Assembly: GCA_026415975.1 (NCBI GenBank)
Contig: JAOAFZ010000003.1
Location: forward strand, 62,001 to 126,000
Origin: Patescibacteria group bacterium
GTDB taxonomy: Bacteria; Patescibacteriota; Microgenomatia; UBA1406; GWC2-37-13
Length of the DNA: 64,000 bases
Direction: 5' to 3'
Translations under genes and position numbers: made by a program
Shown here: one piece after another, positions 1 through 64,000 of the stretch
How the letters are laid out: the number at the start of each line of letters is the position of its first letter
How positions within the stretch are numbered: the stretch's first letter is position 1
Notes under the pieces: model-generated
Told to the model about the DNA's origin: nothing
Seen by the model: the letters and a program-made list of their open reading frames with translations, nothing else
Database searches by the model: none

Positions 1-2
1 AT

Positions 3-521
3 GACGTGTTCTTTTTGGCGAATCCCGATATACGGCTCGAGACGATCTCCCGCCGGAAGGTCTTTGATGCAATGGAAGTCTTTGATGTATGGGGGTATGC
101 CATGGACCAGAACGGAAGTACGTACTACGGTGGATTGCTAGACCCGAATCGCCTAAGCGGGGGATTGATCTCCCAAAAACCGAAGCAGCGGTTTGCCACA
201 GTTGATTTTGTATCGGGATCTCTTATGGGTGTGCGGCGCGAAGTATTTCTCAAGACCGGAATTCTTGAGGAATCGTATGGTATGTACTATGAAGATGTGG
301 ATTTTTGCATGCGCGCTCGGCGGGACGGTTTCTTGGTCGGTATCGATTCAGCACAGCACTACCAACACCTCGAACGATCCGATAGCAATCCCAACAAAAA
401 GCGCTGGCTGAGCCGCAGCCGGTTCCGTTTTCTTCTGAAGTTTGGTACTCCGCAACAGAAGCTTTACGAGCTGCTGCGGCTCCCGAAAACCTGGTGGGAG
501 GAGGGTTTTAGTTTCCTATGA
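3..521 (+). CDS. Glycosyltransferase family 2, C-terminal part (5' truncated by window)
   Basis: The reading frame is open through the left window edge, so this is the C-terminal part of a larger protein. It shows the rhamnosyltransferase-like GT2 pattern: a nucleotide-sugar/metal region FLANPD at its start, a GSLMGVRREVF acceptor-side motif near residue 75, and YYEDVDFCMRARRDG near residue 95 with the acidic catalytic-base motif ED.D. Such enzymes transfer a sugar from a nucleotide donor onto a lipid-linked glycan at the inner membrane face. Its stop overlaps the next gene's ATG (ATGA), implying translational coupling in an envelope polysaccharide operon. The donor sugar cannot be read from the sequence. 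Confidence 0.85.
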   Translation, partial: DVFFLANPDIRLETISRRKVFDAMEVFDVWGYAMDQNGSTYYGGLLDPNRLSGGLISQKPKQRFATVDFVSGSLMGVRREVFLKTGILEESYGMYYEDVDFCMRARRDGFLVGIDSAQHYQHLERSDSNPNKKRWLSRSRFRFLLKFGTPQQKLYELLRLPKTWWEEGFSFL

Positions 522-1519
522 AGATTGGACTGGATGCCGGTGCGCTCTGTGCAGATTCTACTGGCCAGTTTGGAACCTACCGGTATACACAAGAGCTTTT
601 GTGGGCGCTTGAAACCTATGGTTCGCCAGTTCACAGTTACCAGGCATTTGCATTTTGTGATTTACACTATGACAGTTCTATTCCTGTCCATTCTGCCAAA
701 CCTTCGATCGGCTGGACAAAACTGGCGCTTCCTGCTGCACTTTTGATAAAGGGGATTGATGTGTATATTGCGGTTAACCAGGAACTCCCGGGATTTTTTG
801 CAGGAAAAAAAATTGCGATATCTCACGGGCTTTCTTTTCTTTTTCACCGGCACATGTACTACTATGATTATCATCGGTTGCATGCACAGCTGGAGCGATA
901 TACCAATAAATCTGACTATATCATTGTGTCTTCGGAGCGAGTACGGAACGAGATGATACGCTACCGTCCGGATACCGAAGCAAGAATTCGGGTGCTACCG
1001 TTTGGGATCCGTGCATACGGGCCGGCAGAAGCGGAGTTAACGGCTAGACCTTATTTTCTCTTCGCTGGATCTGACCAACCGGTAAAAAATTTACCCTTTT
1101 TATTGTCCGCATTTAAATCGTTCCGGAATGAGCATGGATATCAGGATGTTGAACTGATTCTTGCCGGACCGAATCTAAGCTCCGTTCCGGACGGTGTACG
1201 TCAGGTTGGTCATCTTAATAGAGAGAAACTTCAGAAGCTGTATAGCGGCGCGTTGGCTTATGTAACTGCTTCTGTTTATGAAAGTTTTAACTATCCTGTG
1301 CTGGAGGCATTGACTGCCGGTTGTCCGGTTATCGGCACTTCATCTGCAGTAATACCTGAAATGCAGGATGCAGTCACGTTGGCAGATTCAAAAAAGGCCT
1401 TTACTGCCGCGTTACGCGATGCGTATGCGGGTCGACTTCCCAAACCCGATCGGGTAGCTATTGCTGAACGCTTCAGCTGGCGTAAGTATGTACGCTCTCT
1501 TGAAGAGCTCTTTGTATAA
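518..1519 (+). CDS. Glycosyltransferase, GT4/GT1-type (GT-B fold)
   Basis: This is a 333-residue GT-B glycosyltransferase. The N-terminal acceptor domain begins MKIGLDAGAL and includes a Gly-rich turn near residue 18. The C-terminal donor domain starts around residue 182 with FAGSDQPVKNLP and carries the EX7E-type motif ESFNYPVLEALTAG (about 254-267), which contacts the nucleotide sugar in retaining GT4 enzymes. The gene overlaps the preceding GT2 by 4 bases and lies just upstream of another GT2 and a polymerase/ligase, so it probably builds the same surface glycan. The specific sugar is unknown. Confidence 0.88.
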   Translation: MKIGLDAGALCADSTGQFGTYRYTQELLWALETYGSPVHSYQAFAFCDLHYDSSIPVHSAKPSIGWTKLALPAALLIKGIDVYIAVNQELPGFFAGKKIAISHGLSFLFHRHMYYYDYHRLHAQLERYTNKSDYIIVSSERVRNEMIRYRPDTEARIRVLPFGIRAYGPAEAELTARPYFLFAGSDQPVKNLPFLLSAFKSFRNEHGYQDVELILAGPNLSSVPDGVRQVGHLNREKLQKLYSGALAYVTASVYESFNYPVLEALTAGCPVIGTSSAVIPEMQDAVTLADSKKAFTAALRDAYAGRLPKPDRVAIAERFSWRKYVRSLEELFV

Positions 1520-1526
1520 TGTCTGC

Positions 1527-2300
1527 ATGCGCATCTCCTCAGTCGTTCTTACCCGAAACTCCGCAAAAACGCTGCCGCAATGTCTGAAAAGTCTATCATG
1601 GTGCGATGAATGTGTAATTATCGACGACGAATCAACGGATGATACGCTTAAACATGCAGCGAAAGCAGGGGCACGGGTGATCTCTCGGCCTTTGAATGGT
1701 GATTTCGCTGCACAGCGCAACGCGGCACTGGAGTACGTTAAAAACGACTGGGTACTGTATGTGGATAGTGATGAAGTGGTTTCACCTGAAACGAGAGATG
1801 CTATCCGGAATGCTGAAGAAACGTTTCCCCCGGATTGTACCCATGCTCGGATACGGCGACGGGATCATTTTCTGGGTGCAGTTGTCTGTCGAGGCGAAGT
1901 GGCGGATGCTGCTTTTACCGGAATTGTGCGGCTGGTGAAACGGGGTACTGGCAACTGGGTTGGTACAGTGCACGAGACATGGCATGCAGCTTACGGTGCG
2001 CAGGCGACACTTTCGGGATTTCTGGAACATTTTCCGCACCAGACGCTTACCGAGTTTATTCTCGAGGTTAACCACTATAGTACCCTTCGTGCCGGAGAGC
2101 TCTTTCGTGAGGGAAAACAATTCCGGCTTGGAGAGTGCATTTTATATCCTGCGGGAAAATTTTGCTATACATATTTGATCCGTGGCGGCTTCCGTGATGG
2201 AGTTGCAGGTTTTATTTACAGTTTCCTTATGTCTTTCCACTCGTTTCTTGTACGTGCAAAACTGTATCAGTTGCATTTCTATGCACAAACCCGATGCTGA
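1527..2300 (+). CDS. Glycosyltransferase family 2, WaaE/KdtX-like
   Basis: The protein has 257 residues from the ATG at 1527; the frame extends further upstream, but the family N-terminus MRISSVVLTRNSAKTL begins here. It has the GT2 signature CVIIDDESTDDT (about 26-37) and the metal-binding DSDE motif in LYVDSDEVV (about 80). The layout resembles the beta-1,4-glucosyltransferase group that includes WaaE/KdtX, which glycosylates lipopolysaccharide core; the acceptor here is unknown and no LPS pathway is visible. It starts 7 bases after the previous stop and overlaps the next gene by 20 bases, consistent with one operon. Confidence 0.85.
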   Translation: MRISSVVLTRNSAKTLPQCLKSLSWCDECVIIDDESTDDTLKHAAKAGARVISRPLNGDFAAQRNAALEYVKNDWVLYVDSDEVVSPETRDAIRNAEETFPPDCTHARIRRRDHFLGAVVCRGEVADAAFTGIVRLVKRGTGNWVGTVHETWHAAYGAQATLSGFLEHFPHQTLTEFILEVNHYSTLRAGELFREGKQFRLGECILYPAGKFCYTYLIRGGFRDGVAGFIYSFLMSFHSFLVRAKLYQLHFYAQTRC

Positions 2301-3465
2301 GCCGGTGTCGCCACTAGTACGCTTTATAAATGCACTCCTTATCGGGGTAATTCTTCTTCTTCCTGCCGGCCAGTTTTTGAGAATTGGGAATTCAGGCATA
2401 TATCTGCTTGATCCGGTGCTTGCCATAATCACTGTTCTCCTTGTATTCTACTATCGGCTTTCGCCGTTTCACCGGTTGCGGACTGCACCACTGGCACAGG
2501 CAGTTTTATGGTTTCTCGGATGGAACGTGATTTCTTTTATCGCGGGATTCCGGCTCCCAGGGATTCCAGAGCATCTAACAGCGGCTGCATACCTTCTCCG
2601 CTTATCGGTGTACCTGGTTTTTATGCTGTATCTGCTTTTGCACTGTTCACGTCGAGGCATTAGACGGGCCCTACTTGATGCTGCAGTCCTGACTTCCGGT
2701 GCTTTTATTGTTCTGGGAGCTGGTGTGCAGTATTTTTTCTATCCAGATCTGCGCCCGCTTATGTATGCTGGCTGGGATCCTCATTTTGCCCGTGCATTCG
2801 GTACCTTTCTGGAGCCGGTTGTACTTGCTGCAATGCTGGGGATTTTCGGTATAGGGCTGTGTCATTCCGGCTCCCGGGGAAGTGCCGCAATAGTTCCGTT
2901 TGTCCTTGTTTCATTCCTTGCCACATTCAGTAGGGGAGCGTGGATTGCACTCACCGGTGCTTTAGCAGCAGGCATACCCCGTAAATACCGGCTAACGGCC
3001 CTTGTAATAACACTGCTAATCGGTATCCTGGCTATATTCCTGCTTCCAAAACCAGGGGGTGAGGGCGTAAACCTTTTACGAACCAGCACAATCATTTCCC
3101 GTGAAGCAGATTACCAGCAGGGAATTGCTCTCTGGCTCGCACACCCGATAGCCGGTGTCGGGTATAACCGGATCGGGTCATTCAAAACTACCGAGTCTGC
3201 ACCAGGGAGCCAGCGTAATAATGCAGCAAACTCGTTTCATGCTACTTATCTGACAGTTTTGGCAACATCGGGAATAGTGGGCTTACTCCTTTTCGCGAAC
3301 CTGCTCCTAACTCTCGCGCGGCTGCATGGTTACACAAACACTGTGGTAATTTTTCTGGGGATTCTTTCCTTATTTGATAATATGCTGCTTCACCCGTTTG
3401 TGCTAATTGGACTTGCTATCGGTTCGGGGAGATTCCTTACTCCTCCTTCTTATAAATTAGGGTAA
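2281..3465 (+). CDS. O-antigen ligase / Wzy-type polymerase family membrane protein
   Basis: From ATG 2281 the protein has 394 residues with about ten hydrophobic segments. The Wzy_C-type periplasmic loop is recognisable: AHPIAGVGYNRIG followed by NSFHATYLTVLATSGIVG, the hP..GvG...hN.yl...GiiG pattern of O-antigen ligases and polymerases. Such proteins join or polymerise lipid-linked glycans on the outer face of the cytoplasmic membrane. It is the last gene of the glycosyltransferase run. Longer start choices exist upstream, but 2281 gives a normal N-terminus ahead of the first membrane helix. Its end overlaps the convergent next gene by 29 bases. Confidence 0.82.
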   Translation: MHKPDAEPVSPLVRFINALLIGVILLLPAGQFLRIGNSGIYLLDPVLAIITVLLVFYYRLSPFHRLRTAPLAQAVLWFLGWNVISFIAGFRLPGIPEHLTAAAYLLRLSVYLVFMLYLLLHCSRRGIRRALLDAAVLTSGAFIVLGAGVQYFFYPDLRPLMYAGWDPHFARAFGTFLEPVVLAAMLGIFGIGLCHSGSRGSAAIVPFVLVSFLATFSRGAWIALTGALAAGIPRKYRLTALVITLLIGILAIFLLPKPGGEGVNLLRTSTIISREADYQQGIALWLAHPIAGVGYNRIGSFKTTESAPGSQRNNAANSFHATYLTVLATSGIVGLLLFANLLLTLARLHGYTNTVVIFLGILSLFDNMLLHPFVLIGLAIGSGRFLTPPSYKLG

Positions 3466-4150
3466 ACTCCTGTTTAGTCTCGTTTGTTGCTTCGTCTATC
3501 GCAAGAACGGTGATTTTATTCTCACCTTCGGAGAGTCGTACTGTTTTTTCGAATGAGCCATTAGCAGTCACTACTACCGGTGCTCCGTCAATCTCGAGGG
3601 TGACATCCTGATCGGTAGTTCCTTTAAAAGTCACTTCTCTGGAATTCACCGTTGCGCCATCCTGTGGCTCGCTTACCTCAAGTCTCGGCTTGTTGTTTTT
3701 GTAGACAACGGTTATTGGCTTAGTTGATTTCCGCTCCTTGTGTTTTGCCGAGATACCGATAATTTCAATGGTATTTGGCCCTTCTCTCAGCGAGCCGACA
3801 GTCTCTGAAAAGAGATCCTGGGAAAGAACTTTTGCTGTTTTTACAAGCGTACCGTTTAGGTAAATCTGTACTGATTCAAAGTTTGCCGCACTTCCCGAAA
3901 CGAGTATTCTGGCACTGTTGGTGGCCGGTGGCAAATCATCTACAAATACAGTGCCAAAAAACTCTTCGTTTTGCTCCTGAAGTGCAGAATTTCTTCCCGA
4001 AATTTTATCACCTATCCATGAGCTTACTGCAATAACTGAGTTCAGCCCGAAAACTGCAAGAAATAGCAAGAGAAGAAGGAGGCCGGCTCCGAGTGCATAC
4101 ATTTGCTTCCGGAAGTGAGCCTGTTTGTGCGAAAAGGAGCGACGTCGCAT
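3437..4150 (-). CDS. Membrane-anchored protein with two Ig-like domains
   Basis: This 237-residue protein has a basic N-terminus, one strong membrane helix (about 17-40), a short linker, and two extracellular beta-sandwich-like domains at about 65-150 and 152-236. Both contain patterns typical of bacterial Ig-like/glucodextranase-B-type domains (LREGPNTIEIIGIS and LSEGENKITVLAIDEATNE). No catalytic motif is visible; it is probably a surface or cell-wall-binding protein. A TACAAT box lies 6 bases upstream of the ATG, predicting a leaderless transcript, and the two-tRNA cluster lies immediately upstream on the same strand. Confidence 0.75.
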   Translation of the reverse strand: MRRRSFSHKQAHFRKQMYALGAGLLLLLLFLAVFGLNSVIAVSSWIGDKISGRNSALQEQNEEFFGTVFVDDLPPATNSARILVSGSAANFESVQIYLNGTLVKTAKVLSQDLFSETVGSLREGPNTIEIIGISAKHKERKSTKPITVVYKNNKPRLEVSEPQDGATVNSREVTFKGTTDQDVTLEIDGAPVVVTANGSFEKTVRLSEGENKITVLAIDEATNETKQEFTLIYKKEE

Positions 4151-4156
4151 GCCTAT

Positions 4157-4162
4157 ATTGTA
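4157..4162 (-). promoter_or_regulatory. -10 box TACAAT, leaderless start of the Ig-like gene
   Basis: TACAAT on the minus strand is separated from the ATG at 4150 by 6 bases, so transcription should begin at or next to the start codon. No good -35 was found. Confidence 0.6.
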
Positions 4163-4183
4163 CAGGAATTAGTCGAAACAGTG

Positions 4184-4255
4184 AGCCTATGAGAGGAGTC
4201 GAACCTCCGACCTTTCCCTTACGAAGGGACTGCTCTACCACTGAGCTACACAGGC
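4184..4255 (-). tRNA. tRNA-Thr(CGT)
   Basis: A cloverleaf can be drawn by eye: acceptor GCCTGTG pairs with CATAGGC, the D stem is GCTC/GAGC, the anticodon loop TTCGTAA gives anticodon CGT (codon ACG), and the T arm is GGAGG TTCGACT CCTCT. The discriminator is T (U73) and CCA is not encoded. It lies 8 bases downstream of tRNA-Gly on the same strand. Confidence 0.93.
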
Positions 4256-4263
4256 AAGCTCGG

Positions 4264-4334
4264 AGCGGGATACGAGAATCGAACTCGCGTCTCCTGCTTG
4301 GGAAGCAGGCATATTGCCACTATACGAATCCCGC
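4264..4334 (-). tRNA. tRNA-Gly(CCC)
   Basis: Acceptor GCGGGAT pairs with ATCCCGC. The anticodon stem CCTGC/GCAGG closes loop TTCCCAA with anticodon CCC (codon GGG). The T arm contains GAG TTCGATT CTC. The discriminator is T (U73) and CCA is not encoded. This U73 matches the UGGA T-box bulge of the leader at 6197-6336. Confidence 0.94.
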
Positions 4335-4352
4335 GGATTCCGTCAAGTGAAA

Positions 4353-4358
4353 ATTATA
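4353..4358 (-). promoter_or_regulatory. -10 box TATAAT for the tRNA-Gly/tRNA-Thr pair
   Basis: A perfect TATAAT on the minus strand ends 18 bases before the 5' end of tRNA-Gly, a normal distance for a tRNA precursor. No clear -35 hexamer is present. Confidence 0.6.
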
Positions 4359-4433
4359 CACGTATTCCTGTTGAAAGTGCGATGCTGAGTACGCATGCTG
4401 TATATAGCAGCACTCTGCCCAGCGAACCGGGGG

Positions 4434-5024
4434 TTACCGGATACCGGGCATAGTAAGCTTCATTCCCGGATAGACAGCATTTGGGTCTGTAAGACCATTT
4501 TCCTTGGCAATATGCACCCAGACGTTACCATCGCCGTATATTTTTTCGGCAATTTGCCAAAGCCCTTCACCTTCCTGCACCGTATATTCACTCACGTCAG
4601 GCCGTGCCCTGCCAGTCATTCCGCCATCAATCTGGCCTCCGGTATCCAAAGCGGGAGCAGGAGACGCAGTCGGTGCCATAGTCCCTACTGAAGGGATAAT
4701 CAGTACCATTCCCGGAGCTATAGTATCGGGATTGACGATATTATTTGCTTCTGCGATCTGCACCCAGTTAAAACCGCTCCCTGTTGTTTTCTCCGCTATC
4801 TGCCAAAGTCCCTCTCCTTCCTGCACGGTGTAACGTCGTTCTGTAACCGGTGAAGGGTTCAGAAACGCGTCTCGCTTGTCAGAATCAATTTCGGTAACCT
4901 GAAGATTACGTGTATCAGCGATAAGATATGCGCCGATTATTATCACCAGGAGTGTGAAAACTCCAATCGAGAACTGCGAGCCCTGGTTCTTGAGAAGCAC
5001 TTTTAGTTTTTCACGATATGTCAT
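4434..5024 (-). CDS. Membrane-anchored protein with two LysM domains
   Basis: The 196-residue protein has a cytoplasmic basic start, one membrane helix (about 19-38), and two LysM modules at about 64-112 and 145-194. LysM domains bind N-acetylglucosamine-containing glycans such as peptidoglycan. The modules are nearly identical at their starts (YTVQEGEGLWQIAEK in both), pointing to recent internal duplication; a Pro/Ala/Thr-rich linker separates them. No enzymatic domain is attached, so a structural or scaffolding wall role is likely. Confidence 0.85.
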   Translation of the reverse strand: MTYREKLKVLLKNQGSQFSIGVFTLLVIIIGAYLIADTRNLQVTEIDSDKRDAFLNPSPVTERRYTVQEGEGLWQIAEKTTGSGFNWVQIAEANNIVNPDTIAPGMVLIIPSVGTMAPTASPAPALDTGGQIDGGMTGRARPDVSEYTVQEGEGLWQIAEKIYGDGNVWVHIAKENGLTDPNAVYPGMKLTMPGIR

Positions 5025-5181
5025 ACAGGTATAGCCTCAAAAAATTGCCTTTTATACTGTAAAAAACGGGCGTAAAATCAGTTTTTGCTGGTTTATTCCA
5101 GCGAGGGGATTATAGTCGGATATGAGCTAAAATGCAACCGACGTATGAAAACCACCGGAACAGGTATATATTCAACCGTTC

Positions 5182-5207
5182 CCGGTAAAATCTACCGGAT
5201 GTTTTTT
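5182..5207 (+). terminator. Terminator-like hairpin upstream of lemA
   Basis: CCGGTA and TACCGG form a 6-bp hairpin with a 5-base loop, followed by ATG and a run of six T. No plus-strand gene ends here. An alternative upstream pairing (GGAAC near 5157-5161 with GTTCC near 5178-5182) would compete for the same bases, so this could be an attenuator or the end of a small RNA. A TACAAT box follows at 5227-5232. Confidence 0.35.
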
Positions 5208-5277
5208 ATTCTAACGGTACCTGTGATACAATTACTTGTAAAAGGACTCTGTTTTTATCAATGCTTTCCATACTCAT

Positions 5278-5829
5278 ATGAATGCTTATCTAATCGGGGG
5301 TATATTACTTGCAATTCTAGCGGTATTTGTAATTGCTACCTACAACGCGCTTGTATCTCTTCGTGCACGCATCCAGGAGGCACTGTCGGGAATTGATGTC
5401 CAGCTGAAGCGACGCGCCGACCTGATTCCGAATCTGGTAGAGACCGTTAAAGGATATGCAAAGCATGAAAAAGAAGTCTTCGAGAATGTTACCAAGGCAC
5501 GTTCTGCGTTAATGTCTGCTAATTCGGTGCATGATAAAGCCGCTGCGGATGATATGCTTACCGGAGCGCTGAAGAGTCTTTTTGCCGTAGCAGAAGCGTA
5601 TCCTGAGTTGAAAGCGAATACTAACTTTCAGGATCTGCAACGTCAGCTAGAAGATACCGAGGATAAAGTGGCATATTCCCGCCAGTTTTATAATGCGAAT
5701 GTTCTTGACTTCAACACAAAGGTACAGATGTTTCCGAGTAATATAATCGCAGCTCTGTTTTCATTCAAGGAATTCGAGTTTTACAAAGCAGGAGAAGAAG
5801 ACAGGAAAAGAGTGGATGTGAAGTTTTAA
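5278..5829 (+). CDS. lemA: LemA family protein
   Basis: The 183-residue protein has one N-terminal membrane helix (about 4-22) followed by the LemA coiled helical domain. Hallmarks are [10 protein letters not shown], the Gly-Ile-Asp segment [20 protein letters not shown] (about 38-57), [12 protein letters not shown], and [21 protein letters not shown] (split here as [10 protein letters not shown] and [11 protein letters not shown]). The length is normal for the family. LemA proteins are membrane-anchored with a cytoplasmic or periplasmic coiled domain; their biochemical function is not settled. No ribosome binding site is visible; a TACAAT box lies about 45 bases upstream. Confidence 0.92.
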
Positions 5830-5957
5830 TCTACGATTTCAGTCTATTTCCGCATTGCGGCGACAGACGCGGGTCATGCCCTTGCAAGCACTTTTTATTG
5901 CTATATGCACTTCGCCTTGTACCGCTTTACAGGCAGCGTAAATGGGGACTCGAATTG

Positions 5958-6086
5958 TTACCGCTTTCGTGACAGGAGTAGCTTAAGAAAGGAGGCAAGA
6001 AGGTAAAATCCCACTAATACCAGACTCAGAAGGATTGCCATATAAACGATAATATACCGTATAGTATCACGAAGTGTCGGCGGCAT
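5958..6086 (-). CDS. Small single-pass membrane protein (42 aa)
   Basis: From ATG 6086 the product is 42 residues: a short polar start, a hydrophobic stretch (about 12-36) and a basic C-terminus LLLSRKR, typical of a single-pass inner-membrane micropeptide. The start is supported by a TATACT box 5 bases upstream, the same arrangement seen before many genes here. A longer reading from TTG 6155 exists but ignores this signal. It lies between convergent lemA and divergent SHMT. No function is assigned. Confidence 0.5.
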   Translation of the reverse strand: MPPTLRDTIRYIIVYMAILLSLVLVGFYLLASFLKLLLSRKR

Positions 6087-6091
6087 ACCAT

Positions 6092-6097
6092 AGTATA
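6092..6097 (-). promoter_or_regulatory. -10 box TATACT before the 42-aa membrane gene
   Basis: TATACT on the minus strand with a 5-base spacer to ATG 6086 predicts a leaderless transcript. Confidence 0.45.
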
Positions 6098-6159
6098 CTC
6101 TGTATCCCTTTTGTTGCACAGGTGCGATCTCGTCTTTTCGGGTGAAAGAGTACAATCAT

Positions 6160-6188
6160 TTGACAATTGCGGCATTTTTTTGTACAGT
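6160..6188 (+). promoter_or_regulatory. Sigma70-type promoter of the T-box operon
   Basis: A consensus TTGACA (6160-6165) is followed after 17 bases by TACAGT (6183-6188). Transcription would start near 6195, giving a leader of about 140 nucleotides. This differs from the leaderless promoters that dominate the window. Confidence 0.75.
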
Positions 6189-6196
6189 ACTATGTT

Positions 6197-6336
6197 GGAT
6201 GAGGCAATGACGGGATTGGCACCCCTGAGCCTTTCGATAAAAGAGGACAGATTTACTGGATATCATTATCTGTCAACCAGGGTGGAACCGCGGGCGCTTG
6301 CTCGTCCCTGACTGTTTATCAGTTCAGGAGACCACC
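6197..6336 (+). promoter_or_regulatory. Translational T-box riboswitch with ultrashort Stem I, probably Gly-specific
   Basis: Stem I: AGGC (6202-6205) pairs with GCCT (6229-6232). A K-turn follows, with 3-base bulge AAT and tandem G.A pairs from GA (6209-6210) and GA (6227-6228). The upper stem is GGG:CCC with terminal loop ATTGGCAC carrying GGC (6218-6220) followed by A. Stem III: GACAGAT (6246-6252) pairs with ATCTGTC (6268-6274). T-box: AACCAGGGTGGAACCGCG starts at 6275. Antisequestrator: CAGGG (6278-6282) pairs with CCCTG (6306-6310) around bulge TGGAACC. Alternative sequestrator: CCTGACTG (6307-6314) pairs with CAGTTCAGG (6320-6328), covering the Shine-Dalgarno AGGAG (6326-6330), 6 bases before ATG 6337. 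UGGA fits a U73 tRNA such as tRNA-Gly. Uncharged tRNA should stabilise the antisequestrator and allow translation. No terminator T-run exists, so control is translational. Pairings were drawn by eye. Confidence 0.9.
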
Positions 6337-7617
6337 ATGCAGTATTCTTCACCTAACAATAACAAATTTCCCCCTCTCTCTTCTGTGTATCGTTTGCTTG
6401 CCCGTGCAGAGGAACACGAATTGTACAGAAGCAATTGTCTAAATATGATAGCGTCTGAAAATCTTATTTCGCCGTTAGCACGGCGTATGCTATCAGCAGA
6501 TTTCGGAAACAGGTACTCCTACGGCGCACAAGGAGAAAAATTATTCCCCGGGACCGGAATAATGGATGAGATAGAAGGTATCGCGGCTGCACTTGCTGCT
6601 AACCTGTTTCACGCAGGGTATGTGAATGTGCAGCCAGTTTCCGGCATGGTCGCAAACATGGTTGTATATGAAGCGGTACTTAAGCCAGGGGCTACTGTTC
6701 TTGCTGCATCCACAAGACACGGGGGGCACTATAGCCATCACAGCGGTTTGCTGGATCGATGGAATGCCAGGGTGTCGTACCTTCCCTTTGATTCAAGAAA
6801 GTATCAGCTGGATATTCCAGCCTGTATCAAGGCGATCTTCCGGGAAAAACCCCAACTTGTGATTGTTGGAGGATCGGAGATGCTCTTTCCGGTCCCGCTT
6901 CAACCCTTGCGCCAGGCGTGTGACCGGATTGGTGCAGTTCTGCTTTATGATGCTGCCCATGTTGCCGGATTGATCGCCGGAGGAGAGTTTCAGCAGCCCC
7001 TTGCGGAGGGAGCACACATACTGACTTTGAGTACAAACAAGTCGATGGCTGGACCGGATCATGGACTGGTAGCAACCGCTGATCCGCATCGCTTTCGTCA
7101 TGCAATCGAACGCGCTGTCCAGAAGGTCTTTGTTTCGAACAATCATATGCATCATATTGCAGCTTTGGCTATAACTCTCGCGGAAAACAAGGTATTCGGC
7201 CGGCAATATGCTCATCAGGTGCTTAGAAACTCGCGTGCTCTGGGAGAGGCGCTTGATAAGAAGGGAATAACTGTAGTTGCTGCAGAAAACGGATGGAGCA
7301 AAAGCCACATGGTTCTTGTTGACACCGGAGAAGATGCAACCCCGAAGATGCGAGCTCTGGAACGGGCAAATATCATCACTAGCACCTGCTCACTTCCTAA
7401 GGATCGGAACGGAACGGAGTCGGGTCTTCGGCTGGGTACAGCTGAACTGACACGTATCGGGATGAGAGAGCAGGAAATGGAAATGGTTGCGGAATGTATT
7501 TCCTCCGTGCTTCACGACTCTCACGATACAGAGAGAACAAAGAAAAAAGTAACTTCATTCCGCTCGTCCTATCGCACAATTTCATTCTGCTTTTCAGGGA
7601 TAATAGACTATAATTAG
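6337..7617 (+). CDS. Serine hydroxymethyltransferase-like PLP enzyme (divergent)
   Basis: This 426-residue fold-type I PLP enzyme is clearly related to GlyA. Conserved features are NMIASENLISP (about 36-46), NVQPVSG and AN (PLP pocket), YDAAHVAGLIAGG (about 208-220, the Asp and His of SHMT), the presumed Schiff-base lysine in STNKSMAGP (about 234-242), and RLGTAELTRIGM (substrate-carboxylate Arg). Differences from typical SHMT: TTHKT..GPRGG becomes STNKS..GPDHG, the YYGG region becomes LFPG, and there is an extra basic C-terminal tail. SHMT interconverts serine and glycine using tetrahydrofolate; a divergent relative could instead be an aldolase or use another carbon donor. The ATG at 6337 is fixed by AGGAG at 6326-6330, controlled by the T-box. 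The next gene starts 20 bases downstream. Confidence 0.85.
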   Translation: MQYSSPNNNKFPPLSSVYRLLARAEEHELYRSNCLNMIASENLISPLARRMLSADFGNRYSYGAQGEKLFPGTGIMDEIEGIAAALAANLFHAGYVNVQPVSGMVANMVVYEAVLKPGATVLAASTRHGGHYSHHSGLLDRWNARVSYLPFDSRKYQLDIPACIKAIFREKPQLVIVGGSEMLFPVPLQPLRQACDRIGAVLLYDAAHVAGLIAGGEFQQPLAEGAHILTLSTNKSMAGPDHGLVATADPHRFRHAIERAVQKVFVSNNHMHHIAALAITLAENKVFGRQYAHQVLRNSRALGEALDKKGITVVAAENGWSKSHMVLVDTGEDATPKMRALERANIITSTCSLPKDRNGTESGLRLGTAELTRIGMREQEMEMVAECISSVLHDSHDTERTKKKVTSFRSSYRTISFCFSGIIDYN

Positions 7618-7637
7618 ACCACCATTCTTTATTGTTT

Positions 7638-10268
7638 ATGTGCGGTATCGGCGGGTTATGCGGGTTTCGGGATGATCGAATCATCAAAAAAATGTCGCAG
7701 CTCATGCGGCATCGCGGACCTGATGGCGAGGGTATATTTTCAAACGATAAGGTATCTCTCTTAAACCGCCGGCTGGCAATTATCGATCGTGCAGGAGGTG
7801 ATCAGCCGATCTGGAACGAAGACAAGACTGTAGTCGTCGTATTCAACGGTGAAATATATAATTACCGAGAGCTGAGGGTCGAGCTTGAGTCACGCGGACA
7901 TTATTTTTCTACGCACTCCGACACTGAGGTAATTGTACACAGCTATGAAGAGTGGGGCGACACCTGCTTTGACCGCTTTAACGGGATGTTTGGAATCGCA
8001 CTCTATGACATCAAACGCGAACGGCTTCTGCTGGCGCGAGATCACTTTGGCATTAAGCCTGTCTATTACGCATATGACCGTGAAAATAATAACCGGATCC
8101 TTTTTGCATCGGAAATTAGGCCCATTCTGGAAAGCGGGCTTGTAGATAAAAAGCCGAATGAACGAATTCTCTATCGCTACCTTGTTTATCGGATTCACGA
8201 TGAAAATGAAGAGACGTTCTTTGCAGGTGTGCGACGACTGCTACCGGGGCAGATGATGCTTATCGAGAATGGAAAAGTAAACATTCGATACTATACTCAA
8301 TTCCAGAGAAAACTGAAAGAAATTACTCCGAAAAAAACCCTTTCACCACACGACGTTACAGAGTTTCGGGAAAAAGTTATCACGGCTATTCACCGGCGGC
8401 TGGTTTCAGAGGTCCCGGTCGGGAGCGCACTCTCGGGTGGGCTGGATTCTTCAACGGTAGTTTCCGTAATAAACATGCTATTACGAAAACGCAATAAAGA
8501 TCTCCAAGCTATAGGAAAAACACAAAAAACATATTCTGCCGTTTTCCCTGGTTCAAGTAATAACGAGGAGCAATACATTGATAGTCTTGTTACTAGTCTG
8601 GAACATGTTGATTCTATCAAGGTAAAACCCACCCCTGAGGAGTTTTTCTCTGATTTGGAGGACTTTGTTCGATCTCAGGAGGAGCCTACAATTAGCACCG
8701 GGCCGTATGCGCAGTATCAGGTAATGCGTCGGGCCAGCAAGGACGTAACGGTCCTCCTGGACGGCCAGGGGATTGATGAGATGATGGCAGGGTATCTGCC
8801 GTATTACCTGGTATATATGCGGGACCTTCTCAATTCACGCTCATATCAAAAACTGATGATGGAGTTATGGGCTTCACGAGACATAATCACCGGACTTCTT
8901 TTGAGAAAACTAAGCGCAGTTATCGGCTTACGAAAGGATATTTCAGTAAAAAATCTGTTACACAGCCGGTTTGCAGATCAATATAAAAATGAGTCGTTTT
9001 GTGCCTGTGCAACAAATCTCCGGCAGAGGCTCATAGAAGACGTGTTCGGAAACAGTTTGCAAGCCCTGCTCAGATATGAGGATAAAAACTCTATGAGGTT
9101 TTCGGTAGAGGGTCGCGTTCCCTTTCTCGACCGAGAGTTGACTGAATACATTTTTTCACTTCCCGACGAAGCAATTATTCATAAGGGCTGGAATAAGGCG
9201 ATTCTCCGTGATGCCATGCAAGGACTGATTCCCGATACAATAGTACGTCGTCGCAATAAAATCGGCTTTACCACACCCGAAAGGGAATGGTTCCTCCGGA
9301 TGAAAAACAGGATCTATGGTATTTTTCTGAGTGAGTCATTTGCCAGCAGACCCTATTTTAATCAGGCAGCGGTCTTGAAAGCCTTCGAGGCATTTATCGA
9401 GGGCAAAAACGACGATACCATGCTCTTCTGGCGCCTTTTGAACGTGGAGCTTTGGATGCGGATTTATTTTGATGAAAAACCGTTGCAGAAAGAAGCCAAA
9501 CCGCGTAAATTGTTCGAACCGAATGAGGGAAAGCAGCTGGAAATAGAGGTAGAAGGTAAGCGTTATGCCCGGTACCCGGTGCGGACTGAGCTATTTGCCA
9601 AGGGAGATGACTATGCCGCAAAGCTGGCTGCAGAAGTGGATTCCTTCCGCAAAAAACTCCTCACTGCCCCGGCAGGGAAGAAACTCCGAAATCGAGACTG
9701 GGTTGCGATTATCTCCGAGAAGGTCGTCGCGATTTCACAGGGACGATCGTACTTTATCTGGGACATACATCCGAGCTGGTGGGCAAAAACCCTTTCTTCC
9801 TTTGTTAAAAAGACCCCCTACGGGATTGGTCTGGGCAGCCCATGGACGATGCAGCTTGCTATCAATGAAGTGGGCTTAAGCCGAATCCTGTTTGCCTCGT
9901 TTGCAGCAGCGGTTACCAAGCCGCTTGGAATAAAAGGACTCTTTTACCATATAGTAGGCAGAACAGTAGCCAGTATAGATGGCCCCACCGAGTATTCGCT
10001 GTATCCCTCGAACGTTTCCGCAAAGCTCGGTCCTCGCGAGCCGGACAAGGCTGCCGAGGCTATCTCGACCGCGATCCGGAAAAAGCTTACCAGTGATGAA
10101 CGGAAGCACTTCATGGGTGCGGTGGTAATTGACGCGAACGATCTGGGGAGGGATATCTTGGGAAATGCCTCGGTACTCACAGATTCGGAAGTGGCAGCTA
10201 TCATGCGTGATAATCCGATGGGGCAGGGGAGCGAGCAGACCCCGCTGGTGCTAGCGTATTTAATCTGA
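7638..10268 (+). CDS. Asparagine-synthetase-like amidotransferase fused to a CofE/F420-ligase-like domain
   Basis: The product has 876 residues; the start at 7638 places Cys2 (MCGIGG) as the class II glutamine amidotransferase nucleophile. Residues 2-200 form the glutaminase domain (RHRGPDGEG, FNGEIYNYRELR). Residues about 240-612 form the AsnB synthetase domain with PP-loop SALSGGLDSSTV (about 260-271). Typical AsnB ends near 615. A further 260 residues resemble F420-0:gamma-glutamyl ligase (CofE): DWVAIISEKVVAISQGR, a NVSAKLGPREPDKAAEAI segment, and AVVIDANDLGRDILGNAS (matching the D.GR..r.G motif). CofE enzymes form amide bonds to glutamate using GTP. No other F420 gene is visible. The gene lies 20 bases after the SHMT-like gene, with no promoter between. 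The fused product may make two amide bonds on one unknown substrate; this is inference. Confidence 0.82.
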   Translation: MCGIGGLCGFRDDRIIKKMSQLMRHRGPDGEGIFSNDKVSLLNRRLAIIDRAGGDQPIWNEDKTVVVVFNGEIYNYRELRVELESRGHYFSTHSDTEVIVHSYEEWGDTCFDRFNGMFGIALYDIKRERLLLARDHFGIKPVYYAYDRENNNRILFASEIRPILESGLVDKKPNERILYRYLVYRIHDENEETFFAGVRRLLPGQMMLIENGKVNIRYYTQFQRKLKEITPKKTLSPHDVTEFREKVITAIHRRLVSEVPVGSALSGGLDSSTVVSVINMLLRKRNKDLQAIGKTQKTYSAVFPGSSNNEEQYIDSLVTSLEHVDSIKVKPTPEEFFSDLEDFVRSQEEPTISTGPYAQYQVMRRASKDVTVLLDGQGIDEMMAGYLPYYLVYMRDLLNSRSYQKLMMELWASRDIITGLLLRKLSAVIGLRKDISVKNLLHSRFADQYKNESFCACATNLRQRLIEDVFGNSLQALLRYEDKNSMRFSVEGRVPFLDRELTEYIFSLPDEAIIHKGWNKAILRDAMQGLIPDTIVRRRNKIGFTTPEREWFLRMKNRIYGIFLSESFASRPYFNQAAVLKAFEAFIEGKNDDTMLFWRLLNVELWMRIYFDEKPLQKEAKPRKLFEPNEGKQLEIEVEGKRYARYPVRTELFAKGDDYAAKLAAEVDSFRKKLLTAPAGKKLRNRDWVAIISEKVVAISQGRSYFIWDIHPSWWAKTLSSFVKKTPYGIGLGSPWTMQLAINEVGLSRILFASFAAAVTKPLGIKGLFYHIVGRTVASIDGPTEYSLYPSNVSAKLGPREPDKAAEAISTAIRKKLTSDERKHFMGAVVIDANDLGRDILGNASVLTDSEVAAIMRDNPMGQGSEQTPLVLAYLI

Positions 10269-10344
10269 TATCTCGAGAACGCGCCGCAATTCTAGGAATT
10301 GCGATATGCTCCGATTATCCTCTGGAAAAACCAGTTATGCGGTA

Positions 10345-10350
10345 TATAAT
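10345..10350 (+). promoter_or_regulatory. -10 box TATAAT, leaderless start of gatC
   Basis: A perfect TATAAT is 6 bases before the gatC ATG (10357), so the transcript should start at the start codon. No -35 match is apparent. Confidence 0.65.
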
Positions 10351-10356
10351 AACTCC

Positions 10357-10626
10357 ATGACTCAAAAGCAAATCACCCGCGATGACATTCTTCACCTGGC
10401 GAAGCTCGCCAATCTCCAGCTCACTGAAGCGGAGATAAAAAAGTATATGAGTCAGTTGGAGGAGACAATCGAGTACGTGGAAAACCTCTCGGAACTGAAT
10501 ACGGTAGGCGTTCCACCCACCTCCCACGCGACACGGGTAGAAAACGTATATTTTGAGGACGGCACCCCGAACCAACGGGGACTGGACTTCTCGAAAGAGA
10601 ACTACAAAGTTCCGCGCATACTCTAA
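10357..10626 (+). CDS. gatC: Asp-tRNA(Asn)/Glu-tRNA(Gln) amidotransferase subunit C
   Basis: The 89-residue GatC has the family pattern RDDILHLAKLANLQLTEAE near the start, the middle segment MSQLEETIEYVENLSELNT, and the C-terminal R.D / PRIL ending. GatC wraps around and stabilises the GatA-GatB complex that converts Glu-tRNA(Gln) and/or Asp-tRNA(Asn) to the amide forms. The start at 10357 follows a TATAAT box by 6 bases; a longer frame from 10306 would run through the promoter. gatA follows after one base. Confidence 0.93.
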   Translation: MTQKQITRDDILHLAKLANLQLTEAEIKKYMSQLEETIEYVENLSELNTVGVPPTSHATRVENVYFEDGTPNQRGLDFSKENYKVPRIL

Positions 10627-10627
10627 T

Positions 10628-12013
10628 ATGAATCTTGCCGCCGCAACACTAGCCGAACTGCGCACACTACTGGATACCAAAAAGATCAGCTCCTCTGAGC
10701 TTGTCGATTTTTTCCGTGCGCGAATCGAAAAACACAATCCGAAACTAAATGTGTACCTGACCGTCTGCGATCCGGAATCGGCGGCCGGAACAGGACCCCT
10801 CGCCGGAATACCCCTCGCAATCAAGGATAACTTCTGCACCAAGGGCATCCGCACGACTGCATCGGCGAAGTTGCTGGATTCGTTTATTTCTCCCTATGAC
10901 GCTACGGTTATCTCCCGGCTCAAAGAAGCGGGAGCGCTTGTCCAGGGGAAAACGAATATGGACGCATGGGCGCACGGTTCCTCCACGGAAACCTCCGACT
11001 ACGGACCCACCTTAAACCCGTGGGATACCACCCGCGTTCCCGGTGGTTCATCGGGTGGTTCGGCTGCGGCTACCGCTGCGGCCCTTGCCCCTGCGGCGAT
11101 CGGCTCGGAGACGGCCGGTTCTATCCGCGGTCCGGCTTCCTGGTGCGGTGTGATAGGAGTAAAGCCCACCTATGGACGTGTTTCACGCTACGGCGTCATT
11201 GCCATGGGTTCTTCGCTGGATTGTCCGGGACCCTTCTCGAGAACGATTGAAGATTCCGCACTCCTGCTGCAGATTATCGCCGGGAAAGACCCTTTCGACG
11301 CAACCAGCGCCGAAGAGGCAGTTCCCGATTACACTGCCGAGATGAAGAAAAAGCGAACCTTTACCATCGGTATTGCCGATGAGTACCTGGAAGGAGTACA
11401 AGAAGACGTGCGGAAAAACTTCGATCAAACGAAGAAGGAGCTTGAAAAAATGGGCCACACCTTTAAAAAAATATCGCTGATTCCCCCGAAATATTCCATA
11501 TCGGTGTACACTATTTTGCAGCGCGCCGAAGTATCTTCGAACCTGAGCCGGTACGACGGTATCCGGTATGGCGAAAAGCGCACCGCATTTACGGCGGAGG
11601 CAAAGCGACGCATTATGTTGGGAACCTATACTCTCTCGCACGGGTACTACGATGCCTACTATAAAAAGGCTCAACAGGTACGGACACTCCTCATAGAAGA
11701 CTTCAGACGGGTATTTAGGGATGTAGACCTGATCATGGCGCCTTCCGGACCGGTAACCGCGCTCAAGCTGGGTGAGTTTGAAAAGTATCCTTTCTTCGGG
11801 GAGATCATGGATGTATTATACGAACCCGGAGCAATTGCCGGGCTCCCTGCAATTAGTATCCCCACCGGTCTTGACTCGAATTCTCTGCCGATCGGTATGC
11901 AGTTCATGGCCAACTATTTTTCTGAAGGAGCGCTTCTAGATATCGGATACCAGTACGAACAGGAGACCGGCTTTCATGGCATTAGCAAGCAGTTAATCGA
12001 TCGTTACGCCTGA
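10628..12013 (+). CDS. gatA: Asp-tRNA(Asn)/Glu-tRNA(Gln) amidotransferase subunit A
   Basis: This 461-residue amidase-signature enzyme releases ammonia from glutamine for tRNA-dependent amidation. The Ser-cisSer-Lys catalytic triad is visible: Lys in PLAIKDNFCTKG (about 62), the Gly/Ser-rich loop VPGGSSGGSAAATAAA (about 137-152), and the nucleophile Ser in GSETAGSIRGPASWCG (about 158-173). Its length is close to the usual 480-490. The start at 10628 lies one base after the gatC stop and gatB begins one base after its stop, giving a compact gatCAB operon. Confidence 0.96.
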   Translation: MNLAAATLAELRTLLDTKKISSSELVDFFRARIEKHNPKLNVYLTVCDPESAAGTGPLAGIPLAIKDNFCTKGIRTTASAKLLDSFISPYDATVISRLKEAGALVQGKTNMDAWAHGSSTETSDYGPTLNPWDTTRVPGGSSGGSAAATAAALAPAAIGSETAGSIRGPASWCGVIGVKPTYGRVSRYGVIAMGSSLDCPGPFSRTIEDSALLLQIIAGKDPFDATSAEEAVPDYTAEMKKKRTFTIGIADEYLEGVQEDVRKNFDQTKKELEKMGHTFKKISLIPPKYSISVYTILQRAEVSSNLSRYDGIRYGEKRTAFTAEAKRRIMLGTYTLSHGYYDAYYKKAQQVRTLLIEDFRRVFRDVDLIMAPSGPVTALKLGEFEKYPFFGEIMDVLYEPGAIAGLPAISIPTGLDSNSLPIGMQFMANYFSEGALLDIGYQYEQETGFHGISKQLIDRYA

Positions 12014-12014
12014 T

Positions 12015-13343
12015 ATGAAATACCCATACCCGATAATCGGACTCGAAATCCACGTAGAACTAAAAACGAAATCAAAGATGTTCTGTCAGTGCTCTGCTGA
12101 TTACTTCGGGAAGGCACCAAATTCGCAGGTCTGCCCGGTGTGTTTAGGTCTTCCGGGTGCGCTTCCAGTGCCAAATAAAACGGCAGTGGAGTGGACGATT
12201 CGGATCGCACAGGCTCTCGGTTGCACAGTGCCGGAACGGTCCAAATTCGACCGGAAACACTATTTTTATCCTGATCTTCCGAAAGGATATCAGATCAGCC
12301 AATACGATGAGCCAATCGGTATCAACGGGCGTGTTGCAATTTCCGACGGAATCGAGAGGAAAGAATTCCGCATCCGCCGTGTTCACATCGAAGAAGACAC
12401 CGGCAAGCTTATCCATAAAGGTGGTGAGACACTCATCGACTTTAACCGCTCTTCTGTACCGCTCGTTGAGATTGTTACCGAAGCCGACTTTCACAACTCC
12501 GGAGACGTAAAACGCTTCCTTGAAGAGCTCCAAGTGATTATAAGGACACTTGATGTTGCAAATGCGGACATGGAAAAAGGAGACATGCGGCTCGAGCCAA
12601 ATATTTCGGTTCTATATCTGGAAAAAGGGCAAAAATGGGACGGAAAGACGTTTCCGAAGTATAAAGTCGAGGTCAAGAACATCAACTCATTCCGCTTTGC
12701 CAAAATGGCTATTGATTACGAGCTGGAACGCCAGACCAAACTCCTGGAAAACGGAGAAACACCGGTGCAGGAAACACGCGGCTTTAATGAGAAAACTAAT
12801 GCCACCGTAAGCCAGCGCACCAAGGAAGATGCGCACGATTACCGGTATTTTCCGGAACCGGATATCCCGGTCATGGTATTCGGGAAGTCGTATCTGGAAC
12901 GGATTCGTCAATCGCTTCCCGAATTGCCGACTCCACGTGCAGAGCGATTGGTTGCAGAGCTTGGCCTTCGATTCCAGGATGCGTTTCTAATCACCCGGGT
13001 AAAGTCAACAGCAGACCTCTATGAAATGCTGGTTGCAAAAATGGGAAAGGACAAGTCTCAGAAAATCGCAAATCACATCGTCAACCGGAAAGTAGATGTT
13101 ACCGCACCCGTAGAAGAGGTAGTCTCCGCAATGGAGGCGCTCTTTGCCGAAAAGAATGCTGATCCTGCATTACTCGAAAAAGCGGTTGCGGATGTATGCG
13201 CGGCTAACGGAAAAGTGGTCACCGACTATAAAAACGGCAAGCAGCAGGCTCTGATGTTTCTTGTGGGGCAGGTCATGCGACAGATGCGTGGCCAGGCGGA
13301 TGCAGCAGATGTTACCGCTGCCCTTAGGAAATACCTCGACTGA
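12015..13343 (+). CDS. gatB: Asp-tRNA(Asn)/Glu-tRNA(Gln) amidotransferase subunit B
   Basis: The 442-residue GatB kinase subunit activates the misacylated tRNA and transfers ammonia. Motifs are IGLEIHVELKTKSKMFC at the N-terminus, CPVCLGLPGALPVPN (about 37-51, with the zinc-type Cys pair), YFYPDLPKGYQISQYD (about 85-100) and the HIEEDTGKLIH segment. The C-terminal YqeY-like tail domain is present and ends slightly short of the usual 475. It is the last gene of gatCAB; dnaE follows after 48 bases with its own promoter. Confidence 0.96.
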   Translation: MKYPYPIIGLEIHVELKTKSKMFCQCSADYFGKAPNSQVCPVCLGLPGALPVPNKTAVEWTIRIAQALGCTVPERSKFDRKHYFYPDLPKGYQISQYDEPIGINGRVAISDGIERKEFRIRRVHIEEDTGKLIHKGGETLIDFNRSSVPLVEIVTEADFHNSGDVKRFLEELQVIIRTLDVANADMEKGDMRLEPNISVLYLEKGQKWDGKTFPKYKVEVKNINSFRFAKMAIDYELERQTKLLENGETPVQETRGFNEKTNATVSQRTKEDAHDYRYFPEPDIPVMVFGKSYLERIRQSLPELPTPRAERLVAELGLRFQDAFLITRVKSTADLYEMLVAKMGKDKSQKIANHIVNRKVDVTAPVEEVVSAMEALFAEKNADPALLEKAVADVCAANGKVVTDYKNGKQQALMFLVGQVMRQMRGQADAADVTAALRKYLD

Positions 13344-13380
13344 AGCCGCCATTTACGCTCAAAACCAAGGCACTACCCGC

Positions 13381-13386
13381 TATAAT
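13381..13386 (+). promoter_or_regulatory. -10 box TATAAT, leaderless start of dnaE
   Basis: A perfect TATAAT is 5 bases before the dnaE ATG at 13392, with no Shine-Dalgarno. A leaderless transcript is predicted. Confidence 0.65.
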
Positions 13387-13391
13387 AAGAC

Positions 13392-16300
13392 ATGTCCTTC
13401 GTGCATCTTCACCTGCATACCGAGTACTCACTCCTGTCGAGTCTGGCACGGATGGAGTTGGTACTGGCGCGGGCGCGGGAGTATGGTATGCCCGCAGTTG
13501 CGATTACCGACAATGGTGCCACCTATGGTATGTTCCATTTTGCAATGAAAGCAAAATCTGCGGGAATCAAGCCAATTTTCGGTGTAGATTGCTATAAAGC
13601 CCGTGGTTCACGCAACGACCAGCCGAAAGGACCATACGACGATATTGACCGGGTAGTTGTTATTGCCAAGAATTTCCAAGGATATCAGAATATCATGCGC
13701 CTTATCACCGAAGCAAATCTCAGCAACAAGTTCCCCGCGTACAAGGCGCGTATCGATTTTGAACTTCTGGAAAAGTATCACGAAAATCTACTGATACTAA
13801 GCGGTTCGATAAACGGCGAGATTCCACGACTAATACTTGAAAACAACGCAGAAGCTGCTGAAAAGCTGTGTCTGCGTTACTACGAGGTATTCGGGAAGGA
13901 TTTTTATCTGGAGCTTCAAAGGCATGCTGGATTGGATGATCAGGAAATAGTAAACCGCGAGCTTCTTAGGATATCCCGAAAACACGGCATCCCTGTTGTG
14001 GCGACAAATGATGTTCACTATGTGGACCCTGATGACGCCTACGCGCAGGAAGTTCTCCTGTGTATCCAGACTGGGAATGCTATTTTTGAACGAAACCGCC
14101 CGCTTTCACTGATTGATTACCCAGATCACTATTTTAAGTCTGCGGATGAGATGAAAGCACTGTTCGCCGACCTTCCGGAAGCAATAGACAACACTGTCAG
14201 GATTGCTGAGGAGTGTTGTGTGGAAATTCCCTATGGAAAACTCATTCAGCCTGTTTATCCCTATACAGAAGGCCTTTCTGCTGACGAATATCTGCGAAAA
14301 TTCGTATTTGAGAAAAGTAATCGTGTAAAAGGATTTCCACCGGAACTAGTTCGGAAGCGCCTTGAGTACGAACTGGACGTAATTATCAGCAAAGGGTACG
14401 CGAACTACTTTCTGATCACACAGGACTTTGTGAACTGGGCGAAAAATGCGGGTATCGCCGTCGGACCTGGTCGTGGATCAGCAGCTGGTGCATTGCTGTC
14501 GTATGTATTACGTATTACTGATGTTAATCCACTTGAGCAGAACCTCCCTTTTGAGCGTTTTCTCAATCCGGAAAGGCCTTCGCCTCCTGATATTGACATC
14601 GACTTCGCTGACTCACGTCGGGATGAGGTTCTAAAGTACGTAAGTGCGACGTACGGTTCTGATCATGTGGCTCATGTGGTTACGTTTGGGAAGATGGAGC
14701 CCAAAATGGCCGTAAGGGACGTAGCACGGGCACTGGGTTTAACCTACGCTCAGGGGGATCGTATTTCTAAGATGATCCCGATTCCGAAGCAAGGCGGCAA
14801 GATTACGATAGATGAAGCACTGGAACAATCTGAAATGCTTAGAGCAGCCTACGCCTCGGAAGAGGAGACCCGCCAGGTAATCGACATTACGAGAAAGATT
14901 CAAAAACTGCCGCGACATACCTCTGTGCATGCTTCGGCCGTAATCATTGCACCCGAACCGCTTACCAACTATATCGCACTCCAACGTGACGAGCGGGACG
15001 GGAGAATCGTCACCCAATATGATATGTACTGCCTTGATTTGAATGCTGTATCAGAAAACAAAGCACTTGGTCTGATTAAATTTGACTTTCTAGGCTTACG
15101 AAACTTAACCATTCTGGAGAATGCTCTTAATTTTGTTAAGAAAGAGAAGGGAGTGAGGATTACCATCTCTGAGGTGCCACTCGATGACAAAAAGACATTT
15201 GAGCTTATCGGCCGAGGAGAAACTATCGGGGTATTTCAGCTGGAGTCCGCTGGTATGCGCCGGCTGGCAAAAGATCTTCAGCCCTCAGTTCTTACGGATA
15301 TTACTGCAATGGTGGCGCTGTACCGGCCGGGACCGATGGATCTTATACCCATGTTTATTAAGGGCAAGAAAGATCCAAAGACAATTCGGTACCTCGATCC
15401 TTCTCTAAAGCCAATTTTGGAGGAAACATACGGGATTCTGGTGTATCAGGAACAAGTCATGAACATTGCGCATGATTTAGCCGGCTACACCATGGGAGAA
15501 GCAGACAATCTGCGTCGTGCAATGGGTAAGAAACAGCCCGAATACATGACAAAAGAAAAAAAGAAGTTTGTGCAGGGCTGTGTACAGCACGGTATACGAA
15601 AGCAGGTCGCAGAAGAAATCTTCGGATTTATGGAGAAATTTGCCGCATATGGTTTTAACAAGCCGCACTCGGCGTGCTACGCGCTAATTGCTTACTGGAC
15701 CGCTTATGTAAAAGCAAATTATCCGGTTGAGTTTATGACAGCGCTTCTCTCCGCAGAACTTCAGGGAGCCGCCGGCCCGGCAAAGGAACAAAAAATGGCT
15801 CAGGCAATCGATGAATGTAAAAATATGGGGATAAAAGTATTACCCCCGGATATAAATAAATCACAGGAGGACTTCAGTATCGAAGGAGATAACATTCGTT
15901 TTGGTCTTTCTGCCATAAAGAATGTTGGCTCCGCTGCAATTCAGTCCATTCTGGAGGCCCGGGCGGAAAACGAGTTTATAGGTTTTTCGGACTTTCTCTC
16001 CCGCGTAGATCTTCGAAAAGTGAACAAAAAGACGGTAGAAAGCCTAGTCAAGGCAGGCGCATTTGTTGCGTTTGGAACCAGGGCGACTCATCTGAAATAC
16101 TACCCTCAGCTTGCAAAGGATATCGGCGATAGAAAAGAACATACCGACAAAGGACAGTTCGGACTTTTCTTTGATGAACAGTCGGCTGACCGGAGGCCCG
16201 ATAACTTTCCCCGTGAATATGAGTATTCTGAAACAGAAATTATACGGTTCGAGAAAGAGGTGCTGGGTTTCTTGCTAACCCGCAATCCTCTTGATCGCTT

Positions 16301-16625
16301 TCGTGAGGCGATTGAAGCAAAGGTAACGAAACGAATAGGTGAGATTACCGAGGCTGATAATGGTCAGTATGTGGTAATTGCGGGTATTATCAACGCAGTG
16401 AAGGTGGTGAAAACGAAGAAAGATAATTCGGACATGGCATTTTTGAATCTGTATGATGATTCCGGCGCAATCGAAATCACCGTTTTCCCGAAAGCTTATG
16501 CCAAATTCCAGGAGCTTCTTGGAATGAACAAAGTAATCATGATGAAAGGAAAAGTGATTTTACGAAATGACACGGTTTCGGTAATGATGGATAATGCGGT
16601 AGATCTTGAAAAAGCTCTAGGTTGA
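13392..16625 (+). CDS. dnaE: DNA polymerase III alpha subunit
   Basis: The 1077-residue replicative polymerase begins with the PHP domain (VHLHLHTEYSLLSSL at 4-18; AITDNGATYG), continues into the C-family palm with the catalytic aspartates in PDIDIDFADSRRDE (about 398-411) and the RGSAAGALLSYVL segment, then fingers with GVFQLESAGM and LYRPGPMDLIP. It ends in a tandem HhH and OB-fold region (YVVIAGIINAVKVVK, about 993 on). The length is slightly below E. coli DnaE (1160). Several PHP histidines are kept, so a proofreading or phosphatase-type activity is possible but unproven. Confidence 0.97.
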   Translation: MSFVHLHLHTEYSLLSSLARMELVLARAREYGMPAVAITDNGATYGMFHFAMKAKSAGIKPIFGVDCYKARGSRNDQPKGPYDDIDRVVVIAKNFQGYQNIMRLITEANLSNKFPAYKARIDFELLEKYHENLLILSGSINGEIPRLILENNAEAAEKLCLRYYEVFGKDFYLELQRHAGLDDQEIVNRELLRISRKHGIPVVATNDVHYVDPDDAYAQEVLLCIQTGNAIFERNRPLSLIDYPDHYFKSADEMKALFADLPEAIDNTVRIAEECCVEIPYGKLIQPVYPYTEGLSADEYLRKFVFEKSNRVKGFPPELVRKRLEYELDVIISKGYANYFLITQDFVNWAKNAGIAVGPGRGSAAGALLSYVLRITDVNPLEQNLPFERFLNPERPSPPDIDIDFADSRRDEVLKYVSATYGSDHVAHVVTFGKMEPKMAVRDVARALGLTYAQGDRISKMIPIPKQGGKITIDEALEQSEMLRAAYASEEETRQVIDITRKIQKLPRHTSVHASAVIIAPEPLTNYIALQRDERDGRIVTQYDMYCLDLNAVSENKALGLIKFDFLGLRNLTILENALNFVKKEKGVRITISEVPLDDKKTFELIGRGETIGVFQLESAGMRRLAKDLQPSVLTDITAMVALYRPGPMDLIPMFIKGKKDPKTIRYLDPSLKPILEETYGILVYQEQVMNIAHDLAGYTMGEADNLRRAMGKKQPEYMTKEKKKFVQGCVQHGIRKQVAEEIFGFMEKFAAYGFNKPHSACYALIAYWTAYVKANYPVEFMTALLSAELQGAAGPAKEQKMAQAIDECKNMGIKVLPPDINKSQEDFSIEGDNIRFGLSAIKNVGSAAIQSILEARAENEFIGFSDFLSRVDLRKVNKKTVESLVKAGAFVAFGTRATHLKYYPQLAKDIGDRKEHTDKGQFGLFFDEQSADRRPDNFPREYEYSETEIIRFEKEVLGFLLTRNPLDRFREAIEAKVTKRIGEITEADNGQYVVIAGIINAVKVVKTKKDNSDMAFLNLYDDSGAIEITVFPKAYAKFQELLGMNKVIMMKGKVILRNDTVSVMMDNAVDLEKALG

Positions 16626-16651
16626 GCCTGTAGATACATTTCCAATATGAT
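16622..16651 (+). promoter_or_regulatory. Promoter of the ATP synthase operon
   Basis: TTGAGC (16622-16627), an 18-base spacer and TATGAT (16646-16651) lie 5 bases before ATG 16657. The -35 overlaps the end of dnaE. Confidence 0.5.
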
Positions 16652-16656
16652 TGACT

Positions 16657-16974
16657 ATGGAAAAATCCGATGATACAATTGGTCGCGTACAGTATGTCAG
16701 CGTTGATGGTACTGTGCGTACCCTGAAAAAAAAGCGAGAAAACGGTAAACCGGTCTCAAAGTTTCCATTCGAGTATACGGATTTTGGCACATACATACTT
16801 ATACCGATACTCTGCGGAACAGGAGCGGGAATTATGCTTGACCGGTTTTTCGATATCGCGCCACTGTTTACTCTCGGACTGATTGTAGCAGGAGGTACTT
16901 TGGCAGTTTATAATTTGTTTGCGATACTAAATAAAGATGGCAGCAGCCGGACCGCACGTAGTTCTGAAGGGTGA
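16657..16974 (+). CDS. AtpI/AtpZ-like membrane protein of the ATP synthase operon
   Basis: This 105-residue protein has a basic N-terminal half and two membrane helices (about 45-65 and 73-92). Its place directly before atpB and its hairpin of two helices with a Gly-rich first helix (CGTGAGIMLDRFFDIAP) match the AtpZ/AtpI type that assists c-ring assembly or ion transport. Sequence similarity is weak by eye, so the call rests on topology and position. atpB starts within its last 38 bases in another frame. Confidence 0.7.
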   Translation: MEKSDDTIGRVQYVSVDGTVRTLKKKRENGKPVSKFPFEYTDFGTYILIPILCGTGAGIMLDRFFDIAPLFTLGLIVAGGTLAVYNLFAILNKDGSSRTARSSEG

Positions 16975-17776
16975 AACTGTGGTTTCGATCTATGGTTTTA
17001 ATGTAACCAATTCCCTCATTTCCTCGTTAATTGTGACTGCTTTTTTTGCAATAATTGCGTATGCTTATTATTCCGAATCTCAGAAAAAAGAAAAAAGCGT
17101 CTTCTTTTACACCATTCACGGGGTGATCTCCGCGTTATACGCCTTGTTTGAGTCGATTCTAAAAAAAAACGTAAAAATCTTTTTCCCTCTTCTTTCCTCA
17201 TTCTTCTTTTTCATAATACTGAATAATTGGTTTGGGCTCTTTCCGCTTGTAAACAGCTATTATGTAACCCCGATTACTATCGGCGCAGAGGCACCGAAAA
17301 TGCAAACAAACGGAAGCACAGAAAAACCAGAGAAGGCAAAAGAGACGACATCTCATAGCGCCAAGACCAATTCGGAGAAGGAATCCAGCGACAGCGATAA
17401 ACCGCATAAAGTGCCGTTGCTCCGGGGAGCAACCGCCGATTTGAATACTACAATTGCCCTCGCACTTATTTCCGTAGTATTGACACAGATATTTGGTTTT
17501 CGTTTTATCGGTGCAGCTGAACATCTAAAAAAATATGCGAGCCCGATCGGGATCCTCGAAGGCTTTTCGGAAATCTCGAGATTACTTTCATTTTCTTTCC
17601 GGTTGTTCGGAAATATCTTTGCAGGAGAGGTTATGATAGGAGTGATTGCCTTCCTTGCGTTCTTTCTAACCCCTCCGTTCTTTCTCCTGGAGGTGTTTGT
17701 CGGTTTCATCCAGGCAGTAGTATTTTCTATGTTAACTGCTGTATTTATTAACATGGCAATTCAAAAACATCATTAA
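16937..17776 (+). CDS. atpB: F1Fo ATP synthase subunit a
   Basis: The 279-residue Fo subunit a has five to six membrane helices. The proton-channel arginine lies in LLSFSFRLFGNIFAGE (about 213-228), and ATADLNTTIALALIS and LEVFVGFIQAVVFSML are family hallmarks. An unusual hydrophilic insert of about 45 residues rich in Lys, Glu, Ser and Thr occupies about 117-160, between the second helix and the ATADLNTT helix. Subunit a and the c ring together carry the translocated ion. It overlaps the preceding gene and precedes atpE by 45 bases. Confidence 0.96.
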   Translation: MAAAGPHVVLKGETVVSIYGFNVTNSLISSLIVTAFFAIIAYAYYSESQKKEKSVFFYTIHGVISALYALFESILKKNVKIFFPLLSSFFFFIILNNWFGLFPLVNSYYVTPITIGAEAPKMQTNGSTEKPEKAKETTSHSAKTNSEKESSDSDKPHKVPLLRGATADLNTTIALALISVVLTQIFGFRFIGAAEHLKKYASPIGILEGFSEISRLLSFSFRLFGNIFAGEVMIGVIAFLAFFLTPPFFLLEVFVGFIQAVVFSMLTAVFINMAIQKHH

Positions 17777-18049
<273 letters not shown>

Positions 18050-18077
18050 ACAAAATTACGAAATTAATTCGGCGACT

Positions 18078-18584
18078 ATGGAAAATCTCGGGCTCGACCC
18101 AAAACTGATAGCGGCGCAAATCATCAACTTCGTCGTGTTCTTCATTATTTTTACGAAGTTCATGGCAAAGCCGTTTGCAGAGTATGTTAAAAAACAAAAG
18201 GAAACTGAAAAAGAGCGTGAGCTTTTAACCGAAGGTCTCCGAAAACGGGAAGCAGCTATCGCTGAAGAAAAAGAAGCGATGCTTCAAAAGGCCCGCGAAG
18301 AAGTAAACGCTATGCTTGCCTCTGCAAAAGAGGACGGTGAAAAAATTATTGCAGATGCTCGTGAACGTGCTCAAGCCGAAGCCGACAGCATACTTGCAAA
18401 GGCAAAAGCAGACATTGAACAGATTAAGCTAGATGCACAGAAAGATATGCAGCAACGTATCGTAGATATGAGCTTGCTCCTTTTGAACAAAGGACTTTCG
18501 GATTATCTCACCGAAGATGCACGCAAGTCGATAACCAGATATATTCTTGACAATTCAGCCAAGGCAGTAAAGTATGAAGCTTGA
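18078..18584 (+). CDS. atpF: F1Fo ATP synthase subunit b
   Basis: The 168-residue peripheral stalk subunit has one N-terminal membrane helix (about 9-28, IAAQIINFVVFFIIFTKFMA) and a long charged coiled coil with many Ala, Glu and Lys residues through about 150. It holds F1 against Fo. Its end overlaps atpH by 11 bases, suggesting coupled translation. Confidence 0.93.
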   Translation: MENLGLDPKLIAAQIINFVVFFIIFTKFMAKPFAEYVKKQKETEKERELLTEGLRKREAAIAEEKEAMLQKAREEVNAMLASAKEDGEKIIADARERAQAEADSILAKAKADIEQIKLDAQKDMQQRIVDMSLLLLNKGLSDYLTEDARKSITRYILDNSAKAVKYEA

Positions 18585-18855
18585 CCCGCGTATAAAACAG
18601 GAATTGCGGAAGGCATATGCCGGTATTCGTGAGCACGGCGGCATGGTAGAGATTATCTCAGCCTATGCACTCTCGGATCAAGAAAAGCAGAAACTAGAAA
18701 CACAGTTCAAATTTCTGAAAGGTGCTCAGGTGTCCTATCAGACGGATCCGGATTTGCTTGCGGGGGTAGTAATCAAGTACGGGTCCAAGATGATCGATCT
18801 GTCTCTTCGTAATGAGTTATTGAATTTGAAACATTTTGTATATGAGCGTCTTTGA
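18574..18855 (+). CDS. atpH: F1Fo ATP synthase subunit delta, short form
   Basis: The product has only 93 residues, about half the usual 175-180. Only the C-terminal b-contacting part is clear: [18 protein letters not shown], the [21 protein letters not shown] strand-turn-helix (given here as [11 protein letters not shown] and [10 protein letters not shown]) and a closing helix. The N-terminal six-helix bundle that normally binds the top of subunit alpha is missing. The gene is intact and overlaps both neighbours, so it appears to be a genuine short subunit rather than a broken one. Confidence 0.88.
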
Positions 18856-20337
18856 TCAGTACATCAAGGATCTGGAACAGGAACTGTCCCAGTCCAAAAC
18901 GCAGAAACGTGCTGAGGAAATCGGCTATGTTGAAGAAGTAAAAGACGGCGTTGCATTGATTCATGGTCTTGATCAGGCTTTCTTCGGCGAAATTGTGCAG
19001 TTCGAATCTGGTGTAAAGGGTACCGTCATCGATCTCCTTCCAGAAATGGTTGGAGTAATCGTCCTCGGCGACTACCTGACAATCCGCTCCGGTGAGGTGG
19101 TCAAAGCAACCGGTAACATCCTCTCCGTGCCCATTAGTGACGAAATTCTAGGACGGGTAGTAAACCCACTTGGCGAGGTATTAGACGGTGGCAACCAACT
19201 GAAAGCCGATGTTCGCTATCCCGTGGAAAAAATCGCACCGGGAGTTGTTGAGCGTAAATCGGTGGGAGTACCGGTACAGACAGGTATTATTGCAATCGAT
19301 GCACTCACCCCGATCGGTCGGGGGCAACGGCAGCTTATTATCGGTGATCGTGGAACAGGAAAGACCACCGTTGCCATAGATACGATCTTGAACCAGAAGA
19401 ACGAAAACATGATCTGTATATACTGTGCAATTGGCCAAAAGAATTCTAAGGTTACGGCAACGATTGAGCTTCTGAAGGCAAGAGGTGCAATGGAGTATAC
19501 GATTGTAGTGAATGCTTCGGCGGCGGATCCGGCTACCTTACAGTATATTGCACCTTATTCCGCATGTGCCATCGGAGAGTATTTTATGGACAAGGGCAAA
19601 GACGTTCTGGTGATCTATGACGACTTGACTAAACACGCATATGCCTACCGGGAGGTATCACTGATTCTGCGACGTCCGGCAGGTCGTGAAGCATACCCTG
19701 GCGATGTCTTTTATCTGCATTCCCGCTTGCTTGAGCGGGCAGCCCGTTTGTCAGATGCAAAAGGCGGCGGTTCTTTGACTGCTTTACCGTTTATCGAGAC
19801 TCAGGCAAATGACGTTTCGGCGTATATTCCGACAAATGTAATCTCGATCACTGATGGACAGATCTTTCTTGAATCGGACCTATTCAACGCCGGAGTCCGG
19901 CCTGCGATTAACGTCGGGCTCTCGGTTTCGCGGGTCGGTGGTGCAGCACAGACTAAGGCAATGAAGCAAGTTGCAGGACGCCTTAAACTTGATCTTGCGC
20001 AATATCGCTCAATGGCAGCCTTTGCACAGTTCGAGTCGGAGCTTGATGAGGAGACAAAGAAGTTTCTTGCTCGAGGAGCCCGGGCAACCGAAATCCTTAA
20101 GCAGAACAAATATGCGCCGTACTCTCTCGGCGAGCAGGCTATTATGATCTCTGCAGTTACCAAAGGATTTCTAGATGAGCTAGCGATGGATAAGATACCG
20201 GCTTTCAAAGAAAAACTACGTGACGCATTTACAACTCGTGGAAAGAAAACCGTGGACACCATCAATGCCAAGAAAGTTATTGATGAAGACACTGAGAAAG
20301 AAATTGAAAAGTTGATTAAAGACACGATCGCACTCGT

Positions 20338-20341
<4 letters not shown>
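18842..20341 (+). CDS. atpA: F1Fo ATP synthase subunit alpha
   Basis: The 499-residue subunit alpha has the P-loop GDRGTGKTT (about 167-175), the beta-barrel segment [15 protein letters not shown], and the signature [17 protein letters not shown] (about 359-375). Alpha subunits bind nucleotide non-catalytically and alternate with beta in the F1 hexamer. The start at 18842 overlaps the atpH end by 14 bases. The stop overlaps the atpG ATG by 4 bases. Confidence 0.97.
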
Positions 20342-22603
<2,262 letters not shown>

Positions 22604-22616
22604 TACTGCACGACTT

Positions 22617-23066
22617 ATGGCAACAACAGCCCAGCTCAAAGTAATTACTCCGGCAAAGGTAGTGATAGATACAGAGATTGTATCTGTTACCGTTCCCTCG
22701 GCAGTAGGCGAATTGACAATCATGCCCAGACATGAGCATTATTTCACCCTTCTTGAGGAAGGAATCGTAACAATTCGAGTACCCGGAAAAGAAGAAGATT
22801 TACTTGCTATCGGCGGTGGCTACCTTGAAACCGACGGCAAGCAGATTACGATTCTAGTTTCCCGCGCATACGGACAGGATGAAATAAACAAAACCCTCAC
22901 CGAAAGAGCAATCGAAGAGGCTAAAAAAATTCTTGAGAACACAAAGGATCAACAAGAGCGTGCGAAAGCGTTGGTACAGCTCCGACGGGCAGAGCTTGAT
23001 CTTAAAGTTACCGGACGCAGGCGCCGAAAAGTTCCAGCCGGTAGTGTCTCAGGTCAGGAAGAATAA
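22617..23066 (+). CDS. atpC: F1Fo ATP synthase subunit epsilon
   Basis: From ATG 22617 the protein has 149 residues. The N-terminal beta-barrel includes VTPA-type IT PAKVVIDTEIVSVTVPS, GELTIMPRHEHY and the AIGGGYLE motif. The C-terminal helical hairpin includes the DEINKTLTERAIEEAKKIL helix and RRAELDLKV. It ends in a basic tail (GRRRRKVP). Epsilon couples F1 to the c ring and can inhibit ATP hydrolysis. The in-frame start at 22587 is rejected because it precedes the family N-terminus and overlaps atpD. Confidence 0.93.
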   Translation: MATTAQLKVITPAKVVIDTEIVSVTVPSAVGELTIMPRHEHYFTLLEEGIVTIRVPGKEEDLLAIGGGYLETDGKQITILVSRAYGQDEINKTLTERAIEEAKKILENTKDQQERAKALVQLRRAELDLKVTGRRRRKVPAGSVSGQEE

Positions 23067-23170
23067 AATCGCGTAAAAGGTAATTTATTATTGTAGATAC
23101 GCGTAAAAACGTCCGGTGTGTTCATTTTACCCCTTTTTACCCCCTTATATTTCAACCGAGTCCATTGTGG

Positions 23171-23176
23171 TACAAT
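23171..23176 (+). promoter_or_regulatory. -10 box TACAAT before topA
   Basis: TACAAT lies 8 bases before ATG 23185, predicting a transcript with no or a 1-2 base leader. Confidence 0.55.
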
Positions 23177-23184
23177 AGCCTGGT

Positions 23185-25446
23185 ATGTCTCTGATAATCG
23201 TTGAATCACCAACCAAAGCCCGCACATTTAACCGTATCCTTAAAGCAAAGGGGAAGGATGGTGAGTATACGGTCTTTGCTACCATGGGACATTTTCGAGA
23301 TCTTCCTGCTACATCGATGGCTATCGATTTTGACCATAAATTCAAGCCGCAGTACGAGATAATGGAAGGAAAGGTCAAGGTTTATAATCAGTTACAAAAA
23401 CTTAAGAAAGAACATAAAGAAGTTATTTTCGCCACAGATCCTGATCGTGAAGGTGAGTCAATCTCTTATCATGCCGCACTAATACTTGGATACCTTGAAG
23501 AGGAATGGCCAGAGATCAGAAAACGTGAAGGGATAGACCTGAAACGGATAGTTTTTCATGAAATCACCCCCAAGGCACTTGAGGACGCTCTTGCCCATCC
23601 GGAAGAGCTTCGGATCAATCTGGTAAAAGCCCAGCAGGCGCGAAGAATTCTCGACCGGATAGTCGGCTATGAACTGTCTCCTCTTTTATGGAAGAAAACC
23701 GGTAAAAACTGGCTGTCTGCAGGACGTGTCCAAACTGTCGCACTACGACTAGTTGTTGAACGGGAAAAAGAAGTAAAGGCTTTCGAAACCGAGAGCTATT
23801 ATCAAATATATGGTGAATTCATAGATAATTCCTTGCCCTTTACCGCAAAACTGATCCGGTATCAGGGTAAACCTTTCGAAATCAAAACTAAAATAAATCT
23901 TTTTGACGGTGAGTATGAATATACCCGGACTAGCATTACCGGCAGCAACGTAAAAGAAATTGAGACTGCATTGAAGACCGACACATATCATGTGTCAGAT
24001 CTTTTGGAAGAAACTATAGAACGATTTCCACCTCCGCCGTTGACAACCTCCCTGTTGCAACAAGATTCCTATCAACGCTTCGGTTTTCCCTCAAAGTTAA
24101 CTATGAAGATTGCCCAGCAACTGTATGAGAAAGGGCTTATTACGTATCATCGTACCGACTCGTTTAATCTATCTGCTCAGTTTGTGTTTCGTGCAAAAGA
24201 TTACATTACCGAAAACTATGGACCTGAATATGCACTCGAAAAGCCACGAGGGTATAAGACGAAGTCCAGGCTCGCCCAGGAAGCTCACGAGGCAATACGC
24301 CCGACCCGGCTTGATCAGGACAAAGAAAAAATCAAAAAACTGGCATCAAACCAGCTAAAAGTATATCAGCTAATCTTTGAACGCGCACTCGCTACTCAGA
24401 TGAAGGAAGCCAGTATCAAAAAGACCACTGTTACTATCGCGGGAACCAAAGGATATGAGTTTCAAGCCGAGCACCAGCAGGTTATATTCGATGGATTTCT
24501 GAAAATACTACAACCCGGATTCATCGAAAAAAATTCTTCTCCTGCAACTTTTAGAAACGGTGTTGCTATCTCACTTAATTCTCTCGACGTTCAGGAAAAT
24601 CAGACTAAACATCCCCCACGTTACAATGAGGCATCCCTCATAAAAACACTTGAGGAAAAGGGGATTGGCCGTCCTTCCACTTACGCATCAATTCTTTCAC
24701 TTATTATTGATAAGCATTATATCGAGCGCGAAGGTCGCTATCTGATTCCTACCAAGGTAGGGGAAGGAATATCCGATTATCTGGCTAAGTCTTTCCCTGA
24801 TCTCTTTGATTTAAGCTTCACGGCGCAGATGGAGGAGAATCTCGATCAAATCGCTGATGGTAGCATGGATATGATTAGAGTGCTTACTGATTTTTATGAG
24901 CCGTTTAAATCTGAGTTGGAGCTCAGGAAAAAAGACACCAGCAAAATTGATGTTGATGAAAAAATCTCTGATCCCTGCCCTGAGTGTGGAGGAGAACTAA
25001 CCATAAAGTACTCGAAATGGGGCAAGTTTTACGCGTGTGCTAACTATCCGAAATGCCGGTATATCAGGTCGATACCCAAGTACGTTCCCAACTCCAAATG
25101 CGGAAAATGCGGCAGTCTCATGGTTTCGAGATACTCAAAATCCGGAAAAAAATTTTTCGGCTGTGCGAATTATCCCGAGTGTGATTATGTCGCATGGAGT
25201 CTTGCACAGGCACGCAATCCTGAAAAATTTACCGAGCAGATTGCTGCGGCTGAGGCAAAAAAAGCCGAGATGAAAGCAAACGGTACGTTCGAACTGAAAA
25301 AGCCGGTCAAAAAAACAAGTGCTTCAAAGGCTACCACTAAAAAAAGAACCACCAAGAAGCATGCCTCTAAGCGAAGCACAACCCGCAAAGCGTCAGCAGC
25401 AAAAACAAGCAGTAAGAGCCGGACTACGGATAAACGAATTACATGA
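23185..25446 (+). CDS. topA: DNA topoisomerase I (type IA)
   Basis: The 753-residue enzyme relaxes negative supercoils. The TOPRIM domain opens with LIIVESPTKART (3-14) and has ATDPDREGESIS (about 84-95). The active-site Tyr is in GLITYHRTDSFNLS (about 315-328). Two C-terminal four-Cys zinc modules follow: CPECGGEL...CANYPKC (about 595-620) and CGKCGSLM...CANYPEC (about 638-662). The last 45 residues form a Lys/Ser/Thr/Arg-rich tail resembling histone H1 tails, likely for DNA binding. Transcription starts from a -10 box next to the ATG. Confidence 0.97.
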   Translation: MSLIIVESPTKARTFNRILKAKGKDGEYTVFATMGHFRDLPATSMAIDFDHKFKPQYEIMEGKVKVYNQLQKLKKEHKEVIFATDPDREGESISYHAALILGYLEEEWPEIRKREGIDLKRIVFHEITPKALEDALAHPEELRINLVKAQQARRILDRIVGYELSPLLWKKTGKNWLSAGRVQTVALRLVVEREKEVKAFETESYYQIYGEFIDNSLPFTAKLIRYQGKPFEIKTKINLFDGEYEYTRTSITGSNVKEIETALKTDTYHVSDLLEETIERFPPPPLTTSLLQQDSYQRFGFPSKLTMKIAQQLYEKGLITYHRTDSFNLSAQFVFRAKDYITENYGPEYALEKPRGYKTKSRLAQEAHEAIRPTRLDQDKEKIKKLASNQLKVYQLIFERALATQMKEASIKKTTVTIAGTKGYEFQAEHQQVIFDGFLKILQPGFIEKNSSPATFRNGVAISLNSLDVQENQTKHPPRYNEASLIKTLEEKGIGRPSTYASILSLIIDKHYIEREGRYLIPTKVGEGISDYLAKSFPDLFDLSFTAQMEENLDQIADGSMDMIRVLTDFYEPFKSELELRKKDTSKIDVDEKISDPCPECGGELTIKYSKWGKFYACANYPKCRYIRSIPKYVPNSKCGKCGSLMVSRYSKSGKKFFGCANYPECDYVAWSLAQARNPEKFTEQIAAAEAKKAEMKANGTFELKKPVKKTSASKATTKKRTTKKHASKRSTTRKASAAKTSSKSRTTDKRIT

Positions 25447-25486
25447 AAAACATCGCCGTACTTGCTGATTTCTTATTCCTTTAATA

Positions 25487-25515
25487 TTGAATAATAAGCA
25501 GAGAATTCATATAAT
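25487..25515 (+). promoter_or_regulatory. Promoter of pyrG (leaderless)
   Basis: TTGAAT (25487-25492), a 17-base spacer and a perfect TATAAT (25510-25515) lie 5 bases before ATG 25521. This is one of the clearest leaderless promoters in the window. Confidence 0.75.
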
Positions 25516-25520
25516 GCCGT

Positions 25521-27173
25521 ATGCCGAAAAAATACATCTTTATATCGGGTGGTGTAATTTCCGGAATCGGGAAAGGGATTACTTCGGCATCTATCGCGCT
25601 TATTCTTAAATCTGCGGGTTTTCGCGTCTCACCAATTAAATTTGAAGGATATCTAAATATTGATGCCGGAACGATCAATCCGATCGAGCATGGTGACCCG
25701 TTTCTTTGCGAGGACGGCACAGAGAGTGATATGGACATCGGGACCTATGAAAAGTTTCTTGATCAGGAGATGGGCAAAGAAAACTTTGTCACCATGGGTC
25801 AGATCTATCAGAAGATAATTGAAAAAGAGCGGCGCTTTGAATATAACGGTGAAGATGTCGAAGCGGTACATATCACCGAAGAGATTATAAACCGTATTCA
25901 TCACGTTGCAGAGAAGAATGATGCCGAGATTGTAATTATCGAACTTGGGGGGACTGCCGGTGAGTATTGGAATGTGTTTTATTACGAGGCCGCACGACTT
26001 CTTGCATTCCGCCATCCCGGCGATGTGATCCACATTCACGTCAGCTATGTGCCTACACCGCATCACCTTGGTGAACCAAAAACAAAACCGACTCAGCTTT
26101 CAGTACGCACATTGAACTCCCTCGGGATTCAACCGGATATCGTCGTTGCCCGCACCGACCGAAGGCTTGATGATAGAAGAAAAGAACGTCTTGCCACCTT
26201 TTGTAATGTTCACCCTGCAGATATTATTTCTAATCCCGATGTAGAAACGCCCTACGAGATACCGCTCATTCTGCACGATCAGGGAATCGAGAAACGTATT
26301 CTTGCCAAGCTCGGTCTCCCTGATCGTAAACCAGATCTTTCTGCCTGGGAGAAGTTTATTGCCAGTGTAAAAGCCCCGAAAGAAAAGACTATCGAGATAG
26401 CAATTATCGGTAAATACTTTGGTACCGGTGACTATCAGCTACGCGATTCATACGCCGCACTCTTTGATGCAATCGATCATGCCTGCTGGAAGGCAAATGT
26501 AGGTTTGAAAACTGTTTGGGTAGACGCAGAACGGGTCGAAAAGGAAGGAACAGGGATAATCGGTCAGCCCGACGGTATTATTGTCCCGATTGGATGGGGT
26601 GAGCGAGGTGCCGAGGGAATGATTGCTGCAGCAACCTATGCCCGAGAAAAGAAGATTCCGTATCTCGGGCTCTGCTATGGAATGCAACTCGCGGCTGTCG
26701 CCTTTGCTCGCAGTGTGCTGGGTTATAGTGACGCAAATACTACAGAAAATAATCCGAAGACGAAACATCCAGTTATTCACCTGATAGAATCACAGAAAGA
26801 GCTTATGGAGCGTCGTGCCTACGGCGGCACCATGCGACTGGGGGGCTGGGTGGCGGCTGTTCGAACGGGAACCCGCGCGTGGAAGCTATATAACGCAGCA
26901 AATGCCTTCATTGACAAAGAAAAAAATCTAACAAGTGAACGTCACCGGCACCGGTATGAATTTAATAATGAGTATGCTGATGAATTCGAAAAAAACGGCT
27001 TCATTATATCTGCCCGTTCCCCGGTGGAAAATCTATGTGAAATCATCGAACTGAGGGAAGATCTTCACCCGTTCTATCTTGGCACGCAGGGACATCCGGA
27101 ATACAAGAGCAGGCCACTTGCGCCAAATCCTATATTTATCGGCTTTATTGACGCTTGTAAATCACAAAGATAA
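25521..27173 (+). CDS. pyrG: CTP synthase
   Basis: The 550-residue enzyme converts UTP to CTP with glutamine nitrogen. The N-terminal amidoligase has the P-loop-like GGVISGIGKGITSASI (about 9-24). The C-terminal class I glutaminase has the nucleophile Cys in LGLCYGMQLAAVAF (about 380-393) and His-Glu in GTQGHPEYKSRPL (about 519-531). The usual KxDPYLNxDPGTM motif reads KFEGYLNIDAGTI, so the UTP/Mg region is divergent, although overall length and order are standard. rplS follows from its own promoter located in the pyrG 3' end. Confidence 0.95.
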   Translation: MPKKYIFISGGVISGIGKGITSASIALILKSAGFRVSPIKFEGYLNIDAGTINPIEHGDPFLCEDGTESDMDIGTYEKFLDQEMGKENFVTMGQIYQKIIEKERRFEYNGEDVEAVHITEEIINRIHHVAEKNDAEIVIIELGGTAGEYWNVFYYEAARLLAFRHPGDVIHIHVSYVPTPHHLGEPKTKPTQLSVRTLNSLGIQPDIVVARTDRRLDDRRKERLATFCNVHPADIISNPDVETPYEIPLILHDQGIEKRILAKLGLPDRKPDLSAWEKFIASVKAPKEKTIEIAIIGKYFGTGDYQLRDSYAALFDAIDHACWKANVGLKTVWVDAERVEKEGTGIIGQPDGIIVPIGWGERGAEGMIAAATYAREKKIPYLGLCYGMQLAAVAFARSVLGYSDANTTENNPKTKHPVIHLIESQKELMERRAYGGTMRLGGWVAAVRTGTRAWKLYNAANAFIDKEKNLTSERHRHRYEFNNEYADEFEKNGFIISARSPVENLCEIIELREDLHPFYLGTQGHPEYKSRPLAPNPIFIGFIDACKSQR

Positions 27174-27183
27174 TTTGTATAAT
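27155..27183 (+). promoter_or_regulatory. Promoter of rplS
   Basis: TTGTAA (27155-27160), a 17-base spacer and TATAAT (27178-27183) stand 10 bases before ATG 27194. The leader would be at most 3-4 bases. The -35 lies within the pyrG coding end. Confidence 0.7.
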
Positions 27184-27193
27184 TGGACTTTCT

Positions 27194-27652
27194 ATGGCTA
27201 ACACCATTCCCTACAAGAACACGCTTTTGTCTGTCGGAGACACAATCGCAGTTGATTATAAAATCAAAGAAGGCGAAAAGTTCCGTATTCAGCAGTTTAC
27301 GGGAGTCCTTATAAAGGTCCGTGGAGCATCAGAACAAACCCGCATGATTACTGTGCGCAAGGTGTCAAAGTCGGGAATCGGGGTAGAGCGCATTATTCCG
27401 CTCAGTTCTCCATTTATAAACTCGATCAGTGTCATAAAACAATCAAACAACACACGCGCAAAGATCTATTACGTCCGCAATCTGTCCGATAAGAAGCTCC
27501 GCCGCAAGCTTTATCATAACGTTTCTCAGACCGATCGCACCCTCAAACAGCAGGCCGCTCCCGCAGCCTCAGAACAGTCCGCTGAAGCAACCAAACCGGC
27601 TGAGTCAGCTAAGTCGGCAGAAACTACAGCCCCGGAAGCAAACCAGGAATAA
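27194..27652 (+). CDS. rplS: Ribosomal protein bL19
   Basis: The 152-residue protein has a normal L19 core (1-115): PYKNTLLSVGDTIAVDYKIKEG (VGDTIAVDYKIKEG as core), FTGVLIKVRGA, ERIIPLSSPFINSISV and the KIYYVRNLSDKKLRRK ending. It then carries an unusual 35-residue Ala/Glu/Thr/Ser-rich low-complexity tail with repeated AES/AET units. L19 sits at the 30S-50S interface. The tail is probably disordered and its role is unknown. Confidence 0.95.
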   Translation: MANTIPYKNTLLSVGDTIAVDYKIKEGEKFRIQQFTGVLIKVRGASEQTRMITVRKVSKSGIGVERIIPLSSPFINSISVIKQSNNTRAKIYYVRNLSDKKLRRKLYHNVSQTDRTLKQQAAPAASEQSAEATKPAESAKSAETTAPEANQE

Positions 27653-27653
27653 A

Positions 27654-28001
27654 ATTCTCGGATACCGGGGAGAAGCGATTGCTTCTCTATATCTCCAAAA
27701 AAAAGGGTTTGTGATATTACATCGTAACTATACAATGCGCTGGGGAGAAATTGATATCATTGCCAGAAAAGGTGAAGTACTTGTTTTTGTCGAAGTAAAA
27801 CCCCGAACCGGGCATACTCATGGAACCCCCGCCAATGCGATCGGCTCAAAAAAGCTCCTTAGCCTTATCCGATCCTGCACTCACTATGCCAGTTCGAGGG
27901 GGTATCGCAATACAGCCTTGCAAATTGACGCTATCTCAGTTTATCTGAATCCTGATGGCTCAGTACGAAACCTGGTACACTACGAAAATATCGTACGTTG
28001 A
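27654..28001 (+). CDS. YraN family (UPF0102) endonuclease-like protein with probable non-AUG start
   Basis: The family N-terminus GYRGEAIASLYLQKKGF followed by NYTMRWGEIDIIA and VFVEVKPRT is clear, matching the restriction-endonuclease-like fold with its D-E-K core. The first standard start codon in frame is GTG 27711, which would delete the conserved GxxGExxA and YLxxKGF helix. The frame is open upstream into rplS with no ATG, GTG or TTG close by. ATT at 27654, placed 1 base after the rplS stop, would give a full-length 115-residue protein. Start assignment is therefore inference. Function is thought to relate to DNA processing but is not established. Confidence 0.75.
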   Translation: MLGYRGEAIASLYLQKKGFVILHRNYTMRWGEIDIIARKGEVLVFVEVKPRTGHTHGTPANAIGSKKLLSLIRSCTHYASSRGYRNTALQIDAISVYLNPDGSVRNLVHYENIVR

Positions 28002-28003
28002 TG

Positions 28004-28009
28004 TATAAT
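28004..28009 (+). promoter_or_regulatory. -10 box TATAAT, leaderless start of the channel-like gene
   Basis: A perfect TATAAT is followed by 7 bases and ATG 28017. It overlaps the 3' end region of the YraN-type gene. Confidence 0.6.
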
Positions 28010-28016
28010 CATCAAT

Positions 28017-28685
28017 ATGATTGAACCCGTAGCTTCTATAGTAGTCGCGTTTATGAGACGCTTAACCGAGTTTCTTCCCAATTTTGTCGGAGGACTAGCA
28101 ATTTTTCTTATAGGTATTTTATCTGCAAGTCTTTTACGGAGGTTTTTTATTACCTTCTTCAGATTTTTCCGCTTTAGTGCAATCCTGGAACGGATGAGAC
28201 TGATGCAAAAATCCGAGGTGTATCTCTGGGAACAGATTATTTCTGAAATAATACGCTGGACCGTAGTTATACTCTTTCTAATACCGACCCTTGAGGCATG
28301 GGGATTATCGCGAGCAACTGTAGTGCTCAATCAACTACTGTTGTATATACCAAATGTGATCATTGCAGTTATTATTTCCTTCGTCGGAATTGTTGCTGCA
28401 AACCTGGTATCTGATCTTGTGCACCAAAGCATTAAATCAATCGGGAAAACTTCAGCTCAGACTCTCGCATTTCTTACGAAAAGCGTCGTGATCTTTTTTA
28501 CGATCCTTGTCGTCCTGAATCAACTCGGGGTAGCTCAGGATCTTATTCGCATATTATTCACCGGGATCATCGCAATGTTTGCTATTGCCGGAGGCCTTGC
28601 ATTCGGACTTGGAGGACAGGATAGTGCCCGGGAGCTACTAAACCATATGAAAAAAGTACTCAAACAGCAAGAAGAGGAAAGTTGA
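28017..28685 (+). CDS. Conserved-TM-helix (CmpX/MscS-related) membrane protein
   Basis: The 222-residue protein has about five membrane helices and short basic loops. The C-terminal segment AIAGGLAFGLGGQDSARELL (about 190-209) matches the amphipathic Gly-rich helix of small mechanosensitive channel relatives with the conserved TM helix domain (CmpX-like). It lacks the large cytoplasmic beta domain of MscS, so it may be a minimal channel or membrane-tension protein. The end is a charged helix KKVLKQQEEES. Leaderless promoter immediately upstream. Confidence 0.75.
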   Translation: MIEPVASIVVAFMRRLTEFLPNFVGGLAIFLIGILSASLLRRFFITFFRFFRFSAILERMRLMQKSEVYLWEQIISEIIRWTVVILFLIPTLEAWGLSRATVVLNQLLLYIPNVIIAVIISFVGIVAANLVSDLVHQSIKSIGKTSAQTLAFLTKSVVIFFTILVVLNQLGVAQDLIRILFTGIIAMFAIAGGLAFGLGGQDSARELLNHMKKVLKQQEEES

Positions 28686-28838
28686 TGGAATGCTTCAATG
28701 ATTGAGCTCCGTAAGTTTAAGGAAATACGTTGATCCAAAGTACCTTCTCCATAAGTATAACAAACGATACGGAGACAAAAAAGTGAGAAATTATATACCC
28801 CGGGGAGATCAATTACAGCGGATGTCATATTGGAATTA

Positions 28839-28847
28839 TGATATAAT
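28839..28847 (+). promoter_or_regulatory. Extended -10 promoter of tRNA-Glu
   Basis: TGATATAAT is an extended -10 (TGN plus TATAAT at 28842-28847), 17 bases before the tRNA. No -35 is needed for this class. Confidence 0.6.
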
Positions 28848-28864
28848 GTTCCTTCATCCTGGTT

Positions 28865-28937
28865 GGCCCCATCGTCTAGAGGCCTAGGACGTCAGGCTTT
28901 CATCCTGATAACACGGGTTCGAATCCCGTTGGGGTCA
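28865..28937 (+). tRNA. tRNA-Glu(TTC)
   Basis: Acceptor GGCCCCA pairs with TGGGGTC. Anticodon stem TCAGG/CCTGA closes loop CTTTCAT, anticodon TTC. T arm ACGGG TTCGAAT CCCGT. Discriminator A, no encoded CCA. Stands alone with its own promoter. Confidence 0.95.
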
Positions 28938-29169
28938 CTAGCCTTACTTTTTCTGTGCCGCCTCTTTGTCGGTAACTTTATAAACGTTGATCTTGTTCTA
29001 CTCGAGTGCGGATATTTCCTGTAATAACTCTTCTTTATACGTTCCTGGATCTCATGCATAACCTCAGGTGATATGTATCCCATACACGGTAGTAAATCGA
29101 TTGCCAGAAAGTGCTAGCGAATAATGTGCATACCTGTCAATTGAGATTTACATAGAGGAATAATTAATA

Positions 29170-29180
29170 TATACTATAAG
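29170..29180 (+). promoter_or_regulatory. -10 region (TATACT/TATAAG) before the HD gene
   Basis: TATACT (29170-29175) and the overlapping TATAAG (29175-29180) lie 10 and 5 bases before ATG 29186; either would give a leaderless or near-leaderless transcript. The preceding 240 bases after tRNA-Glu hold no gene I can support. Confidence 0.4.
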
Positions 29181-29185
29181 TCTAT

Positions 29186-30073
29186 ATGAATGAACGACGA
29201 CATGCGGTATTCGTGGATACGGTTTCTCTGGTCGAACGGTTAAAAATCGAGCTTGGACAAACTGTATTTGCAGATCAACGCCTCAGAGAAGTTCCCAAGG
29301 CATTTTTTGCTTATTTATTAAACAGGGAAACCCGAGCTATCCTGCCGGATATTGAACGACACCTTCAACTGATTTCTGCATACCCCATAGAACAGCAGAC
29401 ACAACTGCGCAAGTTTATGATGCTTGCCGTTGTGGGTCATCAGTTTAACTCCATAGAAAAAGCAAGACTGCGCAAGGAGAAAGACGCGGAAGGTAATAAT
29501 TACCCTTATGCGAAACATGTCCTAGACGTTGCTGGTTATCTGTTAGAGCAAAAGATGGATTATCGGAGTGTAATGGCTGCCTACGGTCATGATCTGGGTG
29601 AAGATTCTGAACTTGAGCCTGGTCATACAACCGGTGCAGGCCTCACAGCTGAAATATCTGTCGACCTTCATGAATGGCCGGTAGTATTTGCCACAGAAGC
29701 ATACTTGAGAGGTACCGATGACCATTTCCTCGTACCACACCTTATTGACGCAGTAACAGAAGCAACTGGATCAGAATCAGAATCAGAGAATGAGGATGCT
29801 CTAAAGCTGAAGGATAGCCCCATCTGTCAAACGATCATTAAAACCGTGGCATATGGTGGTTTACGTATTCTACAGTCGCATGAGGCACTATCGCCAGAAG
29901 ACGAAAGCGAGCTGAAAAAGCTATCCTTTCAATGCTCAGATTACTGGAGGCTATCTATGTCGATCCCCGTGCTATTCTGGCCATTCCGGTCAAGCTATCT
30001 GATATACGGAATAATCTCAACACACCAGAGTATGTTCGTATGGAAAAAATACTTAGGGCATTTATCGGGATGA
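29186..30073 (+). CDS. RelA/SpoT-type HD domain protein, first segment of a frame-disrupted gene
   Basis: The first 240 residues resemble the ppGpp hydrolase HD domain: the His ligand in YPYAKHVLDVAGYLLEQ (about 108-124) and the HD pair in MAAYGHDLGED (about 129-139). The fourth ligand, expected as Asp in KLxD, is not in this frame but appears in the next frame from about 29914 (VKLSDIRNNL). The frame-1 continuation after about residue 243 (from SFQCSDYW on) looks non-homologous, so the true protein probably changes frame by -1 at the run GAAAAAG (29914-29920). A metal-dependent phosphohydrolase acting on (p)ppGpp or a similar nucleotide is plausible. It could be a decaying pseudogene. Confidence 0.55.
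   Translation: MNERRHAVFVDTVSLVERLKIELGQTVFADQRLREVPKAFFAYLLNRETRAILPDIERHLQLISAYPIEQQTQLRKFMMLAVVGHQFNSIEKARLRKEKDAEGNNYPYAKHVLDVAGYLLEQKMDYRSVMAAYGHDLGEDSELEPGHTTGAGLTAEISVDLHEWPVVFATEAYLRGTDDHFLVPHLIDAVTEATGSESESENEDALKLKDSPICQTIIKTVAYGGLRILQSHEALSPEDESELKKLSFQCSDYWRLSMSIPVLFWPFRSSYLIYGIISTHQSMFVWKKYLGHLSG
29914..29920 (+). other. Probable -1 frame change in the HD gene (GAAAAAG)
   Basis: Codons AAA AAG in the upstream frame reread as GAA AAA GCT in the -1 frame restore the RelA-like sequence AEKAILSML...DPRAI and KLSDIRNNL. This could be a programmed slip, a mutation or a sequence error in a five-A run. Confidence 0.5.
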
Positions 30074-30495
30074 AGTTTGCAGAGTTAATGCACTGGTACG
30101 AGATGTCCCGCGATCTACACTCTCGCCTTGCTGGAGTCTGTGATGTTGACCGGGCTTTTGCTCCATTCAGTGACAAGAAGCATCGAGCTACTAGTGAAGG
30201 CGATCAGGTTGTAAATGAGTGCCTCGATCAGATAGTTGCAGATCAGTATCATGAAATAGAAGTACTATTAAGTAAACTGGTAGAACGTCATGCCATCGAA
30301 ACAATGGATCGTACCCGCGATAGACTGACGACTGAAGTCTCATTTGCAACAGGACAGAATGAAAAAAACAGTATGGTTATCCCTGGGGCAACAAACGGGT
30401 CCGTGCCGGATATGAAAAACTGGTATGTACAGTTAACTCTTCATCATTTCCAAAAGAACCGCTTCCGTTTTCTTTGTGCTACAGTGATAAGATGA
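29932..30495 (+). CDS. HD domain C-terminal part and unknown region, second segment of the disrupted gene
   Basis: This frame supplies LRLLEAIYVDPRAILAI and VKLSDIRNNLNTPEY, matching the DxRvxLiKLADRlhNmrTl helix that ends the RelA/SpoT HD domain, with the Asp metal ligand. The region after it (EYVRMEKILRAFIGMKFAEL, MHWYEMSRDLHSRLAG) resembles the ...AplAhrLGi helix only weakly. No RelA synthetase motif is seen. The ATG at 29932 sits inside the domain, so independent translation would give an incomplete protein. The frame is open back to about 29900. It ends with a sequence that looks non-homologous after the A-run at 30362-30368. Confidence 0.5.
   Translation: MLRLLEAIYVDPRAILAIPVKLSDIRNNLNTPEYVRMEKILRAFIGMKFAELMHWYEMSRDLHSRLAGVCDVDRAFAPFSDKKHRATSEGDQVVNECLDQIVADQYHEIEVLLSKLVERHAIETMDRTRDRLTTEVSFATGQNEKNSMVIPGATNGSVPDMKNWYVQLTLHHFQKNRFRFLCATVIR
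30363..30369 (+). other. Possible -1 slippery heptamer A AAA AAC
   Basis: In the frame of the second segment the codons are GAA AAA AAC, i.e. a canonical A_AAA_AAC -1 slip site. The -1 frame is blocked by TGA at 30360-30362 and becomes open exactly from 30363 through to 31079, so a slip here would join the second and third segments. Confidence 0.4.
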
Positions 30496-31079
30496 AGCGA
30501 GAGGATGGAAGCAAGCACTCTGTCACCATCATAGCGCGCAGGGTGTTAAGTACGCTTGAATTCTTAAACGTACTCCTCGGAAGGCGTTCCGCAACGTACG
30601 TTGTAACATTTCGAGGAAAACACAATCTAATGATACAATTGAAAGACAATAATCCCACTATCCGCGACTACCTGACGAACAATCCAGATAAACCTGATCT
30701 AGAAGCTATACCTGAATTCGCATTTTTCCGTCCGGTTTCCAAAAACAGGCGGACTAATCTAACAAATGGCCTGCTTTTATTAGGTCTATTGTACAATCCT
30801 GCTACCATACGGTCCATGGGTGGTGGCGGTATTTCAACGTATATTCACACTACAAGCAAGAGAATCATTTTCTACCCTGATAGTAAACCGTTACAAGGCC
30901 TGGTTGATAGATTTGGACTATCAGAAAATGAAGTTATTTCACTCTTGAGAGAAAGAGGTCAAGAATTTAGATTGCCATCCCAGAAACATCCGCTCAGTTT
31001 TTCAATGAGACAACTGCGGTCATATGCTGCCATGAGTTTTAACGGGTCGGTATACGCTGTACGAGATACCGGTACTTGA
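30474..31079 (+). CDS. Unknown protein, third segment of the disrupted gene
   Basis: The 201-codon open frame begins at a TTG that lacks a ribosome site or -10 box; an ATG at 30492 is an alternative. The reading frame is actually open from 30363, and the upstream part (YGYPWGNKRVRAGYEKLV, SSFPKEPLPFSLCYSD) looks protein-like, so this is likely the C-terminal portion of the HD protein reached by frame change. It has no motif I recognise. A Gly-rich turn (SMGGGGIST) and a basic middle are visible. It ends in VYAVRDTGT. Confidence 0.45.
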   Translation: MCYSDKMKREDGSKHSVTIIARRVLSTLEFLNVLLGRRSATYVVTFRGKHNLMIQLKDNNPTIRDYLTNNPDKPDLEAIPEFAFFRPVSKNRRTNLTNGLLLLGLLYNPATIRSMGGGGISTYIHTTSKRIIFYPDSKPLQGLVDRFGLSENEVISLLRERGQEFRLPSQKHPLSFSMRQLRSYAAMSFNGSVYAVRDTGT

Positions 31080-31218
31080 CAACATCCGGGTCATCGCAGG
31101 TTCCGGTATTTGTTCCGTGAGTTCCAAAATGATGTGTCCCACCATCGTAACCATCAAATTTTCCAATGGAAAATATCCTATTGAATTTTCCCGTGGGTTA
31201 TACATAATAATCTATTAA

Positions 31219-31368
31219 AGATGCAGGATCAATGGTGAATTCGGTGTCGTATTTATAGACTGGTTTAAGCAAGTAAAGAATTTTGAATTATTCCTTCAAG
31301 GAAAATTTGGTATAAGATACCGGAAACTGCTGAGAGAAGCAGAACAAAGCAGTGAACAAGTCTTGTAA
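31219..31368 (+). pseudogene. Possible coding remnant without start codon
   Basis: Within the 333-base gap after 31079 an open stretch encodes INGEFGVVFIDWFKQVKNF...FGIRYRKLLREAEQ before TAA at 31366. It has no start codon after the preceding stop at 31216. It may be debris of the disrupted gene upstream. The rest of the gap (31080-31218 and 31369-31412) shows nothing I can support. Confidence 0.25.
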
Positions 31369-31412
31369 GCATCCGGGAACATGCAGTTATATTCAAGATT
31401 AACCATCCCGGA

Positions 31413-32150
31413 TCACCGGTTTGCGCGGGGTATCGCTACTGCGATACAACTGAGCCCGAAACCGAAGTTTACTCGGTTCTCGACATATCTCACCCATAGC
31501 TGCATGAGTGAATGAAAGAAGTTACCGATAACACTCTTCTGCTTTGTGCGCAACCCGTGGGGTGCACGCCGCTTAAGAATTTTCTCGAAAAATCCGTAAA
31601 CCAGGAAACCGATCATATTCCAGTAAAAGATCCGCTCAACCGTATACCCGGAGTCTTCCAGAGTTTTTTGTAAACGACTTTGGCTATAGCGGCGGAAATG
31701 TCCTATACTCGCATCACGCTCGCTGTACAGAAACTGGAACGCGGGAACCAGGATAATAAGTTTACCACCGGGAGCTATCAGTCGTTTTATTTCCTTTAAG
31801 GCGCGGTGATCATCCTCGATGTGCTCTAAAACGTCGATCATCGTGATAGAGTCGTACTTCTTGCGGATATTCGAGAGCTGAAGGATGTCCAGGGAATGTA
31901 TTTTCCCGACATTTCCGTACAGTTTGCGACCAAAGGAAACTAGTTTCTCGTCAGGTTCAAGCCCCTCAACAGTCATACCGTTTTCCTTGGCTTTCTGCAA
32001 AAAGTGCAGTGCGCCGCAACCGATGTCAAGGAGTGTTTTACCGGTTACTAGTGAAAGTACCAGTTCGTACATATTTCGGTTTCTTACGTCGGTCCGGGTA
32101 TCACCAAGTGATGAATAGAGTTTTTGAAGGTTTTTCGCGGCGTTTTCCAT
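31413..32150 (-). CDS. Class I SAM-dependent methyltransferase
   Basis: This 245-residue methyltransferase has motif I LLDIGCGALHFLQKA (about 36-50), the acidic ribose-binding residue in VEGLEPDEKL (about 57-66), and motif IV/post-I ITMIDVLEHIEDDHRALKEI (about 99-118) as in UbiE/COQ5-like enzymes. A hydrophobic amphipathic region near 180-200 suggests membrane association. The methyl acceptor is unknown. TACAAT lies 7 bases before the ATG. Confidence 0.85.
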   Translation of the reverse strand: MENAAKNLQKLYSSLGDTRTDVRNRNMYELVLSLVTGKTLLDIGCGALHFLQKAKENGMTVEGLEPDEKLVSFGRKLYGNVGKIHSLDILQLSNIRKKYDSITMIDVLEHIEDDHRALKEIKRLIAPGGKLIILVPAFQFLYSERDASIGHFRRYSQSRLQKTLEDSGYTVERIFYWNMIGFLVYGFFEKILKRRAPHGLRTKQKSVIGNFFHSLMQLWVRYVENRVNFGFGLSCIAVAIPRANR

Positions 32151-32157
32151 TGGCTCT

Positions 32158-32163
32158 ATTGTA
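32158..32163 (-). promoter_or_regulatory. -10 box TACAAT, leaderless start of the methyltransferase
   Basis: TACAAT on the minus strand with a 7-base spacer to ATG 32150. The remaining intergenic bases to 32324 hold no other feature I can support. Confidence 0.6.
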
Positions 32164-32324
32164 GTTTATCAGGATTATATTTGCGAATGGTTTACTATAC
32201 CTTTGCGACTCGAGCAAACGCCCACTTTACGCGAAGTGATGGAACGGAAGACGGCTACCAGCTATGGCCGGAAACCGGGACGGCATATGGTCCGGGATGC
32301 ATCAGTAATCCGATTAGTACCCTG

Positions 32325-33350
32325 CTACAGGGAATTCTCGTCGGACCATGCGGCAATCTGTCTTACCAGATCGGACTCGGAAGACCGTACCGCAATTTCA
32401 GCAGTTCCCAGCATTACACCGGTGTCCACCAGATTGTGAGATCCGAAGAGAACGCTGCTATTATCCACGATAAGCACTTTCGCATGTACCCGGTTACTCT
32501 GGTGTCTCAGCTGGATATTCGGTTCACCGGAGACCGCGGTGCAGAAACGATCATACGGTATCCGAAACGGCCACCGCGTAAATAGCGCGTCTGAACGTTG
32601 CGAAGTTATAACATCTACCGACACGCCTTCACGTGCCCGGGAGAGAAGCGTTTTAAGCAATTTTCCCTCGGGAACCATCTGTGAGATATACCTGACATCG
32701 TGAGTTGCGTTCTTCACCATCGAAACAGCCTCTTCGTAGATGATTGAGTTTCCCGCGATTCCGGCATCGATGAATAGAGTATCGGTCAGGTTCAGGGGTA
32801 TCCGGGTATTTTCGGTACGAGCCGCATCATTCACGCGACGGAACTGATCCGCGAGCGTATCGGCGATACGCGGATCGTCATACCGAACCATAACATCTAC
32901 ACACTCGAACGCGGCATCGTAGAGGTTCAATCCACCAAGCCAGACGCAGTCGTCAACCAGATAAATCTTGATGTGATTCCGGCCAATAATCGGAAATACT
33001 TGTTCCAAGAGGCCTGGATGGTTTATCATGGTTACCGTTATTCCCGCGTCGAGAAAGCGGGAAAACATTTTTCGTGTATCTCTGCGTAACTCACCGAAGC
33101 CGGGGAGCCGGTGGAAACTGAACGCCGGCCAGAACACGATCCTCTCCTGAAAATGCCGGGCGGTTATCCAGTCGAACTGTACACGCACATCTACACCGAG
33201 GGAAGGTAAAGGGGCAAGTACCGCCTCGAATTCCCGCATCACTCTTCCGGACAAAATTACCATTGCTTGAATAAATACCCGGTGCTTTGCTGATACGGCA
33301 CGACTGAGAAAATCGGTTTTGAACTCTGCGGGCGATTGTACTGTTGGCAT
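32325..33350 (-). CDS. Phospholipase D-like / cardiolipin synthase-like protein
   Basis: The 341-residue protein from ATG 33350 has two HKD motifs: HIKIYLVDD (about 127) and HAKVLIVDNSSVLFGSHN (about 288), the paired active sites of the PLD superfamily, in which one His forms a phosphohistidine intermediate. Its length and lack of membrane helices fit a soluble PLD-like phosphatidyltransferase or nuclease; cardiolipin synthases are usually longer with N-terminal helices. The frame continues upstream into maf, but 33350 has a TATCAT box 6 bases upstream, shared with the divergent maf promoter. Confidence 0.82.
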   Translation of the reverse strand: MPTVQSPAEFKTDFLSRAVSAKHRVFIQAMVILSGRVMREFEAVLAPLPSLGVDVRVQFDWITARHFQERIVFWPAFSFHRLPGFGELRRDTRKMFSRFLDAGITVTMINHPGLLEQVFPIIGRNHIKIYLVDDCVWLGGLNLYDAAFECVDVMVRYDDPRIADTLADQFRRVNDAARTENTRIPLNLTDTLFIDAGIAGNSIIYEEAVSMVKNATHDVRYISQMVPEGKLLKTLLSRAREGVSVDVITSQRSDALFTRWPFRIPYDRFCTAVSGEPNIQLRHQSNRVHAKVLIVDNSSVLFGSHNLVDTGVMLGTAEIAVRSSESDLVRQIAAWSDENSL

Positions 33351-33372
33351 AGGGGAATGATACAATACAGAG
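33351..33372. promoter_or_regulatory. 22-base bidirectional leaderless promoter region (PLD-like / maf)
   Basis: Only 22 bases separate the two divergent ATGs. On the plus strand TACAAT (33361-33366) is 6 bases from the maf ATG; on the minus strand TATCAT (33357-33362) is 6 bases from the PLD-like ATG. The two -10 boxes overlap by two bases, so opening in one direction should interfere with the other. For maf a TTGTAC lies at 33336-33341 with a 19-base spacer. Confidence 0.6.
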
Positions 33373-33957
33373 ATGAAACCCACAAAACCGGTTATTCTGG
33401 CATCTACGTCTCCACGCCGGCGCGAATTGCTTGCCGCCACGGGACTTATGTTTACCGCTGTGGCTTCTCCATACAAAGAAGTAATGCCTCAATCGGCAGA
33501 TCCGGAAGAGCTGGTTATCCGATTTTCCCGGGAAAAAGCCCGAGCCGTCCGGGATGCCTTTCGGAATAGTATTATAATCGGCGCTGATACGGTTGTTGCG
33601 CTGGGAAACCGGGTTTTTGGTAAACCAGAAAATCCAGAAGATGCTACAGATATGCTCTATAGTCTGCAGGGAAGGACCCATGCGGTATATACCGGCATTA
33701 CTGTACTCGACACGACTGATGGCAAAGAACGATCCGATGTGAGTAGAACAAACGTAACTTTCGCGCCGCTTACCCGAGAACAGATCCGAGCATATCACCG
33801 TAAAGTAAGCCCCTTCGATAAAGCAGGTTCGTATGCGATACAGGAGCATGCAGCTGCATTTACCGAACGTATCGACGGAGAGTTTTATACGATTGTCGGA
33901 TTGCCGGTATGCCGGTTACGGGAAGTGCTAGAGAATTTCGGGATTTTCCTTATGTAA
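33373..33957 (+). CDS. maf: Maf-type nucleoside triphosphate pyrophosphatase
   Basis: This 194-residue protein has the Maf motif LASTSPRRRELLAATGL (about 10-26) and GADTVVALGNRVFGKP (about 74-89) with the metal/phosphate residues, then GRTHAVYTGI (about 106-115). Maf proteins hydrolyse dTTP, UTP or modified nucleotides to monophosphates and are linked to septum arrest. The specificity subtype is not assigned. Leaderless promoter. It converges with rsmI, 13 bases apart. Confidence 0.92.
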   Translation: MKPTKPVILASTSPRRRELLAATGLMFTAVASPYKEVMPQSADPEELVIRFSREKARAVRDAFRNSIIIGADTVVALGNRVFGKPENPEDATDMLYSLQGRTHAVYTGITVLDTTDGKERSDVSRTNVTFAPLTREQIRAYHRKVSPFDKAGSYAIQEHAAAFTERIDGEFYTIVGLPVCRLREVLENFGIFLM

Positions 33958-33970
33958 CGGAGGGCGAGGC

Positions 33971-34654
33971 TTACTCGAGCACAATCGTCAGCTCTCCCCG
34001 ATACTCAGCACCACGGAGCTCCGCGGGAGTGCCACGAACTACCGACTCATGCGTCTTGGTGAGCTCTCGGCAGATTGCTAGTCTGCGCTCGGGAAGTATG
34101 GACTCCAGGATAGTAAGGGTTTCTCCGATGCGATGAGTGGTCTCGAAAAAGACAATTAGCATATCCGGATCCAGGCGCTTCATTTCCACCCACGACTTGA
34201 CCATTTTTATAGCGGCAGAATTTTTTTTCGGTAAAAAACCGGCGAAATAAAAGGTCTTGAGCTGAAATCCGGCATGTATAAGCGCTGTAGTAACCGACGA
34301 CGGCCCCGGAATCACGGTGAACGTCATATCCCGTTTGATCACCTGCTGGACTAGCAAATACCCCGGATCGGATACCAAGGGAGTACCCGCATCGGAGATA
34401 AGCGCAACCCTTTTCCCTTCGGTCAGCCATCTGAGGACGTCGGGAATCTTTTCGAACTCTACTTCTTTGTAGTAGGAAACCAGTTTTTGCTCTTCATTCC
34501 GTTCCAGATCAAGCAATTGCGCGATATCCGAGAGAAGCCGTCCGGCACGCCGGGTATCCTCGGCGAGGATGATATCCGCCGAAAACAGCGCATGCGCCTG
34601 GCGAATTGAGATGTCGGTTACGTTACCGATGGGGGTACAGACGATTGAGAGCAT
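33971..34654 (-). CDS. rsmI: 16S rRNA 2'-O-ribose C1402 methyltransferase
   Basis: The 227-residue tetrapyrrole-methylase-fold protein has the RsmI motifs VCTPIGNVTDIS (about 5-16), LAEDTRRAGRLL (about 32-43), the SAM-binding ALISDAGTPLVSDPGYLL (about 86-103) and VIPGPSSVTTALIHAG (about 112-127). It methylates C1402 of 16S rRNA at the decoding site. It is about 60 residues shorter than E. coli RsmI at the C-terminus. The start at 34654 follows TATAAT by 6 bases. Confidence 0.93.
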   Translation of the reverse strand: MLSIVCTPIGNVTDISIRQAHALFSADIILAEDTRRAGRLLSDIAQLLDLERNEEQKLVSYYKEVEFEKIPDVLRWLTEGKRVALISDAGTPLVSDPGYLLVQQVIKRDMTFTVIPGPSSVTTALIHAGFQLKTFYFAGFLPKKNSAAIKMVKSWVEMKRLDPDMLIVFFETTHRIGETLTILESILPERRLAICRELTKTHESVVRGTPAELRGAEYRGELTIVLE

Positions 34655-34660
34655 GAGACA

Positions 34661-34666
34661 ATTATA
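34661..34666 (-). promoter_or_regulatory. -10 box TATAAT, leaderless start of rsmI
   Basis: Perfect TATAAT on the minus strand with a 6-base spacer to ATG 34654, supporting that start over the upstream in-frame alternative at 34699. Confidence 0.65.
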
Positions 34667-34830
34667 CGCGAGAAATGCAGGTATACTATGTGACCCCAAG
34701 CACTATGTAAATTTTTATCAGGGTATTTACGAAATCATTGCAAGAGATACCCACCTCACGTTTCTGCCTGTAATGCTTTGCTATTTCAGTGTCATGGTGA
34801 GCGGATATTCGATATACTATCCGGTACCGT

Positions 34831-36888
34831 ATGTTCGAACTCAAAAGCTCCTTTTCCCCCATGGGGGATCAGCCGCAAGCAATCGCCAAACTCCAGTCGG
34901 GAATTCAGGCCGGGCTTAAAAATCAGGTTCTCCTGGGTGTAACCGGTTCGGGTAAAACGTTTACGATGGCCAATATTATCCGGAATCTGCAGATGCCGGC
35001 ACTGATCATCTCACATAATAAAACCCTTGCCGGTCAGTTATATCAAGAATTCCGTGACTTTTTCCCGACGAATGCGGTATCGTACTTTGTATCGTATTAC
35101 GACTACTACCAGCCGGAAGCATATATCCCCGCCACCGATACGTATATCGAGAAGGAAGCGGATATCAACGAGGTTATCGATAAGCTCCGGCTGCAATCAA
35201 CCGCCAATATTCTGTCCCGGAAAGATGTCATTGTGGTAGCCTCGGTATCCTGCATCTATAACATCGGTTCTTCGGAAGAGTATTCCAACAAAGTCTTGCC
35301 GGTACATGTGGGGGAGTATTTCGACTGGAAAGGCATGAGTGCCAAACTTGCAACGATGCAGTACGAGCGCTCCGAATTCGACTTCAAGCGGGGTACGTTC
35401 CGAATTCGCGGAAGCGATATTGATGTGTATCCGGCATACGAAGACTGGGCATATCGCATAGCGTCCGACGATATGAAGATCACTTCGCTTTCCAAGATTG
35501 ATCCGCTATCCGGAAAGGAATTCGACAAAGTATCAGATAGTATGCGATCGATCTATATCTATCCTGCTAAGCATTACATAACCAACCGGGAGGGAATCGA
35601 TGCGGCGCTGAAGCAGATCAGGGAAGACATGCAGGTACAGTACGAGCTGTTCAAATCACAGGGGAAGCTGGTCGAGGCGGAACGGATTCTCCGGAAAGTT
35701 ACGTACGACCTGGAAATGCTGAAAGAAGTCGGGTACGTGAACGGTATCGAAAATTATTCCCGCTACTTCGACGGTCGCAAGCCAGGTGATCCGCCGTATA
35801 CGTTGATCGACTATTTCCGATCCGCCTACGGTGACCAGTTTATCACGTTTATCGACGAGTCACATATCACGGTGCCGCAGATTAGTGGTATGTTCAACGG
35901 CGACCGGGCCAGGAAGAATACACTGATCGAATTCGGATTCCGGTTGCCCTCCGCACTGGATAACCGTCCCATGAAGTTTGATGAGTTCTATAAATCAACC
36001 TCGTATCTTGTCTATGTGTCGGCTACTCCCGATGAGTGGGAGGTCAAGATGGCGCATCAGGAGGCCAAAGCAAAGAATTTCACCACCCACACGGGTGTAG
36101 TGGAGCAGCTGATCCGTCCGACCGGTATCATTGATCCCGAGGTCATAATACGACCGGCAAAAACGGAAATCCCCGATTTGATCAAAGAAGTGGTGAAACG
36201 GGTGGCAAATGGGGAGAAAATTCTGGTTACTACCCTGACCAAGAAAACCGCCGAAGACCTGACCACGTACCTTAAGGAGCGGGAAATCCGGGCAGAATAT
36301 CTGCATTCCGATATCCACACGCTGGAACGCTCCGATATTCTGGATAACCTTCGCAAGGGGAATTTCGACGTTCTGATCGGAGTAAATCTGCTCCGGGAAG
36401 GTCTGGATTTGCCCGAAGTGACACTTGTTGCCATACTGGACGCGGACAAGGAAGGGTTCCTACGCTCACGCACCTCGCTGATTCAGACGATGGGTCGCGC
36501 GGCGCGAAACATCAATGGCGTGGTAATCCTGTACGCCGATACCGTAACAAACTCCATGAAGCAGGCAGTTGATGAAATTACGCGACGGCGGGCACGCCAA
36601 AGAAAGTACAACGAAGACCATGGTATTAACCCGAAGAATGTGTATAAGCCGATCCGGGAACGGATCGTAGAGCTGGAAGAAGAGCAGATGGTCTTCGATG
36701 CCAACCGCTCGATCAATATTACCGCCTCTCATGTAAAAACGATTACTGCGGATGCGCTTACCCCATACGACCGAAAGAGAGTTATAAAGAAGCTTGAGCG
36801 CGAGATGAAAAAGCAGGCTGAAGCAATGAACTTTGAGCTGGCAATAGAGATGCGGGATAAGATTCGCGAACTGAAGTCAGCTGTATAA
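34831..36888 (+). CDS. uvrB: Excinuclease ABC subunit B
   Basis: The 685-residue damage-verifying helicase has Walker A GVTGSGKTFTMAN (about 36-48), the beta-hairpin region YYDYYQPEAYIP (about 89-100), DESHI Walker B (about 339), the VTTLTKKTAEDLT motif and GVNLLREGLDLPEV (about 517-530). The C-terminal UVR helical motif (KKLEREMKKQAEAMNFELAI) that recruits UvrC is present (about 655-680). It loads at lesions with UvrA and then recruits UvrC. uvrA and uvrC lie nearby on the same strand. A weak TATACT is 12 bases upstream; no LexA-like palindrome was noticed. Confidence 0.98.
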   Translation: MFELKSSFSPMGDQPQAIAKLQSGIQAGLKNQVLLGVTGSGKTFTMANIIRNLQMPALIISHNKTLAGQLYQEFRDFFPTNAVSYFVSYYDYYQPEAYIPATDTYIEKEADINEVIDKLRLQSTANILSRKDVIVVASVSCIYNIGSSEEYSNKVLPVHVGEYFDWKGMSAKLATMQYERSEFDFKRGTFRIRGSDIDVYPAYEDWAYRIASDDMKITSLSKIDPLSGKEFDKVSDSMRSIYIYPAKHYITNREGIDAALKQIREDMQVQYELFKSQGKLVEAERILRKVTYDLEMLKEVGYVNGIENYSRYFDGRKPGDPPYTLIDYFRSAYGDQFITFIDESHITVPQISGMFNGDRARKNTLIEFGFRLPSALDNRPMKFDEFYKSTSYLVYVSATPDEWEVKMAHQEAKAKNFTTHTGVVEQLIRPTGIIDPEVIIRPAKTEIPDLIKEVVKRVANGEKILVTTLTKKTAEDLTTYLKEREIRAEYLHSDIHTLERSDILDNLRKGNFDVLIGVNLLREGLDLPEVTLVAILDADKEGFLRSRTSLIQTMGRAARNINGVVILYADTVTNSMKQAVDEITRRRARQRKYNEDHGINPKNVYKPIRERIVELEEEQMVFDANRSINITASHVKTITADALTPYDRKRVIKKLEREMKKQAEAMNFELAIEMRDKIRELKSAV

Positions 36889-36958
36889 AAACGCCCGTTC
36901 GTACTCCACCTTATGTACTTAGTATACATTGGCTTATCAATACAAGACGGGCTGAAAC

Positions 36959-36987
36959 TTGCATTCTGTTCACAAAGAAGGTACAAT
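36959..36987 (+). promoter_or_regulatory. Promoter of the CAP-domain gene
   Basis: TTGCAT (36959-36964), a 17-base spacer and TACAAT (36982-36987) are followed after 8 bases by ATG 36996. Leaderless or nearly so. Confidence 0.65.
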
Positions 36988-36995
36988 ACGCGGAT

Positions 36996-38030
36996 ATGCT
37001 AAAGAGAGTAACGTCAGTTTACTCAATGACCCTGATTATAGCGATGACGATACTCCAAGTGTCTGCATCGCGTCCGGTTTCTGCCCAATCGCCGTTTCCT
37101 TCTCCCTCGGCAATACCCGGGTGCCTCGTCAAATACGACTCCGTATCTTCCCTCGTTTGCGAAAATCCTTCGAGTTCTCTTATCCTTTCGCAGTTACGGG
37201 AGATCTCAGAAACAACCGCACAAGCCAGACTAGAGCGCTCCCATGTAACTACAGAATCAACCGATAAGGCAACTCGAACCGAATCTCCCATCCGAGAAAT
37301 GAAAGGAATAAAAAAACAGTACCTGTATACCGACCGTGTTACCAAGGATAAAACGGGCTGGTACACTCGAATGCGCGAAGAACCAAACGAAAAAAGCAAA
37401 CGGGGAGAGTTATTGCGTCCAGGAGATAAAATCCGCGTCATTGACTCAAAAGAAAAGGACGCGAAAAACTGGTACTTTGTCGAAATATTCAACAGCCACG
37501 ATAAGGAACTGGAAGGCAAGCGAGGATGGATAGAGAAATGGCTAGTAGACGATACAAATGTGCCGGTAGAACCGTCACCCACTCCAAGTCCGACAAGAAC
37601 ACCCCCGATGGCCGATACGCCGTCCGGGGAAGGCGCCACTGAAAGCAAGTCCAGTGGATCAGAGAGTGATTCAGCTACAATATCAGCAGATGCCGAAGCG
37701 CTGTTCGGCATGATAAATGATTATCGTGAAAAAAACGGACTGGACCGGTTCGAACGCTCGGAACGCCTATGTTCCATTGCCCGCGAACGGGCTCCAGAAA
37801 TTCGTGCCGAGGCGATGGGCGGCACTATTCACGCCGGGTTCGTTGCACGGGGGTACGGCTATCCGACTGCAGTAGAAAACGCTGCCGCGTACGGAAATAT
37901 TCATGCAAACTTCAACTGGTGGATCAATTCCGGTCTGCATAGGGGATCCATCCTCGGTCCCGAGCTCAAATACAGCTGCGTGGAGTGTTCCGCAGGCAAC
38001 TGCGTGCAGATCTTTTCTCCAAATCCGTAA
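36996..38030 (+). CDS. Secreted/anchored SH3-like and CAP (SCP/PR1) domain protein
   Basis: The 344-residue protein begins with a hydrophobic signal region (about 6-28) with an Ala-rich end (PVSAQS). Residues about 105-190 form an SH3-like module (TRMREEPNEKSKRGELL, KIRVIDSKEKDAKNWYFVEI). After a Pro/Ser/Thr-rich linker a CAP domain begins near 235 (LFGMINDYREKNGLDRF) with the short C-terminal pattern AAYGNIHANFNWWINSGLHR and Cys-containing YSCVECSAGNC near the end. CAP proteins act outside the cell; several are wall-associated. No catalytic role is certain. Confidence 0.8.
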   Translation: MLKRVTSVYSMTLIIAMTILQVSASRPVSAQSPFPSPSAIPGCLVKYDSVSSLVCENPSSSLILSQLREISETTAQARLERSHVTTESTDKATRTESPIREMKGIKKQYLYTDRVTKDKTGWYTRMREEPNEKSKRGELLRPGDKIRVIDSKEKDAKNWYFVEIFNSHDKELEGKRGWIEKWLVDDTNVPVEPSPTPSPTRTPPMADTPSGEGATESKSSGSESDSATISADAEALFGMINDYREKNGLDRFERSERLCSIARERAPEIRAEAMGGTIHAGFVARGYGYPTAVENAAAYGNIHANFNWWINSGLHRGSILGPELKYSCVECSAGNCVQIFSPNP

Positions 38031-38146
38031 TTCCCGACTCGAACGTATCACGGAACCTGTCCCATGATTGGTGGGATAATTGTTGCCTACTTGCAATCCG
38101 GTCATTTGTACGCTACACTTGTACTCTATTGAACAATCGTTTACCT

Positions 38147-41029
38147 ATGCTTCATACGATACGGATACGAGGCGCCCGACAGCATAATCTCCAGAACGTA
38201 AACGTGGATATACCCAAGAATAAATTCGTGGTTTTCACAGGGGTATCCGGGTCCGGAAAGTCGTCCCTGGCATTTGACACGATCTATGCCGAAGGCCAGC
38301 GCCGATATGTCGAGTCCCTGTCTGCGTACGCACGGCAGTTTCTGGGTGTAATGGATAAACCGGATGTTGATTTGATCGAAGGGCTCTCGCCGGCGATCTC
38401 GATCGACCAGAAAACTGTGTCGCACAATCCGCGCTCTACCGTGGGTACAATTACCGAGATCTACGATTATCTCCGGTTGCTTTTTGCTCGGATCGGTCAT
38501 CCAACCTGTCCCAAAGATGGAACCGAGATCACGAAGCTGACTGTAGACGAGATTACCCAGCGAATGCTGGACCGGATGGGAGAACAGGCTGCAGCCGAAC
38601 CGGTGGTGCCTAAAAGGTACCGGGTACTCTCGCCGATTGTACGTTCCCGAAAAGGGGAGTTTAAGGACTTGTTCGCCAACCTTCAGGCAAAAGGGTACTC
38701 GAAGTATCGGGTGGACGGCAGGGAAATCGATGCGAATGATGATATCCAGCTCATCAAGACTAATAAGCACAGTATCGAGGTAGTTATGGATACATTTTCC
38801 TTTACACACGCAGACTTTACGAATGAAATCTATCAGTCAAATCTCCGATCACGGCTTACCAATCTGGTGGAGCAGAGCGTTCAGCTTGCCGAAGGGCTGG
38901 TGATTCTGGAAGGGCAGGACGGTGAGCATCTTTATTCTGAAAACTTCACCTGCCCGCTCTGTGGATTTACACTTCCTGAGATAGAACCGAGAATGTTTTC
39001 CTTTAACTCTCCACTAGGAGCCTGCGAAACGTGTAAGGGCATCGGAACTGTCTACAAAGTTGATCCGGAACTTGTTATCAACCCGAACCTAAGTATAAAT
39101 GAAGGCGGGCTCATGCCGTTTACCAAGTTTTTCTTTCAGGATACCTGGTACAACCGCCTCATCAAAGAAGTTGCCGACCAGGAGGACATAGATTTAAACC
39201 AGCCATTGGGAAAGATGCCGAAAGAAAAGATAGATATTATCCTCTATGGAACGCAGAAACAGTACTATGTCCGGGGTACAAATCGCGAAGGACGGATGAC
39301 CGGGATAACCGAAAATTTTGATGGCATTGTAAACAAGCTCCAACGAAACTACTTTGGCTCTGACACAGCCGAAGGCGGCGGAGAAGAGGTGAGGCGGTAC
39401 ATGCGGGAAGAAATCTGCGATGCCTGTAATGGACAAAAACTGAAACCTGAGGTGCTTTCCATTCGGATTGACGGGCAGAATATTGCCGAAGTGTGCAGTT
39501 TTTCCGTCACGGACCTTCTTGAGTATTATGAACAGCAACTCCCGAAAAAACTCAGCGGCTATGAACTTCAAATTGCAAAGCCGATTCTCAAGGAGATCTG
39601 TTCACGTATGAAATTTTTAAAAAACGTCGGTCTTGGATATCTCACGATTTCACGCACTGCGAAGACACTTTCGGGTGGGGAGTTGCAACGCATACGCCTG
39701 GCATCGCAGATCGGAACCGGGCTTTCCGGGGTGCTCTACGTGCTCGATGAGCCATCTATCGGGCTCCATCCGCGTGATGTCAGCGCCCTTATAAAAACGC
39801 TACATGACCTGAAGAAACTCGGAAACACCCTCATTGTGGTGGAACATGATCAAGAAACCATAGAATCTGCAGATTATGTGGTTGAGCTCGGTCCCAAAGC
39901 AGGGAAACACGGTGGTACTGTAATCTTTACCGGGACAATCGACGAGATCAAAACCTCGGACACCTCGATGACGGGCCCTTATCTGGCCGGAAAACAGGTC
40001 ATAGACCTTGCACCACGTCCAATAGAGCTAAAACGGGGAAGCATCATTCTTCATAAAGCTTCTGAACATAATCTGAAAGACGTTAGCGTAGAATTCCCTC
40101 TGGGAAACCTTATCGCAGTTACCGGAGTGTCCGGCTCGGGGAAATCGACACTTATCACGGAAACGCTGTATCCGGCGCTTAAACAGCATATTGACGGATA
40201 TTATAATGACCATATCGGTCACTATCAACGCCTGGAGGGTCAGCAGTACCTTGACCGAGTGTATCTGGTTGATCAGTCGCCGATTGGCCGTACTCCACGC
40301 TCAAACCCGGCAACATACGTCGGGTTCTTCGACGACATCCGCGAGATATTCGCCAACACAGTCGATGCAAAAGCACGCGGCTTCCAGAAAGGACGATTCT
40401 CGTTTAATGTGAAAGGGGGAAGGTGTGAGAAATGTCAGGGAGCAGGGGTGATCAAGATCGAGATGCAGTTTATGGCGGATATGTACATCACCTGTGATGT
40501 GTGTAAAGGAAGGCGATACAATAAAGAAACGCTGGAAGTATCATTTAAGGGAAAGAGTATCGACGAAATACTAGCTATGACCGTAGATGAAGCAGCGGAA
40601 TTTTTTGCTGCACATCCTTCAATCTATTCGAAATTATCGTTCTTGCAACATGTCGGACTCGGATACATTACATTGGGTCAGCAGGCCCCAACATTCTCCG
40701 GCGGGGAAGCGCAGCGGATAAAGCTTGCGAACGAGCTATCCCGACGAGCGACCGGAAAAACGATCTACATTCTGGATGAACCAACTACCGGACTTCACTT
40801 TTATGATATAGAAAAACTCCTTGCAACGCTCTTGGAACTGGTGGAACGGGGAAATACTGTAGTTGTTATTGAGCATAACCTCGATGTCATCCGGCATGCC
40901 CAGTATATTATAGATATGGGACCGGAGGGTGGCAGTGGCGGAGGGTATGTGATGTATCAGGGTCCTCTCGAGGGTATTACCAGGATAGCAAATTCCTATA
41001 CCGGTCAGTACCTAAAAAAACACCGGTAA
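38147..41029 (+). CDS. uvrA: Excinuclease ABC subunit A
   Basis: This 960-residue protein has two ABC ATPase units: Walker [15 protein letters not shown] (about 31-44) and [14 protein letters not shown] (about 660-673), signatures [14 protein letters not shown] and [14 protein letters not shown], and Walker [11 protein letters not shown] and [10 protein letters not shown]. Two zinc modules are visible: CPLCGF...CETCKGIG and CEKCQGAG...[10 protein letters not shown]. It is full length compared with E. coli UvrA (940). UvrA searches for DNA damage with UvrB. The start at 38147 gives the family N-terminus [16 protein letters not shown]; the frame upstream overlaps the CAP gene. Confidence 0.98.
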
Positions 41030-41089
41030 TTTCCTTTCAAATGAGCGATTACAGCCAACGAACGCGTAATTTACTCGTTATCCACTCGA

Positions 41090-42409
41090 ATGATAGAACC
41101 AGAGTTCATATCCATTCCACTTGAGCGCAGCAAGCTAAATGCCGGTCTCCCCGCCTCGAATGGTGTGTATCGCTTCAAGCGCGATAACGAGGTACTATAC
41201 GTCGGCAAATCTGTAAATCTCAAGGCCCGGGTAATCTCGCATATAGAGTCAGCAAAGTTGGACCGGAAAGAGGCCGCTATCGTGAGCAACTCGAATGCAG
41301 TGGATTATTTTGTGACCGATACCGAATTCAAAGCATTACTGCTAGAGGCAGAGCTCATACGTTCCCTGCGCCCGCCATATAATGTTCGTTGGCGTGATGA
41401 TAAAAGTTACCTCTATATCAAGGTAACATGGAATGAACTCTACCCGAAGATTATGCTTTCACGGCGGGAAGACGATAAAAAATCCCGCTACTTCGGTCCT
41501 TTCCCCTCCTCACGAATCGCGCAGGAAATGATACGGCAGATCAGGAGGGTCTTCCCCTTTTGCACTCAGAAGCAAGTAGGAAAGCGGGCCTGTTTTTACC
41601 AAAAAATAGGTTTGTGTAATCCCTGTCCAAGTATGATAGAACATCTTGCGGACCAGTCGGAAAAGTCCCGCCTTACAACGCTCTACCGACAGCAGGTGCG
41701 GCAGGTGATGAAGGTCCTGGAAGGGAATACCGCGCCTATTCTGAAAGATCTCTATGAGGCAATGAACAGATACGCTCAGGCGGAGAAGTTTGAGGACGCG
41801 ATCGTTGTACGCGATAAAATCCTTCGGTTGGAGACGTTTCTGCATGGGCGGAACCTGGATAAGCGTCTAGAAGAGGTGTACAACCGGTCAGAAGAAAACA
41901 TGATTAGTTTACAGCAACTCCTCTCAAAATATTTCCCAGAATTACCAATACCGCGACGAATTGAGTGTTTTGATGTCTCGAACACTTCGCAACAACAAAG
42001 CACCGCATCAATGGTAGTAATGACTGATGGAATTATTAATAAGAAAGAATACCGAAAGTTCCGGATAAAGAACGAATTATTACAGTCGGATTTTGATATG
42101 TTAGTGGAGGTAATAACCCGCCGGATCAATCAAAAAAAATGGCCAGTTCCTGATCTGCTGGTAATAGACGGCGGAAAGCCGCAGCTGCGTGTTGTGCAAC
42201 GTGTTATGGCAGAACAGGGTTTTAAGGTTCCCGTAATCGGTATCGCCAAAAATCCCGATCGAATTGTGATCGGACAGCAGGAAATGACCACATTACGTCC
42301 CACACTTCAGCACCCCGGCTTCACACTCCTGAGGGCACTTCGAGATGAATCGCACCGCTTTGCTAAAAAATATCATGTGCTGTTGCGAAACAAGCAACAG
42401 CTTGTATAA
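41090..42409 (+). CDS. uvrC: Excinuclease ABC subunit C, lacking the C-terminal HhH domain
   Basis: The product has 439 residues versus about 610 in E. coli. The N-terminal GIY-YIG nuclease (NGVYRFKRDNEVLYVGKSVN, about 23-42) and a Cys-rich loop (KRACFYQKIGLCNPCPS) are present, followed by the UVR helix (QAEKFEDAIVVRDKILRLE). The RNase H-like nuclease has Asp in RIECFDVSNT, Asp in LLVIDGGKPQL and His in RDESHRFAKKYH. The tandem helix-hairpin-helix DNA-binding domain that normally follows is absent; the protein stops just after the RNase H domain. Both incision centres appear intact. Confidence 0.93.
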   Translation: MIEPEFISIPLERSKLNAGLPASNGVYRFKRDNEVLYVGKSVNLKARVISHIESAKLDRKEAAIVSNSNAVDYFVTDTEFKALLLEAELIRSLRPPYNVRWRDDKSYLYIKVTWNELYPKIMLSRREDDKKSRYFGPFPSSRIAQEMIRQIRRVFPFCTQKQVGKRACFYQKIGLCNPCPSMIEHLADQSEKSRLTTLYRQQVRQVMKVLEGNTAPILKDLYEAMNRYAQAEKFEDAIVVRDKILRLETFLHGRNLDKRLEEVYNRSEENMISLQQLLSKYFPELPIPRRIECFDVSNTSQQQSTASMVVMTDGIINKKEYRKFRIKNELLQSDFDMLVEVITRRINQKKWPVPDLLVIDGGKPQLRVVQRVMAEQGFKVPVIGIAKNPDRIVIGQQEMTTLRPTLQHPGFTLLRALRDESHRFAKKYHVLLRNKQQLV

Positions 42410-42411
42410 CG

Positions 42412-42420
42412 TGCTATAAT
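42412..42420 (+). promoter_or_regulatory. Extended -10 promoter of secG (leaderless)
   Basis: TGCTATAAT (TATAAT at 42415-42420) lies 6 bases before ATG 42427. Confidence 0.65.
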
Positions 42421-42426
42421 ACCACT

Positions 42427-42642
42427 ATGAAAGAAGTTTTGCTGGTGTTGAACATAATCATCTCATTGCTTGTCGTTGTGTTTATTTTGATGCAAGGTCG
42501 GGGGGCCGGTCTCGGCGGAGCATGGGGTGGTGGTGGAGAAACGTACCAGACGCGACGCGGCGTTGAGCTCCTGACTATGCGTCTCACGGTATTTTTCATT
42601 ATTGCTTTCTTTGTTGTTTCAGCGATAAACTTTTTCCTCTAA
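42427..42642 (+). CDS. secG: Preprotein translocase subunit SecG
   Basis: This 71-residue protein has two membrane helices (about 5-22 and 50-70) joined by a Gly-rich loop. The family pattern IMQGRGAGLGGAWGGG (seen as LMQGRGAGLGGAWGGGG, about 20-36) is clear. SecG assists the SecYE channel. It sits directly before a peptide-binding protein gene 7 bases away. Confidence 0.9.
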   Translation: MKEVLLVLNIIISLLVVVFILMQGRGAGLGGAWGGGGETYQTRRGVELLTMRLTVFFIIAFFVVSAINFFL

Positions 42643-42649
42643 ATCGTAC

Positions 42650-44014
42650 ATGGCCTTAAACCGGAAATCGGTACGGTATTTTTACTGGATGGCCGTGGCA
42701 TTCTTGAAAAAAAATGCCCAGCCGATCCTTATTTCTTTTCTTGCCGGAGTAATAGGGGTCATTACCGTCGTCTCACTCTCTCCTTATTTCGTTGAACTCA
42801 TGACAAAAAAGAAGGAGATCGTTGGTATCGCGGGTTCGTACCGGATAAACCAGGTACCGGAGGAGATACTGTCGAAAATATCAAACAGTCTTGTGTTCGT
42901 AAACGAAAAAGGAGAGATAATTCCCCTTCTTGCCGAGTCATGGGAACAGCTTGATAATGGCAAAGAATATCGCTTCTACCTGAAAAATGACTTAACCTGG
43001 GGAGATGGTACGGAGTTTACTTCTGCCGACATCTCCTACTCATTCAAAGACGTTACCATAGAAAAACCGGACGACTCAGTAATCGTATTTAAACTTACCA
43101 AACCTCTTCCTATCTTTCCTACGTACCTTACCCAATATGTAGTGAAGTACCCTTTACAAGGTGTGGCCGGCTTGTATAGTGTAGAACGTGTCAAATCAAA
43201 ATTCGGATATATCCAGGAGATACATCTTACCCCCAACCGTCCAGGTTACCCGATTTATATATACAAGTTTTATGACACTGAAACAAAGTTAATAAATGCA
43301 TATAAACTGGGTGAAATTACCCAGATGAAAACCACCAGTAAAAATATCGCAGACCTTTTCGTGAACTGGAACAACACTACAATCGAAAAAACCGTTGACT
43401 ATACACAGTTACTTACCCTGTTTTTTAACATGAACAACCCGCTGCTACAGGAAAAAGACGTCCGAAAGGCTATTGCCCAGTCCATATCGAGAGAGATGAT
43501 GGAAGATCTTGGTGAACCGGCATACGGCCCTGTTCCCCCGACATCCTGGGCATACAACACGCAATTAAGACAGCTGCAGTATAACCCGGACGTGGCTAAA
43601 AAAGTTCTTGAGAAATATCAGTCCGGCACCGAGTCTGCAAAATTGACTATTAGCACATTCTATGATTATCTGAGGACTGCAGACCAGATAAAAGAGTCAC
43701 TTGACAGCATAGGCCTGAACACGGATGTGAAGATATTCTCCTCTCGAAACGGATCCGACTTTGATATGCTTTTGGCATTCTGGAAGGTACCACAGGATCC
43801 CGATCAATACTTTTACTGGCATTCAACCCAGAAAACCGGAAACATCTCAAATTACAAGAACGTAAGGATTGATAAACTTTTGGAAGACGGTAGAAACACA
43901 CTTGATCAGAATCAACGCAAAGAAATTTACGATACATTTCAAAAACTTATCGCTGATGACCTCCCTGCATACTTCCTGTACTACCCATATGTTTACACGA
44001 TCTCCCGAAAATGA
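42650..44014 (+). CDS. Membrane-anchored extracellular solute-binding protein family 5
   Basis: The 454-residue protein has a basic N-terminus and one membrane helix (about 24-44) instead of a lipoprotein signal. The body is family 5 (peptide/nickel-binding): PLLAESWEQLDNGKEYRFYL, LTWGDGTEFTSADISYSFK (about 107-125), RKAIAQSISREMM and the closing DDLPAYFLYYPYVYT. Such proteins deliver peptides to ABC importers, but no permease or ATPase is adjacent. It is translated from the secG transcript, 7 bases downstream. Its 3' end contains the tRNA-Leu promoter. Confidence 0.88.
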   Translation: MALNRKSVRYFYWMAVAFLKKNAQPILISFLAGVIGVITVVSLSPYFVELMTKKKEIVGIAGSYRINQVPEEILSKISNSLVFVNEKGEIIPLLAESWEQLDNGKEYRFYLKNDLTWGDGTEFTSADISYSFKDVTIEKPDDSVIVFKLTKPLPIFPTYLTQYVVKYPLQGVAGLYSVERVKSKFGYIQEIHLTPNRPGYPIYIYKFYDTETKLINAYKLGEITQMKTTSKNIADLFVNWNNTTIEKTVDYTQLLTLFFNMNNPLLQEKDVRKAIAQSISREMMEDLGEPAYGPVPPTSWAYNTQLRQLQYNPDVAKKVLEKYQSGTESAKLTISTFYDYLRTADQIKESLDSIGLNTDVKIFSSRNGSDFDMLLAFWKVPQDPDQYFYWHSTQKTGNISNYKNVRIDKLLEDGRNTLDQNQRKEIYDTFQKLIADDLPAYFLYYPYVYTISRK

Positions 44015-44020
44015 TATAAT
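43992..44020 (+). promoter_or_regulatory. Promoter of tRNA-Leu(GAG)
   Basis: TTTACA (43992-43997), a 17-base spacer and TATAAT (44015-44020) with an extended -10 TGA just before it. It overlaps the end of the solute-binding protein gene. Confidence 0.75.
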
Positions 44021-44061
44021 GGTGATCCTGATTTGCAACGCACCTTTAATATCGAGTGCAT

Positions 44062-44144
44062 GCCCGGGTGGCGGAACTGGCAGACGCGCACGCTTGAGGG
44101 GCGTGTGAGATTTTCTCGTGGAGGTTCAAGTCCTCTCTCGGGCA
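44062..44144 (+). tRNA. tRNA-Leu(GAG)
   Basis: Acceptor GCCCGGG pairs with CTCGGGC. Anticodon stem CACGC/GCGTG closes loop TTGAGGG, anticodon GAG. A class II long variable arm (TGAGATTTTCTCG) and T arm GGAGG TTCAAGT CCTCT are present. Discriminator A, no encoded CCA. Confidence 0.95.
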
Positions 44145-44163
44145 CACTCTATTCCTTTTTCTT

Positions 44164-44970
44164 TCAAGATGAAGCGGGCCCGGCACCCTCTGGATCTGAT
44201 TGTTGTAGCGGGGTAGCATTCGATTCCCGTATCGCTTGATGTCGAAGCCAGTCTAAATCATACATTGCATACCTTCCGTCAAAGGGCTCGTATATTGAAT
44301 CATTCCGGGCGAAGGTATAAATTGTACCAGTAGCAGCCGAGAGAAAGATTGGGTATACAGATCCATCAACCAATTTCACTTTTCCTTCAAGAGCTCGCTC
44401 GACCAATTTCTGTTTTCGGGGATACACAGGAACTTTCATTTCGCGGCTCCTGAGAATTCGTTCCAGCGGCGTGAATATTGGGTTCATCATGGTCATGAGA
44501 GCAACCCCGTCAGGACTTAGAATCGCTGCTATATTTTTCAATGCCTCCTCCAAGGCTTTTTCGTCGAGAAATTGCATAATGTGATCAAGTACTATGAGAT
44601 CTACGGATTCATTGGGGAAATATGAAGCAATATTTTCAAGTTTTGCCTGTCGAAACCTCTTTTGCTCATCCGTGGTGAGCACGCTAGCAGGCTGCGGATT
44701 CATATCTACATAATATGATCTCTCAGGCCCATGTTTCGGATCAAGTACGCAAGTAAGTTCATGAAAAGCATCGATATTATCGCGAGCCGGAAAAAAACCG
44801 CCGAGAACATACAAACCTCGATCGGGTTTATCCCTGAGCCTCGGATTCTGCTTCACTGCCCCCTGCAATTCGTTTTTATATACAACCAGCTGACCTGCGA
44901 ACGTATGAGGTATGTTTTCAAGGTTGAAATAATGCTCCCATTCTGGTCTCGCTGGGGATAGCTCACCCAT
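44164..44970 (-). CDS. Methyltransferase-like protein (class I fold, degenerate motif I)
   Basis: The 268-residue protein has a SAM-methyltransferase layout: an acidic position in SYYVDMNPQPAS (about 87-98), post-I/motif IV SVDLIVLDHIMQFLDEKALE (about 123-142), and ILSPDGVALMTMMNP (about 149-163). The Gly-rich motif I is not standard (LYVLGGFFPARDN at about 53-65). It may bind SAM atypically or be inactive; no substrate is evident. TATACT is 7 bases upstream of the ATG. The following unknown gene on the same strand (45003-46109) lies upstream of it. Confidence 0.6.
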   Translation of the reverse strand: MGELSPARPEWEHYFNLENIPHTFAGQLVVYKNELQGAVKQNPRLRDKPDRGLYVLGGFFPARDNIDAFHELTCVLDPKHGPERSYYVDMNPQPASVLTTDEQKRFRQAKLENIASYFPNESVDLIVLDHIMQFLDEKALEEALKNIAAILSPDGVALMTMMNPIFTPLERILRSREMKVPVYPRKQKLVERALEGKVKLVDGSVYPIFLSAATGTIYTFARNDSIYEPFDGRYAMYDLDWLRHQAIRESNATPLQQSDPEGAGPASS

Positions 44971-44977
44971 TTGTACT

Positions 44978-44983
44978 AGTATA
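44978..44983 (-). promoter_or_regulatory. -10 box TATACT, leaderless start of the methyltransferase-like gene
   Basis: TATACT on the minus strand is 7 bases from ATG 44970. Confidence 0.55.
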
Positions 44984-45002
44984 CTAAGTTTTAGAATCGA
45001 AA

Positions 45003-46109
45003 CTACCGTTTTTCGCTAGCAATTGTTTGAGCAAGCGTGGGAGGCCGCATCGGTGGTTTTTGCAGTGTTCCTTGCGGTAATGGCTCATACTGGAGCGGTA
45101 ATGCAAAGGTAACATTTTGAAGTGGAGCGTCGAAATTGCCCTGCGCAAATTCGAGTGCTCGTGATCCTAAATACCGGATTGTGCTTCCCTTATTCATCAC
45201 GTAGAGCGTATCAGCTCCGTTATTCACTAGTTGTTCAGCCATCCATATTCGCGCAGCAATATCGTATTTCAGATCTTGATACCCGGCAAGCTTTTCTGCC
45301 ACGAGCGCAACAGTTGGCTTCTCCCATGGCTGCAAAAGATCTGAGAGGCGCACAGGATACAGACTACGTGACTGACTACCCATTACATCCAGGGGAATTA
45401 CCGGTGGAATTCCCGTGATAAGTGCCGGATTGTGGCCATCAACGCGCGGAAGATGTCCAGCGTCGTCGAGTAGTCGTATTGAATCTGCTAGCAGTTCTTG
45501 ATTGACTGCGATTACGACAATCTGGTCGGCAGCCAGAGGAATTTTATCAAGTAATCCTTTTGCGGGATTCTCATCCTGAATAACCTGTGTCCATGTAGGC
45601 TCACCCTGAACATCACGCATCGAAATGCCCGGAATCGCCGAGTCATTAACTCCTCGATGGACAAACTCATCAGGTGATACGGGAAATAACACTGGGATAA
45701 TGGCCTCGACATATTTACCGTCTACTAGTACTGTTGCGCGTCCATTCATGCGTGGTTTACCCGAAATGGGTACCGGCTCCTGATATATTTTCTCGAGAGG
45801 AGTAGCATTAATCGAATCGGCACTGGCTACCGCCGCTCCTATGAATGCCAACCGAATAAGCGCTTGCATTACCTGTTGGCGAAGTACTCGCCTTCTTTCA
45901 GCTTCGGCCCGAACGTCTTCGCGTTCTGCATTTACATCTGCTTCCGAACCAAGTTTAGCAAGCCTTCTTAGAGTACCAGCGGCATCATAGTGACCAGGGA
46001 TATCCGGACGAAAAAGTTGTTTTAAAAACGCGACTGGACCACCTGATTGTGTAGCTTGCGGTTCCGATGAACCAACTGGTGGATCCTCAGGTGTAGAAAT
46101 CTCACTCAT
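45003..46109 (-). CDS. Uncharacterised protein with one internal membrane segment
   Basis: I do not recognise this 368-residue protein. It has a Pro/Ser/Thr-rich acidic start (1-30), an Arg/Glu-rich charged helix (about 45-75), a hydrophobic segment (about 79-97, ALIRLAFIGAAVASA), and a long soluble remainder with alternating strands and helices (for example QIVVIAVNQELLADSIRLL and TVALVAEKLAGYQDL) and a Pro-rich end. The topology suggests a cytoplasmic N-terminus and an external body. A promoter with TTGAAC-17-TATGCT precedes the ATG by 6 bases. Confidence 0.7.
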   Translation of the reverse strand: MSEISTPEDPPVGSSEPQATQSGGPVAFLKQLFRPDIPGHYDAAGTLRRLAKLGSEADVNAEREDVRAEAERRRVLRQQVMQALIRLAFIGAAVASADSINATPLEKIYQEPVPISGKPRMNGRATVLVDGKYVEAIIPVLFPVSPDEFVHRGVNDSAIPGISMRDVQGEPTWTQVIQDENPAKGLLDKIPLAADQIVVIAVNQELLADSIRLLDDAGHLPRVDGHNPALITGIPPVIPLDVMGSQSRSLYPVRLSDLLQPWEKPTVALVAEKLAGYQDLKYDIAARIWMAEQLVNNGADTLYVMNKGSTIRYLGSRALEFAQGNFDAPLQNVTFALPLQYEPLPQGTLQKPPMRPPTLAQTIASEKR

Positions 46110-46115
46110 ATTCTA

Positions 46116-46144
46116 AGCATATCTTATTTATCCTTCATGTTCAA
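46116..46144 (-). promoter_or_regulatory. Promoter of the unknown 368-aa gene (leaderless)
   Basis: On the minus strand TTGAAC (46139-46144), a 17-base spacer and TATGCT (46116-46121) lie 6 bases before ATG 46109. The promoter extends into the 3' end of the Nudix gene. Confidence 0.5.
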
Positions 46145-46550
46145 ATACCCGTTTGATGATCAGCTCGGTAAACGGGGTAAGCGGGAGAGTAGGATAGTCC
46201 TTCCGAGAAACCCAGCGGTACTCGGTTGATTCATCATTCAGTACAATCTCCTGTTCAGGAAACCTGCGGCTGCAGCGATAGGGAAGCAAAATACCTTGCC
46301 AGTTTCCGCGTACAGTAGTATAAATATAGGGTAGCACATAGTCTACTTGCACCTCGATGCCGAGTTCCTCCCGGGCTTCCCGCATCGCAGTCTGCTCCGG
46401 GGTTTCCGCAAATTCAAGACCGCCTCCGGGAATCTGCCAAACATTATTGAATGCGGCATCTTCCGGATGCTTTTCGGATCGTTTGGTGAGGAGTATTTTC
46501 CCGCTCTCAAGGAGAACAGTGAGGACAACGGGTTGAATGGTATAAGACAT
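46128..46550 (-). CDS. Nudix hydrolase
   Basis: The 140-residue protein carries the Nudix box GGGLEFAETPEQTAMREA followed by REELGIEV (about 40-65), matching Gx5Ex7REUxEExGU with the metal-binding Glu residues. Nudix enzymes cleave nucleoside diphosphates linked to another group; substrate is not predictable. It begins 6 bases after the tRNA-Arg 3' end on the same strand, so it may be cotranscribed with the tRNA cluster. Confidence 0.9.
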   Translation of the reverse strand: MSYTIQPVVLTVLLESGKILLTKRSEKHPEDAAFNNVWQIPGGGLEFAETPEQTAMREAREELGIEVQVDYVLPYIYTTVRGNWQGILLPYRCSRRFPEQEIVLNDESTEYRWVSRKDYPTLPLTPFTELIIKRVFEHEG

Positions 46551-46555
46551 AGATG

Positions 46556-46629
46556 CGATCCCGGCGTGATTCGAACACGCAACCTACTCCTTAGAAGGGA
46601 GTTGCTCTATCCAGTTGAGCTACGGGACC
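46556..46629 (-). tRNA. tRNA-Arg(TCT)
   Basis: Acceptor GGTCCCG pairs with CGGGATC. Anticodon stem ACTCC/GGAGT closes loop CTTCTAA, anticodon TCT. T arm GCGTG TTCGAAT CACGC. Discriminator G, no encoded CCA. Confidence 0.94.
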
Positions 46630-46661
46630 AGAGAAACCGTTGCGGGATTACCGTGCGTATG

Positions 46662-46733
46662 AGCCACCTGTCGGATTTGAACCGACGACCGCCCGCTTAC
46701 AAAGCGGATGCTCTACCGCTGAGCTAAGGTGGC
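46662..46733 (-). tRNA. tRNA-Thr(TGT)
   Basis: Acceptor GCCACCT pairs with AGGTGGC. Anticodon loop TTTGTAA gives anticodon TGT. T arm GTCGG TTCAAAT CCGAC. Discriminator T (U73), as in the other tRNA-Thr of the window. No encoded CCA. Confidence 0.94.
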
Positions 46734-46738
46734 TGGGG

Positions 46739-46821
46739 TGCCGGGAGTGGGGGTCGAACCCACACACCGTTGCCGGTACGGGATTTTAAGTCCCGCGCGT
46801 CTGCCATTCCGCCATCCCGGC
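46739..46821 (-). tRNA. tRNA-Leu(TAA)
   Basis: Acceptor GCCGGGA pairs with TCCCGGC. Anticodon stem CGGGA/TCCCG closes loop CTTAAAA, anticodon TAA. A long class II variable arm and T arm GTGGG TTCGACC CCCAC are present. Discriminator A, no encoded CCA. It is first in a cluster Leu-Thr-Arg. Confidence 0.95.
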
Positions 46822-46867
46822 GGCACCCCCCTCAGACACCAGAAAAACTCCCCATCTCCAGAGGATG

Positions 46868-46873
46868 ATTATA
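46868..46873 (-). promoter_or_regulatory. Extended -10 promoter of the Leu-Thr-Arg tRNA cluster
   Basis: On the minus strand TATAAT is preceded by TGC (extended -10), about 46 bases before tRNA-Leu. The three tRNAs and possibly the Nudix gene would share it. Confidence 0.6.
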
Positions 46874-46911
46874 GCAGATGGCGAGGCAAGGCGTTCACTA
46901 CTCAGGCGATT

Positions 46912-47889
46912 TTATTCTAACACGCCAGGAGAAACTGCCGATGCTGGTATCTTCATGTGTGACAGGGCATTCCTCGTAAGAACTCGGCCCCGGGGTGTCT
47001 TTTTTACAAAGCCGATCTGAAGTAAGTATGGCTCTATAAACTCCTCTATTGTTCGTTTGTCTTCTGATAAGGTTGAAGAAAGGGTCTCGATACCGATTGG
47101 CTCATTCCGGAATCGCCTTCCGATGACGTTCAGATACTGGATATCAATGTCAGTTAAACCAAATTCATCTATATCCAGAAGTTCAAACAGTTTTTCTACC
47201 ACCTCCATGGTAATCGCCGAATGGCCATTTACCTCAACAATGTCCCGGGCCCGCTTGAGAATTCTATTTGCAATACGAGGTGTTTTTCTAGCACGCCGTG
47301 CTATTGCACGCGCAGCTTCAGGCGCAATTGCAAGACCAAGCATCTGCGCCGATTGGGTAACTATCGTGACCATTTCATCCTCAGTGTAATAATCCAGTCG
47401 GAGTAACAGGCCGAATCTGTCCCGGAGCGGAGCAGTAAGATTTGCAAGCCGGGTTGTCGAACCCACAATAGTTATCTTAGGGACCGGTAACCGGACTGTC
47501 CGTGCCGATGGTCCCTTCCCGATAATAATATCCAGACAGTAATCCTCCATAACAGGATAGAGCATTTCTTCCACGGTGCGTGGCAAACGATGAATCTCAT
47601 CTATAAAGAACACATCATTGTCTTTAAGACCTGTTAGTATTGCGGCAATATCACCGCCTTTTTGTAATGCAGCACCAGTCGTGATACGAATTTCACCTTG
47701 TAACTCATTGGCTATGATAGTAGAGAGCGTTGTTTTGCCAATCCCGGGAGGTCCGTAAAAGAGAATATGTTCGGATGCATACCCACGGTTTTTTACTGCC
47801 TCAATGAACATCCGTAATGTTTTCACAGCCTGCTCCTGCCCGATATAGGCATCCAGCGAGGTTGGTCGTAAACTCATGTTATCGTTCAT
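46912..47889 (-). CDS. ruvB: Holliday junction branch migration ATPase RuvB
   Basis: The 325-residue AAA+ motor has LRPTSLDAYIGQEQA (about 7-21), Walker A YGPPGIGKTTLS (about 45-56), Walker B FFIDEIHRLPR (about 94-104), sensor GSTTRLANLTAPLRDRFG (about 144-161) and the C-terminal winged helix with RGRVLT. Hexamers pump DNA through RuvA-bound junctions. It follows ruvA after 26 bases on the minus strand; TAAACT is 5 bases before its ATG, so a separate start is possible. Confidence 0.97.
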   Translation of the reverse strand: MNDNMSLRPTSLDAYIGQEQAVKTLRMFIEAVKNRGYASEHILFYGPPGIGKTTLSTIIANELQGEIRITTGAALQKGGDIAAILTGLKDNDVFFIDEIHRLPRTVEEMLYPVMEDYCLDIIIGKGPSARTVRLPVPKITIVGSTTRLANLTAPLRDRFGLLLRLDYYTEDEMVTIVTQSAQMLGLAIAPEAARAIARRARKTPRIANRILKRARDIVEVNGHSAITMEVVEKLFELLDIDEFGLTDIDIQYLNVIGRRFRNEPIGIETLSSTLSEDKRTIEEFIEPYLLQIGFVKKTPRGRVLTRNALSHMKIPASAVSPGVLE

Positions 47890-47915
47890 AGAGTAGTTTA
47901 TTCATACTAATACTA

Positions 47916-48491
47916 TCATGCTTTCCCGGTGATAGCACGGATTGCCAATCTGATACGCTCCTCGTATGGTAGTTTCCGGTCTATACCAGGCACAATCCTC
48001 TCACCATCTTGCCGGGAAAATCCCAGCGCCAAGAGTGCCTGAAGTACCGCTTCATCATCCTGATCAAGATGTAGTCTTCCAAGCTGGACATCAGAGTCAA
48101 GTTTCGAGCTGAGCTCTAAAATAAGTTTCATGGCCATTTTTTTCCCGAGTCCGGGAATGCCCTGAAAATATGCAGTATCGTTTGCACGCACCGCTTGAGT
48201 GAGTCTTTCAGGTGAACCATAGGAAACCACTGCGAAAGCAGTTTTGGGACCAATCCCGCTTACTCCGAGTACGGTTGAAAATAACGTAAGATGAGAGGTA
48301 GTTGTGAAACCATATAACACTAGTGCATCCTCGCGAACATGGAGATATGTATACAGTTGCACTTCTGCCGGCAGTTTCATACTGTGAATCTCTGCGGGCA
48401 GATACACCAGATATCCCACACCCGAGGACGTCATCAGCAATCCTTGATTCTGTATTATTTCGGTGACCGTACCCTGGATAAACCCTATCAT
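47916..48491 (-). CDS. ruvA: Holliday junction-binding protein RuvA
   Basis: The 191-residue protein has the N-terminal OB fold (MIGFIQGTVTEI, VREDALVLYGF), the helix-hairpin-helix pair with GVSGIGPKTAFAV (about 75-87) and IPGLGKKMAMKLILEL (about 112-127), and the C-terminal RuvB-binding domain (ALLALGFSRQDGERI). Tetramers hold four-way junctions open. It starts one base after the stop of the enolase-like gene, indicating cotranscription. Confidence 0.97.
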   Translation of the reverse strand: MIGFIQGTVTEIIQNQGLLMTSSGVGYLVYLPAEIHSMKLPAEVQLYTYLHVREDALVLYGFTTTSHLTLFSTVLGVSGIGPKTAFAVVSYGSPERLTQAVRANDTAYFQGIPGLGKKMAMKLILELSSKLDSDVQLGRLHLDQDDEAVLQALLALGFSRQDGERIVPGIDRKLPYEERIRLAIRAITGKA

Positions 48492-48492
48492 A

Positions 48493-49836
48493 TTATTTTT
48501 TTATCTGATCAAGAAACTTTTTCGGAATTGGTGTAGCATGAAGTGCCTGTTGGCGGATTGCTCTGGCAGCGGCTGCCTGCATTGCAGCCATCTGCTCAAT
48601 TTTCAACAGCCGGTTATATTTTGCAATTCGTTCTCCCTGTGCCGGTGCTCCAAACTTAATAAAATCCGCCTGTACACCCATGGCAAAATCTGCAATAAAA
48701 TCATCATCGGTATCATTTTTGTCACCGGAAATCATACAGCTTATTTCATGTTTTTTGGCACTGTAAATAATCTTGAGTGTATCGGTGATGGTTCCGAAAT
48801 AACTTGGTTTTAAGACGATCGAAGTGTACATTTTATGAGTTTCCATTTGATTCAAATAGTCCAGATTGTCGCCAATAAACTTATGCGCAACAATATAAAT
48901 CTGTTCCCCGAAGTTTACAAAAAGTTTTCTCCAGCCATCCAAATCATCACTGGCAAAGGGATCTTCAACAAGCAGTACCGAATGCTTTCCAATAAGGTCA
49001 GCAACGAAATCATAGTATTCCGCGGTTGAAAGCGCATTCGGACGATCTTTAAGAGTATATTTTCCTCTCATGAAGTAGTTGTTCGCGACAAAGTTTAACC
49101 CTAGGAATACATGCCTTCCTGGTTTTAGATTTTTTCGCTGTAGAACATCGAAAATGATGTCAACCATCTCCATATTTGTGTTCCTCATCGGGATCAGTTC
49201 TCCGTGGAGACTACGGGCAAATGCAATGTTGAGCTGATCCAATAAAACCTGTAGAGAGTGGAAAATGTCCACCGCCATTTCGTATGATTGAGTAAAGGTA
49301 AGCGAAGATGACGGAATGATATGAAACTCGTGCATGTCAACCTGTTTCCCACCGGCGAGCATTCCGAATACCGGTGTAGGCACTTTTTCCAGAACCAATT
49401 CACTGCGAAACATGTTCCGGTAAAGGTCATTTACATATTTAAAAACCGGTACACCAGCACAATATGCACCTGCTTTTGTGAAAACCTGGGAAAGAACCAG
49501 CGTAGTATTTACCCCCCACTTTCCTTTTTCAGGGCTCGGATCAGCTCGATTCAACCAGTTGTCGAATGCGACCTGATCTTTTGGATTCATCCCTATGAGT
49601 CGGGGAGCAATGACAGTGTTTATAAGTGCTATCGCATTTTTCACCCCAAGTCCCATGTAATGAGACATGTCATTATCGCGAAGCTCGCGCTTGCCATACG
49701 TGTTGATTACATTGTCGGAGGAAACAGAGGAGATAATTTTGAATCCGTTCGAGAGCAGCATCTCGACTTCGATCGTAGGGTAGCCGTTGGAGTCTGATAT
49801 TTCGTATGCAACCACACGCTTGACCGTTATCGACAT
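48493..49836 (-). CDS. Enolase-family protein with degraded active site
   Basis: The 447-residue protein aligns over its full length with enolase: ISDSNGYPTIEVE (start), LRDNDMSHYMGLGVKNA, VEDPFAS, FGTITDTLKIIYSAKK and GERIAKYNRLLKIEQ. However, most catalytic positions differ. The metal ligand Asp in AMDxAAS is Asn in LGLNFVAN; the GDD motif is AHK; the H155-type ADNN loop is deleted; the SGAST loop is SDNVIN; and SHRSGE reads SGDKND. Glu in LVEDP, the Lys in IVLKPS and the Lys in DFIKFG remain. Normal 2-phosphoglycerate dehydration is therefore unlikely. It follows ppsA by 80 bases and is coupled to ruvA. Start 49836 matches the family N-terminus. Confidence 0.85.
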   Translation of the reverse strand: MSITVKRVVAYEISDSNGYPTIEVEMLLSNGFKIISSVSSDNVINTYGKRELRDNDMSHYMGLGVKNAIALINTVIAPRLIGMNPKDQVAFDNWLNRADPSPEKGKWGVNTTLVLSQVFTKAGAYCAGVPVFKYVNDLYRNMFRSELVLEKVPTPVFGMLAGGKQVDMHEFHIIPSSSLTFTQSYEMAVDIFHSLQVLLDQLNIAFARSLHGELIPMRNTNMEMVDIIFDVLQRKNLKPGRHVFLGLNFVANNYFMRGKYTLKDRPNALSTAEYYDFVADLIGKHSVLLVEDPFASDDLDGWRKLFVNFGEQIYIVAHKFIGDNLDYLNQMETHKMYTSIVLKPSYFGTITDTLKIIYSAKKHEISCMISGDKNDTDDDFIADFAMGVQADFIKFGAPAQGERIAKYNRLLKIEQMAAMQAAAARAIRQQALHATPIPKKFLDQIKK

Positions 49837-49916
49837 ATAGGCTTCATTATGCGACACCGGCACGGGAAATGCAAGCGCGGGGAACTTTCGTTCACCTGCG
49901 CGCACCTACAAGCCAT

Positions 49917-52247
49917 CTACTCCTTCTCCATTTCGGACTCGATCTTGTGGATCATGTCTCTCGTCTTATCGGCAACGTCCGCATTAACAGAGACGCTGGT
50001 GATTCCGGTGCGGACTAGTTTTTCTACTAAATCGGGATAATTTGAGGCCGCCTCTCCACAGATAGAACATGTTACTCCGTGCTTTTTACAGGTCTTCACA
50101 ATATGTACAAGTGTTTGCACAACTGCCGGATTTCTTTCGTCGTACAAACCGGATACTTTTTCACTGTCGCGGTCTACTCCCAGTAGCATCATAGTCAGAT
50201 CGTTCGTGCCGATTGATACTCCGTCAAACCCGATCTTGATAAGTTCTTCCAGCATAATGGCTGCCGCTGGAACCTCTACCATTATCCAGAGCTTGAATTC
50301 AGGATAATCGAATAGTCCATGCTGCTGAATCATTTCTTTAATCTGGATCAACTCGTAAGGTACCCGCACAAACGGAATCATGAGGTGCAGGTTCTTATAG
50401 CCCTTTCCCCATATCTTCTGGAAAGCCTGAAGCTCGAGAGAAAAAACATCCTTATCAACAATATACCGTGACGCTCCACGATACCCGATCATTGGGTTCT
50501 CTTCCTTGGGCTCGTACTTTTCACCACCTTTTAGATTGCGGTATTCGTTCGACTTAAAATCTGTCGCCCGGTACACTACCGGACGGGGATTGAATGCCGA
50601 TGTAAACTTTTCAAGATTTTTTGCCAGCCTGTCAACGAACTGCTTTTCATTTTTTTGGCGGATGTATTCCTTCGGATGCACTCCACCTGCGGCAATCATA
50701 AACTCCGCACGGAGGAGTCCCACACCGTCAACATTCATCTCCGATAATCGTTTTGCAGCTTCCGGCTCTGCGGTATTCAGATAAACATGCACTTTAGTAG
50801 ACTGGGTACTCTTTTCAACTTTTTTATGTACATTCGCGCCATCCAGTTTCCCTTCAAAGATTTCTCCGGTACTACCGACAACCGATACTACCATCCCGTT
50901 CTTGAGAACTTTTGTTGCATTCTCGGTGCCTACGACCGCAGGTATTCCTAGTTCGCGTGAAACGATTGCTGCATGAGAGGTCCGTCCGCCTTTATCGGTA
51001 ACAATTGCTGCTGCCCGTTTCATGGCAGGAACGTAGTCAGGGTTCGTCTGCGGTGCAACAAGCACATCACCTTTCTTAATCTCATCAATCTGATCCGGCG
51101 AAAATATTACTTTTACAACCCCCGATCCAATCCCCGGAGACGCCGGAGCACCGCTTACCAGAAGCTTGTGGCCTGCTGAGTTTATAACCCCTTCCGACTT
51201 GTTGGCCGAATCGGTTGCCGCTATAGTGGTAATCGGACGTGACTGCACAATGAAGACACGATCGCCCTCGATTGCCCACTCGATGTCCTGGGGGAAGAAA
51301 TAGTGCTTCTCGATATCTTTTACCAGGAGGGCCACTTTAATCACCTCTTCCTCGGTTAATTTTTGTACCGATCCCTCCGCCTTTGAGAGCTTTACCTCGG
51401 TATTTCCTCGGCCTGACTTCACCAACTTCAGGTTCTGATAGTTCACCTGGCTGTTCAGAATTACAAACGAGTTTTTATCTACCTCGTAGTGGTCTGGTGT
51501 AACCTTTCCCTGTACGATATATTCTCCAAGACCGAAGATTGCTTCAATTACAATTTTCTTCTTATCATTGGTTACCGGATCAATCGAAAATGCGATGCCG
51601 GACTTGGTAGACTGTACCATCCGCTGTATAACTGCGGCCAGGCCTACCTGAAAATGATCAAAACCTTTTTGTTCACGATAATAAATTGCCCGCTCAGTAA
51701 AGAGCGACGCCCAGCATTCCTTAACTTTTTTTAGGAGAGCAGCCTCACCCTGAACATTTAGGTATGTTTCCTGCTGACCCGCAAAAGATGCATCTGGAAG
51801 ATCCTCGGCAGTGGCAGATGAACGAACTGCAACTAATGGTTGCTTGTATAGACCCCGGATGGCGTGCATTGTCCGGCTCATAAACGATAGCTCCTTGCGG
51901 AAGTATGCCTCTTCTTTTTCCGGTAATTTTTCGTAGTATTCGACAATTTTCCGTGAAATCTCTGTTGGAACCTCGCCCCCGAGAATGATGCGCTGAACCT
52001 GTTGTGAAGCACTGTGTAGTTCCGCCTGAGAATCAACATTTGTGATCGAAAGTATATCCTTGATCCGGGATTGGAGCCTCGCGTGCTCGATATAGTCAAA
52101 ATAGGCTTGAGAGGTTACGACAAACCCGTAGGGAATTGGAAGATGTGCATTGGTCATCTCCCCGAGATTTGCACCTTTGCCGCCGACTAAACCGACGTCC
52201 TCTTTTGTAACCTGCTCGAACCAAACAAGCTGCGGTTTACTACTCAT
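49917..52247 (-). CDS. ppsA: Phosphoenolpyruvate synthase
   Basis: This 776-residue enzyme converts pyruvate and ATP to PEP, AMP and phosphate (gluconeogenic). The N-terminal ATP-grasp part has LVGGKGANLGEMT (about 20-32) and VRSSATAEDLPDASFAGQQE (about 118-137). The swivelling domain carries the phosphohistidine in GGRTSHAAIVSRELGIPAVV (about 414-433). The C-terminal PEP-binding barrel has MVEVPAAAIMLEE, GTNDLTMMLLGVDRD and CSICGEAA with the catalytic Cys. The start at 52247 is supported by a TTGCAT-17-TATCAT promoter 6 bases before it; an upstream in-frame extension is rejected. Confidence 0.95.
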   Translation of the reverse strand: MSSKPQLVWFEQVTKEDVGLVGGKGANLGEMTNAHLPIPYGFVVTSQAYFDYIEHARLQSRIKDILSITNVDSQAELHSASQQVQRIILGGEVPTEISRKIVEYYEKLPEKEEAYFRKELSFMSRTMHAIRGLYKQPLVAVRSSATAEDLPDASFAGQQETYLNVQGEAALLKKVKECWASLFTERAIYYREQKGFDHFQVGLAAVIQRMVQSTKSGIAFSIDPVTNDKKKIVIEAIFGLGEYIVQGKVTPDHYEVDKNSFVILNSQVNYQNLKLVKSGRGNTEVKLSKAEGSVQKLTEEEVIKVALLVKDIEKHYFFPQDIEWAIEGDRVFIVQSRPITTIAATDSANKSEGVINSAGHKLLVSGAPASPGIGSGVVKVIFSPDQIDEIKKGDVLVAPQTNPDYVPAMKRAAAIVTDKGGRTSHAAIVSRELGIPAVVGTENATKVLKNGMVVSVVGSTGEIFEGKLDGANVHKKVEKSTQSTKVHVYLNTAEPEAAKRLSEMNVDGVGLLRAEFMIAAGGVHPKEYIRQKNEKQFVDRLAKNLEKFTSAFNPRPVVYRATDFKSNEYRNLKGGEKYEPKEENPMIGYRGASRYIVDKDVFSLELQAFQKIWGKGYKNLHLMIPFVRVPYELIQIKEMIQQHGLFDYPEFKLWIMVEVPAAAIMLEELIKIGFDGVSIGTNDLTMMLLGVDRDSEKVSGLYDERNPAVVQTLVHIVKTCKKHGVTCSICGEAASNYPDLVEKLVRTGITSVSVNADVADKTRDMIHKIESEMEKE

Positions 52248-52253
52248 AGAATC

Positions 52254-52282
52254 ATGATAGACACCTAGATATTGGAATGCAA
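52254..52282 (-). promoter_or_regulatory. Promoter of ppsA (leaderless)
   Basis: On the minus strand TTGCAT (52277-52282), a 17-base spacer and TATCAT (52254-52259) are 6 bases from ATG 52247. It probably drives ppsA, the enolase-like gene and ruvA. Confidence 0.7.
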
Positions 52283-52352
52283 CTCGAAATAGCTGAAAGC
52301 GCCTATCGGGCTTTTCCAAATACTTTTACCAATCTTGAATAGAGAAGGTTAC

Positions 52353-52380
52353 TTGACATTTTACAAATTCATTTTACAAT
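52353..52380 (+). promoter_or_regulatory. Promoter of the HD-GYP gene
   Basis: Consensus TTGACA (52353-52358), a 16-base spacer and TACAAT (52375-52380). The start would be near 52388, where an ATG (52389) begins an 8-codon frame (MNQIKYVS) that overlaps the HD-GYP ATG at 52405 and ends at 52415. Confidence 0.65.
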
Positions 52381-52404
52381 TTAAGCTGATGAATCAAATA
52401 AAAT

Positions 52405-53298
52405 ATGTATCATAGAGAGCTTGGGGGAGCTGAATGTGCACGAGATATTCCCCCTCTCTCTGAGAGGATAGCGGGAGCTCGTCTCTGGGTTCCTGAAAGT
52501 CACTGGGATATGGTTTGTGCTTGTTTTTTAACCCAAGGGACCGAACTCCCCTATATTAATTACAGCCACGGACTACAAGAATACCGAAAAGAGTATGAAG
52601 AAGCTGATCCCGACAAAAAGTTTGCATTACTGCTTGAAATACAACTCCAACACAACTCATGGATATATCTCCATGCAATTCACACGGGATATATAGCTCA
52701 AAGATTTGCTGCTTTGCTCTCCCTCTCCAGTGAATATTCCGAACTGCGCATTCCGAAAATCCTGAGACTACTGGGACACGGGGGGAATCTCCATGATCTT
52801 GGAAAGACTATTATTTCAAATAAAGTGTGGGATTATCCCAGCCGCCACCCGGAAGAAATGGTTACGATCCGTAAGTTACATGCGGAATTTGGAGTTATGG
52901 TTGCTGCTGCAGCTGGACTTTCAGAACTTTACGATATGATAGCGTATCATCATGAATCACTTGACGGTTCGGGATATCCGTTCGGAATGAGAGGCAACGA
53001 AATACCATTATATGCTCAAATTATCAAAGTTGCAGATGTGGCGCAGGCATTACACGGAGGGCGTCCATATGGCAACTCGCGGCGAACTACTCAAGAAATA
53101 GGCGCGGCTATGCGTATAAATTTTTGGGGTCGAGAGGTGCGGGAATCATGGGCAAATCCTTTTGAGGAACTTCTCCAAGGGAACGTAGGCCATCCGCTAA
53201 TCCGGGATGGCAATGCGTTCCCGACCCCCGATCAGGCAGTACAATTTACTAATCTCGCTGCAGAGGAGCTTGTTACAAATCCTTACTGTGATTTTTGA
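52405..53298 (+). CDS. HD-GYP-type phosphodiesterase-like protein
   Basis: The 297-residue protein has an N-terminal unknown region (1-85) and an HD-GYP-type domain: an HT pair near 97 (LHAIHTGYIAQRF), HD in GNLHDLGKTIIS (about 130-141), a second His in RKLHAEFGVMV, HH in IAYHHESLDGSGYPFGMRG (about 187-205, containing the GYP motif), and the Asp in IIKVADVAQAL (about 214-224). HD-GYP enzymes hydrolyse c-di-GMP or related cyclic nucleotides. No GGDEF or EAL protein is in the window, so the substrate is uncertain. A short overlapping leader frame precedes it. Confidence 0.85.
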   Translation: MYHRELGGAECARDIPPLSERIAGARLWVPESHWDMVCACFLTQGTELPYINYSHGLQEYRKEYEEADPDKKFALLLEIQLQHNSWIYLHAIHTGYIAQRFAALLSLSSEYSELRIPKILRLLGHGGNLHDLGKTIISNKVWDYPSRHPEEMVTIRKLHAEFGVMVAAAAGLSELYDMIAYHHESLDGSGYPFGMRGNEIPLYAQIIKVADVAQALHGGRPYGNSRRTTQEIGAAMRINFWGREVRESWANPFEELLQGNVGHPLIRDGNAFPTPDQAVQFTNLAAEELVTNPYCDF

Positions 53299-53346
53299 GT
53301 AAAATTATTGGGGAGTTGTGGTAGGAGAACTGCAGGAGAGTTAAAG

Positions 53347-53375
53347 TTGTTTTTCCGTATGGAGTAATATATAAT
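53347..53375 (+). promoter_or_regulatory. rRNA operon promoter P1
   Basis: TTGTTT (53347-53352), a 17-base spacer and TATAAT (53370-53375). It lies upstream of tRNA-Ala and 23S. The interval 53299-53547 holds this and P2 but no gene I can support. Confidence 0.6.
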
Positions 53376-53451
53376 AAAGTTCTGTCATTCCGGCAGTGGA
53401 TCCACAATAGAGTTCCTATCAGCCGCGGCTTGCGATTCCCTGATTTACCCC

Positions 53452-53480
53452 TTGCATTCCGACGTGGGGTGGATTACAAT
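53452..53480 (+). promoter_or_regulatory. rRNA operon promoter P2
   Basis: TTGCAT (53452-53457), a 17-base spacer and TACAAT (53475-53480), about 67 bases before tRNA-Ala. Tandem promoters are usual for rRNA operons; here they show that 23S is transcribed independently of any 16S gene. Confidence 0.65.
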
Positions 53481-53547
53481 CATATCCTTGATCACACGGT
53501 GGCGTGTCGTGTGTGCAAGAAGCACTTTAAGTATGAAGAGCAACGCA

Positions 53548-53621
53548 GGGGCTATAGCTCAACTGGCTTGAGCACCCGCCTTGCACGCGGGAGGCTGTGG
53601 GTTCGAATCCCACTAGCTCCA
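53548..53621 (+). tRNA. tRNA-Ala(TGC)
   Basis: Acceptor GGGGCTA pairs with TAGCTCC. Anticodon stem CCCGC/GCGGG closes loop CTTGCAC, anticodon TGC. T arm GTGGG TTCGAAT CCCAC. Discriminator A, no encoded CCA. This is the tRNA usually found in the 16S-23S spacer; here it leads the 23S transcript. Confidence 0.95.
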
Positions 53622-53760
53622 CAAAGTGCAAGTAACATTTTTCGAACGAGAATTCCGGTTCCAACGAAACACGTGGGTGCCGGAACTGTTCATTCGAATA
53701 GTTATGTACTTTGACAACTCGAGGTAGGCAATTTTACACATCCAAGTAAGTATTAAAGGA

Positions 53761-53778
53761 CCATTGACCACCGTAAGA

Positions 53779-53787
<9 letters not shown>
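53761..53787 (+). other. 23S rRNA processing stem, 5' strand
   Basis: Bases 53761-53787 are largely complementary to 56664-56690 (CCATTGACCA with TGGTCAATGG, then GAGGTGGGAGA with TCTCCCATCTC). A second block, TAGGCAAT (53725-53732) and ATTGCCTA (56701-56708), extends it. Such stems around 23S are usual RNase III substrates. Confidence 0.75.
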
Positions 53788-56674
<2,887 letters not shown>

Positions 56675-56734
56675 TTCAGCTGGTCAATGGAAGAGAATCC
56701 ATTGCCTATCCACCGGGATTGTTATTACAGAAAG

Positions 56735-56772
56735 AAGCCCGCTTTGGCAGAAATGCCGGAGCGGGCTTTTTT
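56735..56772 (+). terminator. Rho-independent terminator after 23S
   Basis: AAGCCCGC (56735-56742) pairs with GCGGGCTT (56761-56768), with a nested GGCA/TGCC in the loop, followed by a T-run. It ends the tRNA-Ala/23S transcript, with no 5S gene between. Confidence 0.88.
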
Positions 56773-56856
56773 CGTGGGGGAAGGTTGCGTTTATAAGAAC
56801 TGATTCGCAACCGATACTCCCTTTTACGATCTACAAACTCATGTGAAATGAATGTA

Positions 56857-56862
56857 TATACT
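56857..56862 (+). promoter_or_regulatory. -10 box TATACT, leaderless start of ruvC
   Basis: TATACT is 6 bases before ATG 56869, supporting this start rather than the in-frame ATG at 56848. Confidence 0.6.
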
Positions 56863-56868
56863 ATCCCT

Positions 56869-57348
56869 ATGAAAATCTTAGCCTTCGACCCGGGATACGA
56901 AAAACTCGGATACGCTCTCTTTGTAAAAAAAAGCAATCCGGAATATATAACATCGGGGCTCATCAAGACAATCCGCACAAAGACCGAAGGAGAACGGCTT
57001 CTGGATATTTATATCGCGGTTACACAGATTATCCTGCGCGAACAGCCGGACCAGGTTGCTATTGAAAAGCTCTTTTTTTCAAAAAATGTTCGCACAGCAC
57101 TGGGGGTTAGTCAGGTTATCGGGATCATCTTACTCCTCGCCGCACAAAACAATCTCAAGGTCTTGGAACTTACTCCTAAACAGATAAAGGAGACAATAAC
57201 GGGCTATGGAGCGGCAGATAAAAAGGCATTGCAAAAAATGCTCTGGCTACAGATAGGCCGCCAGATAGTGGTAGCAGATGATGATGAATCGGATGCAATT
57301 GCGTGCGGACTTGCTGCCTGTCTTCGAAATTCGCTCCTTATGCCCTAA
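56869..57348 (+). CDS. ruvC: Holliday junction resolvase RuvC
   Basis: The 159-residue RNase H-fold nuclease has the first catalytic Asp in LAFDPGYEKLGYA (about 4-16), Glu in VAIEKLFFSKNVRTAL (about 63-78), and the Asp pair in ADDDESDAIACGLAA (about 134-148). RuvC cuts symmetric strands in junctions held by RuvAB. It is separated from ruvAB, which lie on the other strand 8 kb away. The length is normal. Confidence 0.95.
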   Translation: MKILAFDPGYEKLGYALFVKKSNPEYITSGLIKTIRTKTEGERLLDIYIAVTQIILREQPDQVAIEKLFFSKNVRTALGVSQVIGIILLLAAQNNLKVLELTPKQIKETITGYGAADKKALQKMLWLQIGRQIVVADDDESDAIACGLAACLRNSLLMP

Positions 57349-57382
57349 GTACGCCCGTTTTCCCGCGGGGAACGGTGTGAGT

Positions 57383-58294
57383 TTAGTTGGAGCCGACAAC
57401 ACCAATTATCTTTGCGGCGTACTCCGCCCCGGCTGCCATTGCAGCTGCTGCGTCTCTTGTCTGGTTATAGGTGGCAATAAATCCCGCGGTAAAAGCATCA
57501 CCGGCACCGGTAGCATCTACAACTTCTTTTGGCTCTATTGCTTTCTGGTGGTGCACTTTCCCGTCATAATACCCATAACTCCCGTTTTTTCCATCGGTAA
57601 GAATTAGGACCAGGTTCTCAAACTCACCGAGATACGTATCCTTAACGTAATCACTATAGTCTATTCGTTCATAAGGAGTTCGCACCATCTCTGAGAACTC
57701 GTGAGCATTTATTATAAGAACATCCACGGAACGCAGGAAGTGCCTGATATCGGCAAACGACTTACGGCAATCAGCCACACCAAGATTGGAGTATGTGGTG
57801 ATTTTATGGTCTTTGAAGAACTTAAGCATGTTTGCCTTGCGCTCCAGGCTGAAATTTGGAAGATTTGCGAGATAAATTGAACGTGTTTTCAGGAGTTCAT
57901 CCATACTACCTTCGTCATCGTAAAAGGCCTGGCGTCTGGAGCGATAGTTAATAATACTACGGTCGCCTGTGGGAGCTACCAGAACAGCCGAGATATTATA
58001 GTAGTCTTCCTGATAGATACACAGATCGTGTTTGAGTTGGAGTTCACTCAATTTATGTGAAATAACTTTTCTAAAAACGTTATCGCCGATAGTGGCTGCG
58101 AGCCCCACATGAAGACCCTGCTTTTTTGCCCCGATAGCCACATTGGTTGCGCCACCGCCAAGACCTTCATAAAAGGTATCAGCAAAGTATTTCCCGCCAA
58201 TAGCAAGCTGAAAGCGATCATCCTCGAAGGTAAGGCTATCGCCCTTAAAGTACAAATCAACAGCAACAGTACCCATTGATATCAGGTCGTACAT
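57383..58294 (-). CDS. PfkB family carbohydrate kinase
   Basis: The 303-residue ribokinase-fold enzyme has the N-terminal GGGATNVAIGAKKQG (about 46-60) and C-terminal ATP/anion-hole motif VDATGAGDAFTAGFIATY (about 258-275) with the catalytic Asp. Substrate could be ribose, fructose, a nucleoside or a similar sugar; no specificity motif is recognised. It is divergent from the holA-like gene, with -10 TATACT 6 bases before the ATG and -35 TTGTAC. Confidence 0.9.
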   Translation of the reverse strand: MYDLISMGTVAVDLYFKGDSLTFEDDRFQLAIGGKYFADTFYEGLGGGATNVAIGAKKQGLHVGLAATIGDNVFRKVISHKLSELQLKHDLCIYQEDYYNISAVLVAPTGDRSIINYRSRRQAFYDDEGSMDELLKTRSIYLANLPNFSLERKANMLKFFKDHKITTYSNLGVADCRKSFADIRHFLRSVDVLIINAHEFSEMVRTPYERIDYSDYVKDTYLGEFENLVLILTDGKNGSYGYYDGKVHHQKAIEPKEVVDATGAGDAFTAGFIATYNQTRDAAAAMAAGAEYAAKIIGVVGSN

Positions 58295-58300
58295 ATGGTA

Positions 58301-58330
58301 AGTATACCTCCTGATTCCTAGTGGTACAAT
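58301..58330. promoter_or_regulatory. Interlocked divergent leaderless promoters (PfkB kinase / holA-like)
   Basis: Minus strand: TTGTAC (58324-58329), 17-base spacer, TATACT (58301-58306), 6 bases to kinase ATG 58294. Plus strand: TACAAT (58325-58330), 5 bases to ATG 58336. The kinase -35 is the reverse complement of the holA-like -10, so both promoters share the same bases and cannot be bound at once. Confidence 0.65.
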
Positions 58331-58335
58331 AGGGC

Positions 58336-59019
58336 ATGTTCAGGCTCGTTTGCGGAGAGGACACTGGCGCTGCTCGTTCTCATATTCACGATCTGAAAGC
58401 TGAATACCGGAGAAAACATGCACAAGTAGTCGAGGTTCCTCCGGCAGAACTCGAAGACCTCCTGAATGCAGAGCAGGACACAACGCTGTTTGGTGAACCA
58501 ATTGTTTATATTACCCAGGGGCTACTGGGCTACTGGGGCAAGCGCAAGAAAAAAGCTGCTGAACAGATCGTCCTTCTCCAGAAAAACGAGGAGGTTACGG
58601 TGATCGACTGGGAACCGGACAAATCCCTCTACGACCTAAAACTGAAATCAGCTCCGTTTGCAAAAGAGTTCAAACCGGCCGCATCATTATTCGATATTCA
58701 GGATCTCTGTTATCCCGGTAACCGAGAGCGCTTTATCAGAGCGCTGAGAGTGCTGGAGGCTATCCATGATCCGTTTCTTATCTTTTCATTGCTTCACAAG
58801 CGGATCCGTTTGCTGATGCTTCTGAAAACAGGCCAGCCAACTGGTACTATTTCCCCGTATGTAAAAACGAAAGCAACTTCGCAGGCAAGCCGCTGGGAGT
58901 TATCGAAACTGGCTGCGTTCTATACGGGCCTAGCCAGAATAGATCAGTCCGTCAAATCAAGTGGTACTCCACTATCGCTGCCGCGTTCGCTCGAGGTACT
59001 GGCATGTTATTACCTGTGA
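58336..59019 (+). CDS. DNA polymerase III delta subunit-like protein (HolA)
   Basis: The 227-residue protein begins with FRLVCGEDTGAARSHIHDLK, like the AAA+ N-terminal domain of delta, continues with TTLFGEPIVYITQGLLG (about 50-66), and has a helical part with FLIFSLLHKRIRLLMLLK (about 148-165) and a C-terminal collar-like helix region ending in SLEVLACYYL. It is shorter than typical HolA (about 340), and no Walker A is expected in delta. It would open the sliding clamp with the other clamp-loader subunits. Function is assigned from order of features, not a strong motif. Confidence 0.65.
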   Translation: MFRLVCGEDTGAARSHIHDLKAEYRRKHAQVVEVPPAELEDLLNAEQDTTLFGEPIVYITQGLLGYWGKRKKKAAEQIVLLQKNEEVTVIDWEPDKSLYDLKLKSAPFAKEFKPAASLFDIQDLCYPGNRERFIRALRVLEAIHDPFLIFSLLHKRIRLLMLLKTGQPTGTISPYVKTKATSQASRWELSKLAAFYTGLARIDQSVKSSGTPLSLPRSLEVLACYYL

Positions 59020-59025
59020 TACAAT
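59020..59025 (+). promoter_or_regulatory. -10 box TACAAT, leaderless start of the nucleotidyltransferase
   Basis: TACAAT lies 7 bases before ATG 59033, in the 3' end of the holA-like gene; this supports that start over the upstream frame extension. Confidence 0.55.
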
Positions 59026-59032
59026 ATCGCTT

Positions 59033-60271
59033 ATGCAGAAGCTACCCGTAATTCTTCTCGCGGCCGGAAAGGGAACCCGCCTTGCGCCGCTGACCGATAC
59101 TATCCCGAAACCGCTTCTTCGTATTGCCGGTGTGCCAATAATCGGGCATACCCTCCGCCAGATTCAACCCTACGCCAGCGAGGCGATTATCGTAATCGGA
59201 CATAAGAAAGAAGCATTTGAACAGACAATCGGAACGCAATTCGAAGGACTCCCCCTCCGGTATGTTGAACAGACCAGGCAACAGGGAACCGGACATGCGG
59301 CGGTACAGGTACGGGGAATATTGGACTCGGATTATTGCTATCTGCTGTATGGAGATGATTACTATGGAAGTGATCTTCTGAAGGAACTTGCAGGGACAGA
59401 AGGAAATAGCATCATCGGGGTGCGGAAAACGGACTGGCAGCGTTATGGTGTGCTAGTTCCGGGCGAAGACGGTATGCTTGCCGATCTTGTGGAAAAACCG
59501 GAGGAGTTTATTAGCGACCTGGTAAATACAGGAGCTTACAAACTAAATACCGCTTTTCTGGAAGAATTTGAGCGCGTGCAGGAATCGCCACGCGGCGAGT
59601 TAGAGCTGACCGATATGGTGCGTGCCTATGCCAAACACTCGCCGGTGCGAGTGGTGAAATCTCGGGGAACGTGGATACCGGTGGGGTACCCGTGGGATCT
59701 TCTGACCCTTGCTGAGTATCTTCTATCGCGAATGGATAGCGATATCAAGGGTGTAATTGAGGTGGGCGCAGTGGTGAAAGGCAAACTGCGTCTGGGCGCA
59801 GGATCAGTCATAAAGGCCGGTGCCTATCTGGACGGGAATATTGCTATCGGCGAAAATTGTACTATCGGCCCGAACTGCTACATCCGGAACTTTGCATCAA
59901 TCGGAGATGGTTGTATCGTTGGTGCGTCCACGGAGATAAAGGGTTCAATACTCGGGAACGGAACGAAAGCACCTCATCTGGCATATATCCCCGATAGTGT
60001 GCTGGGCAACAATGTGAACTATGCAGCAGGTTGTGTTACCGCAAACCTTAAGCATGACGATTCAAACGTACGTGCCATGATAAAAGGGGAACTTATTGAC
60101 ACTGGACGCAGAAAATTTGGAACGGTTATCGGTGATAACGCACGACTGGGAATCAATACGTCTATCTATCCCGGAAGAATGATCGGATATGCTGGGAGAA
60201 CATTACCCGGTTCAGTAGTAACAGAAAATGTGCAGGGTGAAACAGCAACAGTTCACGACGAATTACAGTAA
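59033..60271 (+). CDS. Bifunctional sugar-1-phosphate nucleotidyltransferase / acyltransferase-like (GlmU-type)
   Basis: The 412-residue protein has the nucleotidyltransferase motif VILLAAGKGTRLAPLTDTIP (about 6-25) with the PKPL lysine, GDDYYG metal site (about 105-110) and VEKPEEF. Residues about 245-400 form a left-handed beta-helix with hexapeptide repeats (for example IGENCTIGPNCYIRNFASIG). This matches GlmU or archaeal-type bifunctional enzymes that make UDP- or dTDP-sugars; the acetyltransferase half may or may not be active. Next to a phosphohexomutase, it likely serves nucleotide-sugar synthesis. Confidence 0.88.
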   Translation: MQKLPVILLAAGKGTRLAPLTDTIPKPLLRIAGVPIIGHTLRQIQPYASEAIIVIGHKKEAFEQTIGTQFEGLPLRYVEQTRQQGTGHAAVQVRGILDSDYCYLLYGDDYYGSDLLKELAGTEGNSIIGVRKTDWQRYGVLVPGEDGMLADLVEKPEEFISDLVNTGAYKLNTAFLEEFERVQESPRGELELTDMVRAYAKHSPVRVVKSRGTWIPVGYPWDLLTLAEYLLSRMDSDIKGVIEVGAVVKGKLRLGAGSVIKAGAYLDGNIAIGENCTIGPNCYIRNFASIGDGCIVGASTEIKGSILGNGTKAPHLAYIPDSVLGNNVNYAAGCVTANLKHDDSNVRAMIKGELIDTGRRKFGTVIGDNARLGINTSIYPGRMIGYAGRTLPGSVVTENVQGETATVHDELQ

Positions 60272-60321
60272 CCCCGCGACAGGTTTTTAGCAACATTATT
60301 TATTTATTATTATTTATAACC

Positions 60322-61686
60322 ATGCCTAACTTTGATCTTTCTTCATTTCATGATTATGATGTGCGCGGTATTTATCCTACCGCAATAGACGAAGATTTTT
60401 TCTATCATCTGGGTAAGTCTTTTGCATTATATTTCAAAAATGGCCCAATAGGTGTCGGGCACGATACCCGGGTTCATTCTCCCGCTCTTGCCAAAGCATT
60501 TATCGAGGGTATGACCGACTACGGCGTTGATGTGGTTGATCTTGGAAACATCTCGACCGAGATGCACAACTACTCACTGGGAAAACACCCTTTTTTCGCG
60601 AATGTGATGATCACAGCCAGTCACAATCCGCCTGAGTATAACGGCGTTAAGAGCGCTTTGCATGGAGTGATTCCACTTCATGGTGGATTCGGTCTTCCCG
60701 AAGTAAAGGCATTCATGAATCAGGATATTCCAAAAGCACAAAAAAAAGGCACAATAACCCGTATGGATATTTTTGATGAATGGATTGCTCATGTTCAATC
60801 GGTGGTGGATATGAACCGGATGAGTAAATCTATGAAGGTTGTCGTAGATGCCGGAAACGGAATGGGCGGCCCGGCATGGGAACGAATGCGTTCACTGGTA
60901 CCCTTCGAGATTGTACCTTTGTATCTTGAGCCCGACGGCACCTTCCCCAATCATGTAGCTGACCCATCAAAAGATGTGAATTTACGGGACTTAATCGCAA
61001 AGGTAAAGGAAACCGGTGCCGACCTGGGAATCGCACTGGACGGAGATGCTGACCGGGCAGTCTTTGTGGATGATCAGGGAGTCAAGCTCTCCGGAACTGT
61101 TGCAACAGCGCTCTTTGCCGAGCATTTTCTTGCTGTTGAAAAAGGTACCATTCTCTATGATGCAACCGTAGGGCAGATCGTAAAGGACGTGGTAGAACAG
61201 GTCGGAGGCACACCGGTGCGTACACGGGTAGGTCACTCGTTTATTAAAACGCTAATGCGTGAAAAACATGCGATTTTTGCCGGTGAAGAATCGGGCCACT
61301 ACTACTTTGCCAAAAATTATAACGCTGAATCCTCACTCATGGCCGGTTTACTGATGGTGGAAATTCTGACTGAAAAAGGAAAGAAACTCTCCGAACTCCG
61401 CAAAGAGTACGACCGGTATGCTCGCTCCGGAGAGACAAACTTTCAAGTACCCGATAGCGCAGCAATGATCGCCAAGCTGCGTGAATCATTTGAAGGAAAA
61501 GCCAGATCAATTGATGAAATTGACGGTATAACATTCTGGTTTGAGGATTTCTGGTTTATTGTCAGGCCTTCCAAGACCGAGCCGCTGTTACGTCTTTTTA
61601 TGGAGGCAAACTCCCCTGAACTGCTGGAAACACATATGAGGGAAGTAGTCTCCGTATTGAAAGCCAACGGTGCAACTCAGAAGTAA
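60322..61686 (+). CDS. Phosphoglucomutase/phosphomannomutase
   Basis: The 454-residue alpha-D-phosphohexomutase has the active-site phosphoserine in VMITASHNPPEYNGVK (about 94-109), the Mg-binding loop ALDGDADRAVFVD (about 235-247), the sugar-binding GEESGHYYF (about 315-323), and the phosphate-binding C-terminal RPSKTEPLLRLFME (about 414-427). It interconverts hexose-6- and hexose-1-phosphate, feeding the nucleotidyltransferase upstream. Mannose versus glucose preference is not decided. Confidence 0.95.
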   Translation: MPNFDLSSFHDYDVRGIYPTAIDEDFFYHLGKSFALYFKNGPIGVGHDTRVHSPALAKAFIEGMTDYGVDVVDLGNISTEMHNYSLGKHPFFANVMITASHNPPEYNGVKSALHGVIPLHGGFGLPEVKAFMNQDIPKAQKKGTITRMDIFDEWIAHVQSVVDMNRMSKSMKVVVDAGNGMGGPAWERMRSLVPFEIVPLYLEPDGTFPNHVADPSKDVNLRDLIAKVKETGADLGIALDGDADRAVFVDDQGVKLSGTVATALFAEHFLAVEKGTILYDATVGQIVKDVVEQVGGTPVRTRVGHSFIKTLMREKHAIFAGEESGHYYFAKNYNAESSLMAGLLMVEILTEKGKKLSELRKEYDRYARSGETNFQVPDSAAMIAKLRESFEGKARSIDEIDGITFWFEDFWFIVRPSKTEPLLRLFMEANSPELLETHMREVVSVLKANGATQK

Positions 61687-63292
61687 GCCATCTGCCGCCA
61701 CTATCAGCCTGTCTCCGGTCACCGGTGCACTTCTTGCGTCATTGAGTAGTAACCGGTTGCGTGAATCCCCGGATGAGTACACGAAACTAAATGTATCCCG
61801 CGCTGTGTCTTTCCTGGCGCTCATGTACGAAAAACTTCGTAACTCTGTCGAGTATCGTGAATCCCATTTACTCCGACGGGCCGCGATAGAACGGATTCTC
61901 AGACGGAGACTCGCACTGAATCCGGGCGCCCGCAACAAAGCTGAGCAAATAGTACGAGAGCTTTTGTGGGCCCGTTACTTCCCAAAAAACTCACTTGGCA
62001 CTGACGATGTAGATTCAGTACAGCACCTGCTTGATCGGTATACCCGGATCCGCGACTACGTCTGCAAAGGGAAAAAGGAGGAAACACGGAATGCTCTGTC
62101 ATCATTTCTTATCGAGATGCTCTCCTGCGAGATCGAGGAAACACTCGCGCCGGTGGATGCAGGCCGGGAACGGCTTTACACGTATTATTTATTCCAGACC
62201 TTGCGAGACAGGGTGGCACTGGAGGGAGTAGACACTGAACTGAAAGATGTATGCCTCTTCATTGCACTGGAAAAAGCCTACCGGAAAAGTGATCGTGCAT
62301 ATCTTCGTTATCATCTCTACGAATTGCTCGCCGAACCGGTTTCTCAGCATACGGATGCTCTGCTTGAAAAACTTCTGCCTTCTATGGAATCTACCTTCCG
62401 GCGTATAGACGGCTATATCAGGGAGCCTATTGTGGACAAACTGGTACGGTATGGCAAACGTCAACTTCCGCCGTATCTCATTCTCTTCGATATACTCAAT
62501 GACAACCTGACCGGTGCAGAAGAGATTCTTTCGGAGACAACAACACTATGGAAAGAGGTTGAAAAGCGATGTATAGAACGCTACGCAGAGCTGAAGAAAC
62601 AAGTCCGGACAATGACAATACGTTCAATTATCTACATCCTTGTACTAAAGCTGATATTTGCAGTTCTGGTAGAGTACCCGATATCACTGGTAATTGGAGA
62701 TGATGGTACGATCATTCCCATAATCCTGAACATATTAATTGCCCCAATATTGCTTGTTTTAATCGTTGCAACTTTCCGAATGCCTGATTCCGATAATACC
62801 AGGCGCATGTATGACCGGATTATTCAGATAATTCAGCGGGATCCGCATAATGAAAAGCGCATAGCCCTGGTTCACCGGCATTACCCTGGTAAAAATCGAG
62901 TGCTTTATAACATTTTTACTGTACTCTACATCGTTGCATTCGGGCTCATTCTGTACGGGATTCATCTGTTACTCTCGTTTCTGGAATTTTCGTACATAAG
63001 TCAGGCGGTTTTCGTTTTATTTCTTTCTGTGGCGGTATTTTTCTCCCACAGGATTAAGCTTCAGATAAATGAGTTGATGGTCGTGGAACGTGAAGGTATC
63101 ATGCGTCCGCTCTTTGACTTTTTTGTAATACCCCTGGTACGAGTCGGAAAATTCTTTGACGAAACAATGAGCCGGTTTAACTTTTTGGCTATTATATTTG
63201 ACTTTATCATTGAAGCACCCTTTAAGCTTATTATCGACATAATCGAGGAGTGGATATCGTTTATCCGGAAAAAACGTGAGGATATAGTTTGA
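61670..63292 (+). CDS. Uncharacterised multi-pass membrane protein
   Basis: I do not recognise this 540-residue protein. A GTG at 61670 inside the end of the preceding gene is the likely start. The first 310 residues are soluble and helical, rich in Arg, Leu and Glu (for example LLRRAAIERILRRRLALNPG). Hydrophobic segments lie at about 318-340, 345-370, 412-436 and 438-455, then an amphipathic C-terminal part (FDFFVIPLVRVGKFFDE) and a basic end. It could be a large membrane-bound regulator or transporter-like protein. Coupled to the mutase by 17-base overlap. Confidence 0.7.
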   Translation: MQLRSKPSAATISLSPVTGALLASLSSNRLRESPDEYTKLNVSRAVSFLALMYEKLRNSVEYRESHLLRRAAIERILRRRLALNPGARNKAEQIVRELLWARYFPKNSLGTDDVDSVQHLLDRYTRIRDYVCKGKKEETRNALSSFLIEMLSCEIEETLAPVDAGRERLYTYYLFQTLRDRVALEGVDTELKDVCLFIALEKAYRKSDRAYLRYHLYELLAEPVSQHTDALLEKLLPSMESTFRRIDGYIREPIVDKLVRYGKRQLPPYLILFDILNDNLTGAEEILSETTTLWKEVEKRCIERYAELKKQVRTMTIRSIIYILVLKLIFAVLVEYPISLVIGDDGTIIPIILNILIAPILLVLIVATFRMPDSDNTRRMYDRIIQIIQRDPHNEKRIALVHRHYPGKNRVLYNIFTVLYIVAFGLILYGIHLLLSFLEFSYISQAVFVLFLSVAVFFSHRIKLQINELMVVEREGIMRPLFDFFVIPLVRVGKFFDETMSRFNFLAIIFDFIIEAPFKLIIDIIEEWISFIRKKREDIV

Positions 63293-63445
63293 CTGCTATA
63301 AGAAGTTAGACGATAATTATTTTTGCAGTATGTATCTTTCAGAATCTTTAAGAAATTGTATGTAATTATTTGCGTGGTTTTATTGTAGAAAGATATCCTC
63401 GCATATGGTAGAATACCCCATCATTGTATTCAGCGGACATATACT

Positions 63446-63826
63446 ATGATGCAGATTTTACACCGTTTCCGTTCTACGATAACAAACACCTGGTTTTTTC
63501 AAGCCCCGAAACCGTATATGCGGTATTTGCTGGTTTTTGTACAGGGTGATTCACTGGTAATTATCCCGTTTTTCTTTCTCGTACTCCTTTTTGGATTTTT
63601 TTCCATTGATTTCATGCTTGTTTTGGTCGGGCTTTTTGTAACCGTCCGCAGTTTTGGTGAGATGCTCTTCTGGATGCTCCAGCAATTTGGACCCCATAGT
63701 TACCGCCCATATGATTTCGGCCTATCAAAACTGGATAACAACGCAATTTATATTCTATATCAGCTCCTGGGCCTCTCGGGAACAGTACTAGGCGCCGCGC
63801 TGGTGATTCTGGTTCTCTATTTCTAA
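63446..63826 (+). CDS. Small multi-pass membrane protein
   Basis: This 126-residue protein has three hydrophobic helices (about 35-52, 53-75 and 105-125) with aromatic-rich loops (FWMLQQFGPHSYRPYDFG). The length and topology suggest a small integral membrane protein; no family is recognised. A TATACT abuts the ATG directly and an ATGATG start is ambiguous by one codon. The 153-base gap upstream (63293-63445) shows no other gene. Confidence 0.6.
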   Translation: MMQILHRFRSTITNTWFFQAPKPYMRYLLVFVQGDSLVIIPFFFLVLLFGFFSIDFMLVLVGLFVTVRSFGEMLFWMLQQFGPHSYRPYDFGLSKLDNNAIYILYQLLGLSGTVLGAALVILVLYF

Positions 63827-63867
63827 CGTATCTTTACTGCAAACGGCGAAGCAACGGCTACTACAAG

Positions 63868-63873
63868 TATAAT
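63868..63873 (+). promoter_or_regulatory. -10 box TATAAT, leaderless start of the terminal gene
   Basis: Perfect TATAAT, 7 bases before ATG 63881. Confidence 0.6.
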
Positions 63874-63880
63874 ACGGTAT

Positions 63881-64000
63881 ATGAAGCGAAAACCACCTGT
63901 TGTATTTACGCCGGAAGGACTTGCCAAAAAGCTCCAGGAACAGGTCCTGCTGGAGAAACAGCGCGAGGAAGCAGTACGGGAGTTGAACGAAGCGCGTGAG
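63881..64000 (+). CDS. GreA-like transcription elongation factor, N-terminal part (3' truncated by window)
   Basis: Forty codons are visible. FTPEGLAKKLQEQVLLEKQR followed by EEAVRELNEARE matches the start of the GreA coiled-coil domain (TPEG..KL..EL..L...R..v...I.eARe). Gre factors enter the secondary channel of RNA polymerase and stimulate cleavage of backtracked transcripts. The acidic tip and C-terminal domain lie outside the window, so the call is tentative. Confidence 0.55.
   Translation, partial: MKRKPPVVFTPEGLAKKLQEQVLLEKQREEAVRELNEARE

Follow-up and report, generated by a model that had tools for sequence, protein, structure and literature searches.

In published surveys T-boxes are recorded from Firmicutes, Actinobacteria, Chloroflexi, Deinococcus-Thermus and some delta-proteobacteria, with CPR not among the groups named (PMC2494555, PMC3766115), and four classes have been described (PMC10482949). 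Class I carries a long Stem I with the IDTM and a Stem II; Class II comprises glycine T-boxes with a long Stem I and the IDTM and no Stem II; Class III has a short Stem I without the IDTM, an apical specifier in a loop of 5-6 nt and a required Stem II; and Class IV has an intermediate Stem I. T-boxes with a short Stem I need Stem II for tRNA binding (PMC7583486, PMC10482949), a point that counts against tRNA sensing by the leader described here. The GGC-GCC pairing of glycine T-boxes is considered strong enough to spare them Stem II, with the IDTM still helping (PMC7583486).

The leader studied here lies in the window, the stretch of 64,000 nucleotides from a Patescibacteria group bacterium that was analysed, and all of its features are on the forward strand. 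With Class II, of the B. subtilis glyQS type, it has in common the GGC specifier, the UGGA bulge, a linker in the place of Stem II, and Stem III followed by an antiterminator-type discriminator. Class II, however, is characterised by a long Stem I, an elbow-binding IDTM, an internal-loop specifier and transcription control, whereas the window leader has a Stem I of 31 nt, an apical-loop specifier and a predicted translational output. With Class III, of the Nocardia/Mycobacterium ileS type, it shares the ultrashort K-turn Stem I, the apical-loop specifier, the lack of an IDTM and, by prediction, the translational output. Class III T-boxes sense Ile and cannot bind without Stem II and its pseudoknot, whereas the window leader has no Stem II and its inferred ligand is tRNA-Gly. 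In terms of the class definitions, Class II is met in glycine specificity and in the linker that replaces Stem II (6233-6245) and not met in the long Stem I with IDTM, for which there is no room at 6202-6232; Class III is met in the short K-turn Stem I, the absent IDTM and the apical specifier and not met in the Stem II with S-turn and IIA/B pseudoknot, since only 13 nt separate Stems I and III. The combination of a Class III-like Stem I with the Class II-like absence of Stem II places the leader outside all four published classes. A preliminary description of the locus, made from the sequence alone, had recognised the ultrashort K-turn Stem I, which held; its comparison with actinobacterial ileS leaders was incomplete, as these need the Stem II that the window leader lacks. 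The glycine riboswitch (RF00504), which can also control glyA-type genes (PMC12452182), is an unrelated RNA, and no RF00504 match was found at the window leader. It is found upstream of glyA and gcv genes and senses free glycine, not tRNA.

All the elements that had been named at 6197-6336 in the preliminary description were present. The promoter it had reported also held but lies just outside that span: a sigma-70-like TTGACA-17-TACAGT at 6160-6188, with 10 of 12 matches, from which transcription is inferred to start at about 6195-6197, some 5 nt 5′ of Stem I. Stem I (6202-6232) was identified from its sequence, from the covariance models R1 and R2 described below and from its covarying helices 1 and 2. 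Its C-stem pairs AGGC (6202-6205) with GCCU (6229-6232) and is followed by the K-turn, which consists of an AAU bulge (6206-6208) and the tandem G.A pairs G6209.A6228 and A6210.G6227, and then by a C.U. The upper helix, GGG (6212-6214) with CCC (6223-6225), closes the apical specifier loop AUUGGCAC of 8 nt, or 6 nt if A6215.C6222 stack, in which the glycine codon GGC (6218-6220) precedes a conserved A6221. In the place of Stem II there is a single-stranded linker (6233-6245), of 13 nt in the window and a median of about 16 nt across 28 leaders, whose 3′ end carries the RRRxG motif (PMC7583486) as AAGAG (6241-6245). Stem III, supported by sequence and covariation, pairs GACAGAU (6246-6252) with AUCUGUC (6268-6274) and is followed by AA (6275-6276). 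The antisequestrator (6279-6309), supported by the Rfam alignment and by covarying helices 4 and 5, contains helix A1 (AGGG/CCCU, 6279-6282/6306-6309), the bulge UGGAACC (6283-6289, within the T-box 6279-6292) and helix A2 (6290-6295/6300-6305). It overlaps a sequestrator hairpin, CCUGACUG (6307-6314) with CAGUUCAGG (6320-6328): the CCU of its 5′ arm is also part of A1, and its 3′ arm holds the AGG of the Shine-Dalgarno sequence AGGAG (6326-6330), 6 nt 5′ of the ATG at 6337. A CCACC (6332-6336) adjoins the ATG and is predicted to pair with GGUGG of the T-box (6281-6285) in the OFF fold. This pairing was not seen in other translational relatives, and the attractive idea that CCACC mimics the CCA end of the tRNA and competes for the T-box was set aside as unconserved and possibly incidental.

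The Rfam model RF00230 matched the window leader with E values of 2.3e-7 (801 bases) and 8.9e-8 (genome-wide), at a score of 40.3 bits that does not meet the curated gathering score of 93 bits. The score is low because a long Stem I is built into the model and is forced onto the promoter, and the resulting placement of Stem I at 6151-6196 was treated as an alignment artefact. Leader and model thus agree in Stem III and in the T-box/antiterminator alignment, and differ in that the Stem I of the model misfits the window leader. A covariance model (R1) seeded by two leaders of other genomes (L102 and L029), with the window excluded, gave the window leader a score of 71.9 bits (E 8e-12); across the class it also detected related leaders, in 23 of the 373 genomes. 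Run against the phylum, a second model (R2), made from all 28 leaders, hit 82 of 380 genomes, with non-glycine T-boxes among its weaker matches.

Three checks on homologous leaders had been proposed beforehand, namely compensatory changes, conservation of GGC and the occurrence of the leader before homologous genes, and all of them were run with favourable outcome. When the 28 leaders were aligned to R1, 20 of the 24 pairs showed changes on both sides. Standard pairs filled 94.5% of cells, a level reached in 0 of 500 shuffles, compared to 66% after shuffling and at most 48% when the columns were slid. The covariation score of 0.65 dropped to 0.17 on shuffling and did not exceed 0.10 when the columns were displaced by one to three positions. 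Stem III was the clearest helix, with 7 of 7 pairs covarying and 98.2% of cells paired, and RNAalifold recovered the same helices from the same alignment. Since the alignment was fitted to the model, these statistics lean its way; the slid controls were nonetheless far lower. Initial MAFFT alignments, which misplaced Stem III and the 3′ strand of the K-turn, were replaced by the two-sequence seed model. The folding energy of the whole leader was unremarkable (z-score -0.21), and the case therefore stands on homology and covariation, not on stability. Judged by its parts, the leader has a UGGN bulge in the antisequestrator, a specifier matching a tRNA whose discriminator pairs with UGGN, and the RRRxG and AA motifs around Stem III (AAGAG-Stem III-AA, 6241-6276). 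These elements and the covariation show that 6202-6309 is a genuine T-box, while tRNA binding and charge sensing are inferred.

To identify the tRNA, the triplets available in AUUGGCAC (AUU, UUG, UGG, GGC and GCA) were considered together with the bulge. The UGGA bulge requires U73, which in this genome is carried only by tRNA-Gly (GCC, UCC and CCC), tRNA-Thr and tRNA-Cys, and the tRNAs of the other loop triplets do not fit, leaving GGC, which matches the tRNA-Gly anticodon GCC, as the only consistent triplet. GGC was present in 25 of the 28 homologous loops, the remainder being one GGA-like variant and two misaligned rows; the A after GGC was conserved while the base before it varied. UGGA occurred in all 28 leaders, a count partly favoured by the model. 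Elsewhere in the class the specifiers agreed with their genes (GAC with aspS, CCC or CCU with proS or proB, GUC with valS and CGC with argH, the gene names being read by eye from translations), and therefore the apical-loop reading works generally. These results support tRNA-Gly as the ligand, being the sole fitting candidate, in the absence of binding data.

No terminator-like site was found in 6050-6450. Folding with Stems I and III in place gave ensemble energies of -45.2 kcal/mol for the OFF fold and -39.7 kcal/mol for the ON fold in which A1/A2 were enforced and Stem I was fixed as in the tRNA-bound state. In the OFF fold the AGG of the Shine-Dalgarno sequence was buried in the sequestrator hairpin (probability of being unpaired 0.00), whereas in the ON fold AGGAG was unpaired with a mean of 0.76. 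A pairing between Stem I and the Shine-Dalgarno sequence, seen when only A1/A2 were enforced, was discarded as unrelated and was gone once Stem I was fixed. The OFF bias of 5.5 kcal/mol depends on an energy model that ignores the tRNA and the K-turn. An exclusive Shine-Dalgarno sequestrator and the lack of a terminator, the marks of a translational T-box, are thus met, on computational grounds only. The CCCU of A1 also serves as anti-Shine-Dalgarno sequence in three other leaders (L187, L189 and L197), as it does in the second copy of each of the tandems L186, L198 and L013. In the tandems L186 and L198 a terminator hairpin and T-run follow the first copy and a Shine-Dalgarno sequestrator the second, so tandem copies may possibly join transcriptional with translational control.

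Taken together, we consider it very likely (probability about 0.87) that the leader is a translational, glycine-specific T-box of stripped-down architecture, with tRNA binding, charge sensing and the direction of regulation remaining inferred. In the proposed mechanism, the apical GGC of the K-turned Stem I would pair with the GCC anticodon of tRNA-Gly, and the U73-C-C-A end of the uncharged tRNA would pair with the UGGA bulge, aided by the purines flanking Stem III. The uncharged tRNA would hold A1/A2 closed and keep CCCU within A1, leaving AGGAG accessible to the ribosome, and the two pairings would pay the energy difference between OFF and ON. With charged tRNA, A1 would open, CCU would pair with the AGG of the Shine-Dalgarno sequence in the hairpin and translation would stop. 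As serine hydroxymethyltransferase (SHMT) makes glycine from serine, glycine starvation would raise the glycine supply. The preliminary description had inferred both translational control and tRNA-Gly sensing. The former is supported computationally by the missing terminator and by a Shine-Dalgarno sequence buried in OFF and exposed in ON, and the latter by three tRNA-Gly species with U73 and by the fit of GGC, with binding still an inference.

The gene under putative control (6337-7617, forward strand) encodes an archaeal-type SHMT, glyA-like, of 426 aa (PF00464, 3e-60), which matched the M. jannaschii-type SHMT structures 4uqv/4bhd (5e-84) more closely than E. coli GlyA 1eqb (1e-52). It adjoins, on its 3′ side, a gene for an asparagine-synthase-like protein with a C-terminal F420-0:gamma-glutamyl-ligase-like domain (7641-10268, forward strand), which to judge from the spacing is probably co-transcribed with it. 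An ordinary glyA is also present in the same genome and has no T-box motif in its 512 upstream bases. A homologue search with the window SHMT in the genome contigs gave nothing usable, and the T-box pattern was scanned instead. Just three of the 373 class genomes, each from a different family, carry the archaeal-type SHMT, and in all three a glycine leader lay directly upstream of it; therefore, gene and switch seem to move together. In one carrier (G278) two T-boxes in tandem precede SHMT, which is followed by a small gene and then glyS. Other glycine leaders were mostly found before glyS and also before purU (formyltetrahydrofolate deformylase). In E. coli, purU is tied to glycine and one-carbon balance.

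Among the alternatives, a T-box acting by transcription attenuation would match most relatives of the class, and in most glycine leaders of the class a hairpin and T-run do follow CCCU. Against this, 6050-6450 lacks a terminator-like site, and the hairpin downstream of CCCU is followed by GACCACCATG and holds the Shine-Dalgarno sequence in its 3′ arm, which makes attenuation very improbable. Equally hard to sustain is decay, in which genome reduction would have shortened Stem I, removed Stem II and left a T-box unable to sense tRNA. The two missing tRNA-contacting modules and the small genome (1.31 Mb) speak for decay; against it, dozens of lineages retain the reduced form, each helix of Stems I and III showing compensatory changes, and the leader travels with its gene. 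A T-box for another amino acid, read through a shifted frame of AUUGGCAC (AUU Ile, UUG Leu, UGG Trp or GCA Ala), finds some support in the shifted specifier frames of certain T-boxes (PMC7778990). It is likewise most unlikely given the U73 that UGGA needs, found here only on Gly, Thr and Cys tRNAs, the retention of GGC and A while the preceding base varies, and the glycine genes that are the targets. Finally, a direct metabolite or Shine-Dalgarno hairpin element with chance likeness to a T-box has nothing in its favour beyond the low Rfam score and is practically ruled out by the RF00230 match, the R1 and R2 matches and the covariation.

The probable translational glycine T-box of the window is not isolated. 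Of the 373 genomes sampled from the class (Microgenomatia), 191 had RF00230 matches and only 18 passed the gathering score, and the pattern of the sister leaders matched in Roizmanbacteria, Gottesmanbacteria, Daviesbacteria, Woesebacteria, Dojkabacteria and four Anaerolineae (Chloroflexota). The attribution to a CPR-type genome made in the preliminary description held, with relatives named Roizmanbacteria and Gottesmanbacteria, and is refined in that the leader is one of very many T-boxes in the class and phylum. No T-box linked to CPR, Patescibacteria or Parcubacteria was found in the literature searched, although several core papers lay outside it and earlier reports are not excluded. As T-boxes of Deinococcus and Chloroflexi are known, it is possible that the reduced form was already observed there and passed without remark. 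The more interesting result is the abundance of structurally reduced T-boxes in CPR. With T-boxes present in roughly half of the genomes sampled from one CPR class, the finding is relevant to the open question of T-box origin, and it hints at how amino-acid starvation may be controlled in organisms about whose regulation little is known. Stem III has been held indispensable, and it has been asked whether any T-box works without a K-turn (PMC7583486); these leaders, with lengths of 82-126 nt, are natural test cases for the need of Stem II, Stem III and the K-turn. A bolder reading, towards which the balance tips only slightly, is that CPR hold a large undescribed T-box repertoire, including a fifth class with a short apical-specifier Stem I and no Stem II, and that the archaeal-type glyA and its switch have spread together between lineages. 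On this reading, as some members seem to do without the K-turn or without Stem III, the minimal core may be only the specifier hairpin and the UGGN bulge with its flanking purines.

Several further leaders were recorded in the course of the survey. In four Anaerolineae loci (L206, L207, L211 and L213) an ultrashort, Stem II-less glycine T-box lies 5′ of glyS where the gene is visible. T-boxes without Stem III were seen in the glyS leaders L193 (1501-1582) and L194 (253-338), in L198 (789-891) and in L092, L098, L100, L104 and L110. Here a single pyrimidine takes the place of the stem, giving GAGAAG-Y-AA 5′ of the T-box. The corresponding pattern GAGAAGYAANNNNGGTGGNACC had 16 occurrences, spread over 14 of the 319 class genomes, with none in the reversed control rows listed. 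By eye, Stem I appeared to be a plain hairpin without K-turn in L197 (1501-1601), L199, L220, L229, L232 and L241, as in the UUGUGUUCACCAAACACAA of L232, 5′ of a thrS-like gene.

Tandem glycine T-boxes were found as L130/L186 (G278), L013/L027 (G049), L198 (G144), L191 (G168) and L005/L029 (G001 and G174), the last with a long canonical copy followed by an ultrashort one. At L005/L132, L180 and L215 a glycine tandem pair lies 5′ of a predicted lipoprotein-like gene of unknown function; its sequence is identical in Roizmanbacteria- and Gottesmanbacteria-named records and may be mobile or reflect binning overlap. In many transcriptional CPR T-boxes (for example L089, L096 and L190) the T-run of the terminator abuts the start codon (TTTTTTTATG); the 3′ arm of these terminators carries an AGGA/GAGG-like stretch, and the hairpin might conceivably also hide the Shine-Dalgarno sequence. 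The genome of the window has two T-boxes by RF00230 in its 1.31 Mb, the window leader and one other (G000:C2:278256-278540; L002, L133). The latter lies 5′ of a trpE-like gene followed by trpG, trpD, trpC and trpB-like genes; its UGGC bulge fits G73 of tRNA-Trp, and it is of the transcriptional type, with a T-run before the start.
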